A stretch of 64,000 nucleotides of DNA from Siderastrea radians. Lineage: Eukaryota > Cnidaria > Anthozoa > Scleractinia > Rhizangiidae. The stretch covers positions 15,208,071 through 15,272,070 of the forward strand of contig OZ024892.1 in NCBI GenBank assembly GCA_964017195.1, written 5' to 3'. A program made the translations under genes and the position numbers. This document shows, piece after piece, positions 1 through 64,000 of this stretch; the first letter of the stretch is position 1; every line of letters begins with the position of its first letter. Below the pieces are notes generated by a model. It saw nothing but the letters and a program-made list of their open reading frames with translations. It searched no databases and was not told the DNA's origin.

Positions 1-252
1 TACCGATACATGCCACGACAAGCCTCGTTTCCCAAAAAAGTCATTTTGAGCTTCACGGAACTGGATTGGCATGAACTTCATAGCAAAGTCCTGCGTGATT
101 AATACTTTGCTTTCACACAACTGGTCAGTGATGTCTAGGCTAGCTTGATCTTGATGAACCACAAGCAGCTGATGGGCCTTCCACGTTTTTATTGCTTCTA
201 TAGCCTTCGACACAACAAAATTCAACTCGTCAAGTTCGTCGGGAGGAGCCAT
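1..252 (-). CDS. Partial ORF of a multi-copy cnidarian protein family (function unknown)
   Basis: An open frame starts at a methionine at 252 and runs left off the window edge: 84 codons without a stop, so the C-terminal part is missing. Visible blocks are LDELNFVVSKAIEAIKTW, then ITQDFAMKFMPIQFRE, then FFGKRGLSWHVS at the edge. From memory, the QD-A-MK and FGKRG-SWH blocks resemble a large unnamed protein family found in many copies in cnidarian genomes, possibly transposon-borne; I know no function for it. No frameshift is visible in the part seen. The methionine could be internal to a longer exon, because a splice acceptor just upstream was not resolved. No partner gene is visible; the nearest feature is the GC-rich element at 479. 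Confidence 0.5.
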   Translation of the reverse strand, partial: MAPPDELDELNFVVSKAIEAIKTWKAHQLLVVHQDQASLDITDQLCESKVLITQDFAMKFMPIQFREAQNDFFGKRGLSWHVSV

Positions 253-478
253 CGAAGGCGTATAACAGTATATTTGAAAGCAACATAACATTTGTTGACT
301 ATTGCAACAGAATGGTACATGAAACATTGACAGGCCAAAACGTTTTGATTAATTGTAAATATCCAAGGCCTTAGCCAAGTAAAGGTATTAAATTCTGCAC
401 ATCTGAGATATTTTAACTACTAGTAGTCGTATTTTCTTCCGTTTCAAGTGGTAAGACGATTTCTCGGATGTTATGCAT

Positions 479-1364
479 CAGTCAATTCCAGCTGCGCCCA
501 TCCCCCCCGGGCAACTGCGGGGCATTTGCGTGCCTTGTCAGTCCCGGGGGTGGGGCATTAGCAAATTTGGCACGGCCCGGGGGTCGGGCATTTGCCTACC
601 CCCGGGCTTTTGACACTCATGTGGTTTCTGACTCGAAATCCAAACATGGAGGATTTTATCGCGGCAGATTGGATCGTCTGCCAAGGACTGGACAAACTTG
701 GGGAGGTTTTCTCGATTTTATGCATTTCTTCATTGCTCATCAAGGCACAACTATCACTTAATATAGCGAGATCGGGAACGATCAACGTGAATCGACGTAC
801 GCATTCTTCTTAAGGATTTAAATAAAATTTAGTCGCGATGATTCTTAAATTCTAAACATGTGTATAGGGATCGTCGTTTTATACTTTTGCATATTATTAA
901 AATATTCACCACAGATGACGTTACAACAGACTTTTATAATGTCAAGATTTCTGTTTACTAGCGAACTGTTTAAAACAAAACATTAAAGTAACAATCAACT
1001 ATCATGTAGTATTGTTGTCTGTGAAGTATTAAAATATCATCACTTGGCATTTATACTAACTTTATTAACATCGGATAGTGCCGTTACAAACAATAGAAGA
1101 CGGAGAGGTAGGCCTACAGAAATGAAAAATCACACATAAAAATGCTGAAAGTGGTATTATTGTGCAATGAATAAAAACTGCTGCAGTGTTGATTGGGGAC
1201 GTACGATCCCGGGGGCGGGGCATTTGCCCTCTTCCTTCGTCCACACCACGGGGCATTTGGCAGCTAAAGTGTCCCCACCCCCGGGAATTTGCCATCCGAG
1301 AGAAAAAAATGCTAATGCCCGGGGGTCAGCCCGGGGGGGGCATGGGCGCAGCTGGAATTGACTG
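479..1364. mobile_element. GC-rich inverted-repeat element with 6-bp target duplication
   Basis: The ends are inverted repeats beginning CAGTCAATTCCAGCTGCGCC, followed on both sides by CCCGGGGG blocks and repeated GGGGCATTTG motifs. The element is flanked by an exact ATGCAT at 473-478 and 365 bp-scale matching copy at 1365-1370, which reads as a 6-bp target site duplication (the palindromic word weakens this slightly). Length is 886 bp. It contains a small ORF followed by a polyA signal, and no transposase. The superfamily is not identified. The element at 62891-63763 has the same overall design. Confidence 0.7.
646..813 (+). CDS. Small ORF inside the GC-rich element (55 aa)
   Basis: A 55-codon frame opens at ATG 646 in the context AAACATGG, a reasonable animal start context, and ends at TAA 811-813. 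An AATAAA polyadenylation signal follows only 8 bp later, at 821-826. The protein begins MEDFIAADWIVCQGLDKLG and has a hydrophobic middle (VFSILCISSLLI). An earlier in-frame ATG at 592 would add 18 residues but lies in the GC-rich inverted repeat. I do not recognise the product. The tight ATG, stop and polyA arrangement suggests a transcribed unit driven from the CpG-rich left repeat, but expression is inference. It may also be the remnant exon of a longer gene. Confidence 0.35.
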   Translation: MEDFIAADWIVCQGLDKLGEVFSILCISSLLIKAQLSLNIARSGTINVNRRTHSS

Positions 1365-2865
1365 ATGCATTACCAGTGCGTCTTTTCAAAAAATAGCTCG
1401 AGCATTAGCGTCACGCAAAAAGTCACGCACACTTATAGTCGATTTCGCCGTTTTAAGTACGTTCCAACATTTAGTTATTTCCTTACTTATTCGAGCTGAT
1501 TCAAAGTAATTAAAGAAAGGGAACGGAACAAGTACAAAACCGATAAAAGAGAGAATCTCGAGCAGAAACTAAAGCGATTTTCTTATCGACAGGACATCAA
1601 AGGCGCATAATTACCTTAGAGGAAAGGGGGGGGGGGATGGGCTCTTTCTTTACAAAGAGTATTGGCTACAAAGTGACTGAAACGATAGAAATGTCCTTTC
1701 TCAGCATGTATTTTGCTTTTGTTGAGCTGTTTAATTTGCTTATATTGTTAACAGCTGATTTAACTTGACCCATTTCACTGTTGCCGAAGGTGTTTATTTT
1801 TGAAAATTGTCAATTTTGAACACCCTTGAAAAACATCTAAAATTAAATTGCCCGCAGAAGTTTTTCAATAACCTCACAGTATGAGTCTTTGTCTCCATTA
1901 GGAGGTACAAACTGGTTTACCAACCTGTCTACTACATGGAAAAAATTCATTTGAAATTAGGTAAACTTGGGCCTTTTTCAACTTCGCCAAACCAATCAGT
2001 TACGGTTGAGAATTATTTCTCCGCCGAAAATCAAAGCCCAAGAACAAAATTCGTACGTTTTAAAAGAAGAAGGACTGCCCTGTAACATGGTATAATTTTC
2101 ATTAGGATTTTTTCAGTTTTTGTATTCATAAGATAAATGCAAAGTTGTTAAATTTCAGGAAATTTTATGACCAAAAATTGCTCTCAGGGGGGTCAAATTT
2201 GAATTAGCTGTCACGTGACTATTTTAGTTTTAGAGAAGAAAATAATATCAATTTGATTACTTGCTCATAGCTATCTTTCATCAGGCAAAGTTTGAGATGG
2301 GGTTGTGTTTGACCATTTCCAAAAATCTTTGAATCTCTCGTGGACTGGCTCTTAAATGGACTGCATTACATAACAACTTCAACCGAGTTAGTTGCGAATG
2401 ACCTTTCCACAGGAAGATAGTCACGTAAAACAGGTAACACAATTCTAGCATTTTTGATATTGATATCACGAGAGCTGTAGGTGAATTTAGTTCTCTAGGA
2501 GATTTAATTCTAGTGGCTCACAAATTAAATTCAGCTTGTAAGGGCCGTCTTTGATAAATCACAGCTTTTCTTGTTTTGATTACCATAATTACAACGATTG
2601 CTTTATCTGATCACTTCAACTGTCAGTTCTTAAAAAGATGGTTGCAAATATTACTTTACACTTTCACCTCAACGTTAGCGCTATGAATGAGTTATCATGG
2701 CTCTAGCTTCTAAGTCTGTGGAAGAAATCATAATGTGTGTGACCGCTGACATGAAAGCCTTTGTAAAGTACTTACTCAGTGGTGGTTGGACACGGTCCGA
2801 AAGGCATGGTGGATCGTTATATTAGCCAATCACGAGCAGTCTCTTAACCAGGACGAGAAATCAAC
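1365..2865. other. Intergenic, no gene recognised
   Basis: AT-rich sequence with a short poly-G run near 1627-1636. Minus-strand frames here (for example 2281-2469) show no recognisable motif or splice context. I see no repeat with clear boundaries. Confidence 0.5.
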
Positions 2866-4113
2866 ATGGCGGCCTTTGACGGGAATGTGAGCTTCACTTC
2901 TTGTCATTTTAACGTGCTATCTGTCCCCAGTACAACTTACATTTAACACGAATAATTAGGATTGGTGTGTATCTTGATGTCTTGAAATTTTTGGATCTGG
3001 TTGTCTTTTGTAAGTCAAGTTTGAGCACAATTTCGTTGTAGGTGGATCGAGCAACCTGTGCTTTCATGATATTTGAGTAGGTCTTACATTTTGAGAATTT
3101 GTAGGCTAACCCAAAACTCTAAAACCGTTTATTTTACACCAAGATAAAGATGGATAAATTTGCTTTTATAAAATCATGAAGCGCCCGATAGCGCCCCTCT
3201 AGTTTGAGAAATATGCGTTGTTTAAGTAGTCGAATTTTCTCTCCAATATTCCTATCACGCTGCGAGATGTGAAAATTACCCGCGAAATATTAACGCGAGT
3301 GATCGTCTTATTTTAATTATGACAAGTATCAATAGTATGGTGTGGCATCCCAATTGAGTGTTTTCCCTTCTTTGTTTTGTTGTCTTTAGGTTAGGAGGCA
3401 AAATGGTTTCTTCAGTCTGCTGTAAGCAACAAACTTTCAAGAATCACATTTTGCTTGCTGAAATGACCAAAATTATTTGGGCTTTAGGGACTTAATGTGT
3501 AGTCACATCATCTGTTGTGGATTGGTTTCCTAAGATCCCCTAAGCAGCAGCCTTAAGGTTCTTAACTTAGAACCTCTGTGCAGTGAACCATTGAGAAAGC
3601 TAAAAAAATTCAGTATTGAACAGTAACTCAGATTGGAAATTCAGGGTGCTATCTTATCAGCAAGAGAAACCAAAAATTGTTTGAGAAATCAAACATTCGA
3701 GATAGCTAATAATAAATTAGTGAGCAAGATCAACAAAGGAAAACAAAAATATTTTCAGTTCAATATAGTTGTGAGCAGGTGGGGGAAGGGGGGTTGGGTT
3801 CAAGTTAGTGGGGTCTGCTGTAAGAAATAAAATCCAGAGCTGTTGAGGGAGAACTGTGAATTATTGATTTAACATCCCTTTCAATTTGTCAGTTTAGTTG
3901 TTAATAATAACAATTAGAGCTATTGAGACCAATTAAAGGGTTGAGAACTGTGAATTGATTAAATATGCCTTTTCAAATGGAACTCACAACTTTCGAATTC
4001 TTTATCAATTTTTTTACATTGATACCAATCCTTTTTCCTTTTCTACTGAATTGTCTTCCAGGAGACAGATTTCACACCAAAATGAATGGTCTTACTGTGT
4101 CTACATGATTATG
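2866..4113 (+). CDS. Candidate first three exons of an unidentified gene
   Basis: ATG 2866 (AACATGGCGG, a strong start context) opens a 7-codon exon, MAAFDGN, ending at GT donor GTGAGC (2887). Candidate exon 2 is 3390-3421, after the acceptor TTGTCTTTAG and before GTAAGC, adding VRRQNGFFSL plus two bases. Candidate exon 3 is 4062-4113, after TTGTCTTCCAG and before GTACAAG, adding RQISHQNEWSYCVYMIM. The phases (0, 2, 0) join without a stop. The peptide is not recognised. Short exons can be open by chance, so exon 1 is the most credible and exon 3 the least. A candidate terminal exon in the right phase lies at 5064-5129. Confidence 0.28.
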
Positions 4114-5063
4114 GTACAAGTTTTTGCCCTGGATCGAAAATCTTGATCTGGTACAGCAACCAGAATAAACTCGCACTGGTATGACTCGAAATGGTATCAA
4201 ATCTTGTGCTGGTATCATGTAAACAAAGTTATACCGAGCCATAAGAGGGAATGAAACTCAAACCTGTATTATGTAAACATCCCTTAAGTTTCTGTTACTC
4301 GACTTAACAGGCAGACTTAGACTTGGTGCCCAGTGGTAAGTCCAGACTTTCATGGAGGGTGGGGTACAAGTTTAATGGTGGGTGAGGGGAGACAACAAAA
4401 TACAAAACTTTTGTGGAGTTATATCTTGGTATTATTCTGTATTATATTCTGACTATAAGTAAATCAACAACAAAAAATCAGATGCTTTCTGAGTGGAGTA
4501 TGCTGTTGTACACAAGCTAATCTGCACTCTGCTTCCTTGTAGGCTAGAGTAAATGTATGACTCAGTAATTGTTTTGTTCATGTATACTGCTATTTTGAAC
4601 AAAAAGGGGGATTCCCTTGGCCCCTCCTCTGGTCCACCATTGACATTTCAACAAGGTAGAGGTCTGAAGTAAACAAATGAAGGACTGGACCATTGTTTGC
4701 AAGGGTTAAATGCTCAAAGGTCAAATTTAGTTAGAGTTTGCTCTGTAGTTGGGACAGCATTCTAATAATTATAAAAATATCACTTTACTCATTGAAAGAA
4801 TTGACAGATTTGTAGAAATGACATTGGAAGTGTTGCTCTAATGTGCTTCACTAGTTTTAAAAGGATCCAAGCTAAACAGGTTCTCTATGACCTCGACAGT
4901 TTTGTCGTGATAATCAGTGCAAAGCCCCCAACAACCCTGTATTAAGGGGTAAAAACTATTTTCAGTTTGACGTCCTTGTGGGTAAATGAGTCAATGCTTT
5001 TATTAAAGTAGCTGAGAAAAAAATATGGGTGCACTGTAAATAATATTGTCACACATTCTACAG

Positions 5064-5129
5064 GCTGAACAGAGAGCTCTGTTAAATTTTTTAAAGACAG
5101 ATTTTCATGTCAACTGCAAAAGGAAGTGA
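5064..5129 (+). CDS. Candidate terminal exon (copy 1 of duplicated segment)
   Basis: After the acceptor CACATTCTACAG, an open stretch of 21 codons (AEQRALLNFLKTDFH, then VNCKRK) ends at TGA 5127-5129. It begins in phase 0, which matches the donor of the candidate exon ending at 4113 and also that of the first exon ending at 2886. The product is not recognised. The evidence is only an acceptor, an open frame and matching phase; no polyA signal was confirmed. Confidence 0.25.
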   Translation, partial: AEQRALLNFLKTDFHVNCKRK

Positions 5130-5864
5130 AATTCTCATTCAATCACAGACTAACTTTGTCAGCATCAGTTTCTTTCAAAAGCAAAACAAATCAATTAATT
5201 AATTCATATTGACAGCTAGCAATTTGAACAATATATAATATTTTAATACAGCCTTGTTTAGCTAAGCTGTGAAAGTATAATTTCAGACAAGCCCTTCAGG
5301 ATTACTACATCCTGCATCAACGGAATTTTTGAGAAACTGGCTGGCTGGAGTAAATGTATGACTCAGTAATTGTTTTGTTCATGTATATTGCTATTTTGAA
5401 CAAAAAGGGGGATTCCTTTGGCCCCTCCTGTGGTCCACCATTGACATTTCAACAAGGTAGAGGTCTGAAGTAAACAAATGAAGGACTGGGCCATTGTTTG
5501 CGAGGGTTAAATGCTCAAAGGTCAAATTTAGTTATAGTTTGCTCTGTAGTTGGGACAGCATTCTAATAATTATAAAAATATCACTTTACTCATTGAAAGA
5601 ATTGACAGATTTGTAGAAATGACATTGGAAGTGTTGCTCTAATGTGCTTCACTAGTTTTAAAAGGATCCAAGCTAAACAGGTTCTCTATGACCTCGACAG
5701 TTTTGTCGTGATAATCAGTGCAAAGCCCCCAACAACCCTGTATTAAGGGGTAAAAACTATTTTCAGTTTGACGTCCTTGTGGGTAAATGAGTCAATGCTT
5801 TTATTAAAGTAGCTGAGAAAAAAATATGGGTGCACTGTAAATAATATTGTCACACATTCTACAG

Positions 5865-5954
5865 GCTGAACAGAGAGCTCTGTTAAATTTTTTAAAGACA
5901 GATTTTCATGTCAACTGCAAAAGGAAGTGGAATTCTCGTTCAATCACAGACTAA
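5865..5954 (+). CDS. Duplicated candidate exon with lost stop (copy 2)
   Basis: This is the copy of the 5064-5129 exon in the second duplicated segment, with the same CTACAG acceptor and the same first 21 codons. The stop codon TGA of copy 1 reads TGG here, which extends the frame by 8 residues (WNSRSITD) to TAA 5952-5954. If the gene is real, the duplication offers two alternative C-termini. If it is not, this is neutral divergence. Confidence 0.22.
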   Translation, partial: AEQRALLNFLKTDFHVNCKRKWNSRSITD

Positions 5955-6127
5955 CTTTGTCAGCAAAAGCAAAACAAATCAATTAATTAATTCATATTGA
6001 CAGCTAGCAATTTGAACAATATATAATATTTTAATACAGCCTTGTTTAGCTAAGCTGTGAAAGTATAATTTCAGACTAGCCCTTCAGGATTACTACATCC
6101 TGCATCAACGGAATTTTTGAGAAACTG

Positions 6128-8115
6128 AAGCTTTTGGATACCCTGGAAGTTAAAGGACTGTTAATGATATAAAATGAACATTCGTAAGGTTTTTTATGAC
6201 ACGTACTCGACGCTTATCCATCGGGCAAAACTTACGACTTCACATAACTGTAGCAATTACAAGACCTCAGAAAGCCAGGCATCTGTGTTTTCACTTTCGA
6301 TGATTGGAAGTAAGTCCTTCATGGCCCAAGAGGCTATTCATTTTAAGATGTTTGCACGTATAAGTTACTAAAGAGGCTTGTTCCTGATAAACCCGGGATA
6401 GAAGTCTCCACGTGTACGCGTTCAATCGATCAATGCATGAAACCAGCCGTTTAAAATGTTACATCAAAAATTCAGATGTAAGCAAAGGATAATTAGACCA
6501 CAGGAAACGGTGAAACTTCGATCTTTGTTATTTCCAGCTCTTGTAGTTGTTTTTTTTTTTTTTGCTCTTCGAGATCCGCACAGTACGAAGGTTCATTACA
6601 ACTGAGCTCAAATCGATCGATAGCCCCATCATGCTTTGCGAACGATGTCCAACCACCACTGGTACTTACTTTGATGAAATGCTGTTTGTTTGTTTAAACA
6701 GCATCAAAACGGACCCGAGTGCTGCTTTCAAACCCTGGATTCATACTCCTTCACTAAAATCCTTTTATAAATAAATTGTTATCAATTTGATAAATGCTTA
6801 GTGAGGCTATATGGTTGCGTTGTATTAATGCAATTTTGTGATGGTGAGTCTCGGAAAACCAAGACCTCGAGAACTAAGAGGCTACGATGTGAGACAGTGT
6901 TGATGTTACAGTTAGTTTCCGTTCTTGCTGGCGAATTTCACGCGGTTAAATGGTGAAAAATGGAAATGGTGAAATTCTAGGGTCGTTGTTAAATAACCCT
7001 AAAAACGATGTGTTTGAGGATTTCTCACAAGAGGAACGTAAAGGTACCGTGAATTACCAAACATTTTCTCAAGGTTTTGAAGACAAAAGGAAGTCTTTGG
7101 AATGTTAGTTCTCACAAAGGAAAAAATGTTTTATGTTCCCTCATAGATCCTCGAGTAGCTTCCCTTATTTCATATGGTTTTTCTTGGGATTTAAAATATG
7201 ATCCTGGTCTTTAGGTCATGAAATAAATCAAGTTCGTACCTTCGCTTCAGGCTTCTTGGGGGACTCGGTGTTGCTGGAAGACACCTTAAAAGACAATCCG
7301 TACGTTAATTACCATCATTGTTTTCATGAGTTTTTATACCAACGTTTTTAACATCTCATTTTTCCTTACCGAATACAAACACACAAGCCGGAGCGCAGCG
7401 CGGTAATTAAATTGCGTCAATAAGGCTCGAAGCTTCGAGCTCACATATTTTATAGCAATTCTAGGGTGCTGTAAAATAGCAAATTATATAAGTTAGAAAG
7501 AAAACAATAATTTGTAAAGGAAAATTAACTAAGGAAAGATGTCTTGAAGGAGCGGGACTATCGTAATATAAGAGATTTATTAATTCAGTAAACTGACTGA
7601 GCTTCACGAGTTTTCAAGAGGCACGGGACTGCAACTTCCAAAAATGTTTAGGACTCCTGTAAAGAATTAATCGGGAACGTGAAAAGCTAGTGCTCTAACA
7701 TTATCTTTAAACTGTTCAGGAATCTTTTGTATTTCAGCTTACGTAGCTAAGTTTGCCTATCTTCCTGAGTTCTTCAGGCACTTATATTCAAGTTATAAGC
7801 TCGTATTTGGGAAGATCATCAAGAATCGATCGGAATGATGTCAAAATAGCAATATTTCAAGATATAATAAAGAAACACACATAGAGACTAGAAACAAGGA
7901 AAAAGAACAAATACCCAGGTGTTCCTTCGGTTCTCGGTCGTCGCATGTTTCTAGAGCTCCTTCTTCCTAAACAACACCTATCGACAAAAATACATAGCGA
8001 CTCGCTCACCCTACATAACAGGCCAGTATAACAAATAGAACATTTTTCCATTACGCTTCTGTGATTACTACCCCAGCAATAGCTGTTTAATTTTGCTGCT
8101 TTTTCTTACTCAGCA
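6128..8115. other. Intergenic or intronic; one candidate exon and a 16-bp palindrome
   Basis: Mostly AT-rich sequence without recognisable genes. A perfect 16-bp palindrome, GCTCGAAGCTTCGAGC, lies at 7425-7440. A 45-nt candidate exon on the minus strand (7240-7284) is listed separately. Confidence 0.5.
7240..7284 (-). CDS. Candidate 45-nt internal exon of an unidentified gene
   Basis: On the minus strand the acceptor GATTGTCTTTTAAG precedes 45 nt encoding VSSSNTESPKKPEAK, followed by the donor GTACGAAC. Length is a multiple of three and both junctions are phase 0. The Ser/Pro/Lys-rich peptide suggests a linker exon. No neighbouring exon with matching phase was found; a stretch near 7918-7969 on the same strand has splice-like ends but its end phase (1) does not match. 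The product is unknown. Confidence 0.3.
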
Positions 8116-8656
8116 TAGGCTTAGATACAAATATCTCGAACAAATGGTGTAAATATGTTTCCGGAAATTCTCAAAAAATGTTCTGAATACTGACCCGCCA
8201 AAAATATCTAAATATCCCGAAAAAATGTCTAAATATCTTGCTATAATTGTTAATTGGGGTTACCAATATTACAATTTGACTAAAAAAGGAACAGATGTTT
8301 TAGTTATTGCGGTCACGTTTTCAGTTTCACGGCATTTGTCACGGGTCACAACATAACCAAGAGCTTCAGCATAACCAAGCCTCCTCTTCGGGTTCCGGCA
8401 TTTTGTTTTGTAATAACTGCCATAAGCCTCATGGGATGCAATTTTTATTGGAAAACTGCACATTACTGTTGGCATTCAATTGAGAAAAACAGCTCTAAAC
8501 GCCAAGGGACTACTGAAATAAACACCTGGATCCTGAACAAAAACTCCAAATATCCCCAAAATATTACATTTTTTTCTAAATACGTAGAATTTTATTAAAT
8601 ATCTTGGAAGTTTCTAAATATCTCAAAAAATATCCGGATACTTGTATCTAAGCCTA
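8116..8656. mobile_element. hAT-type MITE with 8-bp target duplication
   Basis: Terminal inverted repeats are TAGGCTTAGATACAA at the left and, as reverse complement, TAGGCTTAGATACAAG at the right. The exact 8-bp direct repeat ACTCAGCA flanks it at 8108-8115 and 8657-8664. An 8-bp target duplication is characteristic of the hAT superfamily. At 541 bp with no transposase it is non-autonomous. The interior is rich in AAATATCT motifs near both ends. Confidence 0.85.
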
Positions 8657-8695
8657 ACTCAGCAGTGGCGGAATTGAAACATCATTGTCAAGCGC

Positions 8696-8728
8696 TCCCT
8701 CCCCCTCCCCCCTCCCCCCTCCCCCCCG
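8696..8728. repeat. Polypyrimidine C/T tract
   Basis: Low-complexity CCCCTCCCCC-type tract of about 33 bp between the hAT MITE and the start of the nested stack, followed by a short (CA)n run. Confidence 0.9.
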
Positions 8729-10956
8729 ACCCACACACACAACACATCTGTTTACTTCGGGCTCCACGTTACAGGAAGTCCTCAAGACTTGACTCATAGC
8801 ACGAGTCAAGTTCGAGCCCAAGTCATCTTCAAGTCACGAGTCAAGTTCGAGTGGGGTTAATAAAAATTCCTTTTTTTGACTTTATTTTAATTTCTTTTGA
8901 TTACAATTCTTGCTTTCATAATGTTTCGTCAGCTGCTCAAAACATCAACAGTCCAGGAGATATTTTCCCTGTCGAGCGATCGCGAGAGTTCATTCCCAGT
9001 GTTGGTAACACTTTTAACGAAATTAACCCTATTCCTCTCTTATCCTCCTCACCTATTAATTTGCCTGAAATGTTTTGATCAGTTTTGTTGGTGGCCAAAG
9101 CTCTATGAGCCAACTGTTCACCACGGTTTGGGAAGCCTGGTTATATGTAACTTTCCTTTCGGAAGCCTGCCTATATGTAATTTACCCAGCGGCATGTAAA
9201 CTTTAAGATCGTCAAAGCTTCTGCAGAGTCCGTTTCGCTACCGTCTCTTGACACAGGTAAGGGCCAAGACAGACAAAATACTTCTAATACTCTCGAGATA
9301 GTTTTACCTCGAAACCACGCAGACAAGATGAAAATTAGGGTTCGTATCCGGCTGGAAAACAATATGTTCCCCAACATTTTGTCCATGAAGAGAACAGGCC
9401 CGGGGGGGTGTACTTCCTAGTAATAGGCTAATGGGGATGTACCACTAGATGGGGTCGCATTTTCACGACTGGATTGACTATAATGGCGTGGCATTTTCAA
9501 TAGGAGCTAATAGATTTACTAGAATGGGGTCACAAATTTGCGGGATTTCAGGGGTAAGTAAATTCCGGCAAGTAGGAATCTGGGGTATGTTTGCCCAAAT
9601 GTGACTAACATGGGGTCTGTAATTGGCTACAGAATAAACTATAACGGGGTAGGGGTTCGGAGAGGGCAGCGGCACATAACCGTGTGGCACTAAATTTTTG
9701 CGGGAGTTTAACTTTGCGGATTGGTGATTTTTTTGGGTTTTGCGGGAAATAATTTTTGCTATTGGGAAAGACTGGCTTTTATTACTGAGAATTAATTTTT
9801 GCGATTTTCTGGAAGTCGCGTTCAAGGGAACAGATAACATTTTCTTTTTTTATTTGAGTACATGCAATTGAAATAAAACAACATGGGAATGTCACTGTAT
9901 TACACTACAATGGATCGACAATAACTAGGGTACCACTTGATGTATTATCCACCAAGTTATCTATCAGTTCGGGAGCTAGGGGCTAAAAAAGGACGCTTCG
10001 CTTAACCCAGAGTACTGACTGAAAAGGTTTGCAACGAATTTCGATAGATTGAACCCTCCTCTTTTTCGCTAGGTACTTTGTGGTTTCGGATTGTGGTATA
10101 CGTTTTGAGTTATAGCGACGATTTTGCGAGTCAGCGCGAATCAAACAAAGCTCAACACCAGAACGAGGCTGAAAATTGGGACTTAATTTCTTTAGAAAAC
10201 TTGGTACAATGCGAAAAAGAATTACCCAGTTATGTCATAAGACTCCATGAAAGTCAATTTTGACAAAAACACTCCTGCTTTATAAAACAGCCACGTAACA
10301 TTTACTCTCACCTTATGCGACGTGTCATAAGATCTTTGCTCATCGTCCAATAGGAACTTAAACCTTTTTGCTGACGAAAATCTACAAAGCGTTTGCAGTG
10401 TTAGTGTTCACTTTCCAGATAAAAAAGGAGTCAAATGTTAAATTGATCACCTCTTGGAGTTAAAAACTCAAATAAATGGTGTAAATCATGTATTTTTATG
10501 GAGCCTCGCTTTCATGCTTGACGAAGATGATCAGTAGTGGATGGACTTAACAGAGAGCCATGGTAGCAATGTTGTCAAAGGTAACAGTCTAGAAGTGTGT
10601 TGCCACTAAAAACAGGAACACATGGATGTCTTATTATTTTATCCTGCCTTGTTATAGCTTCAATAATTAATTTTCACATGAGAAAATTACGAGTTGGTAG
10701 CACGTTGTCTTGCACGCGGCTACCTTCCAGAGGTAGCTGTGTTCCAGAGGAAGCCATTTGGCCCTGAACGCAACCTAAAGTCTTCGGAAACCACTCCAAC
10801 AGAAAGAGATCAATTGAAGCAGGTGAAAACTTCAACGACATTCTCGAATGTCCCTCCTGACGAAAATGTCAAAAAGTGTCAAAATTCATGCAGCAAGAGT
10901 CCGAGTGAGCTAATCAACTAGAGCAATCTGTTCCAAGTTGGAGCGGTTTTAATGCC

Positions 10957-13160
10957 TTGGTGTTTCCTGAAGCTCCAAGTTCCACTAGTGTGGGTTACCA
11001 CCCATTGCTTATGGGCTCATCGGCAGAACTCAGCACTATTTACACTGTGCTGAAAACAATACAGAAAATGTGCGAAAACATTCGCCAGAAAAAAGCAGTC
11101 GTCGAGTTTGATCTGGCCATGTACGCAAAAGCGAAGCAAATTCAATGGTCTCTTTGCGATGAGTTTAAGGATGAAGGTTCCCCATTGCTCTAAATTTCCT
11201 TACCCTTCTTGAAAAGAAGTGTAAAAACCCGAGATTAGAAGATCTGTTGATCGAATCTGGTGTCTGAGGGGCTGGCACAACGACGGCTGTGATGAAGGGA
11301 AAGTAGTACAATCGAACAATTCGGGCTCACAAGCTTGTAATGGCGGCCGCAATCGTTCCTTAGCTAGATGAACTGATCGAGAAGAGAAATTGAAAAGGTC
11401 AAAACCACCCAGAAGAGTGATGCTTGCAAGTATGCGTTGAAAAACAGGAAAGGAGTCCCCTAGAATGTAGAAGACTTAAAATCCGAAATGAAGGTATTGT
11501 TGGCTATGTTCAGCACTATCAGAGAAGAGCACGTTGCTATGGTAATGCTACTTCTTCAGTTCACCAAAGCGGAAAGAACAGATGACTGGTCCTTACACCT
11601 TAGAGCGACGTCTGAGATGATTCCTTATTTTTGTTGCTATGGACCGAGACAACTATGCAGGGTGGCTTAATTCCAGTTTACCTTGCGGACATGACTGCGC
11701 TTAGTGCCAAACATCCTTTCTGTTATTTTTTTTTAATTATTTTGCCACACCACAACAACAATACGGAGATAGTAATTAAGTAATTAATCCTCTCTTTTAT
11801 ATGGAATTTTATGAAAGGAAATCCTTCTGTGAGCCGTTCAAACCATCCAGTCTCGAAAGTTTCTAGATTTACAATCTTGTAAATCGTGATTCGAAATCTA
11901 AAAGTGGCATCATCGGAAACAGTCAGAATCCACAGGCAGTGCATCGGTGGTTTTAAACCAGGCACGAACGTGCTGCCATAACCACGGCCTTTAAAGAGAT
12001 GTGCTGCCTAAATGAAGCTAAGGGAAACAGCGCACACAAAGAAGGGACATCCACAAGGATAAATCGTGATGAGAGTGATGACAAATCTATTTTCTGAAGA
12101 CGCCGACCAACTTTTAAACATCGCAACTGGCGTTGTCTTGCCAACTGACATCGCCGAGTGCTTAAAGAAAAGCACAACAGCGTGATTAATCAGTTCATTC
12201 GGAAGAATTTAAATTCCAATCAGATGAGTTTCTGGGGACCACTTCCAAACCTCAAAATTCAAACATTCGACTTGGCAGTGAACAAAGTCGCCGTCAAAGC
12301 AGCCGATGAGAAAACGGTCACGATCGGGAGAGACAGAGATTTGTTTTGTCGTCTCTTGCTGGCAGCTTAAGTGCAAAATGTAGACATTAATGGTTAAGAA
12401 GTTCTGTGTTACGAGCTCGCCTCCGTCCCTATTACTCTTGCGCACCCTGATGGATCTTAACGTAAGGCTTCCAAGAATGTCCTCCTTTCGATCTTAGAAG
12501 TCAGGGTGGACATTGTCTTTGATCAGTATTGGGCATTATTCTATCAAGAGTACAGAGCGAAAGAAAAGAGGTGAGGAAATGCCCAGAAAATTGCTATTAA
12601 CGGCCCATCTACACCAGCTCTTAAACAGTGGAAGAAACATATTTCCAACCCACGAAACAAGACTAACCTCATCGCCTTCCTATCAGAAACCTGGCGCAAG
12701 ACCGCCATGGAGCAATTTCCTCAAGACATACTGCGGATGAGCTACGTTATGCCTTGTTTTGTCAAAAGAAAGAAAACAGTGAGTCCCTACCACCAACGTC
12801 AGACAGTCTCCACCTTCACATTTAGAGATGCAATTATCAGGCACATGTTTGGAGAAGAGCCTTGGTAGCCACTCAAGACTTGCCATCACCTGTCGGACAT
12901 GGATGGAAAAGCAATGACGATCAACTTTTTTTACTCAATGTCAATGACTAAAGGGCCGGCACCAACAAGCCTCATGGAACTAACCAGTTGTCGTTGTGAT
13001 AAATCGCAATGTAGAGATAACAGCTCGCTCATGCAAAAATGCTGGACTCGCATCTACCGAGGCCTGCTTCTGTATGGGGGATGACGAGTGCCAAACCCAA
13101 ACGGGATGACTGTTTTAACAAGTGGTTCAGAGGAGTCAGATTCTGAATAAATATATCAGT
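10957..13160 (+). pseudogene. Decayed ORF of a multi-copy cnidarian family carried by the layer-4 element
   Basis: Several open pieces in different plus-strand frames look like parts of one long protein. At 10957-11193: VGYHPLLMGSSAELSTIYTV, then FDLAMYAKAKQIQW. At about 11500-11670: AMVMLLLQFTKAERTDDWSLHL. At about 12150-12370: the FWGPLPNLKIQTFD region, then GRDRDLFCRLLLAA. At about 12510-12560: VFDQYWALFYQEYRAKEK. Near 12950-13080 there is a Cys-containing tail. Stops and frameshifts separate the pieces, so no intact product is possible. From memory, these blocks occur in order in a very large protein family abundant in coral and anemone genomes, of unknown function. Its position between the layer-4 inverted repeats suggests that the element carries it. 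Confidence 0.55.
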
Positions 13161-13914
13161 TCTAAATTTCGTAAATTTTGATGAAAGTTATTTTTACACA
13201 AATTGCTGTATGCACATGGACATCTAGACGAATTTGCGTTGCCCGTTTGACTGCAAACTTTCTAGCTATCTTGAAGATTCCTTTTACAAAAGGTTTGTCA
13301 GAATCAAAATATGCAAGGAATTTTATTGCTGAGCCACCTCAATCAAAAAATGTGACAAGTTATACTTTTTACAGTATGATTTACTACTTGTGACTTGGTA
13401 TCTACAACATGTTGCCGTCATCGCGTCCGCATTATTACCTGAATAGGGTAGAAGTTATAACAAAATCTTACGCGTGAGAGCAGGCAAAATTTTTGTTTTT
13501 AATTCGGAACTATTCAGTCTCCGCAGAATATGATTCAGGCCAGTTGCCAATTTTTAACTTTATCATCTTTTACAATTGACAATAAATCTGATTTAGATAT
13601 TTTCTGAAGAGCAAACTGCATCAGACATGCTTGTATCTACACACTTTCTTTTAGCATGAAACAGAGGCTGCAGCAAAAGCTGCTTGTTTAACGGCCAGGA
13701 CTAACATTTTTAATTCAGCAAGTGACGCATTTTAAAAACTGCTTTGTTTGGTACATTAAACATGCAAAAGCTTTACAGATTTCCAAGAGGAAAAACGTTT
13801 TAGTTCCTATTCGACAATGAACGAAGGAGCTGAGACACGTCGAATAAGATGAGGGCATATGTTACGTGAGTTCTTTTACATAGCTCTGGTATTTTTGTCA
13901 AAAGCAACTCAAGG

Positions 13915-14385
13915 CACAGGGCGCAGAGGAGTCATATTTGACCGTAATGCCGGCTAAATTCATCGCGCAAATCGATCTTGTTTTGAATTAGAATTCAAAA
14001 CAATGAACGTGACTAAACAAAACATCATGCTATCTAGTTACGCGTCTGGTGAAATTCTATCCGCAAGACAAAAGCCCGACAATGGTCGCCCGAAGGGCGA
14101 CATTATCGGAAAGCGAAGCTTTCCGAAACGAGGCACGAAGTGCCGAGAAGAAAAAACGACAAGCTTGTCTCTTTCTTTACCGTTAGTCGGCTTTTAGTTA
14201 CTGGTGATACGCCCACAGTAACTGCTGTATGCGGTTTTTGTCTTGCGGATAGAATTTCACCAGACGCGTAACTAGATAGCATGACGCTTTGTTCAGTCAC
14301 GCTTATTGTTTTGAATCAACAAGATCGATTTGCGCGATGAATTTAGGCAGCATTACAGTCAAATATGACTCCTCTGCGCCCTGTG
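13915..14385. mobile_element. Layer 5: 471-bp MITE with 7-bp target duplication
   Basis: The ends are long inverted repeats (about 150 bp) starting CACAGGGCGCAGAGGAGTCA. The exact direct repeat CTCAAGG flanks it at 13908-13914 and 14386-14392, consistent with a 7-bp (possibly 8-bp, hAT-like) target duplication. It sits inside the layer-4 element and is the innermost of the stack. Its centre holds three consecutive hairpins, listed separately. Confidence 0.88.
14085..14144. other. Three consecutive GAA-loop hairpins
   Basis: Perfect stems with the same triloop: GTCGCCC-GAA-GGGCGAC (14085-14101), CGGAAAGC-GAA-GCTTTCCG (14107-14125) and GGCAC-GAA-GTGCC (14132-14144). The stems differ in sequence, but loop and spacing are alike. 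They lie near the centre of the layer-5 MITE. Confidence 0.85.
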
Positions 14386-15117
14386 CTCAAGGGAGTATTG
14401 CGAAATAGGTGATAATACTTTTTTTGTTATTATAGAAATTTTTCTGGAGATATTGATTCCCAATCTTCAGCCTCGTTTTGATGTTGAGCTTCTTTTGACT
14501 CGTGCCGACTCACAAAAACATCGCTATAACTCAAAACGTATGCCACAATTCGAAACCACAAAGTACCTAGCGAAAAAGAAGAACGTTCAATCTATCGAAA
14601 TTCGTCGCCAAACCTTTTCAGTACTCTGGGTTGAGCGAAGCGTCACTTTTTAGCCCCTAGCTCCCGGACTATATAGCATTTTCTCCTTCAAACCAGTACT
14701 TTTGTGTATAATTTCTCCAGTGGAGTAAATTTTGCGGAAAGAAAATTTGCGGTAAATTTATTTTGCCGGAACTTATTTTTGCGGATCGCGAAAAAACCCG
14801 CAAAAATCGCAAAACTAGAACCCGCAAAAATTTAGTGCCACACGGTACCAGCAAAAATTGAGCCAAGTACCCCCCGCCGGGGGGGGAAAGGTTCTATTGC
14901 ATGATGTCTTGAGTTCCCTGTGGACGCAACAATATGGCGCTCCAGTGGCCCGAACGGTAATACTTATTCACGTCAGCTTTCTCGCTCGGTGCATCGCGAA
15001 AATGGGACCTCTTCTTCAGCTTAATGCAAATAGAGGTCATATCCGTTCAGGAAAATTTATAAATACTATGAGATGTCATATCTTTGTAAAGCAGGCTTCG
15101 AATCGTAGCTCGAATGA

Positions 15118-15144
15118 CGGTCGAATGACGGTCGAATGACGGTC
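15118..15144. repeat. Short tandem repeat, GACGGTCGAAT unit
   Basis: Two and a half copies of an 11-bp unit, GACGGTCGAAT, lie in the right arm of layer 1. Confidence 0.85.
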
Positions 15145-15373
15145 TGGTTCGATCAATCACGATCTCAGACCAGACTGTTTAATAATCTTACTGTTTAACA
15201 CTGGCACATCATCATGAAAGAAAGAATCACAATCAAAAGAAATTAAACGAAAAAAAAAAACAGATTTCTTTTAACCTGACTCGAACTGGACTCGTGACTC
15301 GAACATGACTCGGGCTCGAACTTGACTCGGCGTGCTACGAGTAAACTCAGTCCTAAAACAACCTCAGGACTCA

Positions 15374-16773
15374 GCGAGTGCGCGGTTCACGATAAAAAAC
15401 AATACAAAATAAAATTTCAGCAGCGTTAAAAAAAGAAAATAACCCTGGCTTCGCTCTTTAAATGGGATGTGTTGTCAGTGTTAAAAATTCCACTTCAAAA
15501 CGTAACACTTAACAGTTTATAAGTTTGTCCTACTTATTTCAAAATGGTTCGAGAGAAGAGGAATGAATTATCTAAACAAGGAAATACTTCCAATACGCAA
15601 AACTTAAGTCCGGGACCTCTATGAACGAAATGCTAGGAAAGGTGGTCACCTAGATCAATAGAGAGATGGCTGCTTTCGAGATCTCTCAACGGTAATGATT
15701 TGAACAAGTGATCGCTGAGAGGAATGTCATCTGTACTTAAGTTATTTCTTCATGCAAACGACCATGTTCATGCTTCAAGAAAAGAAGAAGATGATGACGT
15801 TTTTTTCGCTATAGGCTACCGCTGTAAGCTACACGTTACTGCTGGATATCAGAAACCTCCAAAACACTTCCTCCGCTTCATTACGACACCCCAACTCTTT
15901 TTCTTTTTAGCAGCAGCTAAGGCCTTAAAACTGCTTTGTCTCGTCAGTTTTTCGTACTAAAAACTTTGATGGTAGCTACTAGGGATTAGTCATGTTGGAA
16001 GTAACGCTTGCCCTTGTCTAACGTACGTAGAACAGCGTTTGCTAAAGACACAGAAACCATCTCTAGTAGCAAACAAAACAGAAGTTTTAAAAAATCTCAC
16101 CTTAACTACTGCTGATGATGTAGTGTGAATGCAGGCTTCGCAGCTAAGGGATGAAAAGATGTTCTTGATCAGTAAATGTGTATACCAGCCTAAAGAGAAC
16201 GAAACTTCTCACGATTGTACCTTTGTTCAGCGTCTGTTGAGGCCTAAATGGCTTTGTTTGCTCCCAGAAGTTACCTTTAATTTTCAGAAGCGGAAAAAAA
16301 AACAAACTTACCGAGATGACGTAGTTAATTGTATCTACATTCTTGTTAGTTATTGATTAGTATCGTTTGACTGAACCGGTCCAGTCCGAAACATATTTTC
16401 ATCATATTTTAGTGCAATTGCACTTTTTGGACAATAATCATGTTAAAAAAAATTCATTGGAATAAAATCGTCTGTGAACATACTACGTATTTTCTTCTAA
16501 AGATGGACACGTCGTGGCCTGTTCGCGTTCCAGTCGAGTTTTGCGTTCGGTACAGTTGTTTGGTATATAATTGCTTCCGTTCCTTTTTACGTAAACACGA
16601 AAGGTTTTAACTTCCTTTCAAATTATGGTGATCTCTCCACTGATAGTAAACCTCAGTGAGAACTTATGGGAGTTGGCAGTGTCACTGGCAGATCAAAGGT
16701 GGCTGATGCACTCGTTTTTAACATTTTTGCTCGCTGAGTACAAAAGTCAGCATCATGGTCTTAGTCATTGTTA
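15374..16773. other. Intergenic, no gene recognised
   Basis: Short open frames at 15724-15960 and 16129-16356 have no recognisable motif. No boundary-defined repeat was seen. Confidence 0.45.
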
Positions 16774-17248
16774 CCGTGTGGCACTAAATTTTTGCGGGTT
16801 CTAATTTTTGCGATTTTTGCGGTTTTTTCCGCGATCCGTAAAAATAAGTTCCCACAAAATAAAATTACCGCAAATTTTTCCTCCGCAAAAATTTACTCCA
16901 CTGTTGAAACGATATACAAAAATACTCTTTTGAAGGAGAAAAAATGCCATATAGATAACTCGGTGGATAATACATCAAGTGGTACCCTAGTTATTTTCGA
17001 TCTACTGTAGTGTGATAGAGTGACATTCCCTTGCTGTTTTATTTGTATTTCGATTGCTTTTACTGGGCCTTTACTCAAAAAGGGAAACTGTCATCAGTTC
17101 CATTTGAACGCGACTTCCAGAAAATCGCAAAAATTTATTCCCAGCAAGAAAAACTAGTCTTTTCAAATCGCAAAAATTAGTTCCCGCAAAACACAAAAAA
17201 TTGCCAATCCGCAAAATTAAACTCCCGCAAAAATTTAGTGCCACACGG
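16774..17248. mobile_element. CCGTGTGGCACT-family MITE, uninterrupted copy
   Basis: Inverted ends CCGTGTGGCACTAAATTTTT, each flanked by TA (772-773 and 249-250 of the respective kb), compatible with a TA target duplication. Both arms contain a degenerate series of TTTTTGCGG words. The interior (for example TACATCAAGTGGTACCCTAG) matches the interrupted copy at 9680-14845 in inverted orientation. Confidence 0.85.
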
Positions 17249-17518
17249 TATATGGAAATAAACCCTAAGGGCTATCAAGTCTAAGAGGCAGTCAACTTTC
17301 GTGTCAATTTTTCCGGCCTCTACCCTGAAAGGTACCGCACAGTAGTCATTTTAGATTGAAACAACCTAAATGGTACCAAACCAAAAATCCTTATTCTTAA
17401 AAGGTACCATGAGCATCCCCCTTCACTTTTATGAGGGACTCTAAAACTCCCCGTCAGGCTTTGTTGAAAGTGACAGAATACATCATCCTCCTGAGTACTC
17501 TGTGTTTTGATTAATCTC

Positions 17519-17567
17519 GTACCCAGATCTCACTGTCCGTCTGCCTGACCGTGGGAGATCTGGGTAC
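17519..17567. repeat. Inverted repeat (hairpin) around AGATCT
   Basis: GTACCCAGATCTCAC and its reverse complement (with one extra G) enclose a 17-nt loop. This is probably one end of a decayed repeat; the other boundary was not found. Confidence 0.75.
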
Positions 17568-18520
17568 CGGAGCATGTTTTGATTTGTCAATTATATAAAG
17601 GAATAAATCAAAATGATAATAACCATCAACAAGTAATCTCTCCCCCCCCCCGTCCTTCTTGGCATATCCGTCAAGCGTGACGCGAAAAGGTGCCGTTGAC
17701 AAATTTAAGGCCATCTGTGTGAATACAGCAAGAGGTGAGTGTGTGGTGTATTAGCTAGCCGTTCTCTGTTGTCTCTCTTGGCCACAAAAGTTGGCCACAT
17801 CAAAGAGGTCGCCGGATTTAAAGAGACTTTCTTCATGCACACAAACAAAAAGACAGAGCCTACATTTTGGAGTTAGAAGAACGTATTTAAAATTAATTTC
17901 AAAACTGTTTGGTCGATATACGTATCTTTCGTTCTGCGTCCTAGTAACTCTGTACTAGAATGGAAACAAATATTGTTCGATAAAGTGAAAGTTCCCTATA
18001 GGCAATAGAAAAAAACTGCGCAACAACACCTAAGAAAAACACGACAGGTTGTTCGACAAAGCGGGGATTTCAAGATAGCAGGCTCTACTGACAGTATCTA
18101 AGCTTGAGGACCTTTTGTTTATGTTATTTGCCGAGACCCACGGGGCTTTTTTCGCTTGGATCTCAAGCAGAAATGCTAGTGCAGATTCCTTCGATCCTTG
18201 ACGTGATGATCGGGTCTTAAGGCCTCATTTTTTTTCGTGGTACCCTGGAACAGCGTTTAGGCGAGGGTCCTAAAGCCCTCTGAAGCTCTGGAATGCCTCA
18301 CTATTAGAGTTGGGGAAGGCAAAATAGTTTATTTGCTTTAGAAGTAGTTCAATGAAATCATCCATGCCCTTAGATGTTGTGTTCAGGCCGATTATGAAAA
18401 TTATGAATTATGAAAAGAGCTCTTTCTCATATTTTTGGTGAATTGCAATAGCTAAAACAGAAGCGACCACGACTCGTTTGTCTTTGAGGAGTGGAATATT
18501 ATACCAGATTATCAAACAAC
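17568..18520. other. Intergenic, no gene recognised
   Basis: A poly-C run lies near 17641-17651. Nothing else could be assigned. Confidence 0.45.
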
Positions 18521-19260
18521 CTTGCGAAAACAGTACCTTCCTGTCGTACGGTTTATTATGCTGACCATTCAAAACTCGTTCAAACGGAAAGCTATTGAGC
18601 AGTACTTTCCTGTGATGCTGTTTATTATGCTGTACAAGGTGGTTCTACCTTTTGAGTCTGTAAATGAAATCCTACAATGTGACCATTCAATGAAAGTTAC
18701 TGAGCAGTACTTTCCTGTGGTACTGTTTATTATGCTGTACGAGGTGGTTCTAACTTTTGAGTCTGTGGATGAAATCCCTTAGTGTGACCATTCAAATGAA
18801 AGCTACTGAGCAGTACTTTCCTGCGATGCTGTTTATTATGCTGTACGAGGTGGTTCTAACATTTGAGTCTGTGGATGAAATCCTAAAGTGTGACCATTCA
18901 AATGAAAGCTACTGAGCAGTACTTTCCTGTGATGCTGTTTATTATGCTGTACAAGGTGATTCTAAATTTTGATTCTGTAAATGAAATCCTACAATGTGAC
19001 CATTCAAATGAAAGCTATTGAGCAGTTCTTTCCTGTGGTGTTGTTTATTATGCTGTACAAGATGGTTCTAACTTTTGAGTCTGTGGATGAAATCCTAAAG
19101 AGTGGCCATTCAAATGAAAGATATTTAGCAGTACTATACAGTGGTGCTGTTTATTATGCCGTACAAGGTGGTTCTCGCTTTCGAGTCTGTGGATGAAATT
19201 CTTATGTGTAGCCATTTGAACTGAAAGCCATTGAGAGCTACTGTCATGGTACTGTTTTTC
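18521..19260. repeat. ~105-bp tandem repeat array (about 7 copies)
   Basis: The unit contains GAGCAGTACTTTCCTGTG, CTGTTTATTATGCTGTACAA and GAGTCTGTGGATGAAATCC, followed by GACCATTCAAATGAAAGC. Copies begin roughly every 105 bp from about 18590, preceded by a truncated copy and followed by more divergent ones. Because 105 is divisible by 3, the array reads as a repeated peptide in open frames (18522-18782), but these frames are broken by stops elsewhere and are not judged to be genes. Degenerate copies occur at about 20050-20140, and two inverted copies lie near 55740-55910. Confidence 0.88.
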
Positions 19261-20983
19261 AATTTTCTCAGGTAAGAATCTGAGACTTTTAAGAACTACT
19301 TCGTTGGCACTGTTTGGGGAAATTTGAGTGAAAAGGACAGGAAGACATATTTCTGTTGCGTATCGGAAGTGAAGGTATTTCAATTAGTTTTAAAGCGGAA
19401 AATAAGCCAAAATTCAATCAAGCGAACACTTTCAAAGTGAACAAGTTGGTTCTTACTTGTTTATATTTCGTTCATCTACCTGGAGAGGATATTTACCGAT
19501 CATTCGGGATTATTGTCTAATTCTAATTTTTTTTTTAATTTTGACGAGCTTACGATTTAACAACTTCTTATTTTTTGTAATATTTTGTGACATTATTTAT
19601 TTTTTTCGTTTCTCGCTCGTGTTTTTTAAGAGGGGTCTTTTAACTTCGTAATCATTCTGGCCCAGTTATTAGAAACGGTAATCATAACAAATATTATGGC
19701 CGTAATTCTATCGCTGTTAAAACGCTGTGAGAGGGACATCTAAGCGTAAAAAATCATCAGTCTTGTTAAACTGCTTTCTGCGGTATCCCCAATGTTCTAC
19801 TTATCGATACTTAACTTGAAACCAATGAAAGTGTTCAAATAGATGGTTTTACTTTCGTAAAATGTATGGTTTTCCTTGCTGCTATATGGTCCATGTTGAA
19901 GCAGCTACCTCATTAAATTTGTTGATCGTCGTAAACAAGTTTGATCCCCGGACATTTTGCAATAGTGCCGGTGTTGCTTTATAAAAATTACCCCTTTGAC
20001 TTCTCACTTCTAGATAGTACAAAAACCCTTGTAGTGAAACGTGGCTCTACCTTGAGAGTGTTTTCATTCGATGCTGTTTATTTTGTTGTACAAGGTAGTT
20101 CTAACTTTGAAGTCTATGGATAAAATCAGAAAGCGTGACCATTCAAATTTGAGCCCCTGACATTTTGCAAGAGCAGCGGTGTTTTGATTTATTTTAAAAA
20201 TATATAACCCTTTGACTTATGTTCTCTGGCTCGTAGTTTTTGGTGCATTTTTGCGATAGTCTAATGTTCATTTCGTTATACAAGTTACTTTTAAGGTTTC
20301 AGTAGGTGGATGAAATTCTAAAGTGAAATAAGTTATTGTATACTACTTTCCGTGGTTATGTTTGGTTGTTAACATGGATTATTGAAACATTGTTTCAGAA
20401 TTATTTTAATTGATGATCTTGAGACCGATGGGTCTATTTACATCTGGGAGACAGTTATGCTAACTTCTGCTAGCTCTCAGACTTTATTTTGGAACTTACT
20501 TTTAATGCGCTCATAAGTCTTTCGGTCGGCGAAACTTTTGGTTGTTGGAATATAAATACTGAAAAGAAGTAAACATAAGTTCTTTGTGAAGCGGATATAT
20601 CTACTCGAACAGGTCGCGTTAATTAGATGCAATTTTCCGATGCGGGGTCCTGTTTTTTTCCGCTTTTTAATATTACTTCATGAGCTGTAACCGTGCTCTC
20701 TTATAATACAGCTGTCTTATAATACAGGGATATATGTGTAAACTAGCAATTTTAACTGTTCGAGTTTTTTCAGAGGAAAATATAAGCGTCAAAAAATTTG
20801 AAAAATGCTTCCCGAATTTATGGGTTACTGTTGCCGTTCTTAATATCCAAAAACAACATTTTATCTCACCGAAAACAAAAACTACTTTCATCATCCAATG
20901 TCTCGAAAAGTTGGAAGTAGCATTTCACTCAAGAAAACTAGGCTATGCCACCTATTTTTTATAATACAAAAAAGCTACGCCTG
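19261..20983. other. Intergenic with degenerate repeat copies
   Basis: Stretches at about 19945-20060 and 20150-20250 share blocks (GACATTTTGCAA, CCTTTGACTT) and are diverged duplicates that include pieces of the 105-bp repeat. No gene was recognised. Confidence 0.5.
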
Positions 20984-21125
20984 TTTCAAACTTCGTGCTA
21001 CTGCCGTGTCAAGCTGGCTCGACTGCATCACGACTTGAGTTTAATTCAGTCAAATTTAATGACTTTTCCAAAACAAAACTCTCACCAGCGTTTTACGAAT
21101 TAGTCGACCCTTAAATTTCAGAATT

Positions 21126-21157
<32 letters not shown>
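20984..21157. mobile_element. 174-bp inverted-repeat MITE
   Basis: The left end TTTCAAACTTCGTGCTACTG and the inverted right end match at 25 of 27 positions (CTACTGCCGTG core). A third partial copy of the CTACTGCCGTG block follows at 21164-21205. No target duplication was resolved. Confidence 0.7.
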
Positions 21158-21158
<1 letters not shown>

Positions 21159-21205
21159 CAAGTTGTGCTACTGCCGTGTAGCACGACTTTGTTCGGCACC
21201 GGACG

Positions 21206-22559
21206 TCTGAAGCGAGCCCAGTACTGGAATCAAAGGAAGCCTAAAAAAAAATGGCTCAATTTTGTTTATAACTATAATTACTTTACTGGTTTTCTGAAGC
21301 AGTAAATAAGTGTGTACGGCTGGCCAGGATGGAAATGGATTGCAACTTGAAACAATTTGGACAATGTTCTCAAGTTCTTTCCTTGTGTCTTGCAAAATCG
21401 CTTAATACTGATTACGGTTCGTTCTCCTTTTGAGAAAGTCTTAGTCGTGTTGTTCTAGGAGCATTTCGACAAAAGCTACTTAGTTTCAACTTCAGTACAG
21501 TTCTGACCCAAAAACGTAAAAATGCCCAAGACTTAGTCCCCAGATCTAAGGTCTTCTAAACAGATTTTACACCGAAGCGACTCGTCAGGTGCTTTGAAAC
21601 TGAACTACTTCGTCTTATCAAATCATCTACTTCAGGGGCACCCAATGGCTCGATTCGAAGAATATCTGCCCGGAAGGCCTAAATCGCCTGAGATATTTGG
21701 TGATATACAGTGAAAACTAGAGATTTCTTCGGCGAAACATCACCTCAGACTTTCGTAGCAAGGGGGCTGATAAATTCCTATTGTTTGCGGAGGGACAAAT
21801 ATGTCGTTTAGAGTGTAAAATAAGGTCAGCTAGCATTTTCGGAGAGCCATTAGCAGCTCGCAAATTCGGCGGATAGGATTCTGTTTCCCAAAATTTTCGG
21901 CTAAAAACTCGGAACAGATCAACCAGTATTAGCTTTAATACACAAATCTGTCTTTAAAAAGCTCTGAAACAATCTAAGATAGTAGAAAATGATTTTTCAA
22001 AAATTTTCAAAAATTCCAAAATTTTCTCCTTGGATGTCCTGTCTACTTGTTCGTTTACAAATTTAATTCGTTCAGCTCTTCTTCTCAGTTTTAATTACTG
22101 TACTCACTTACAGCCAATATGTACACTGAGAACGAAACAATAGCACGATGAATGGGTTTACGACTCTCTAGAAGTGAACGCGATTCCAGTTCATTTTCAA
22201 CTTGGTAAAACCACACATAAGATTTCGCTCTGTCCATAGACCTCGTTTGTTTTGTTGTTTACTCTTTTTTAGCTGTTACAGAGAATTTGATTGAAACTCC
22301 AAGTTTACGTACAAAATTTACGCGCGAGATGGCCACCATCTTGTTTTGCAAGTTCATCACCGCGGAGTTAAAGCACCACCCCTGAGTTTGGGATTCAATA
22401 ATTATTTAGATATCTATCTCCTTCCCCAATCACATTTTCAAGTTCACGAAGTTGTCCAATTACATCTGTTTTAAATGCAGACACAGTACTTTGTGGTATG
22501 TACTTGCAGTGGTAACGGCACGTTTTCTTAAGCCCTGGCCCAAGTAACTAACGGACCGC
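21206..22559. other. Intergenic, no gene recognised
   Basis: Upstream of the truncated BEL/Pao element. No 5' LTR matching the 3' LTR was seen here, which supports 5' truncation of that element. Confidence 0.5.
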
Positions 22560-22585
22560 GCATTAAAGATGAAGACGCCGAATCT

Positions 22586-23800
22586 TTGGAAGGATTTTCC
22601 ATTTACTGTCAAGTTGTACGAACACCCTCAAAGCCATTGGATACTCAAGCAAGATTGAAGGTCCGGATAACATGCGGGAAGTTCATAAAAAGGCTTCCAC
22701 CGAAATTGCAAGCAAGATGGCGGGACAACGCCGATCGTATCCTCAACGAAGAAGAGAGGGAGGTCTGCATCGAAGACATTTCTCGGTTTGTCGAGGAGAA
22801 GTCGCGATCCTTGAGCAACCCAATCTTTGGCAAGCTCCCCTGCCTGGAAAAGGAAATAAAGATCAACAAAGGAAAGAGGGAAAAGTCCAAGCCTGACAAG
22901 CCTGGAGCTAAACAGCTAAGCTTCGTTACCATCTCAGAAAAGGATCTAGCTGACGCTGTATCTTCATCGTCTAGTAACAAGTCAAGTCCAGCCAACTCTT
23001 CAAAGAAAAATTGTCCCTTTTGTCATGAGGACCACAACCTGATTGACTGTCCTAGTTTTGCCAAAGTGCCTAATCAGGAACGTGTTGCCTTTGTGATGAA
23101 ACAGAGGTTATGCTTTGCCTGCTTGAGAGGAGGTCATCAGTCTAGAGGGTGTCACAAGAAGAAGCCCTGCACCCACTGCCACGGACGACATGTTACGGTG
23201 TTGCACGTTCATCCGTTGGAAGACAAGCATTCACAGCGCAAACCTGAAGTCTCAAGTGAAACCCCTGTCCAGAGCAGCGAGAACAGATCACAGGAAAACA
23301 TCAGCCAGAGCAACCCCGAGCAGAGAAGCGCCGAACCTAGCAGTGCTGAGCACTTTTGTGGTCTAACATCATTGGAGGGTTCTGTTACTGCGTTACCCAT
23401 TGTGCCTGTGAAGATTAAAGTCAAAGGGAATCCTCGTTACATTGAAACTTATGCGCTTTTTGATAATGGCTCTAACTCCACCTTCTGCTCGCGTAGCCTT
23501 CTGGAACGCCTTAGAAACAGCGGCAAGAAAACAAGGCTTAAGCTGACTACAATGGGAAGAAGTGAAGAAGTTGACAGCATCATCGTTAAGGATCTGGAGG
23601 TGTCCGACCTGGACGAAAACGTTGTCATTCCGTTGCATGAAGTGCTCTCCAGACCAGTTATGCCTGTTGTAAAGGATGAAATCCCTAAGCAAGAAGATGT
23701 GGAACGATGGCTGCACCTGCGAGGCTTTGTTCACCTGCCAGAGTTAAACTCTCACGTAGAACTGTTAATTGGCGTAAACGTCCCTGAAGCCCCAGCCTAG
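22586..23800 (+). pseudogene. BEL/Pao gag C-terminus, zinc knuckles and protease
   Basis: A 404-codon open piece. An N-terminal gag-like segment (residues about 1-75) is followed by a charged Ser/Lys-rich linker. Next come Cys/His knuckles at about 140-210: CPFCHEDHNLIDC, CFACLRGGHQSRGC and a third CTHCHGRH. The aspartic protease shows its active-site block ALFDNGS at about residue 290. The frame ends at TAG 23798-23800 just after LIGVNVPEA, where BEL/Pao polyproteins normally continue, so a frameshift lies at about 23790. The first methionine shown is not the true start, because gag is truncated. Nucleic-acid binding and polyprotein cleavage are known family roles; this copy is unlikely to be functional. 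Confidence 0.9.
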
Positions 23801-25975
23801 AGAGGTTATCCCTGCTATCAGTGGAGGTCCATACGCAACAAGAGATGATCTGGGCTGGGTGCTTAATGGTCCAACCGCAAGAAAGCCGAAATATGTACCG
23901 TCTTCTTGTTTCTTCGTGAAGTCTGTGGAAGCTCATCCTATGTGTATTGCGTGTGCTGATTTTGCTGATGCATCTCCCTCCGATGACTTAGGTTTATCCA
24001 GAGATGACCTAAAGCTCTTGAACATTGTAGAACATTCAGTTAAACATTGTGGAGATGGTCACTATCAGATTTCGTTGCCATTGAGGAATCCGTGCCTGAA
24101 GATGCCGGAAAACAGAGTTCATGCAGAACGCAAAGCTCTTTAGCTCAAACGCAAGCTCTCTAGAGATGCCACGTTCCTAGAAGATTATGTTACCTTTCTC
24201 GAAGATGTTATTAGAGATGGCTTTGCGTAAAGGGTTCCACTAGAAAGCTTGAGAAGAGCAGATGGCAAGGTTTGGTATATACCACACCACGGAGTTTATC
24301 ATCAAAAGAAGCCAGATAAAGTAAGGGTCGTATTTGACTGCTCTGCTCAGTTCTGCGGGACTACTCTAAATAACGAACTGTTGCAGGGACCAGACTTAAC
24401 CCTATTTAGCCTGAGGGGGGGGGGGCACATTGCGCCCGCGCTGACTTGAACGAACTATAACTTTTAAACGGCTGGCCGAATAATCACCGAATCTCGTGAC
24501 TTTTCGTAAAATTTATCAGAATATTTTCCTGTGTCAATGACGTGTCTATGATGATTGACGTTTCCATGGCAACCGTCTTCTGAGGAGTGTATTTTGACTA
24601 TTTTCTGTCGTTTTTAAGTCGTTTTTTCAGTTTTTTACCCTAGGTTTGTAAGAAAAAGATAATCCTTTGCTTTTTTGTGCTCATTTTGATTAATTATGTT
24701 TCTTAGAACAGATTCATATATTTTTCGATGTCGTCATTGTCAACTGTATGACTGCAGGATCGGGATCCAAGATAACGGCCTCAAATTCAAAATGGCGGGT
24801 TTGTGACGCCATTATGACGTCATGTCACGTCATAATTGACACGTCATCACACCAATCTGTTGAGCTAATGACGTACTAAATACGTAACAAGTTTCATCAC
24901 AAGAGTGTTAATACTTTTTGAGATCTGTAGAGTGCCCCCCCCCGGCTCAGAGACTCAAAAAAAGCCCAGGCGAAATAGTGTTAACTAATAACCTGGTGGG
25001 TGTGTTAGTTCGTTTCCACCAGGATCCAGTCGCATTGATGGGAGATATTCAATCAATGTTTCATCAAGTGGGCGTACCGGAAGCAGATCGCGATCTACTG
25101 CGGTTTCTTTGGTGGCCTAAAGGCAATTTGGATCAAGAATTGGAAGAATATCGAATGTACGTGCATCTGTTTGGCGCTGTCTCGTCGCCCAGTTGCGCAA
25201 ACTTCACCCTGCGCCAGATTGCGGAGGATTTCAAGCATGAATTTCTCTCGCAAGTTACCAGCACCGTCATGAAGAACTTCTCCGTTGACGATTGCCTGAA
25301 GTCTTTGACGTCATGTGGTGAAGCAATTAAGCACGTGGATGATTTACGTAAGTTCATGTTTAAGGCTGGTTTCAATCTGACAAAGCAACGACCGAGAAGT
25401 CCTGGAGTCCATTCCAGCGTGTGACAGGGAAAAGGACGTCAAGGAGCTCGATCTCACAAGAGATGCACTTTTCATTGAGAGGGCCTTAGGTGTATCGTGG
25501 TTTGTCGAGACAGATAAATTCGGATTTAAAAATCTGCGTGAAGGAGCGACCTTGTACCAGGCGTGGGATGCTATCTGTTGTTAGTTCGATTTATGACCCA
25601 CTGGGAATGGCAGCCCCTTTCATCCTTCCTGCCAAACTACTCCTGCAGGATTTGTGCAGAAAAGGTCTTGGCTGGGATGACGAGATTCCTAGCAGTTACC
25701 TGTCCCGTTGGCGAGTGTTGCTCAGTAGTGTGCCAAAGCTTTCTGAGTTCTCTGTCGACAGATGTAGCAAGCCTCCTGACTTCGAGAGAATTGTTACTAG
25801 TCTGATTCACCACTTTTGCGATGCTTCTCAAGCTGCATATGGCGCGGTTTCTTACCTTCGTCTTGTTTATCAGGATGGTCGGATTTATTGTTCCTTGCTG
25901 GTCGGAAAGTCCCGTCTCACCCCTTTGAAGCAAATGACCATCCCAAGACTGGAGTTAGCTGCTGCTAGAGTATAG
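23801..25975 (+). pseudogene. BEL/Pao reverse transcriptase and RNase H, split by a MITE
   Basis: Fragments in shifting frames continue from the protease: GGPYATRDDLGWVLNGP (about 23825-23875), then [14 protein letters not shown] with [10 protein letters not shown] (24320-24398), where the MITE at 24400-24980 interrupts. The frame resumes at 24981 with NNLVGVLVRFHQDPVALMGD. The catalytic box reads FSVDDCL (about 25280); most relatives have YVDD, so the Tyr is replaced but both Asp remain. RNase H-like blocks follow (HHFCDASQAAYGAVSYLR; IPRLELAAARV), ending at TAG 25973-25975, with more RNase H sequence (FWTDSMTVIRYIENESKRF) beyond it. In-frame stops also occur at 24141 and about 24230. Confidence 0.88.
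24400..24980. mobile_element. piggyBac-like MITE inserted in the BEL/Pao RT
   Basis: The ends are CCCTATTTAGCCTGAGG (left) and, as reverse complement, CACTATTTCGCCTGGGC (right), followed by G-rich tracts. TTAA flanks both sides (24396-24399 and 24981-24984), the diagnostic piggyBac target duplication. Removing the element and one TTAA rejoins the RT sequence. It is 581 bp, has no ORF, and contains a cluster of TGACG half-sites near 24810-24850. Confidence 0.92.
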
Positions 25976-27864
25976 ATTCGCCTGAACAAAGTGTTGGAGA
26001 AGGAGTTAGAGATACCGATCGATACGATCACATTCTGGACGGATAGCATGACTGTGATACGCTACATTGAAAACGAGTCCAAACGTTTTCATACGTACGC
26101 GGCAAACCGTGTTGCCCTCATTAGAGAAAGGATTCCAGTCCTTCCCAGTGGAGATATGTTGATACCAAATCTAATCCCGCTGACGATGCGTCGAGAGGAG
26201 TTTCTGCAGAGTCCCTCATTCAAAACGACCGCTGGATAAAGGGGCCGGCGTTCCTTCTAATGCCACAATCCGAGTGGGTGAAGTGTCCCAGTACAATGTA
26301 GAATTGGCCGACGATGATCCCGAGGTAAAACGAGAACCGAAATCGTTCGTTGTTCATGTTAGCGAGGCCTAACCTGGTTTACACTGCTGAAGTTCATCAT
26401 CCTGTGCCTTCGCTGCCAAAAGAGATTTGTGAGAAGGAAAAGAGAGGCTAGACAAGAGGTTCAGAGTATCACTAAAGAACCCACATCTGATTTGATAACT
26501 TGCTCAGAGTTGGAAAATGCAGAAAGAGAGATTGTCAAATTCAACCAAAGCTTCGCATTTGCAAAAGAGTTAGAAGGCATCAAAAGAGGTAATTCCGTTA
26601 AGAAATCAAGTGCGATTGCGAAACGGGATCCGATTCTAGTCTCTGGTCTTCTCCGTGTTGGCGGACGTCTAAGTAGAGCACCACCATCTGAAGATTCAAA
26701 GCATCAGATTATCATTCCAAAAGAATCTCACCTCGCCGTTCTGCTCGTAAGAAATTTCCACCAGAAAAGTGGTCACTCTGGGAGAGAACATGTCCTGGCT
26801 GTAGTGCGCGAAAGATATTGGTTGATTCGTGCCAACTCCTTAGTCAGAAGTGTGTTATCGTCGTGCTTCACCTGCAGAAAGCGACAACGTCCTACTGGAC
26901 AACAAATGATGGCGGATCTACCAACCCCTCAAGTTACTCCAGATCAGCCTCCCTTCACGTGTGTGGGAATCGATTATTTTGGTCCCTTTCCTGTCCGTCA
27001 AAAGAGAAGCCTAGTTAAACGTTATGGTGCAATCTCCACCTGCCTGGCCGTGCGAGCTGATCACTTGGACGTTTCTCATTCTTTGGACACATACTTTCAT
27101 CCTCGCACTCAGACGTTTTATCGCTCGTAGAGGTCAAGTGAAAGACGCTCCGATAATGGTACTAACTTCATAGGCGGGGAAAGGGAGATTCGGGTTATGA
27201 TCAAGAGCTGGAATAAAGCCAAGACTCATGACACTCTCCTACAGAAAGGCATCAAATGGGTCTTTAACCCACCTGCGGCATCTCATCATGGTGGCGTTTG
27301 GGAAACTTAAATCTACTCGAAAGGTCATGGGTGGACTAGTCAAAGAACAACGCCTCGACGAGGAAAGTCTTCAAACCCTGTTATGTGAAGCTGAGAGTAT
27401 TATCAATGGAAGACCTCTAACGACAGTCTCCGGAGATCCAAGAGACTTAAACCCTTTGACGCCAAACCATTTGCTTCTACTTAGCCATGACACATCTCTT
27501 CCCCCAGGTCTTTTTGTGAAGAGTGATATGTATTCGAGAAGGAGATGGCGTCAAGTGCAGTACTTTGCGGACGTCTTTTTGGAAGCGCTGGAAGAAAGAG
27601 TATTTACCTCTGCTACAAGAACGACAAAAATGGCTTCGTCCGAAGAGAAATTTTGCCGTGAGAGATACCGTAATCGTGGTTGACGAATCTACACCAAGGA
27701 ATGTGTGGCCTATTGGGCAGATTGCTGAGGTTTTTCCCGACAAGCAGGGTTTGGTTCGCCGTGTGAAAGTTAAAACGAAGACGTTGGAGCGTCCTATTAG
27801 CAAGTTGTGCCTCTTGGAATTAGTTGAACGTTTAGAAGGGGAACAAGAAAAAAAGCGTGATTAA
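25976..27864 (+). pseudogene. BEL/Pao integrase region
   Basis: Pieces at 25991-26239, 26429-27130, 27145-27310 and 27228-27864. The integrase zinc-binding HHCC block is visible (HQKSGHSG, then CFTC at about 26760-26875). The catalytic triad is represented by VGIDYFGPF (about 26965), SDNGTNF (about 27148, in another frame) and the HHGGVWE Glu (about 27290). A frameshift after the Glu block changes the frame again before the C-terminal segment (GGLVKEQRLDEESLQTLL; LNPLTPNHLLLL; RDTVIVVD). All three acidic residues are present but not in one frame, so the copy is dead. It ends at TAA 27862-27864, with the non-coding tail and LTR following. Confidence 0.88.
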
Positions 27865-28065
27865 CTTGAATTCTGTGGACTGTTCAGCATTTGTGCCGAC
27901 TTGTCGGAGTGCGGACTAAACGTTTGGAACTTGTCTATTCTCAATGACATTGGGAGACACCTTTCTTTCTAGCCCACGGGGCTTAAGTGACATTTACTCT
28001 AGCGTTTAATTGTTTAAGTAGCCTAATTTTTATTTTTCTGTCCCCTTTTTCGCGTTTTCTGTTAG

Positions 28066-28095
28066 TAAATACAAAGGTTCTCGCCTTTGTATTTA
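28066..28095. other. Perfect 12-bp hairpin just before the 3' LTR
   Basis: TAAATACAAAGG and its exact reverse complement flank the 6-nt loop TTCTCG. The hairpin ends 2 bp before the candidate LTR start (TGTAGG, 28098), the place where a polypurine tract is usually found. Confidence 0.85.
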
Positions 28096-28097
28096 AA

Positions 28098-28532
28098 TGT
28101 AGGTGCCAGAATCTTTCGTTTTTGTTCGTTACTCTTTTGTTCCCTTTCCTTCATTAGCGTCTTTTGTTTTTAGGGTTTTTGTTATACTTGTTAGTTTTAT
28201 TTGCATATTGTATATAGAGTCTCGCAGCTTAATTTTCGGCAGTGTGCTAGTTTGGTCAGTTCGAATCAGTTTGTTAATTCAAGTTTCCATTTTCGTTGTC
28301 GTAGCCGAAGGATTTTGTTTTCGTCTTTATCGTCACACTCGTATTGTACGTTTCATCGTCTATTCGGTTTGTCATTTTCTGTACCTTTCTTGTCAGTTGT
28401 TTATAGTTAGTTTATGTTCATTTCCTATTGTAATTTTTGTTTCAGTTACCGTATCCTTCGAATCCTCCGTATCCCTTTTGGAAATAAATTTTGTTGAGTA
28501 TTGGATGCGCGTTATCTGCGTTTGCGACGACA
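28098..28532 (+). repeat. Candidate 3' LTR of the BEL/Pao element
   Basis: T-rich sequence starting TGTAGG and possibly ending GACGACA, with a polyA signal AATAAA at 28483-28488. Boundaries are inferred from TG...CA ends because there is no 5' LTR to compare. A 147-codon open frame through it is a by-product of the T-rich composition. Confidence 0.5.
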
Positions 28533-30536
28533 GAGTAAGTAGGTAAGAGACTTCATTTTACGAGGGTAAGTTAACGCCTAATAGTAACTACAATTACTGA
28601 TAAACTTGTGGCCCTCATTTTCACTTTGTCGCGTAAAATGATTCTAAAAGCAGAGAAATCGTCTGAAACGGCTATAAAACCGCACTGTTAGGAACCATAA
28701 GAACTCCATAAAACAAGTGAACGAAGTGTCTGGGAACTAAGAAAACACAAATCCTTGACAAATTTTCTTTGCTTGCCCATCTGCACGAACAAATATCAGA
28801 TTTGACAAATTTTCTTTTCCAATGAAAACTGGCATGCCTGTTTTCATCAAAGACATTTGTCACAAAGAAGTTTGATACATTTTCTAATCTACACGAATGA
28901 CGATGGAAAAAAAACTTACCAAAGAAAATTTGCTTGTGTGCACGGGACTTATTGATCATAGAGCTAAACCTGAGCAATAGGCGAGGGTGCTACCAGCCAC
29001 TCGAGCTAGGGAGCGGAATGGCGTGCTATGATGATTATCAGAGTGTAAAGACATAGAAGCTGAAGTCTTATTGGTTTCATGGAATTCCAATAGAAGGAAA
29101 ATGCAAAGAGGCGATGGTACAACTTTTTTAATCGTTTCAAAATCACCAAAGGTAAATTCTTTAAACTGAAGTGTTGGAACTCGCTGAATACGACTACAAA
29201 ACGTTTAGCATAGACTACTGAGACTATCAGTACTTTCAGAACGAAAATCACACAAATTAATGGCAAAATAATTGTCACCTTGTTTCCTCTTTCTTGAAGA
29301 TGTTACTCTGCAACGTTTCTCCGCCTAAATGGTGACGCACACTGAGCTACATTTTTGGGATGGATCAAAACCGCGCTTTTTGTTTCGTGATAACGTGTCT
29401 GTGACATAAATCATACTTATCAACTGGGTGGGGATAAAAGGAAAGAGATCTTCGTGGTCAATCGCCGTCTAAGAGGTTAATAATTAAGCCTAAAAAAAGT
29501 GCAAGCTTCAACGAAAATCGAACCTTTACGACCTTTACGCCCCAGCGCAAATGCTGACCTATCAAGCCACACATGGGAGCAAAAAAGCGGTATCAGTTGG
29601 AACGCGATCTGTTTTCATAACAACTTACTTGGATAAAAGCTGTCATTAGCAAGAAGTATATATTTTTAGGTACAGGTAACTAAGTGAACTAACCGAGGTG
29701 TACCATAGCCCCATCGAATAGAGTGGAACCAAGCAATTCCACAGGTTCTTGTTAGCAATGCAGCCAGAATATTTCTGATACTGGATATTATAAGATAAGA
29801 ACACTTAAATTAAGCAAACTAAAAGAGATAACCAGACTGTCACATAAACATCGCGAAGTAGTGAACTTAAAGCATTTAGCTAATTGGTTTAGCTGGACTT
29901 ACTCGAATAATGGGGCTTGCGACTTCAGAGAACAAGTAATTAAGTCGATCAGGTTTCCACGCAGGGAAATTAAAAGGAAAAGTCTCAGCTCGTAGAAAGT
30001 TTCTCTGCGGAGCTTTTCCAGCTTGCATAAACGCGTGTAACCTGAGATTACGCACAGTGTTGGCAGCGTTTCACTTACTATTACGTGGTCACTCGCTAAA
30101 CTGAGTGATTTACTAAGAGGAACAAAAAGAGCACCTGATCGCACGTGTTACATAGGCACTATGTAAATTGTTCCGGTATGGGAAAGCGTGCTTGAGTGAA
30201 ACCGAAAATTCTGTAATGTATGCTTTGTCAGTGACAGGCTGGTGGGTTCGCTCCAGTGAATATACAGAAATACAAAGCGCTTTTAGTCATTTCAAGTTAT
30301 CTTAAAATATCACTCACTAAACCACTAATATTTTAACACTGGGAACATGCAAGGGCATAATATAAGCGAAGTCTAATAAGAATCACACAAAAATATATGA
30401 TATGCGACAACTTTCACCGATCGTGGCGACCCTACAGAGTGGCCGTAAGCTTAGTTCCAGCTTGAGGGTATCCTACGAATCAACGTCGATTACCGGTAAG
30501 GGCGTAGTCTATTTTGTATTTCCTTAAGTTGTTTCT
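28533..30536. other. Intergenic or 3' flank, no gene recognised
   Basis: Minus-strand open frames (28672-28977, 29006-29278, 29899-30144) have no motif I recognise. The word GACAAATTTTCTTT recurs near 28755 and 28803. Confidence 0.45.
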
Positions 30537-30683
30537 CTATTTCTGTTCACTCAGCTTCGCCAACACATCATCAAGTTTCTTCTCCAAGCTTCTTGTTGCT
30601 TTTTGAACTTCACTGCTGACAAGAGCCCCCAAGTTCTCATGCAATTGTAATTTCTGACTAAATACACCCTCCCTCGTACACAT
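30537..30683 (-). CDS. 3' terminal exon of an unidentified coiled-coil protein
   Basis: On the minus strand a good acceptor (TTATTCTTCTTTCCCTAG) precedes 147 nt in phase 0 encoding 48 residues and the stop TAG at 30537-30539. The peptide ends with an amphipathic helix (SSEVQKATRSLEKKLDDVL, then AKLSEQK), consistent with a C-terminal coiled coil. It begins MCTREGVFSQKLQLHENLG; that ATG directly follows the AG, so the exon is more likely internal or terminal than a start. The upstream exons should lie at higher coordinates on the minus strand (30.7-34 kb or beyond), but none was found with confidence. The product is not identified. Confidence 0.55.
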   Translation of the reverse strand: MCTREGVFSQKLQLHENLGALVSSEVQKATRSLEKKLDDVLAKLSEQK

Positions 30684-31857
30684 CTAGGGAAAGAAGAATA
30701 AAAATTATAAGAAATTGTAGGTGGCTACAGACATAGAAACACTGTCAGTCTTCTTTACTGCGTTCAGGATGAAAACTAAATTTTAAAAGGAAAGCGACTA
30801 GTTTAGTTACCCACAGCTGTGCACTATCAATGATCACTGGCAACGGTTAGCTCACGCTCACGGTGGGACCCGACACAAGCACAACTAACAACAAACTTTA
30901 ACTTTCGGGTTCTTGCGCTTGTGCTTAGCCTGGTTTTCGGGCACTAATGACGCAAGCGCAAGCATAAGCATAGAATAAAGGCCCCGCTAGAGAAAGCGAA
31001 AGAAAAACATAGGCACGCAAAGCGTGCGTGAGCTATTTTGTAGCTGTCAATGAGAGGTACGGAAATGGTTATTGAATGAACGTGCGTGTACCAAGGTACA
31101 CTACTGTGATGTTGGTTATTTGAGTAGCGTTGAGCATTCGAAAAGTATTGGTTTTTAGACAGAGTTTACCTTATAAGTGGAGCTGTGTCCGATATTGTGC
31201 AACCTCGTTCCCAGGGCTTCTTACAGATTTGAGGGTGATCAAAGTTTATATTAGTGGTTTCGAATTCGTATGCGTCGTTGAACAATAGATGGTACGCTAA
31301 TGCGCACAAGTGTGGCTTCAAATGACGACAAAACAAGAAGAAAGTGAGATAAAATCTGTAAAATATCTGACAACAGTGTGAATATGGGACAAACAAAATA
31401 ATACAAAATAGCCCTTTCTGAAGCTCATTCTCAGATGTTTCTCGGCAGCTCAATGGATTGAAATTTAATTTTGTGGCTTTCTAATGGAAAGAATATTTTT
31501 CCATGGACAAATATTTTGGATCTAGTAGGAAGCGTAACTTGTCACAAAAATTAATTCTGTAATGTTTGAACCAGAAGAGAATAGCCGATCTTGAGAGTCA
31601 CGTACGTCTTCTTCTTGCGTGACATCATGCTTGACGAACGTGGCAACTCCCGTATCCAGACAAATATGTAGATAAGCTCTGTTTTATTTTCCACATTATT
31701 TCACACGGACTTACATTTTGGAACACACGGCTAAAATCGAGTAATAAGCGTGCCTTGTTAGAAAAGATCATGCCATTGTGTGTCTTGTGCAGGTCTTGCG
31801 TGACTAGTCACGTAGCAAACTGACAAAAAAGCCAGAAACATCGCACGTGCTGACATA
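30684..31857. other. Probable intron or upstream region, no further exon seen
   Basis: Upstream of the terminal exon on the minus strand. A weak inverted repeat of CTTGCGCTTGTGCTT-like sequence lies near 30910-30970. Nothing else was assigned. Confidence 0.4.
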
Positions 31858-32413
31858 CCGTGTGGTTGACTGTGGCACTAATTTTTCGGGATTCAAATTT
31901 TTATGATTTTCGCGGTTTTTTCACGATCCGCAAAAAAAAGTTCCAGCGGAAAAAAATAATTTCCGCAAAAATTTACTCCATTGTCGAAATTTATATACAA
32001 ACATCGCCTTTTACATGTCATGTAATATTATGTTGGTGCCCATTTACTTTAACCGTCTCTTTCGTTCAAAAATAAAACGAAATTAGAAGCAAACCATTCA
32101 GAAATAAACCGATGAAATTGCAATCGGTACATTACAAGTAATAAGCTGTTAAAAGCTTTAAAGAAAAGGATCGTCTGAAGGTACTCCATTGATTAACTGA
32201 TTTAACGTGTTATACATCTGCATTCGATTGTTTATACTCAAAAAACGAGAATGTTATAATTCCAAATAGAAGGCGGCTTCCTGAAAATCGCAAAAATTAA
32301 TTCCAAGAAGAATAAACAGTTTCCCCAATCGCAAAGATTAGTCCTGCAAAACACACAAAAAAAAATCACCATTCACAAAATTAAACTCCCGCAAAAATAT
32401 TGGTGCCACACGG
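31858..32413. mobile_element. CCGTGTGG-family MITE, third copy
   Basis: Ends CCGTGTGG and CCACACGG, both flanked by TA (31856-31857; 32414-32415). Both arms carry the degenerate TTTTTGCGG series seen in the copies at 9680 and 16774. The left end has a small insertion (TTGACTG) after CCGTGTGG. No coding capacity. Confidence 0.85.
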
Positions 32414-34112
32414 TAGTGGTCTCAGCTTCGCTGAAGCTACACAAAAATCAGTGGTTGTGTTTAGCGAATAAATTTTGTTTTGATGAGCGTTTTGATGTGA
32501 AAGTAAGATACAAAATTGGGTGAAAATAATATTAAGGGATGTTTTGCTATGTCGAGACGTGGTAATGGGCAAAGGAATCGTTGGAATTTTAAATGAGCGA
32601 ATTCGAGAATAATGGAGTGGTTGGCCTGTGTGGTAAACAACGTGAATTTTATCAGGTGGAATACACGTGATCAACTCAAGGCCAAATTGTGCTTTAATAG
32701 GTCCAGGGGGGGATCAGTTTATCGTAGGGCAGGCAGTCATGTGATGATGTGTAGTGTGGGTCGTTTCACGTGTAAAGAACGTGTTATGTTGATTGAGCGT
32801 GAGATCAGATTACTGTTTTGTGTAAACAAGTGGTGTTTTGTCACGTACAAACATGTGATGAGACAAAGTTCAATGGCGAGTCACGAGACTTTCATGAGAC
32901 TGTCATAAGTTCGTTTTCGGCGCTTTTTATTGGCTTTCGTGGCAGCTAGAGTTGAGTAACAAAAGGGAGAAACTTAAAAGGAAGCGGGGAATGAGTAAAT
33001 TTGTGCGTTTTTCGTAATCTGAAAAATGATAACCGATGTTTGTGTCTATAAGACTGTGAAACGAATCTTGCGTAGAGCTGTTGCGTTTTTGTCTTCGTAT
33101 TGGAGGTGATAATTGTTTTGATTTGATTTGATTTGATTGTCTGCTGATCTTTCCGCTCAAACTTTGTACAAACAATCCCACTACCGCTACGCAGCCTAAC
33201 CAGAAACCCATTTCTCTGATAAGTCACCTCTAACTTTGCGCTTAGCAAGTCGCACGTACGAGCAACGTTTATGCCACCCATACAATGTTTTTCCTTGTCG
33301 ACCTTGTGCCTTTGACGGACCTAGTGATCGAGTAGTGGCATGGGCATTAATTTTAAAACCTACCAAAAGGTGCGAACAATAATTTGTTTTAGTTCGAAAT
33401 TCACGATTCTGCCCATTTTATACCTTCAAACTATTTGCCATCTATTTACCATCATTTACTATGGGACATCCCTGCAGAGAAGTCATGTTATTTCTCACAC
33501 TCTAAAGCTGAACCATATAACTCAAAACGTAAGTTGTGCGCATGCGTACAGAGGATTATTTACTAGAACTCGCTTCCGCTCACGTGTAAACCGGGTTTGT
33601 GCTGACGATTCGTTTTCTAAGGAAGTCTACCACAAGGAAGCCAGCCATTTCTATTTGATATATAATTATCCAACATCAAGCGAATGAAATCAGGACACTT
33701 TCGTAGTGTCGCTTTAGTAGCAGAATTTTCCGTGCGTTCTCATCTGCATTTTTGTTCCGGCCCCGACAACTAGCCTTTCGGTAAAATTCGACAGTCGTCG
33801 GGAATGCCGAACATTGGCCACCCAAAAACCAACCAAAGAACCAACCTTCCCAGAAACTTGAGGCTGCACGCCGACTATGAGGCTATTTTGTAGACAAAAT
33901 AGCTCAAAAATGGTGGACATAGCCAGGGCAAACAAACACTCATTCTTATTTATTATTTTAATTAACCGGCCGTCGCTATGGCGACCGCCGGTTTATAAAA
34001 TGGACATGGTTTTGTCGTGATAGTCAGTTGGCTTAACATACGAACAAAGTGCTGTAAAGCTTGTGGTACGGGTACTCAAGAGCGGTACTGTCTTATATAA
34101 GACGCATGCGCA
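32414..34112. other. Intergenic, no gene recognised
   Basis: Contains four copies of TTTGA at about 33116-33138 and a GC-rich palindrome at 33964-33993 (listed separately). Open frames at 33340-33687 and 33714-33935 lack recognisable features. Confidence 0.45.
33964..33993. promoter_or_regulatory. GC-rich palindrome resembling an RFX X-box
   Basis: AACCGGC-C-GTCGC-TATG-GCGAC-C-GCCGGTT: two perfect stems separated by one mismatch, with the core GTCGCTATGGCGAC. The core resembles the palindromic RFX-factor X-box (GTTGCCATGGCAAC-like). A regulatory role is speculation. Confidence 0.3.
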
Positions 34113-34636
34113 TACAGTACAGCCCAAAAATAATGCACGCGCAAGAACTTCTTTTTGCGTCCGCAAGCCGGGAACTTCTTGCGGCTACTTGCGGGACGCT
34201 TGCACTTGAATACTGCAAGCCGCAAGAACTTCTTTGCGTTTAGAAGTTAAAACCGCAAGAACTTCTTTATGGTAAGATGTCCGGACCGCAAGTAAGCACA
34301 AGAACTTCTTTGCGCTAACATCTTAAAAACCCGGAACCCGGAGAAGGTAAAAAAGAGACCACTTTGTAGTGCAACGCACGTTCGAAATCGGCTGCCTTTG
34401 CAGCTTGCAATCAGTTGTTTATTTGGTCGCTTGTAAGTTTTTTTTCTTCGGTTTAGAATTTTTATCTGATAAAGAGTTCACTAGGTTCTGAATTTGACGC
34501 TGGTCGCCTAGGCTAGGGAGAAACGAGACTCAAACGAAGCACGCGTATGTTATTGTTTATTATGTGTTCCGGAGTCCCAGACATGCGGTACGTACTATGG
34601 TGCCCATTAAGGGCCATGGTATATGCTACTTTATTT

Positions 34637-35149
34637 GAACTGGCGATTCGCCACTTTGAACTGGCGATTCGCCACTTTGAACTGGCGACCGCCACTTTGA
34701 ACTGGCGATCGCCACTTTGAAATGGCGATCGCCACTTTGAACTGGCGATTCGCCACTTTGAACTGGCGATTCGCCACTTTGAACTGGCGACCGCCACTTT
34801 GAACTGGCGATCGCCACTTTGAACTGGCGATTCGCCACTTTGAACTGGCGATTCGCCACTTTGAACTGGCGACCGCCACTTTGAACTGGCGACCGCCACT
34901 TTGAACTGGCGATTCGCCACTTTGAACTGGCGATTCGCCACTTTGAACTGGCGATTCGCCACTTTGAACTGGCGATCGCTACTTTGAACTGACGATCTCC
35001 ACTTTGAACTGACAATTCGCTACTTTGAACTGGCGGTCTCCACTTTGAACTGACAATTCGCCACTTTGAACTGGTGATCGCCACTTTGAACCGGCGATGG
35101 GCCACCTTAACTGGCGATTGGCCACTTTGAACTGGCGATTCGCCACTTT
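34637..35149. repeat. Left subterminal array, ~25 units of 20/21 bp
   Basis: The unit is GAACTGGCGATTCGCCACTTT, alternating with GAACTGGCGATCGCCACTTT and GAACTGGCGACCGCCACTTT. The core GGCGA-(TT/T/C)-CGCC is palindromic; the variable spacer makes units 20 or 21 bp. Units are nearly identical on the outer side and more diverged on the inner side (from about 34975). It ends 60 bp before the transposase ATG. Confidence 0.97.
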
Positions 35150-35209
35150 CATAGCAGTCTCTACCGAGGGCTCTGGGTACGAGACAACTGCCGGCTCATT
35201 ACGAACAAT

Positions 35210-36481
35210 ATGGCTGCTTTCGCTTATTCATTGTTTTTCTTCCTGGCTATCTGTTTCTGTTTATCTCCGTGCACAGCAGTTTTACACGCGTATATTCCAG
35301 TAGTTCAGCAAAACGTTGGCCAGAGAGATGAGCTCATTGCAACCTATTTTCACCTTGGCTTTAATTATGTTGAAATTTTATCATTTTTGACGCTGAGCCA
35401 TGGAATACGCTTGAGCCTTCGACAGTTGAAAAGAATACTAAGAAATCAAGGTTTATTTCGACGAAGAAATTACAGCAACCCACAGGAGATCATAAGTGCA
35501 GTTGAAAGGGAACTTCGTGGAAGTGGAAGTTCCATTGGTTACCGATTAATGCACCAGCGACTCAGAAATGATTACGGACTTGTTGTTGATAAGGAGACCG
35601 TGCGCCTAACACTGAAAACCTTGGATCCTGAAGGTGTTGAGAGAAGATCTAAACAGCGACTGAAACGAAGAAAGTACTCTGCTAAAGGACCGAATTACAT
35701 CTGGCATATAGACGGATACGATAAACTCAAACCTTTTGGGTTTTGTATTCATGGGGCAATAGACGGCTATAGTCGCCGTGTTTTGTGGCTTGAAGCCAAC
35801 GTGACTAACAGTGACCCTAGAGTTATTGCGCAGTACTATTGCGACTGCATAAAACAAGTGCGAGGAGCTCCGAGGATTGTGCGTGCAGATCCAGGTACAG
35901 AAAACTGCAATGTTGCAGGAATCCAATGCTTTTTTAGACGGAATGGCTCTGATTCTTTCGCCGGCGAAAAGAGCTTTATGTATGGACGTTCAGTATCCAA
36001 TCAAAGGATAGAAGCTTGGTGGTCTTTCTTTCGCAAAACTGATTCTGATTGGTGGATCAAGCTTTTCAAGGACATTAGAGATGCGGGTATATATTGTGAC
36101 AGCAATCCTATTCATGTGGAATGCCTGAAATTCTGTTTCATGGAGTTAATCCAAGACGAACTCAAAAGAGTTGCAGAACATTGGAATCTTCACAGGATTA
36201 GGCCATGTACGAATTCCAACTCCCCAGCAGGACGCCCGGATGTTCTTTATTTTCTTCCTGAACTGGAAGAAACCATGGATTTCTCCATTCCCGTACCAAG
36301 TCATGAGATGGACTTAGCAATAGAGGAAGGCTGTGACTACGACATTGAGCAGCCAGCGTTGGGAGATTTCGTGGAGTTAGCACACCTAATCATGGATGAA
36401 GAGGGTCTCACAATGCCAGATGACGCAGAGGAGGCATTAAGCTTATATATAGATCTCGTATTCCATATTGAAAACATCTAA
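35210..36481 (+). CDS. DDE integrase-like transposase (423 aa), apparently intact
   Basis: A single uninterrupted exon. Residues about 36-85 contain a helix-turn-helix-like region (RDELIATYFHLGFN, LSLRQLKRILRNQGLF). The integrase core spans about 160-280 with the triad D168 (WHIDGYDKL), D227 (VRADPGTEN) and E268 (NQRIEAWW). A conserved tail block follows (LHRIRP, then AGRPDVLYFLPE at about 328-352), with an acidic C-terminus. It resembles integrase-core proteins seen in many copies in cnidarian and fish genomes; I suspect IS3EU. It would cut and join the transposon ends in the nucleus. Oddly, residues 1-30 are strongly hydrophobic, like a signal peptide (SLFFFLAICFCLSPC), which does not suit a nuclear enzyme; a downstream start or an unseen 5' exon is possible. 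The start chosen (ACAATATGG) is the first ATG in frame, 60 bp after the left array. Confidence 0.9.
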   Translation: MAAFAYSLFFFLAICFCLSPCTAVLHAYIPVVQQNVGQRDELIATYFHLGFNYVEILSFLTLSHGIRLSLRQLKRILRNQGLFRRRNYSNPQEIISAVERELRGSGSSIGYRLMHQRLRNDYGLVVDKETVRLTLKTLDPEGVERRSKQRLKRRKYSAKGPNYIWHIDGYDKLKPFGFCIHGAIDGYSRRVLWLEANVTNSDPRVIAQYYCDCIKQVRGAPRIVRADPGTENCNVAGIQCFFRRNGSDSFAGEKSFMYGRSVSNQRIEAWWSFFRKTDSDWWIKLFKDIRDAGIYCDSNPIHVECLKFCFMELIQDELKRVAEHWNLHRIRPCTNSNSPAGRPDVLYFLPELEETMDFSIPVPSHEMDLAIEEGCDYDIEQPALGDFVELAHLIMDEEGLTMPDDAEEALSLYIDLVFHIENI

Positions 36482-38308
36482 TAACTGATTAATCTGTAAA
36501 AAGAAAACAAGCTTTTTTAAACACGGCGTGGTTTGAATTGTTATTTAGAGATAGAGGCGTTTTCAAACACCGTTTTTATTACGAACAAGAAACAAGTTCA
36601 CATGATTTTAAAAAATGTAGCGTTATTTGGTTCATGTTCTGCTCGTTCCGTTGGATTGCCTTTGTCGTGAAATAGGACTGTAGAGAACAATGCTTCATTC
36701 TGGAATTAAAAGAAACTTCATTTTGTATATTTGGGGAGCACGAAATGTATTTTGAGTTTGGTTTGCTATATCTCAAGACCGTTCTATTCATTTTAAATCT
36801 CAAATACCTTCAATCTAAAGCACTCTAGAAGGGAAATTCTCGTAGTGGGGGAAGGGAGGAAGAAGAAGAAATTCTTCCCATATACATGTACCCTTGTCTG
36901 TAGGGATTTGCTTGGGGGCGCCTCGCATGGGTCTGCAAGTGCCGTTCACATTCCACACTTTTGGTTCTTTTCCCCGTTATTTCATATTTATTCCACTTAT
37001 TGCACTCGTCTAATTAAAGTTGTTAAAAGCTTGCGGGCTGCTAACTTCAGGGTGTAAAAATTGGACTGTGGAGTGTAAATTGTGAACTCCCCCTTCCTCC
37101 GACTTCCAACAATAAACTTTAGTACCGAGGGATCCGGAACTAGTCTGTCAACTGTGGTTTTGTGGACTGTGATGCGTTCATTGCGAATCACTGTTATGCG
37201 TTCACTGCGTTCACTGTGAAGTGCAACCCGGTGTGGACTGTTCCATATTTAGAGGCACCCTAACCTTGTGTTTATTCGGGATTGTCTGAGAGGATTGGGA
37301 CAAACGCAACGGTTGTGGAGCCCTCGTCGCTCCTTGTTATCCGATGAAACCGGAAGTGTTCTGAAATTAAGTGGAGTGAGTCAGCCCAAGGCAGTCAAGA
37401 TACCTGCCTTCTGGATGCTTAGCACAAAATATCTCGCAGTCTGGTAAATCATTCAACTATTTTCTTGGTTGGAAAAAAGGAATAGATCGACTAGAAATGA
37501 TCCCCTTCTTTTCTTTACCAGTGTCTTGATTTAGGGTGATTTTGCAGTTTTCCTACCAAAAGGGTTACCCTAAGTTAAGCATTTTAACCTAAAAAAAATC
37601 CCAAGGCGAAATCACACGTTTATGTTTTTCACTACCAACAGTTCCATCTTCGTTAAGATGTTTATTGTCTTTTATAAACATAAACAGTACTACATTATAA
37701 TGCTTGTACTCTTTACAAGGCTACATGAAAATAGGAAATGTCATCCTTTCTTAGCTAATCACACATTTTAGTAACCCTTCTTTTATTTCCAACAACACAA
37801 AATAACGATACCAGATGACCGCGAAACCTTAAATTTCACTCCTAACGGCTGTGGTCTAGTACTGGTTAATCTGGAGATGGCGAGAACAGCTCAGGCGTTC
37901 CCTTAGACAGGTAATTCAAACATTAAATGACCTAACAGAAATAAGAACAATAATTAAGAATCTGAAAAATTAACAATGCCTAAAAATGAACTTTTTTAAC
38001 CACTTGCTCAATGTGTTCAGAGTTTAATAGCAAGTAGAAAGAGGAACTCTTTCAAATTTCTGCCCAACGGATAACTAATCATCGACAGCCTTTGCATGAA
38101 GTTAATGTTACGTATAGATAGTTGGAGGCAGTTGATTTTACAAAGCAAATGTCCCACACAACGTAGCCAAGGATAATCCTAGAAACAAACACAACCTTTT
38201 AAAGTGATACTGCTTTAGTTTAATTCCCTTTACCGGAAAACGTTTTAACGTCAAGACAACTGAAGCAGTATCAGTGCGCCCTTTACAAGTCTACATCGGT
38301 GCCGCGAT
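36482..38308. other. Transposon interior between the two convergent genes
   Basis: Presumably contains the 3' ends of both transcripts. The part at about 37060-37400 is less AT-rich, with repeated TGTGGACTGT and GCGTTCACTG words, and may be an inserted fragment of another repeat. No ORF was recognised. Confidence 0.5.
38206..38272. repeat. Inverted repeat in the 3' flank of the HECT gene
   Basis: GATACTGCTTTAGTT and its reverse complement, with one mismatch, surround a 37-bp spacer. It is probably a tiny MITE or a structured 3' UTR element. Confidence 0.7.
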
Positions 38309-41300
38309 TTAAGCAGAGTGCATTTCGAATGCCTCGTCACTGAAAAGCACATTAGTAAATTCCTTTTTGAATTCACTCAAAGTTGAATAGCATACTGAAA
38401 TAATCAAGCATTTTGAGCAAGTTTGGGCTTTAGGAGTGCGTGCAAGACCTTCAGCTCGATTAAAGCAGACATTAATTGGACATAGAGACGCAGATGGTCT
38501 CCCAGTGACGAAACGTAGGAACCTTTGCAAGAGTTCTTGGTCCATGTTGGCCAAGAAATCTTTAAGATAGTAAAATGCAACTTCTTCTTCTGGTTTGAGA
38601 ACACCTTCTGTATGAAGACTCTCCAACACCCTCGGTATGGTCGGCTTCAGTGCCTCATATAAGCTGTCGAAATCTGATTGATTTAACTGGGACCACAGGT
38701 CTTCCATCTGATTCTTGGGGATCCCTTCCACCATCCACTGTAAGATACACAGAGGTCTCAGGACAAAAATGAATCGGGCGAGTTTAACAAGCTGATCTCT
38801 TAGGCGCTCTCCCAAAACAGGGGCAATCCTCATTTCAAATCTTGCAAATACAGAGAACAAGATATCCTCTTGCTCATCTGTGACGTCTTCTTTACCAGCT
38901 GCAGACATGACAATTGACATCACTTTCGCCTCCCTTTCGCTAACGTGGTTGAACAGGTCTCTTAAAAGGACGGGTTCTGGGACTCTCTGTGATCCTAAGA
39001 ATGCTCCCATAACGCTTGACTGACAAAATTGCACTGGGATGGCACCCGTGAGAATAAAGCCGTGTGAGAAGATTTTACCCATCGCCTCAAAGGTACTTTG
39101 TGACCCGTGCAAATTCGATGGCGATGCGAAAGGAACCTTGACTTCCTCCCCGTCGAAATACATGTCTAATGCTTGTTCCCAAAAGGCTGAGAAGAGGTCC
39201 TGGGTAAGGCCACCGAAGTCTTCGCCTTGTTCGTCTGTAAATGTAACTTTTATGGTAGAGGATGCCACGTCGTCTTTGCTATAGTATCTCAAAAGGTCTG
39301 CAAGCACATGGCGTCGAGAAACTTTGATTGGTTCGTCACTAGCCAGTTCAGAATAAAGTTTCTGACGTAAATCTGAAAAAATAGAGATAGAGAAAAGAGT
39401 AAACAATTTTATTTCTGAGTCGAGGTATTTAGCTTCTGGTTTGCGACTAGCAGTTAAACATTTCTTCTCGGGAAGAAAACACTTTCAAGGAAACAATTCA
39501 TATAAACGGACGGGCTTTTTTTAAGGGGGGGGGCTGTTTTCGTTTGCTTGTTGTCTCACTTCCTTTTGAGGCTTTATTGGCCTCTTAATGGTCTTCCTCC
39601 ACTCTTCCGGCTCAACGTCGAGGAGTGTGAATTTTTTCAAAGAGTAAATAGGTGGGAAAGAAAAGGAAATAAAATTTGTCCTACGAATTGGTGTTAACGA
39701 TTATGACGCTACAAGTGATACAAGGACCTTTAACTCCTCTGGGCCATTTTTAGCATGTAGGAGTCAACGACTTATTACATTCTAACCACTCATATACCTT
39801 CCATCTTGCGGCTGGGAAGCTCATGTGTTGGGGGAGTCATTAGGCTTGCTCTCCACTGTCTTGCACGCTGCCATTATGAAAAACACAAAGAGGTAAACAC
39901 GTTGAAATATCCACTGTATTATATAAAAGCATGAAATTATAATGATGGGTAGAATGCAAAGTTCTTTCGGAGACAAATGGCACTTAAATAATCTAAGTGG
40001 TTTACCGTTAGAGCTATGTTTCCGACAAAAAAGGAGGGTTGGTTTCTTTTCGTTTCTTTTTTTGTCCTTTTTTTCACTTTTACTTATTCTTACTGGTTAA
40101 AAAAGCAAGAAGAAGACGCCATGACAGAGGAATGTTTCAAGGAGATGTGAGAAAACACCTGAGCTTTGTTTAGTGGACTGAAAAGAACAGCAACATTCTA
40201 ATAAATTAAAGGAGCTGTGTCACGAAATTTAGCCAAATTCAGCCATTAGGTCTTGGCCTCCAAATTGAGCGAGGCATAAAAACAACACCTTAAAACATTG
40301 ACGAAAGGTTTAAATAACACAGCAAACACAAAAGAAGGCACGGATGGGCCAAATTAAAGATGATTAACACGGATTGTAATTGGGGTTTTTGAAAAACTGT
40401 TAGGCTGAACACTTTTCAAAGTTTATCTCTGTTGTTTGTGAATCTAAATGTAACGCTCGGGATACATATTTGTTTGTCACGTTAAGCAGTGATTTTGTCA
40501 TTGACAAGTAATTTCTTCGCTAACGTTAGTTTTCATAGCAAGTAAGGGCGAGTAGTTGAAGAACTAAACAAATTGGACTGGACTGCCGTGACACAGCCCC
40601 TTTAAGGTATGCCATTAAATCGTCCAAAGAAAGACACTGCTACAACCTGTATATATTTCAAGTATTTAAACAAAATAGTTCCTTATGGTATTGCTCCAAC
40701 AGATTATTTTATCAGATGGTGAGTGGGCAACCCCAAATTATGTGATTGAAATTAGGGTAAAAGGCCATAAATATCTAGTAAGTGTTGAAAGAAACACCTG
40801 TATTCCTTCGTTTGAAGTTGTGAACTGCAGTTTATTGCACCATAATTACATACCTCTTCCAGAGACACCTGTTGTCCTGAGAATGAGTTGTCAGAGTCAG
40901 AATGCTCCCTTTCAGAGTCACTAAAAGACACAATGATGACAGGCTGAGTGAAAGTGAAGGGGACCTAAATGCTAAAAAATAAGAATGCCTGATTTCATCA
41001 CTTGGTTTGTCCTATTAGACCTTAACCAGGGGTCAATTTAATAAAACATTTACAAGTGCAATTTACAAGTACTGCTATTGTCTCAGAGGTTGAAAACAAT
41101 GGCTACACTTGTAAATGTTTTATTAAATTGGCTCCAGTTACAAAAGCATAATTCCAAGCTTCAGTTACAACTATAAGGAAATAAGATCGGAATTGAGCTG
41201 TCCTCGTGTAACATGTCCAAGCTTACTGACAATATTTACTACCAATTAAATTATATGTCAAACATATCTCCAGGTTTAATCTAAATAGATCATTTCTAAG

Positions 41301-44300
41301 TCACTTATATCAACATTATTATAAATTTACTACCCCCAAATCCTCCAATAATGAGCTTGACTGCAGCAAAATGACCATCCCAATTGTAAGAAAGTTACAT
41401 GACATGAACACAAAATTGTCATTAAGTGGGTAAAGATTTGTTAAGAGTTCCCTATTTATTTTTACCTTCTTATTTGAGAATTATTAATTATTATGCATAC
41501 ATGTAGGTCCTGTAAAATCTAAAAGGAAATTACAGACCTAACAAGATGCACAATGTATATATAGATATAGATGCAGAGTCAAGGAACAAATGAAGAACAT
41601 AACCAGTTACCTTGAGTCCGATACCATCATAAAGTTTGACGGTGGCTTGTCTTGGACTTCAAAAAGTGCCACAGGAGAGGCTGGTAAATCTTCTGTCCTT
41701 CCACCGTCTTGCTTTCCAGAAACTGCAAAGCCTTTAAATGTCACCTCCGGATCATCACTTATGGCAACTGGTTGGCTGCGCTCCACTGCATGTACAAGTC
41801 TGTGCTCCATTACAGTCACAGAGTCAGTTGGAGGGATGTACTCATTTTGGTCTTCAAAATAAAGTACAAACCATGGCATCGGCTGCAACCTGCCCACCCA
41901 ATCATAAACCGCGATTGCTTTCTCTTCCTTTGTGAATTTCCTAGTATGTAGCTGCTTGGCATGATCCTCAAATGTAACAATGACAGCAGATTCATCACCT
42001 GCCCCATGGGGAACGTTTACTGGCTTGCCTGTTTCTAGTCTGGAAGGTGCCTTGATTTCTTTGTCTTTCTCACTGTTGTCATCTGAAAATGTTGCTTTCA
42101 TCAAATCCTCTTCTCCACTGTCATCCCCAGATGATGATGTCCTTGGTCTCTTTATTTCACCAACTGGATCCTTTAGCATTGACATCAAATAGAGTCTTGC
42201 CTTCTTCAGTTTGGTGGCTTCAAAGTATCTTGCCAAAGTGAAGTCCTTTGTAGAGCCATCTGCATAGGTGATGTCAGATATTTTTTCACACCTGAAGTTT
42301 CCTAAGTCAAACTCCATGTGTTCAGCAGCTCCAAATTTGGAAGATCCTCCCACAAAGAACATTCCAGTGGCGTAGTCAATAATGTCCTCTTTTGCGCTGT
42401 CATGGGGGAGTTCGACATCACGTGTCCCACCCCCATCTGGTGTTCGCACCATGACGTACTTTCCCTTTTCAGCACGAAAATGTAGCCAACCAAGTATGAA
42501 TTTCCTTGTTTTAATTTTACCTTCAACAGCCTTAGAACTGGAACCAAGAAGAGAAATTTTCTTCCTACGTTTGTTGAGTAACTGCTGCAGTAACTTGTTC
42601 CTCAGTGGCTCCTTTTCCACGACTGACTTGCAGTTGATTTTCTTCTCACAAAAAGCCTTCAAGGCATATAAATCGCCTTTTGCTGTTAGGCCGAATAATT
42701 CTTGCAATGCAGTATCACTTGCATACATCACAGCCACACCATCCATCTGCAAAAAACAGTAAGTACAAGTGCTCAGCAAAAATACAGTAGGCTACTAAAA
42801 GTAAGTGGAAGAAAGAAGACCAAAAGCTCAAACATCTTACAACAACAACAACAACAATAATAATAATAATATTAACAATAATTAACATGTTTACAACAAT
42901 AATAGAAAATTTTTGTTCTCCATATCCCCACATTTACAGCTAAAACCAAGTACACCATGAGAGGTAGTACAATATATCTGCAGTAAGACAGATCTTGAGG
43001 GATTCCTTTGAACACATAAGTTGCCTGCCAACGCAACCTCCCACTTCTCACCCCCAAACCAAATATATAGATATGGCCAATTTCAATTTGCTGGTGTGTG
43101 GACTAGAAAATCTTAGCTTGTTACACAACACATGTGCAGCATTCCATTTTATTGACAATAAAACTTCACATAAGAAACATCTGCAACCAAGCACTTTTTA
43201 ATTGTAGAGGAAAAAGATATCCTGAAAACATATGTTCAAATTTCCTTTCCCGACAGATAATGTATTTCTCCAAACAATGCAAATATTTTGAAAATTAACA
43301 GCTGCAAATAAACTAAGTCTAATTTGTGTATTGAAAGATTTGCTATATTGGATTTCAATGTGCAAATATTTGTGTTTTCATACTAGCTTTTGCATCTGTA
43401 AATTGCAAACTCTTCAGCTATGGAAATTTCCAAGGAATTCCACAACAAAGTGTCTTATGGAGAATGTGACACAATAGCTTTAGTGTGCCATTCCAAGCAA
43501 ACAAAACATGTAATCTTTCAACCAAATAATCACAAATACGTTTACCACTTCAGCTAAAGCCTCTCAACAATCTGTGAGGGAAAGGGGTGTGATATGATAC
43601 CAGACGACTTCAATTGAAGGGTCCCATGGAAAAAGGACGTGAGTGACAATTTGGCCAAAAGTCAAATTAACCCAACTTAGCTCTACTTTGGCATGAAGGA
43701 TGCAAGAAACAAGGTTCCTTCTTATTTCTTTTCCTGAAAGCTGAAGAATTGCATGTAGCCTATTATTTTTTTACTAATACTGAAATTATTTAACCTATGC
43801 ATGAGTGATTTCTATTTTTTCAATTTAAACAGAGAACAAAAAAATCACGTATGCATTGGTTGAATAAGTTCAGGTTTAGCAAGGAGTAATAAGCTAATAA
43901 TATTATTCTTCGAATTAAAGCTTTCTGAGGAAGAAAAAAACATGGAAATCCTGCCCATGGCATTCTTTTTTTTAGCGACTGTAAAGCAAGTGAACATAGG
44001 CACTAGAACTTCTGTCTTCTTGGAATTCAAATTGAAGTTTTTTCTAGTCACTGCCCATGACCATGAAATATTCTTGAAGTGTTATTTACAGTATGTACAG
44101 TTTTGTATTTTTAGGTAAATTATAATACAAAAAGAGATGGTCAAATGATTTTGTAAAAACTGGATACACCAAAATGTGGTTAATGCTTAAGCACTGTTGG
44201 ATTGATAACTACTTCAGCAAAATATATTGTGTCGATGAAGCTTCTCTATACCTTCTCCTGGAGAAAAGTATCAATAACACTCTTATCGACGCCTCTCGTT

Positions 44301-44888
44301 GCAAGGAATTCGCAAACCTGGTGGAAGTAAAATAGTAGTGATGAGAACGGGTACTTGCATTGTGTATAGGAATGATATTAAAACAGAAATACTGCAAACT
44401 TAAGAAATGACTTGTAAATCATTTTAAAATAAAATAATAAGCTTACTTCTCGAGCTTAACGACCTTTATAGCTTTTTTATGTCTAGAACGTAAAGCATTA
44501 AGTTAAACTGTGCCTCTGATATAGGCCTCAGTTGGAATATGCCTCTGTAGTTTGCATGCTATCCCTACACAGTTTAATCGTGTACATTTATGCAAACTGG
44601 TTACTATGCTGTTTAAAATTGTTAAAATTGTTAAAATGCTAACATGCACTTTTCCTTTATACAGATGGAGAGTGAGTTTCCAAAACAACCTAGTCCCGTC
44701 TCAGCGCGACTCGGGAACCTTGTATCCAACTGAGTTTGCGATTCTTTCGGAGAGATGACACCGATAGGTCTCGAGATAAGTATTTTTAAACTGCATTCAA
44801 GAATAAATTTAACGAGACATACCTCATCCACGGTCACAGTTGCAGAGGTCGACGACGAACCTGAAGCTGATGACTCCTTCGACGCCAT
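38309..44888 (-). CDS. Transposon-borne SAM / UBX-like / HECT E3 ubiquitin ligase, six exons (~825 aa)
   Basis: Exons inferred from splice sites: 44888-44823, 44317-44252, 42746-41625, 40943-40854, 39867-39798 and 39372-38309. All acceptors end AG and all donors start GT (GTATGT, GTATAG, GTATCG, GTATGT, GTATAT); phases are 0,0,0,0,1 and the frame is open to TAA at 38309. Residues about 22-80 look like a SAM domain split over exons 1-3 (VCEFLATRGVDKSVI; LQELFGLTAKGDLYALK). Residues about 120-235 form an unnamed region with a GGGTR motif. Residues about 298-368 resemble a UBX/ubiquitin fold (TRKF, AVYDWVGRLQPMPWFVLYF). About 472-825 is the HECT domain, with the predicted thioester Cys790 in AQTCSKC. 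HECT enzymes transfer ubiquitin via this Cys. The ATG lies 62 bp from the right array, mirroring the transposase. The exon 3 donor is the weakest call: an alternative at 41610 would break the phase. Confidence 0.85.
40210..40601. mobile_element. piggyBac-like MITE in intron 4 of the HECT gene
   Basis: Ends AGGAGCTGTGTCACG and, inverted, AGGGGCTGTGTCACG, both flanked by TTAA (40206-40209 and 40602-40605). 392 bp, non-coding. It lies between exons 4 and 5, so it does not disrupt the coding sequence. Confidence 0.85.
41029..41134. mobile_element. ~106-bp hairpin MITE in intron 3 of the HECT gene
   Basis: GG(G/A)G(T/C)CAATTTAATAAAAC at both ends as inverted repeats, continuing through CATTTACAAGTG. 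No clear target duplication. Confidence 0.75.
42841..42871. repeat. AAC/AAT microsatellite
   Basis: (AAC)n passing into (AAT)n, about 31 bp, in intron 2 of the HECT gene. Confidence 0.9.
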
Positions 44889-44950
44889 GATTCAAACTGC
44901 GCCAGCAATAACCGCTGTCAGCAGCATATTCGAATAGTTCCAGTCCCCTA

Positions 44951-45543
44951 TTCAAATCGCCAGTTCGAAGTGGCGAAATCGCCAGTTCAAAGTGGCGATC
45001 ACCAGTTTAAAGTGGCGAATCGCCAGTTCAAAGTGGCGAATCGCCAGTTCAGAGTGGCGAATCGCCAGTTCAGAGTGTCGATCGCCTGTTCAAAGTGTCG
45101 ATCGCCAGTTCAAAGTGGCGCATCGCCAGTTCAAAGTGGCGAATCGCCAGTTCAAAGTGGCGAATCGCCATTTCAAAGTGGCGATCGCCAGTTCAAAGTG
45201 GCGGATCGCCATTTCAAAGTGGCGATCGCCAGTTCAAAGTGGCGGTCGCCAGTTCAGAGTGGCGAATCGCCATTTCAAAGTGGCGAATCGCCAGTTCAAA
45301 GTGGCGAATCGCCATTTCAAAGTGGCGATCGCCAGTTCAAAGTGGCGGTCGCCAGTTCAAAGTGGCGAATCGCCAGTTCAGAGTGGCGAATCGCCAGTTC
45401 AGTGTTGATCGCCTGTTCAAAGTGTCGATCGCCAGTTCAAAGTGGCGAATCGCCAGTTCAAAGTGGCGAATCGCCAATTCAAAGTGGCGATCGCCAGTTC
45501 AAAGTGGCGAATCAACAGTTTAAAGTGGCGATCGCCAGTTCAA
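44951..45543. repeat. Right subterminal array, ~29 units of 20/21 bp
   Basis: The inverted counterpart of the left array; the unit is GCCAGTTCAAAGTGGCGAATC with GATCGCC and GGTCGCC variants. It carries its own variants (CCATTTCAAAG, CAGTTCAGAG, GTGTCG) and differs in unit order and number from the left array. It begins 62 bp from the HECT gene ATG. Confidence 0.97.
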
Positions 45544-45588
45544 ATAAAGTAGCATATACCATGGCCCTTAATGGGCACCGTAGGTACG

Positions 45589-46237
45589 CTTAGCGGCGCG
45601 AAAGATTTCGCTCGATTTATTTCACTTAAATAAGGAACAACGGCAAAGCACAGTCCATCAGTCACATTATTAATGAACCGACATTCACCTGTTCAAAAGT
45701 CTTCATTGGAAAAACACATTATGTTTGTAAAAATAGTTCCATTCATTACGCTGAAGTCGATATCACATTTTAAAACTTCGAAGTAAACCAAAGAAGTCTG
45801 AAGGAAACTAAAATTCCGCGATCTGAAAGAAATTCGACACGTCAATTCTAACCTGAGTAAACACAAATCTGCCGTATGCAAATTTAGTACGATTTGCATG
45901 AATGACATTTTGTAACGCAATGCATGAGCAGTTCTCTAAGCCGTCAAAACAGCAAGCCCCAGGCAGCAAGCTGTGTCGAAAGGCGAATGTGTAGTTGAAA
46001 TCATATGTTTATGCTATTTCTTCGAGTATTCCTTTTTTGCTGGGAAATTAAAGTGGTAAAGATGCAGGGATTCTTGACGAGTTCACCCACGAGATGGCAT
46101 GACTTCCTGCACGTGAAAGTCTTGTCTTGTCTTGCCTGTCAAAGAAGAGTTCGCGCAGTTTGCCACAATTATAGCTTTTGGACTTTTTTGTTTCTATTTC
46201 TTTGATGGAATAAAAAACTGAATTGAGTCAGTTCTGA
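45589..46237. other. Outer-element sequence between inner insertions, no gene recognised
   Basis: Sequence between the 11-kb transposon and the 2.4-kb element. No motif was recognised in the open frames. Confidence 0.45.
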
Positions 46238-46715
46238 CTATGGCGTTCCGTTACGGCCAAAATCTTCAAGTGACAAAATAAACAAAATGAAACGTGTACA
46301 AACATTATTCTTAAAAGGGTCAGAAAATAAATCGAACCTCATGCAAATAAGTCCAACTTGCCCAAATATAAATCGAACCGCGCAAAAATAAATCGATCCG
46401 CCAAAAAGTAAATCAAACGCCTCAAAAATGAATCGAACCAAGCGCAAATGAATTCAACTTGCACAAATCGCAATCGAACCAGCGAAAAGTGTATCGAACT
46501 GTGCAAACAGGAACGAAACAGCTCACATAAATGTCGAATCGAACTGCACAAAAATAAATTGAAAGAAGGTCAGCGGTGAAACATGCTACCGGAAGTGCTT
46601 TAAAAGCGAAAGCAAGAGTCCAGCATCCGGGACTGTCAATATGCTTTGCGCGGGAATCGGCAGGTCGGTTTGGCAAAATGGCAGAAAGATTCAGTCGCCC
46701 TCTCGACGCCCTCAA

Positions 46716-46856
46716 ATGTTGTCTTCAGATAACATCGCAGACATAGTCAGAAGAGTGGTTGGTGCTTTTGGAAATCTTCCATCTAACCCTTCAAATGAAA
46801 GTGGGAGCGCTAGTAGCAGTGGATTTCTTATGTTGACCCCAACACGAACTTCATGA
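46716..46856 (+). CDS. Candidate N-terminal ORF of the 2.4-kb element's second gene
   Basis: A 46-codon frame starting MLSSDNIADIVRRVVGAFGN, then Ser/Asn-rich (SNESGSASSSGFLML), ending TGA 46854-46856. The helical start followed by a Ser-rich linker is the kind of N-terminus I associate with multi-copy HECT-type proteins. Its inward orientation from the left array matches the place of a second gene in the 11-kb element. No HECT sequence survives here, so the link is inference. The in-frame ATG at 46641 would add 25 residues; another frame starting MAERFSRP at 46677 is also possible. Confidence 0.3.
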   Translation: MLSSDNIADIVRRVVGAFGNLPSNPSNESGSASSSGFLMLTPTRTS

Positions 46857-46974
46857 TAGGTTTCGCATTCCACGTGCTTCAACAGCATCATCATCTTGGC
46901 CTGGAAGGGTTCTTCCCAGAGCTAGATCGAGTGGCTGGTTCGCTCCTTACACAAGGGGAAAGACAAATAGCAAA

Positions 46975-47525
46975 TAGCTTTCACCCATCAATCACATTTA
47001 CGGCTGAAATATCAGAAACAGAGATTACATTCTTGGTCACGAAAGTGTACAAGGGTGAGAGATTCACAAGGAATCTATCCTTGACGTGAAAACACATTAC
47101 AAACCAACGGAGACTTTTCAATTCACGAATTTCTATTCGTGTCACCCACCAGGCGTTACAAAAGGATTATCAAAGGGGAGTCTTTAACGCTCCTTAGAAC
47201 AAATACCTCAAAGGAAACATTTGAGGAAAACATCAAAAACTTTGAATCACGCCTTAAGTATAGAAGATATCCAACAGGTGTAATAAAAAAACACTGAGAA
47301 GTAAACTTCTCCGAGAAAAAAAACTAAAGTAAAACAGAAGAACAAGGCTGCACGTAAGAAAATACTACCCTTTGTCACACAATACCTCCCAGCATTACCT
47401 GACCTAAAGAAAATTCTGGTGGGAAAATGGCACCTTATACAGAACCAACCACAGCTTAAAAAAATCTTTAACGAGCCTCCCATCAACTCACATCGAAAAG
47501 GGAAATCCCTTCAAGACCTACTAGT
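46975..47525 (+). pseudogene. Penelope-like reverse transcriptase fragment
   Basis: Plus-strand pieces in shifting frames show ANSFHPSITFTAEISETE-like sequence (SFHPSITFTAEISETEITFL), TKVYKGERF, then HYKPTETFQFTNFYSCHPPG, LLRTNTSKETFEENIKNF and finally LPFVTQYLPALPDLKKILVG with KWHLIQNQPQLKKIFNEPP. From memory this block order is the C-terminal part of Penelope-like (GIY-YIG type) reverse transcriptases common in cnidarians. Stops and frameshifts at about 47087 and 47330 make it non-functional. The catalytic RT boxes and the endonuclease are absent. It is inserted in the 2.4-kb element. Confidence 0.65.
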
Positions 47526-47544
47526 AGTTTTAGAATTTCTTCTA

Positions 47545-48138
47545 CTAACGGGGCAGTCGTGCAGGTCCGTAAACATTTTTTAACTTTCGAAATATCTCGT
47601 CAATTTCGTCCAGGGAACCATTGTCTATGTCAGTAAAGGACGGTGTTGCGCTAGCAAACCCGAGTTCGTGCCTCCGTCTCTGCAAAGTTCTTTCAGAGAG
47701 GTGAAGATATCTTCCTATGGCAGCCCAGCGAAATCCAGCTGTTGCATAAAAGTGCCTCTAAAAGGTCTTCCGAAAGTCTTGGGCGACCAACACCTGATCT
47801 AACAAAACATGACACCCACCCTAGTGGTTGACTGTTGTTCGTCCTCCTCGTGCAAAGCAAAATACGACAAGTTCACACAATACTGCCTTTGTTGACTGAC
47901 AATGTGCAAGAGAATGTCGAGGTCAGAAAGCAGTTGTCTTTCAGAAGGATGGGACACGCGTACTCTCGACGACAAAACACTCAAAGTTCTCTCGAAACCA
48001 TCGAGATGTCCGGGAAAGGAATTCCGCAAAATCGAAGGATAAGTTGGCGTCAAGAGAAAGGGCTAACAAGTCTTGCAGTGATCGAAAGAATTCTCCTAAT
48101 TCATAGTCGCTGAGCTGGTTTTCAACCGACAAATTCAC
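47545..48138 (-). pseudogene. Broken transposase N-terminal region of the 2.4-kb element
   Basis: Minus-strand pieces in three frames. From 48138: LSDYELGEFFRSLQDLLALS and NLSFDFAEFLSR; then HPSERQLLSDLDILLHIVSQ; then GVGRPRLSEDLLEALL and, after a frameshift, FRWAAIGRYLHLSERTLQRR, ending at TAG 47545-47547. The GRPRL block followed by a helix-turn-helix (SERTLQRRR) is what I associate with the N-terminus of integrase-type transposases in cnidarians and fish. The catalytic core is missing. It reads inward from the right array, like one gene of the 11-kb element. Confidence 0.6.
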
Positions 48139-49078
48139 AACAACAACAATAATGCTGGCGGTGAGAAATGCTCTACTCCATATACTGGGTATGCTTAGTC
48201 AAGTACTTCCGGTGCAACTATACTTCCGGTTCCGCTGACCTTCTTTCGATTTATTTTTGTGCAGTTCGATTGATATGTGCGGTTTTGACGTTTATGTGAG
48301 CGGTTTCGTTCCTGTTTGCACAGTTCGATCCATTTTTCGCTGGTTCGATTGCGATTTGTGCAAGTTGAATTCATCTGTGTTTGGTTCGATTTATTTTTGA
48401 GGTGTTTAATTCACTTTTTGGCGGATCGATTTCTTTTTGCGCGGTTCGATTTATATTTGTGCCAGAAGGATTTATTTGCACGAGTTTCGATTTATATTTG
48501 CGCGGTTCGATAGACTTTTTGCTGTTTTGACTTTATGTAAACGACTTTCGTTTTTAGTTTTGACCGTTTAATAATGTTTGTACGCGTTTCATTTTGTTTA
48601 TTTTGTGACTTGAAGATTTTGGCCGTAACGGAACGCCATACTTCTGAGTTGAACCCGTATTACCGTATCAGACACGCGTAAAAAAAATGTTCATGTTTTC
48701 TCATGTACCGGAGATCATGTTTACCGGTTGTTTTATCTTGCAGTCGGAAAGCTGGCGGATATTCCATTTCGTGACGTAAATTTTCTTCGATACTTCGGTT
48801 GTTCGAACATTTGCTTCCTTGAGTTTTTGATTAGACTTGCGAACTTTCGCTTGACTTGGCGAATTGTCGCGCCAACGCGGCGAAAAATCGCTCGAAAGCT
48901 CGGCGATATTTCAAAGAGAATAGAGCGCGACATTCTCTCTCATTACTTTTGCAAATTACCTCACACTAACACGAGCACTACAAATTTCTTCGGCTGGACC
49001 CGCAGTACTTCTTGCGCCTTCTTGGGGCTTGCGGTAACATTAGTAACTTCTTGCGGCTTCTTGCGGCTAGATTTTCAA

Positions 49079-49499
49079 CAGGGTCTGGAAGGGGGGTCCT
49101 GATCCCGCATTCCCACTCCTTTACCACGAGAATCCCGCATCCCGCACTTTTTTCATCGCTATCCCGAATTTCGTTTCTTCTTTCCCAAAAATACATTAGA
49201 AAAGACTAATTTCTGCAAAAGCTAATAAATTTAAGATGTAGATTAGCCCTTTCGATTGATATTTGGCGCTCGCCTGGTTGATTCGCCTTTGCCGCTGTAA
49301 GGGTTTTTTGGGTCGTGACGATTTCCCGAATTCCAGACAGACAGGCAACAAAATCCCGCATCCCGTACCCAAATTTGGTGAATCCCGCTTCCCTCGTAGC
49401 AGTCAAATCCGAATCCCGTCAAGATATTTTGCGTTTTCCCGAATCCCGCACCGTATTTTGGTCAAATCCCGGATCCCGAGAATACCCTTCCAGACCCTG
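49079..49499. mobile_element. 421-bp MITE with ATCCCG-rich interior
   Basis: Ends CAGGGTCTGGAAGG as inverted repeats; TTTCAA flanks at 49073-49078 and 49500-49505. The interior is a dispersed series of AATCCCGCATCCCG words on one strand. It splits the right-hand GCAAGAAG array of the outer element, proving that it inserted later. Confidence 0.88.
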
Positions 49500-49642
49500 T
49501 TTCAACTTCTTGCGCTTCGAATGTTCTTGCGGGTAAACCGCAAAAACATAGCACTTTCACTTCCGCCGGCTTGCGTGTTCTTGCGGCGCAAGAAGTTCTT
49601 GCGCCACTTCTTGCGCCTGCATTATTTTTGGGTTGTACTGTA

Positions 49643-51240
49643 TTAGTCTGCTGAATGTTACCTTCGTGCGTTCTTTTCTTTTAATTTACAGTATTTAAGA
49701 TATCAACGACGAAGGGTTGTTAAGTTTGGGGGTTTTTGTATTTGTCTTGTAAAACGCATGCGCAATTGAGTAAAGCAGCTAAAAGGATGGAATGCGGAAT
49801 TGGCTGTGTTGTCTGATCTAGTTAGTGGTTATGGTGAAAATTTTTTTAGCGTAGGGGTTTTTTTATTGGGATTGACATTTTGAGGGTGTAAAACATGAGG
49901 ACCCGCAGGCCTTAGTTACGGACAGATTGAGCGGCCATGAGCACACATAAGTGACCCGATTTCGCAATATCACACAATAGGCCTGTTGACAGATGACGCA
50001 ATATGATGCTTCGTAAGCCTTGGTGAAGGAATGTTACACATCATTCACAAGTCATCACTTGACAAATTTAGGCCGTCGCGATTAATATATTTACCAAATC
50101 TTATTAAAACAAGGGGAAAAAAGAAATATTGAATTCGTCTGCTTTCAAGACTGTAGTCCGCCAAGCTAGGCCAAAACTTCGCCCGTTTTTCTTAAAATAA
50201 TGCTCTTGAGCACTGTATCGCAGAATGAGGAGACAGAAAACTCCAGAATTCCTAGGACGGAAGCTGCAGTCTCGCAAGGTGATATTGTCAACACTTTATA
50301 CGTTATGTGGATCAATTTTCGTTTCTGGCGGTAGAATAAATTATGTTTGGCGGCGCGCGAACTCGCTTGGCGGAAAAAGTCAGGTATATTTATTTTTAAA
50401 ATGTCTTAACAACAAACATTTTGATTGGAGATTTGTATACTTCAATTGTAAGATGGTCATGTCGACATTGATCAAATCGGTGGTCATTCCGAACGAAGTT
50501 GAAATGGTGATTTGCAGCGGCGTACACCGGGCGCCATCAATGAAGATGCTTCATAACATGCCAAATCTTTGAGATGGTACTTGCGCACGAAAAGTGAATT
50601 GTTCTGTCGGCAGTAGAAAAGGTTTGTTGTGCCTGTCATACAAAAGCAACTGCATAAGCTTGCATGCGGCCCTTCTGATTGTTGTGTTTCGAGCAGATTG
50701 GATTTTCACATCGATGGACCGGATTGAATACACTGTGTCCAGGTAAGTCTGTTCCGTGCTTTGGTTACAACCTAGTCAAACAAGTGATGCGAGTCAAAAT
50801 CAAAAATATCGATGTATGCGAGTAATTCAATTGTTCTACTCTGACTAACTATTATTCGGTCCTTATTAAGACACGTTTTAGTGCTGCAATTTCCTTTATA
50901 TGATACATCTAAAAAGGCAAGTTCGCTGGCGATGAAAGACTTGAATTTCATTCACGTATATATTGATTGTTTTAAACACTGCCCGCTCAGATATATTGCC
51001 GTCCAATGAATTGGTTAATTTGTCACTGTACCAGAATATTTCATTACATCTATACACGAGACACACGAAACTCACTAAAATATGCAGAATAACGCAAAAA
51101 ATGTAATTTTTACTTGTTATATTTTTATATTATTTGCCCCTAATGTAGTGTACCCGGCAACAGTTAGCAGGGTAAATAGAAAGCCTTTCAAGGGTGTGTA
51201 TTATATAAGGACGCGTAAGGGACTATTACTTTTGTTTTGT
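49643..51240. other. Intergenic; one candidate first exon
   Basis: At 50714-50742 (plus), ATGGACCGGATTGAATACAC encodes MDRIEYTVS and ends at CAG before the consensus donor GTAAGT. This could be a first coding exon whose intron contains the tandem array that follows; no second exon was found. Confidence 0.3.
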
Positions 51241-52690
51241 TCGAATGTGGGGATATTTGATAATGCCATACTGTTCTACAACTCCTAAGTGCAAGTATTT
51301 TTCCAACAGCAACAGAAACACTAGGTGGCACGCCCGTGATTCTGTGAGTTAGAACGTTGTGACATTATGAAACTTCCTGCATATTTTACCAGGTTGAATC
51401 CAACTGTAATAGGTTTTTAAGGGGCAGGGGGAATTGGGGGACGCAAAATTTGGCTATTTGAGTGTGGGGATATTTGATAATGCCATGATGTTCTACTAAA
51501 CTCCTAAGTGCAACAACTGCAACAGAAACACTTAGGTGGCACGCCCGTGATTCTGTGAGTTAGACCGTTATGGCATTATGAAACTTCCTGCATATATTGG
51601 GGTGTATCCAACTGTAATAGGTTTTTTAAGGAAAACTTTGGTTGTTTGAGTGTGGGAATATTTGATAATGCCATGATTTTCTACTAAACTCCTAAGTGCA
51701 ACAACTGCAACAGAAACACTTAGGTGGCACGCCCGTGATTCTGTGAGTTAGAACGTTATGGCATTGTGAAACCTCCTGCATATATTGGGGTGTATCCAAT
51801 TGTAATAGGTTTTTTTAAGGGGCAGGGGGAATTGGGGGGGGGGGGACGCAAAATTTGGTTGTTTGAGTGTGGAGATATTTGATAATGCCACGATTTTCTG
51901 CTAAACTCCTAAGTGCAACAAGTGCAACAGAAACACTTAGGTGGTACGCCCGTGATTCTGTGAGTTAGAACGTTATGGCATTATGAAACTTCCTGCATAT
52001 ATTGGGGTGTATCCAGCTGTTATAGCTTTTTTAAGGTAAAGTTTGGTTGTTTGAGTGCGGGAATAGTTGATAATGCCATGATTTTCTACTAAACTCCTAA
52101 GTGCAACAACTGCAACAGAAACACTTAGGTGGCACGCCCGTGATTCTGTGAGTTAGAACGTTATGGCATTGTGAAACCTCCTGCATATATTGGGGTGTAT
52201 CCAATTGTAATAGGTTTTTTAAAGGGGCAGGGGGAATTGGGGGGGGGGACGCAAAATTTGGTTGTTTGAGTGTGGAGATATTTGATAATGCCATGATTTT
52301 CTGCTAAACTCCTAAGTGCAACAAGTGCAACAGAAACACTTAGGTGGCACGCCCGTGATTCTGTGAGTTAGAACGTTATGGCATTATGAAACTTCCTGCA
52401 TATGTTACCGGGTTGTATCCAACTGTAGTAGGTCTTTAAGGGGTAGGGGGAATTGGGGGACGCAAAATTTGGTTGTTTGAGTGTGGGGATATTTGATAAT
52501 ACCATGATTTTCTACTAAACTCCTAAGTGCAACAACTGCAACAGAAACACTCAGGTGGCACGTCCGTGATTCTCTGAGTTAGAACGTTATGGCGTTATTA
52601 AAATTTCCTGCACATTTTATCGGGAAGTATCCAACTGTAATATGCTTTCTTCAGAGGAGTGGGGAAAAATTGGGGGGAGGGGCATATAAT
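51241..52690. repeat. Tandem array of alternating ~183-bp and ~203-225-bp units
   Basis: Seven units share TTGATAATGCCA, CTCCTAAGTGCAACAACTGC, CACTTAGGTGGCACG and GTGATTCTGTGAGTTAGA. Units alternate in part between a long form with a G-rich block (GGCAGGGGGAATTGGGG) and a short form without it; the last units are more diverged. Each unit contains the 8-bp stem CCTAAGTG...CACTTAGG. Confidence 0.93.
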
Positions 52691-55404
52691 TTTGTTGTCC
52701 GAGTGTGAATGATTCTATATTGTGCCGGTAATGAATGCACCTTTAGCTTCTTTCCATTTTTTTTTTTTTCGTGCGAAGACATTTATAAGAATTGTTCTTT
52801 GGATGGCTCACTGACAAAAGAATGTTATTGCTCTATTGTCACATTTAATGTTTTGTCTTAGTACGATGCGAATAGCCGCAGCGAACTGTATATTAGTTTA
52901 GGCATTATAGTACGCCCTGGTTTCTCTCTTTTTTTTTGTGAAAAGCAGATTACGTTGGAATAGAACGTCTAAAGGCGTTCACGCAGGATGTCTGAATAAC
53001 TTCCCACAGTAACATTTTGTTTTATACGTACAAATAAATGATCAAAAGCCCCTTTGGGCTCCGTGTCTCGTGTCACGTTTTTCGCGTCTTTTTATTTTTA
53101 TTGTTTTATTGCTTGCTGGGGACTTTGCTCGCTGCAGACTGTCAAAGATTTCGAAAATTGAAAAGCGCACAGCTGACTTAAAGAAAAATGTAGACTTTTC
53201 ACGCCAAATGCATTATTCCTCTTTAGAACTTCATTCATCCACTTAAAATTATAATTAAAACTCCTTTTGTCGCTCGATTAAAGTTGCGTTGTATTGTAGC
53301 GTGAGATTCACGACACAGTGACCACAATATACTCGCTATTCATTGTACACGTACAAACTCACGTGCACGTGTACGCCAGCTACGTGACGTGACGACCTCA
53401 AAGAAGGTCTGTTTTGAATAATGGCTGGACACCTTAGCGAAATGGAGCTTTAAATACGCGCTTATAAATAGCAAACAAAAACATTGCGATATCTTTTTTA
53501 TCAATCGCTCGTCGTGCAGATTGGATCTTTGGATAATTTTGACGTTAGCGCCCGTCCTGCTTGCGGTTTATAACAAGAAACGTCTGCAATCAATCAACAT
53601 GAAAGGTTGTCACTTCGATGAAGAAAAAGAAACTGAATTTTGTACGTGATCATTCCGCAATGAAAAAAAGTGCTGCCAGTTGCATCTGAAGTTAACACAG
53701 AAATGAAAAATGAGACAAAGCGAGCAATTGATATATCTTCTTTAGAAAAACTGTTTAAATCCTCAAGTTAAAATTTTCACGCGTCGTTTACCCGAAATAA
53801 CTGCAATCGCGGCTTCACGCCGTGACGGAGACAGACTAACTGCAAGCCAGAATATTTGAAATTTACAAAGGTTTAATTCCGATGAAAGAACATGAAATTA
53901 ATGTACTGCATTTTTTTATTTGTAATGAAATTATTTGTTAGCCTACAAAACAGACGTGCACGTCGCACAAGCAAACTTGACTTCTCTGTGTGAAATGAAC
54001 CAAATTGAACGATCAACAGATTATAAAACATTGTTTTAAAGGGTTTTTCTCTCTACAGTAATATCATCCGTTATTGTTCAGCTATCCGGCTTACCGGTAA
54101 AACTGTTATGTTTCTCAGTAAAAAAGCTGCGAGCGTCGAAATTGTCAATCAAGACGAAATTCACCTACACTGCGAGTTAATTGGATTCACACATTTTTTT
54201 GTGATTCTGTTATATAATTACATATGGCGTCTGTAGCAACGATGGCTTCCAACAGCGAACCAAAATGTATCTTATGCGGGTCCTCATGTGTGGGAGTCAG
54301 AAGGATTTGTGACTGTCAGGAGCATATCACGCTTCTGTGAATGTGATTTGCTTTGAAAGTTGCGTTTTGTATAGGAGCGGTGTAACATTGTGCTGCGTTT
54401 TATGGGGGGGGGGGGTTTGCGAAGTGAATTGTAAGGTTTCTGATTGGCTAACTTGTAATTCGCAGCGGACAAAAAGGACAGTTGCGTTTTGCCGGCGTGG
54501 GCTAGGAAGAGAAGGAATTGGTACTAGAATGATGATGCAATATTAGTGGATTGCACCATCAGTACATGATAGTTCTGACTTGTGAACGGAGAGAGATGAG
54601 TGTTTATTTGAGGCGAGAAGTAATTGATACGAAGGAATCGTCATTAATAAGGAGATCAATTAATAGGGTAGGTGTTACGAGTCTTTTTGCATTGAAAGAA
54701 CGAAAATATCTGAATATCATCGACGGATTTGTGTGGTTTGCGTGTGGTGTACGCTAAAGGCTACGAACAGTCTCTCTTTTCGTTCAGAGATAGTGAAGGA
54801 AAAGAAAAACAAGCGAGTGAGCGCGAAATCGATTGCGGCTCGACAGGCGCGTTAGCTTTCAAAGACGTGGGCGACTTTCATCCCCGCTCGCTTGTTTACT
54901 TTTGCAAGGGGATTCCCGGGTTAGCAAACCGGATTTAAACATCATGTCATGAGATACGCCTTGACGTGCCCCATACTCTGACGATCTGCTCGAGCTCGTG
55001 TTTATCAAGCGTTATATTTTGATTCTACTGCTGTGTTCACTGTTTGTATTTAACGTCTAGGCACAACAGTAAATACTTCGTCGTCCCGGTGTGAGCATTC
55101 TCAGTTGTGGACGAACTTATGTCGACATTCAATGTTTGAGTGAATTTGCGTTTTTCAGCACAAATAAAAGCGATAAGAAAGATAAGCTGAGTCATCAGAG
55201 TTTAAACATTACGTCATCCAGTAACGTTATAGTCAAAATATTGTGTCACACAATCACACTTTTCGTCACGCTGATTCGTATAAATAGAGGATCGCGCTAA
55301 CATTTGTGAAACCTAGGGGTGGGGAGGGTCAGAATGGCCGGTTAAAATGCCCAATGGGCTTTCTTGTTTAAGAAAAAGACACCCGATGTTCTAGGTTTGC
55401 TTAC
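52691..55404. other. Intergenic or downstream part of the SPRY gene; no exon found
   Basis: The 3' exons of the SPRY gene (minus) should lie here or further left, but none was recognised. A cluster of CACGTG-like words (CACGTACA, CACGTGCACGTGTACG) lies at about 53345-53375. A poly-G run lies at 54402-54416. Confidence 0.4.
54224..54340 (+). CDS. Short Cys-rich ORF (38 aa), possible first exon
   Basis: ATG 54224 (and a second in-frame ATG at 54242 in good context, GCAACGATGG) opens a frame ending TGA 54338-54340. The peptide contains KCILCGSSC and CDCQEH, that is CxxC-x3-C and CxC-xx-H, suggesting a small zinc-binding site. No donor was identified, so it may be a complete micro-ORF, a truncated copy or chance. 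A similarly sized ORF with CxxC lies at 61753-61863. Confidence 0.25.
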   Translation: MASVATMASNSEPKCILCGSSCVGVRRICDCQEHITLL

Positions 55405-58400
55405 CTTAGCTAACACGCTACTTCCTTCCGTCATGCCGATGTAAGGAAATAGCGGTTGATCTGGCTGATCACGGTCTATGAATATCTGATCCTCTCCCCC
55501 TCCGATGACAACTTTCTTTCCGTTGAGAGTAAAGAAAACTTGAACTCTTCCGTTCGTCTGTTGCTGGTTCTCAAACATGACTGTACAGCGAATGCGATCA
55601 CCTCGGCGAGCCATAACATGACCTGTGTTAAGCAAGATTGTTACTAAAAATGGGTACTTCCCCAAGATTCCTCTTTAGTAATTTAGCCTTTACTTCCATA
55701 AAGTGCCAAACCAGAAATTTTAAAAAAAGTTCCTTAAAATTTTCAGTTGGCAGAGTACCAGATGAAAGTAGTGCCTTACTTCCATCACAACAGGAAAGCA
55801 CCGCAGGAAAGTAATGCTTAATAACTTTCATCTGAATGATTACACTTAAGGATTTCATCACAGATTTAAAAGTTGAACAGTGCAACAAACAGCATCACAG
55901 GAAGGTAAATGGTAATCAACAGTTGCCTTGTTACCTCTGGTTTCGGTTTATACCTTCAGTTTCTTTGCCATTTATATCACTGTGAAAGATTTTTCCGTCA
56001 TCGGTATGGTACCCCACAGATCCAACGTTCCATCCAGGCATTTCACTGATATCATAATCTTCTTTCACTACACCTACTCCCAGCCATCTTTTATGCCCAG
56101 TTTCTATAATGGTGACCTAGAAAGGAAACGGCGTCATGAAAAGTTCATTACTTGTTAAAATATTCTAAAATTACTCATGCAATCAACTTGAAGAAAATGT
56201 TACTGTTACCAGTCAAAATATTGTGAAGCTTAGTAAAGAAAATATTATTTCAAATTCTTAGAGCAGTTTTCAAATGAGTGTCGAAAGTAATGTTGAGTTT
56301 GCTTTGGTTTTGCTTTACTTCGCTCTCTGATTGGTTAGAAAAGCTCGCACCACTTTCTCTACCAATCAGAAAAAACCAAAACCAAACGTGACTTGCTCGC
56401 ACGCGTTTTCCAGCGCTTTATGCTTATTACTTGTATATGCTTCAATTTCTGATTGGTTCATTTTGTTTTTTGTTCCTGTTGTGATTGGTTAGAGTTATTA
56501 CTTTGGTTTTGGCTTTACGACACTCGTTTGAAAAACGCCCTGTAGTAACAGTTAATTTCATGTAACGCATCATCCGCATCGTCAGTGCTTCGCAAAAAGA
56601 ATCAATGTGGAGAAGGCGATGGCGACCATAATTAATCGATCATAACCCTCATTTTAACTCTTTCCCTCCGAGAGTCTTATTTTTGGGACGTTTTCGACCC
56701 GGAGACATTAAACCACTTGTGACGTCATCATTTTTGACGTCACCGGATTGTTTTTATAAGCAGCTAACACAGCAAGGACAGATCCATCCATACGTGCGTT
56801 CATTTTGAGTATCGACCATTTTTGAACGTTAAAGCGGTTTTTTAAGTGCTGTGCTGCCAAATGCCCCTAAACTTTGCTACCAAGGCGTTTTCTTACACTT
56901 CAGCTACATCTTGAATCAGCTTCTGTTGTAAATTGTACAATATTTTCTTTCACGCATGCGCATAAGCCAAAATGTGGACTTTTGAAAATTTGGAATTTGG
57001 AATTTTTTTTTGGCGGATTCATTTCCAATTTTTTTCTCGCTTCTTTTGCTTTCCTTTTTCTCTCCCTTTCTTTTCTCTTTATCTTCTACCCTTTATCCCC
57101 TTTCTATTCACTGGAAAAGTTTTGGCCTCAGCCCTTCTAAAAACCTGGAAATCGAACATTGATCTACTAGGTGACTTGGCCTATTTTACCACCATCTTTG
57201 CACCCAAAATTGGACACGTTTTTTCTGGTAGAGCTCTGCCAGAATTTGGTAGATATTCAAAATGGACACACGTATGGATGGATCTGTCCTTGCTGTGTTA
57301 GCTGCTTATCAAAACAATCTGGTGACGTCAAAAATGATGACGTCACAAGTGGTTTAATGTCTCCGGGTCGAAAACGTCCCAAAAATAAGACTCTCGGCGG
57401 GAAAGAGAAAAGGATATTTTGTTTCAAATGTTTCTTTTTTTTCCCATTAAACCTGATAAATCAACCAAAATCTGTCTCAAAAGAGTAACACTTGTCATGA
57501 TAAACGATTTTAGATTGTTTGGTTAATGACTCAAAAAGAAATTACAAAATAAATGAATGTTAAATGAATATCTGTAAATCGGAAACACATTTCGTTCTGA
57601 CTTAAATTGTTCCTTCGATTTACTCGCGTGAAATGACTGACACTGCTAAGACCCACATAAACAGCAAATGAATAACTGTCAGCTGAACAGACTTTTCTTG
57701 GTGTTCAGCTCCTTTCTGATGTATTTTTCAAATAATCTATACTTTTGCTATGAATTTTCTGTGGTATGTGCAAGGAATTTTTAAAAGGTTGGAGATTACT
57801 TTAAAGTCGAAATAGCTAATGAACGCGAGAACAGTGGACAATTTGGACGCGATGGTCAGATGGCCGAGTAACACACCCACAATTCGACTCCGAGCGAACA
57901 AATCTAAACCCCCTTGGATATTATTCACTATTAATGCATTGCAATACCAAACCACTACATGTAACTTTTGATTTGAAATTGGGTGGTATAGATTTTGACC
58001 ATTCTGGTCTGAAATTGGCTGTGGTTTGGCTGCATGTCTTAAATAGATTATAGACGTTTGCTCTTCTGACTTGAAAAGGCGGAAAATTTTAAGCATCACC
58101 TCTAAATCTCTGAGATTCGTTGGGAAAATCATACATTTTGATCTGGAAATGGGTAAGGTATTGAATAAACTAACTCTATCCAACACCGTCGATCGATTTA
58201 ATTTATTCATCCAAAGAACGATTACGGCATAATATCCTCTGATTATAAGTTCCAACACAAACTACCAGCTTATTCTTCCCACGTAAATAGCAATCTAAGT
58301 ACTGTACGTACAACAACAGCGGCCTATTTACAAAAACAGGGTGTCACACAAAAACATTGTACGAAACAAAATGATTTTTAAGTTCGGTCGTAAGCACACG

Positions 58401-59436
58401 ATCACTGTTTTTGTCGTAGATTGCACTCCTTACACTTTTATGTTACAGATAGTATTTGCAAGAAAGCTCAATTTCTCCCCTTTGTACGAGGGTCTTAAAA
58501 GGGTGGTGGCTTTTACGGTTTTAAAAATGTTAAATTTTTGGCTTTTTTACGGCTTTTTTATAAAGTAAAAAACTAATTTCCATTGTTCTGAACGCATTTA
58601 AGGGCATAGGACCATCCCGGGAAGGAAAACAGGTAATTATTATAATGGAACAAAGGACATTCAAGAGGTCCGCTAACACGTTCTACGAAAGTAGACACTT
58701 CCGGTTTGCACGGTGAGACTCCCGGGTCGCGATTCTAAAGGGGTATGGACCAACTGCTTTCCTTTTCGGTACCAGGGCAGAATGTTTAGCCAAAGTAGCA
58801 GCATTGAACACGAGACAAGACACACAACAGTCTTAAGAACAGATCTTGACACTTTCAAAATAACAATCGGAGCCAGAATTTTTCTTTTTACGGTTAACTT
58901 TCCTTACGACTAACGGTTAAAATTTTTCAATTTTTACGCCTAATGACTGAATTTTTGGCCGTTACACCGTTACGTTTTACCTCTTGAGCCCACATTCATA
59001 TCACACTTAAACGAACATAATCTTACGATCGATTTCGATTAAATTAAATGAATCCCCTTGGCTTAATGTGTTTTTGGGCAGAAAGAAGTAGTATCGAGTA
59101 AAGTGTCTTACCAGTAGAGATATAACACAGAGCCTAACGTACCGGATCAGGTTATACCAGGATTACCCCTGACAATTAATAATCTAATCCCTTGCATTAT
59201 AAAAACGCAAAGCTGATCTCTTTTCCTTGATGGAATTTTTGAATTATAATAGAAAATTATTAATGAGAAGGACGACCAGAAGCATGACTGTTACTGAGTA
59301 TTCCGGCGCCACTCAAATACAACCCTTCTTGCCTTCTTCGCATCCTTTTGTATGTTTGCGTAAAAGCTAGGGATAATAGCTGCTGTGTCAGCATAGTAGA
59401 GCGCATTTATGTTTTCACTCTTGTCTCTGCTAAAGG

Positions 59437-59475
<39 letters not shown>

Positions 59476-60153
59476 TCACGATTGCACAGCTGTTAAAACC
59501 CAGAAAAGAAAGTAAACACGCCAGTTCGGCGATGTCCAATCTTTCTCAAACAAAACTGTTTTAACGTTTTAGACCAAAGCCTTTTCTTTGTTTGAAGAAC
59601 AATCTCTTGGCATTTTTAACACATATCCTTTCGAAATTCATGGTTTTATTTCACTGTTGAATGGAAGCAAATCAGTAAAAGAAATAATGTCCTTTTGGCT
59701 ACTGAGAAAAAAAAAAAACATAGGGCTTAATGGCTTAAAGGCTAGCTACGCCCCCGCTCTGCTCTCGTGTTGTATCTCTAAGTATGACACCCGTCGGGGG
59801 TCACACCCGTGAAGACCATGCTGGGGCCCGATTCACGATAAAGAAACAATACCAAAAATTCACCTCAACTAAGAAGAGTTTCGTGAATCCAGTCCCAGAC
59901 TTCGAACCCCCAAACTTTCAGGTTTAAAGTCCGAGGCGTTGTTGTTACTCACCTCAAAATGAGGAAAATCTGCATCAAAGCTTGTGCGATACCTGGCGCC
60001 ATGGTATAACCCACCAGTAACTTCACACGTCAGAAGTGGACCTTCTATTCGTATGCCCGGTTGGAATTGCCAAGCCTCGGAATAATAATAATATGAATTG
60101 ATATACTGGTAAGTTTTGTTTTTATCGATCGTTGGCGGACGGAAAGCTAGCAT
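55405..60153 (-). CDS. SPRY-domain protein gene (SPRYD3-like), three exons seen, 3' end not found
   Basis: Minus-strand exons: at most 60153 to 59953 (donor GTGAGT), 56116-55954 (acceptor CTAG, donor GTATAA) and 55622-55405 (acceptor ACACAG, donor GTAAGC). Phases are 0 and 1 at the two joins, and the frame is open throughout (about 194 codons). Exon 1 ends DADFPHFE and exon 2 reads VTIIETGHKRWLGVGVV, then PGWNVGSVGYHTDDGKIFH; exon 3 has RGDRIRCTVMFEN and VFFTLNGKKV, then LFPYIGM. These are the classic strands of a SPRY/B30.2 domain, a protein-interaction fold; the SVGYHTDDGK block is closest in my memory to SPRYD3. The start (MLAFRPPTIDKNK, 60153) is uncertain because an acceptor-like TAG lies at the same place. 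Introns hold MITEs. The last donor is strong, so more exons must follow at lower coordinates. Confidence 0.8.
55740..55910 (-). repeat. Degenerate inverted copies of the 105-bp repeat
   Basis: Read on the minus strand, CTTCCTGTGATGCTGTTTGT, ATCTGTGATGAAATCC, CATTCAGATGAAAGTTATTA and TACTTTCCTGCGGTGCT match the unit tandemly repeated at 18.5-19.3 kb. It lies in intron 2 of the SPRY gene. Confidence 0.75.
56261..56542. mobile_element. 282-bp MITE rich in CCAAT boxes, in a SPRY intron
   Basis: Ends GAGCAGTTTTCAAATGAGTG and, inverted, CAGGGCGTTTTTCAAACGAG, both flanked by TA. The interior has several CTGATTGGTTAGA / ACCAATCAG words (CCAAT in both orientations). Confidence 0.8.
56658..57407. mobile_element. 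750-bp MITE with ~160-bp inverted repeats carrying TGACGTCA sites, in a SPRY intron
   Basis: Ends CTCTTTCCC(T/G)CCGAGAGTC as long, nearly perfect inverted repeats of about 160 bp. Each arm contains TGTGACGTCATCA and TTTTGACGTCACC, i.e. two CRE-like TGACGTCA-type sites per arm. The interior is AT-rich with no gene. No target duplication was resolved. Confidence 0.88.
57408..59952. other. Intron of the SPRY gene; no exon seen
   Basis: A 173-codon minus-strand open frame (57737-58258) has no motif I know and no clear splice context. Sequence at about 58500-58570 and 58880-58980 is rich in TTACGG words and may be a decayed repeat. Confidence 0.45.
59441..59470. repeat. (CT)15 microsatellite
   Basis: Fifteen uninterrupted CT units in the first seen intron of the SPRY gene. 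Confidence 0.98.
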
Positions 60154-60544
60154 ATAATCTAGTATAGCATGATCTATCGCTAACGAATGTTGTGAATCAT
60201 GAGGGTACACTGCAGTTGGCTACCTCTTTAGTAGGCGCCCTGCCTTTCGCTTTTGTATTGCAGTATTTGTAGTGTTATTTATTAACTTGGCGTTAATTGC
60301 TTATTGTTATTTATTAACTTGGCGAAGCTTAATGAAATAAAACAAATAAAAAATTAGGCCCTGTTTCCGACAGCGAACAATCCTTACGAGCTAACAGCAG
60401 AGGAGAATAAAAAGGAACGGAGATACGTAAACGGTGATTTATGCTGGCGTCATGAAGAAAAGTGGATAAATGATATATATTTTTTGTTGAGCGGCCAAGT
60501 TTTATTGGATCATCTTGGAATCAACAATTCACATTGATGAAAGA
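60154..60544. other. Upstream flank or intron of the SPRY gene
   Basis: AT-rich, with the word TGTTATTTATTAACTTGGCG repeated at about 60273 and 60306. No promoter motif could be assigned. Confidence 0.4.
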
Positions 60545-60700
60545 TTAAAAATAAAGAAATGATGATGACCCCCCGCAGTTAAGGATATCAATTTAAGCAG
60601 TTGATAAAAGAACATCCAGGCTTGAACGGGATTCGAACCCATGACCTCTGTGAAACCGGTGTCGAACTCTAACCAATTGAGCTATTAAGCCAACTGGGAG
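60545..60700 (-). mobile_element. tRNA-derived SINE
   Basis: On the minus strand, 60691-60619 forms a tRNA-like head. It has a good A box (TAGCTCAATTGGTTAGAG) and B box (GGTTCGAATCC), and acceptor-like ends GGCTTAA and TTCAAGCC with one mispair. The anticodon stem is imperfect, so it is not a normal tRNA gene. A tail follows (CAACTGCTTAAATTGATA, then TAACTGCGGGGGGTC and an AT-rich end), which I associate with cnidarian SINEs. Confidence 0.75.
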
Positions 60701-60820
60701 TTGGTCAATTGCGAATTCGTAGTGATCTTGCTTTAGGTGCCCGAAAAAAATGAGAATAAATGTATGAAGTAATCATATATGTGAACTGCAGATGAAGTAA
60801 TAATAATTAAAACAAAAAGC

Positions 60821-60840
60821 AAAAAAAAAAAAAAAAAAAA
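60821..60840. repeat. A20 homopolymer
   Basis: Twenty consecutive A on the plus strand, about 120 bp outside the 5' end of the SINE. It could mark an old retroposon end. Confidence 0.95.
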
Positions 60841-62890
60841 CATTATGTGCTCTTTTTGAATGGACTTGCGCAGTGTACCTCGTTGAGGTTAGACGTTTCT
60901 TCAAAAGATCCATCAACTTGTTAGAATTATCTAAACGATTACACTAATCGTCATAGATTAACAAATCATGGGAAAAATTTACAAAGATGCCTCTGCGGAC
61001 CCTGACCGTTAAGTCCGGGGAAAACGACTGCGAGAAAACGGTTCACAAACCGACGAGGACTCTGGAACATGACGTGGAGTTCGGGGGACACTGCTGCGTT
61101 GCTTCAGCGCGTTTCGACGAAATCAACGCCAAACTAGACTAAGTCCTTAGGGGTGTGGCGAAATTGAAGCATTAAAAGGACAAATTTGTGATTTGAGCCT
61201 GAAAGCAGAAATGGCGAAAACTACTCAAGCGCTTGAAGACAAGACTAAAGACATGATGCGGAACTTACAAGCAAACGAGTCATTATTTATCGCCTGGGTT
61301 GGGTCGGAGGATTTTGATATGAAATCAGCTTAAAATATCTGATTCCCCTCAAGCTGTTATCATATTTTCATGCACCCCCAAAATGGACACTAAAATTTCG
61401 CGTACACCCGACGGAAAATTGTTAGATTTAGTCATTATCAAGACAAAGAATTTGTATGACAGTTTCTTAAGAAATTGAGAGGTACTAAGGTTGCGGTATC
61501 AGACGATTTTCGTAAGGGTTAAAGGTTTCACTTGAACTGAATCTTTCACATATTTTGTTGATTTTCATCACTAAATGGTTTGATTCGACAAAATTAACTC
61601 ATTGTAGATGCTACTGTTTTTGTTCCGTCTTTATATGGGCTAGAGTTCAAATGTATGAATTGATTCGAAAGCCCAAACTTTATGACAGACTTTTCATTAG
61701 ATTTGCTTCTGACTATTGAGGACGCGCGCGCGATCCACGCGAGTGAAACAAAATGGCTTCTGGTTCTGCAGAACAAGCGACTTGTTTCACTTGCAGCGCG
61801 CCATTCCGGAATTTATATGGCTTCACCGGGGGATTTTCCCACCGGTGTCCTGACTATCATTGACCAATAATATCCATCAATTTTGTACGGCCGTCAATCA
61901 CTTTTCTTACAAGCGCGCGCCACTCACAAATGCCATTTTGCCGATTTAATTTTTGCCGGTTTGTATTTTGATCAACAGAACATTTTTCTTTTCCTTGCCT
62001 AAATTACTTCTCTTTGACTCCGTTTTCATCCTCTAAAATTACAAAAGATCTTCAAGACGCACAGAAGCGGTCCTATTTTCTCTTTTGGCAGGTCGGTGAT
62101 CGTTCTGCTATGTGAGTAGCCTTCGTGTAGCAGTGCCAACCAAACTAAAAGGCCAGCAAGCGTTATTTTTTGTTTCACTTTTTGTCGCCCTAAACCTGCG
62201 AAAGGATTTCTTAACGGCTATTTTGGCTATATAACGCCATAAAAAGCGAACAGAACAATAAGACATTTTTCTCAGGTATTATTTTTAAAGTACAATTAAC
62301 TATGTATTGTCTGTTTCACCTGCTAAGGTTTTGAAGTCCCACTTTTATTTTTGTGAACACTATTACATTTGAAAAAATCGATCTCGCCGAGTAAGCTTAC
62401 ATTGTAAAACATGAGGGCAAAAGCTGTCATAATAAACAAAAAAGAAATCTTGTCCTTTCATTCCAAATTTATATTAAATAACGAAGTTAACTTCACTTCA
62501 AAAGTGCTTTTTATCTATTCATTCTTTAGTGAAATCGTACAAGCCTACCGAATTTTAAGCTTACTAAAATTGTGCAAGGACTCCGAAAAAAGGTAGTTAC
62601 TACGTAACCCGTTGAACTGGGAAAAACTCAAGAACGTTTCCAGACATATTACTTACACTTTGGTTCTAAATACCAACGAACTTCTAAGTCTAGCGTTTCG
62701 TGGCAGCCGACCTCGACAGCATTTTTAAGTTGAGAAAAAAGTTAACATAAAGTTCTTGTCGCCGTGGAATACTCTGCACAAAGCCCCGTTTTCAGAGTTT
62801 GTACTCCTCTCTGTGCTACTTGCAAGAATACAAGAACAACCAGCTACAAATAACGCCACGTATTAACCATGAAGGCAACATACAGTAACG
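60841..62890. other. Intergenic; possible LINE ORF1 scrap
   Basis: At about 61070-61320 (plus), broken frames read SARFDEINAKLD and then, past a stop, LKAEMAKTTQALEDKTKDMM. This coiled-coil-like sequence could be a decayed LINE ORF1, with weak support. A GC-rich CGCGCGCG stretch lies near 61721-61735. Nothing else was assigned. Confidence 0.35.
61753..61863 (+). CDS. Short Cys-rich ORF (36 aa), possible first exon
   Basis: ATG 61753 in strong context (ACAAAATGGC) opens a frame ending TGA 61861-61863. The peptide has ATCFTCSAPFRNLYG and HRCPDYH, a CxxC plus HxC arrangement compatible with one zinc site. The product is not recognised; it could be the first exon of a gene continuing beyond the view, but no clear donor was found. 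Confidence 0.25.
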   Translation: MASGSAEQATCFTCSAPFRNLYGFTGGFSHRCPDYH

Positions 62891-63763
62891 TACCGGTCAA
62901 ATTGAAGCTTCAACATCCCCCCCCCCGGCATACCCCGGGAATTTGACTCTTTGCTGTGCCCGGGGAGTAGGGAATTTGACAGTTAAAGTCTTCGCGGGGG
63001 TGGGGAATTTGAAAACCGCATGGGAAGGGTGGGGAATTTGAACAAATTGCCTCGGTGTCATGTTACCTGTCTCAGCGCTTGTACGTGACGAAAACATGGC
63101 GGAGTTTACAGAGCGTCTTACATCGGAGGATTTTAACGGGACAAAATTGCGCCTTTGTTTGCGACTGGCTGCAAAGGAGAGGGCTGCAAAAGCTTTGCTC
63201 CGTATTTATTACGAAGTGTTAATCGATCTTGAGGTCAGAAAACAATTAGTACAAAATGGAATAACGGCCTCGGTGCTGATCTAACTTATATTGATCTATA
63301 TCGATCTATTGAAATAGACCAAAAGTTTGTGTTTGCTATATTGAAATTATGACGTTTGCCATCATGTATATACCATCTAGGTTTCTGTGATCAAAGTTTG
63401 TCAACTGTTTAAGAGTTTGAGGTTGGTACTCTTTATAGTGCTTTGATATATGGAATAAAAACTATCTTATGAACGCAGAACTGTCTGCTGAACAAGAAAC
63501 CAGTCGTATTATTCAGTTTTTTTCGGGCTTGAGTTTAAGTGCATTTGAAAGCTACGACAGTTGAAAAATATGGTCTTGCATCAAAGATCTCCCGGGGGTG
63601 GGGGCATTTGATCACCTAAAATGGACCTATAGTGGTGCATTTGAACGCCTTTTTGGCCCGGGGGAGGGGAATTTGACCAACACAAATTCCAAAAGTTCAA
63701 ATACCCTGGGGGTTGCCCGGGGGGTTGCCCGGGGGGGATGTTGAACCTTCAATTTGACCGGTA
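62891..63763. mobile_element. GC-rich inverted-repeat element with internal ORF
   Basis: Ends TACCGGTCAAATTGAAG and, inverted, TACCGGTCAAATTGAAG-like, flanked so that GTAC (or TA) is duplicated. Both arms carry C- or G-runs (CCCCCCCCCGG, CCCGGGGGGG) and repeated GGGGAATTTGA words. Length about 870 bp. It contains a 62-codon ORF and a polyA signal. The design matches the element at 479-1364, though the tip sequences differ. Confidence 0.75.
63096..63284 (+). CDS. Small ORF inside the right GC-rich element (62 aa)
   Basis: ATG 63096 in a strong context (AAAACATGGC) starts MAEFTERLTSEDFNGTKLR, continuing with a Leu/Ala-rich helical stretch (LRLAAKERAAKALLRIYYEV) and ending TAA 63282-63284. An AATAAA signal is at 63454-63459. 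An earlier in-frame ATG at 63060 would add 12 residues. The product is not recognised; it is predicted mostly helical and charged. It occupies the same place as the 55-aa ORF in the left GC-rich element, just inside the left repeat and followed by a polyA signal, although the two peptides are not visibly similar. Confidence 0.4.
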   Translation: MAEFTERLTSEDFNGTKLRLCLRLAAKERAAKALLRIYYEVLIDLEVRKQLVQNGITASVLI

Positions 63764-64000
63764 CATAATTTGACTGTACGTCAAAGCGTTTTGAAAAGAT
63801 TGACTACTGAGCGAGGCGACTTCAAACTTTTACAGATCGAGCTCCCGAGATAACCAGGAGATCCGTAATCCGTACGCTTTTCACGCTTCGTAGTTGATTG
63901 TCATCTGTCATCTCACGCATCAGAAAAGAAAGCCATTTAGTGCAAATGTTGGCGGCAAAACAACTTCAGCCAGAATTGAATTCCTGCAAGTGACACAAGT

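What the first reader, a model, noticed from the sequence alone, without database searches (positions are those of the whole stretch)
34593..45582. 11-kb transposon pairing an integrase-like transposase with its own HECT ubiquitin ligase
Seen directly: an exact 6-bp flanking repeat (GGTACG), about 49-bp identical inverted tips, long inverted arrays, an uninterrupted DDE transposase and a phase-consistent six-exon HECT gene, both genes inward-facing. I know of no standard description of a cut-and-paste transposon whose second gene is a SAM/UBX-like/HECT E3 ligase. Inference: the ligase may degrade a host repressor, or control transposase level or transposition timing, which would give the element a built-in way to handle the host. 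That multi-copy HECT genes in cnidarians and fish originate from such elements is a testable corollary.
Basis: partly seen in the sequence, partly recalled or inferred. Interest (0 to 1): 0.93.

Follow-up and report, generated by a model that had tools for sequence, protein, structure and literature searches.

The report
Jumping genes with their own ubiquitin-ligase
An 11-kb jumping gene carries, beside the gene for its own transposase, a gene predicted to make a HECT-type ubiquitin ligase; this face-to-face pair recurs at more than a hundred places in the same genome, ligases have apparently been swapped between element families, and the ligase likely serves the elements by tagging some host protein.

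Summary
Confirmed and extended. Window 34593-45582 is a complete 10,990-bp DNA transposon: GGTACG duplication, TA..TA tips, subterminal 21-bp arrays, an open 423-aa integrase-like (rva_4) transposase and a convergent six-exon gene for an 822-aa protein with a HECT domain. The joined flanks occur uninterrupted at 40 other listed places: a precise insertion into a repeat. In this genome 136 of 249 scored transposase loci have a HECT match within 10 kb, 135 convergent; on large contigs 125 of 226, against a shift-null mean of 1.7 and maximum 11 in 1000 shuffles. Tip-bounded copies holding both genes occur in three families (with 17, 18). The catalytic cysteine is kept in 20 of 20 aligned ligases; dN/dS is about 0.10 for both genes in the one well-resolved pair. 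Transposase and ligase trees conflict (AU p 8e-5 to 6e-58): ligases were apparently exchanged while the slot was kept, which argues for a host target (inference). The element fits IS3EU; no paper seen names a HECT gene on one. New variant of a known kind; activity untested.

The parts
34587..34592 (.). left target-site duplication GGTACG
   Evidence: read; empty site with one copy
45583..45588 (.). right target-site duplication GGTACG
   Evidence: read; empty site
34593..34647 (+). left terminal inverted repeat, TACTATGGTGCCC..., TA..TA end as in IS3EU
   Evidence: terminal rule from PMC10045372
45531..45582 (-). right terminal inverted repeat, TACGGTGCCC... on the minus strand
34634..35149 (.). 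left subterminal array, about 25 copies of a 21-bp unit (inferred transposase-binding region)
44955..45544 (.). right subterminal array, about 29 copies, inverted relative to the left
35210..36481 (+). transposase, 423 aa, integrase core rva_4; D168, D227, E268; signal-peptide-like hydrophobic N-terminus
44823..44888 (-). ligase gene exon 1 (ATG)
44252..44317 (-). ligase gene exon 2
41611..42746 (-). ligase gene exon 3: SAM-like stretch, conserved middle domain, UBX-like stretch
40854..40920 (-). ligase gene exon 4
39798..39867 (-). ligase gene exon 5
38309..39372 (-). ligase gene exon 6: HECT domain and stop; catalytic cysteine in motif TCSKC
   Evidence: Pfam; model pLDDT 81.8; Foldseek to HUWE1 HECT 3.0e-9; Cys 20 of 20

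Best explanation
This is a complete 10,990-bp IS3EU-type DNA transposon that carries, facing its transposase gene, a gene predicted to encode a HECT-type E3 ubiquitin ligase, which most likely ubiquitinates a host protein and so would help the element escape repression or complete its transposition. Shown: the anatomy, the precise insertion, the genome-wide convergent pairing, purifying selection on both genes in one well-resolved pair, conservation of the catalytic cysteine, and conflicting trees of the two genes. Inferred: that the conflict means exchange of ligases between families (independent capture of related ligases is not excluded); that the protein is an active ligase; that its target is a host factor, because a ligase that can be re-partnered with transposases only 22-26% identical is unlikely to need its cognate transposase; that the effect is anti-silencing, by analogy with TET/JBP genes on fungal IS3EU.
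For: Pairing: 136 of 249 merged transposase loci have a HECT match within 10 kb, 135 of 136 with HECT downstream on the other strand; 125 of 226 on large contigs against a shift-null mean of 1.68, maximum 11 in 1000 shuffles. A first test with two independent queries gave 36 of 103, 36 of 36 convergent, 0.29 expected. Of the 37 closest transposases 33 are paired. Tip-bounded copies with matches to both genes: window family 3 (with 17, 18), family A 6 (with 17, 18), family C 4 plus a compound one (with 17, 18; in three of the four the genes are truncated or interrupted). Duplications: window and C8 copy exact, family A 6 of 10 exact and all different. Empty site. Selection: F78/L87 dN/dS 0.100 transposase and 0.102 ligase. 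HECT fold; Cys in 20 of 20. Conflict of trees: HECT data reject the 7-row transposase clade (p 1.0e-5) and the B+L27 pair (2.0e-8); transposase data reject two ligase clades (6e-58, 8e-40) and A+B (8e-5); with five ligase types in 17 of the 20 rows, 7 changes are needed on the transposase tree where 4 would do.
Against: No activity, expression or target was measured. 113 of 249 transposase loci, and 4 of the 37 closest, have no detected ligase, so it may be dispensable or missed. Of 3 complete window-family copies only the window's ligase frame is open; C7 and C8 are broken. Host-target reasoning is indirect: a ligase recognising a feature common to these transposases, or to any DDE complex, could also be exchanged. 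Anti-silencing is analogy only. Other dN/dS pairs are too young (L46/L85 0.44 and 0.54) or saturated. The structural match is to the fold as a whole with modest TM-scores (best 0.64).
Confidence: 0.5

Rival explanations
1. The ligase acts on the element's own transposase or on the transposase-DNA complex after strand transfer: it would limit transposase dose or mark the stable complex for extraction, perhaps through the UBX-like stretch and p97.
For: Integrase-type transposases can leave stable complexes that need remodelling (recalled: MuA and ClpX). A UBX-like stretch is conserved and a homologue matches FAS-associated factor 1 weakly there (E 0.019). The two genes are convergent in 135 of 136 pairs, which would suit mutual regulation.
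Against: Related ligases sit beside transposases 22-26% identical, not expected of a dedicated pair; distances do not correlate (Spearman 0.03 over 7 families, 2284 of 5040 permutations as high). No p97-binding motif was seen in the UBX-like stretch (motif recalled, read by eye).
Confidence: 0.25
2. The ligase tunes host DNA repair or checkpoint proteins at excision and insertion sites.
For: The Ginger paper proposes this for OTU and Ulp1 domains on Ginger1 transposases (PMC2836005, passages). A host repair target also fits partner exchange.
Against: No target information; nothing in the sequence points to a repair factor.
Confidence: 0.17
3. The HECT gene is a neutral passenger or a host gene that happens to lie beside the transposase.
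For: Some close relatives lack a detected ligase (4 of 37) and two of three window-family copies have broken ligase frames.
Against: Pairing far above the null with one orientation, both genes inside tip-bounded copies, dN/dS 0.10, 20 of 20 catalytic cysteines.
Confidence: 0.03

Closest known systems
IS3EU / GingerRoot DNA transposons (eukaryotic, IS3/IS481-like transposase)
   Same: TA..TA termini (here TAC..GTA, TAYGG-type in other families), 6-bp duplications, integrase-like DDE core, no HHCC pattern found
   Different: A HECT ligase gene; the passages read describe none. Repbase sequences could not be compared here.
Fungal IS3EU with TET/JBP and alpha-kinase genes (PMC12730594, passages read)
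   Same: IS3EU carrying host-type enzyme genes; the TET/JBP gene is passed between transposon lineages; transposase and alpha-kinase genes lie in opposite orientations
   Different: DNA-modifying enzyme and kinase in fungi; here a predicted ubiquitin ligase, and the few named relatives in the protein database are anthozoan
Ginger1 transposons with OTU or Ulp1 domains (PMC2836005, passages read)
   Same: Integrase-related transposon carrying a ubiquitin/SUMO-pathway domain
   Different: Those are proteases fused to the transposase that would remove modifiers; here a separate gene for a ligase that would add them
RAG1 RING ubiquitin ligase (PMC4411706, passages read)
   Same: Ubiquitin ligase linked to a transposon-derived recombinase
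   Different: RING domain fused to RAG1 and missing from TransibSU elements; no HECT, other transposase superfamily
Host HECT ligases (HUWE1, NEDD4 family, TOM1)
   Same: HECT fold and catalytic cysteine
   Different: 13-18% identity in the 50 Foldseek rows listed; the N-terminal part matches no solved structure by sequence; lies inside a transposon

Membership tests
IS3EU | TA..TA termini | tested here: met
   window TAC...GTA; family A TACGG..CCGTA in 10 of 10 checked copies; rule from PMC10045372
IS3EU | target-site duplications usually 6 bp | tested here: met
   GGTACG in window, CGATCT in C8 copy, not exact in C7 copy; 6 of 10 exact in family A; empty site
IS3EU | integrase-like DDE core without HHCC motif | tested here: met
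   rva_4 E 2.3e-33; D168, D227, E268 and no match to one HHCC pattern in the first 165 residues
IS3EU | transposase groups with Repbase IS3EU rather than IS481EU, Ginger or Polinton | not testable with these tools
   Repbase sequences not available; only a weak rve match (E 0.0037)
HECT E3 ubiquitin ligase | HECT domain fold | tested here: met
   Pfam HECT above cut-off; AF2 model and Foldseek hits
HECT E3 ubiquitin ligase | C-lobe catalytic cysteine | tested here: met
   20 of 20 aligned ligases
HECT E3 ubiquitin ligase | ubiquitin transfer activity | not testable with these tools
   needs a bench assay
Polinton/Maverick | 15-20 kb element with DNA polymerase and several further genes (recalled) | tested here: not met
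   10,990 bp; apart from the two genes and frames inside the arrays, no open frame above 128 aa in 36450-44950; no dedicated polymerase search was run

The most novel reading that the evidence does not exclude
The HECT gene is an exchangeable, transposon-borne ligase module: a family of mobile ubiquitin ligases that IS3EU-type transposons have repeatedly swapped among themselves while keeping it in one fixed slot, directed at a host defence or silencing factor, and the source of about half of the HECT-like genes in this genome.
Probability: 0.4. Interest if true: 0.88.

Novelty: new variant of a known kind. Interest (0 to 1): 0.77.

Why it matters
Transposons with de-ubiquitinating or SUMO-protease domains have been described (PMC2836005), and so has a RING ligase on RAG1 (PMC4411706), but the ten paper searches here showed none naming a HECT ligase gene on a DNA transposon. 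More than a hundred convergent pairs in one genome, conflicting trees of the two genes and purifying selection turn 'does the ubiquitin pathway matter for transposition?' into a testable question with natural variants. It would also explain a multi-copy HECT gene set that annotation would otherwise count as host expansion.

Tried and rejected
Polinton-like element: rejected on size and gene content. Host gene beside a transposon, or chance neighbours: rejected by the shift null and by tip-bounded copies. Co-divergence of the two genes: expected, but rejected by the data. dN/dS among the window-family copies: too few changes. Transposase relatives in IMG/VR viral contigs: 9 pattern matches, none confirmed. 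Full-length ligase in the protein database: none at E 0.001 among 7994 candidates scored, probably because spliced genes are not predicted there; exon 6 alone gave 16. PDB sequence search with the transposase and with exon 3: no match. Single-sequence fold of exon 3: useless (pLDDT 31). Fold search among viral proteins: 8 matches at E 0.001 or better, of which 4 are named HECT and 3 are uncharacterised giant-virus proteins, 9-13% identity. N-terminal hydrophobic stretch of the transposase as a mistaken intron: not favoured, because no 3' splice AG at that boundary is shared by the seven loci printed.

Paper searches: ten of ten used; I saw listings, and passages of six papers. In the listings and passages seen, none describes a HECT gene on a DNA transposon. 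In one search (IS3EU with HECT) two papers came up; passages of PMC3520738 show 'hect' only inside 'trophectoderm', and PMC8965078 was not opened. In one search two came up; PMC6027436 is about a mimivirus HECT protein and PMC8195603 was not opened. Only open-licence PMC papers are held and Repbase is not searchable, so a description there cannot be excluded.
Full report
OBSERVATION. The element is real and complete. Its 6-bp duplication GGTACG flanks 34593-45582. A 49-bp stretch is identical in inverted orientation, with a 3-bp difference at the very ends. Arrays of a 21-bp unit lie inside both tips. A 423-aa transposase (rva_4, E 2.3e-33) and a six-exon HECT gene face each other. The joined flanks with one GGTACG match at all 40 listed places elsewhere in the genome, 19 of them at 100% over 144 bases (40 of 570 candidates scored): the element sits precisely in a copy of a high-copy repeat.

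MORE COPIES. The window lies in a held genome of 804.8 Mb. The tip finds two other complete pairs, on C8 (about 10.5 kb) and C7 (about 12.2 kb), each with both genes. The C8 copy has an exact CGATCT duplication; the C7 copy has none that is exact at its TA..TA ends. Both keep all six exons and the splice sites, but their ligase frames are broken, while both transposases remain open (C8 lacks 18 nt in frame). Family A (transposase 56% identical) has eight gene pairs; six of them lie in tip-bounded copies of 9.3-10.2 kb, for two only one tip was found, and ten further tip pairs are only 0.5-0.8 kb apart. Exact and different 6-bp duplications flank 6 of the 10 family A copies checked, 3 of 6 long and 3 of 4 short. 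Family C has four tip pairs that enclose matches to both genes, in three of them truncated or interrupted, plus a compound one (with 17, 18).

PAIRING. Independent searches with transposase and HECT exon gave 36 of 103 transposase matches with HECT within 10 kb, all 36 convergent, where 0.29 are expected. Adding Pfam searches gave 93 of 249 merged loci, 92 convergent. Adding two more ligase queries, 136 of 249 are paired, 135 of 136 convergent; on large contigs 125 of 226 against a circular-shift mean of 1.68 and maximum 11 in 1000 shuffles. The one exception is C8:23115009. 113 of 249 remain unpaired. All lists are capped: only 99 of 1049 and 150 of 1034 transposase candidates were scored, and 113 of 170, 129 of 291, 112 of 217 and 117 of 245 ligase candidates. 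The two later ligase queries were chosen from paired loci, which can raise the count; the test is free of that. At least one HECT locus left unpaired (L093) does have a fragmented convergent transposase beside it.

THE LIGASE. Exon 6 gives a model with pLDDT 81.8 whose best PDB matches are HECT domains (HUWE1 E 3.0e-9, TM-score 0.64). The window protein, family A and an intronless 773-aa homologue (L093) share a SAM-like stretch, a middle domain, a UBX-like stretch and HECT (21-45% identity per domain). Pfam recognises only HECT above its cut-off. The cysteine is present in 20 of 20 aligned ligases. For F78/L87 dN/dS is 0.100 (transposase, 325 codons) and 0.102 (ligase, 287 codons); the other ligase pairs are too young (L46/L85) or saturated at silent sites (L90/L91, L88/L89, L27/L46).

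CONFLICT OF TREES. Identities already conflict: F78 and C have transposases 26% but ligases 50% identical; window and D 62% but 22%. In trees of 20 pairs, two ligase clades with 100/99 and 100/100 support mix the two deep transposase groups, and the transposase sisters B and L27 (100/100) carry ligases from different clades. AU tests reject forcing one gene's groups on the other's data (p 1.0e-5, 2.0e-8, 6.0e-58, 7.7e-40, and 8.2e-5 for A+B); each group came from the other gene's tree, and both trees had been seen. L92's ligase is a long branch. With five ligase types assigned to 17 of the 20 rows, seven changes are needed on the transposase tree where four would suffice. I read this as exchange of ligases between element families with the slot kept; independent capture of related ligases is not excluded.

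OTHER GENOMES. The protein database gives 1417 transposase relatives, 120 of them listed, and 16 exon-6 relatives. Organism names shown are Acropora palmata, Acropora cervicornis and Exaiptasia diaphana, so an anthozoan host is likely, not shown. One transposase (P0003, 73%) and one HECT (P0131, 60% over 57% of the query) report the same longest contig length, 1,324,420, which suggests the pair in another genome.

MECHANISM. Shown: a conserved, selected, predicted ligase gene in a mobile element. Inferred: exchange, activity and target. Partnering with transposases 22-26% identical speaks against dependence on the cognate transposase and for a host factor; anti-silencing is chosen by analogy with TET/JBP on fungal IS3EU, which are also passed between transposons (PMC12730594, passages). 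Self-regulation or complex disassembly, and repair tuning (proposed for Ginger1 domains, PMC2836005, passages), remain open.

LITERATURE. IS3EU rules are from passages of PMC10045372. A 2012 meeting report (PMC3520738, passages) mentions fungal elements derived from IS3EU with five to six proteins, and host-derived proteins on DNA transposons in general. No paper in the listings or passages seen names a HECT gene on a DNA transposon (ten searches, named in Tried and rejected).

Noticed in passing
window 35210-35290 and relatives: The transposase begins with a signal-peptide-like hydrophobic stretch; 92 of 115 full-length relatives have one in the first 65 residues, only 3 of 115 have such a 15-mer after residue 100. 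It is absent in the four more distant transposases with a readable start (L078, L079, L080, L082) and in L046. A secretory-type start on a transposase is unexplained.
   Followed up: partly
window 34520-34592 and 45589-45659: The insertion target is itself a repeat: at least 40 near-identical empty copies are listed.
   Followed up: partly
window 46362-46499 and 48383-48511: Two arrays of about 20-bp units (..AAATCGAACC.. and its inverse) 1.9 kb apart, in the style of subterminal arrays of another element.
   Followed up: no
window 18579-19235 and 51304-52642: Tandem repeats of 106 bp (6.2 copies) and of 188-405 bp.
   Followed up: no
G000 C6:43360523-43406109 (L013-L017): A degenerate relative whose opposed subterminal arrays lie about 45 kb apart, with only transposase remnants found.
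   Followed up: no
G000 C14:11296005-11312640 (L022, L023): A 16.6-kb compound with two transposase/HECT sets in opposite orientation between one pair of tips.
   Followed up: no
G000 C8:23115009-23117699: The only one of 136 pairs with both matches on the same strand and HECT upstream of the transposase.
   Followed up: no
L093 3180-5498: Intronless 773-aa ligase of the same architecture beside a fragmented, possibly intron-bearing transposase; similar HECT frames of 773-816 aa recur.
   Followed up: partly
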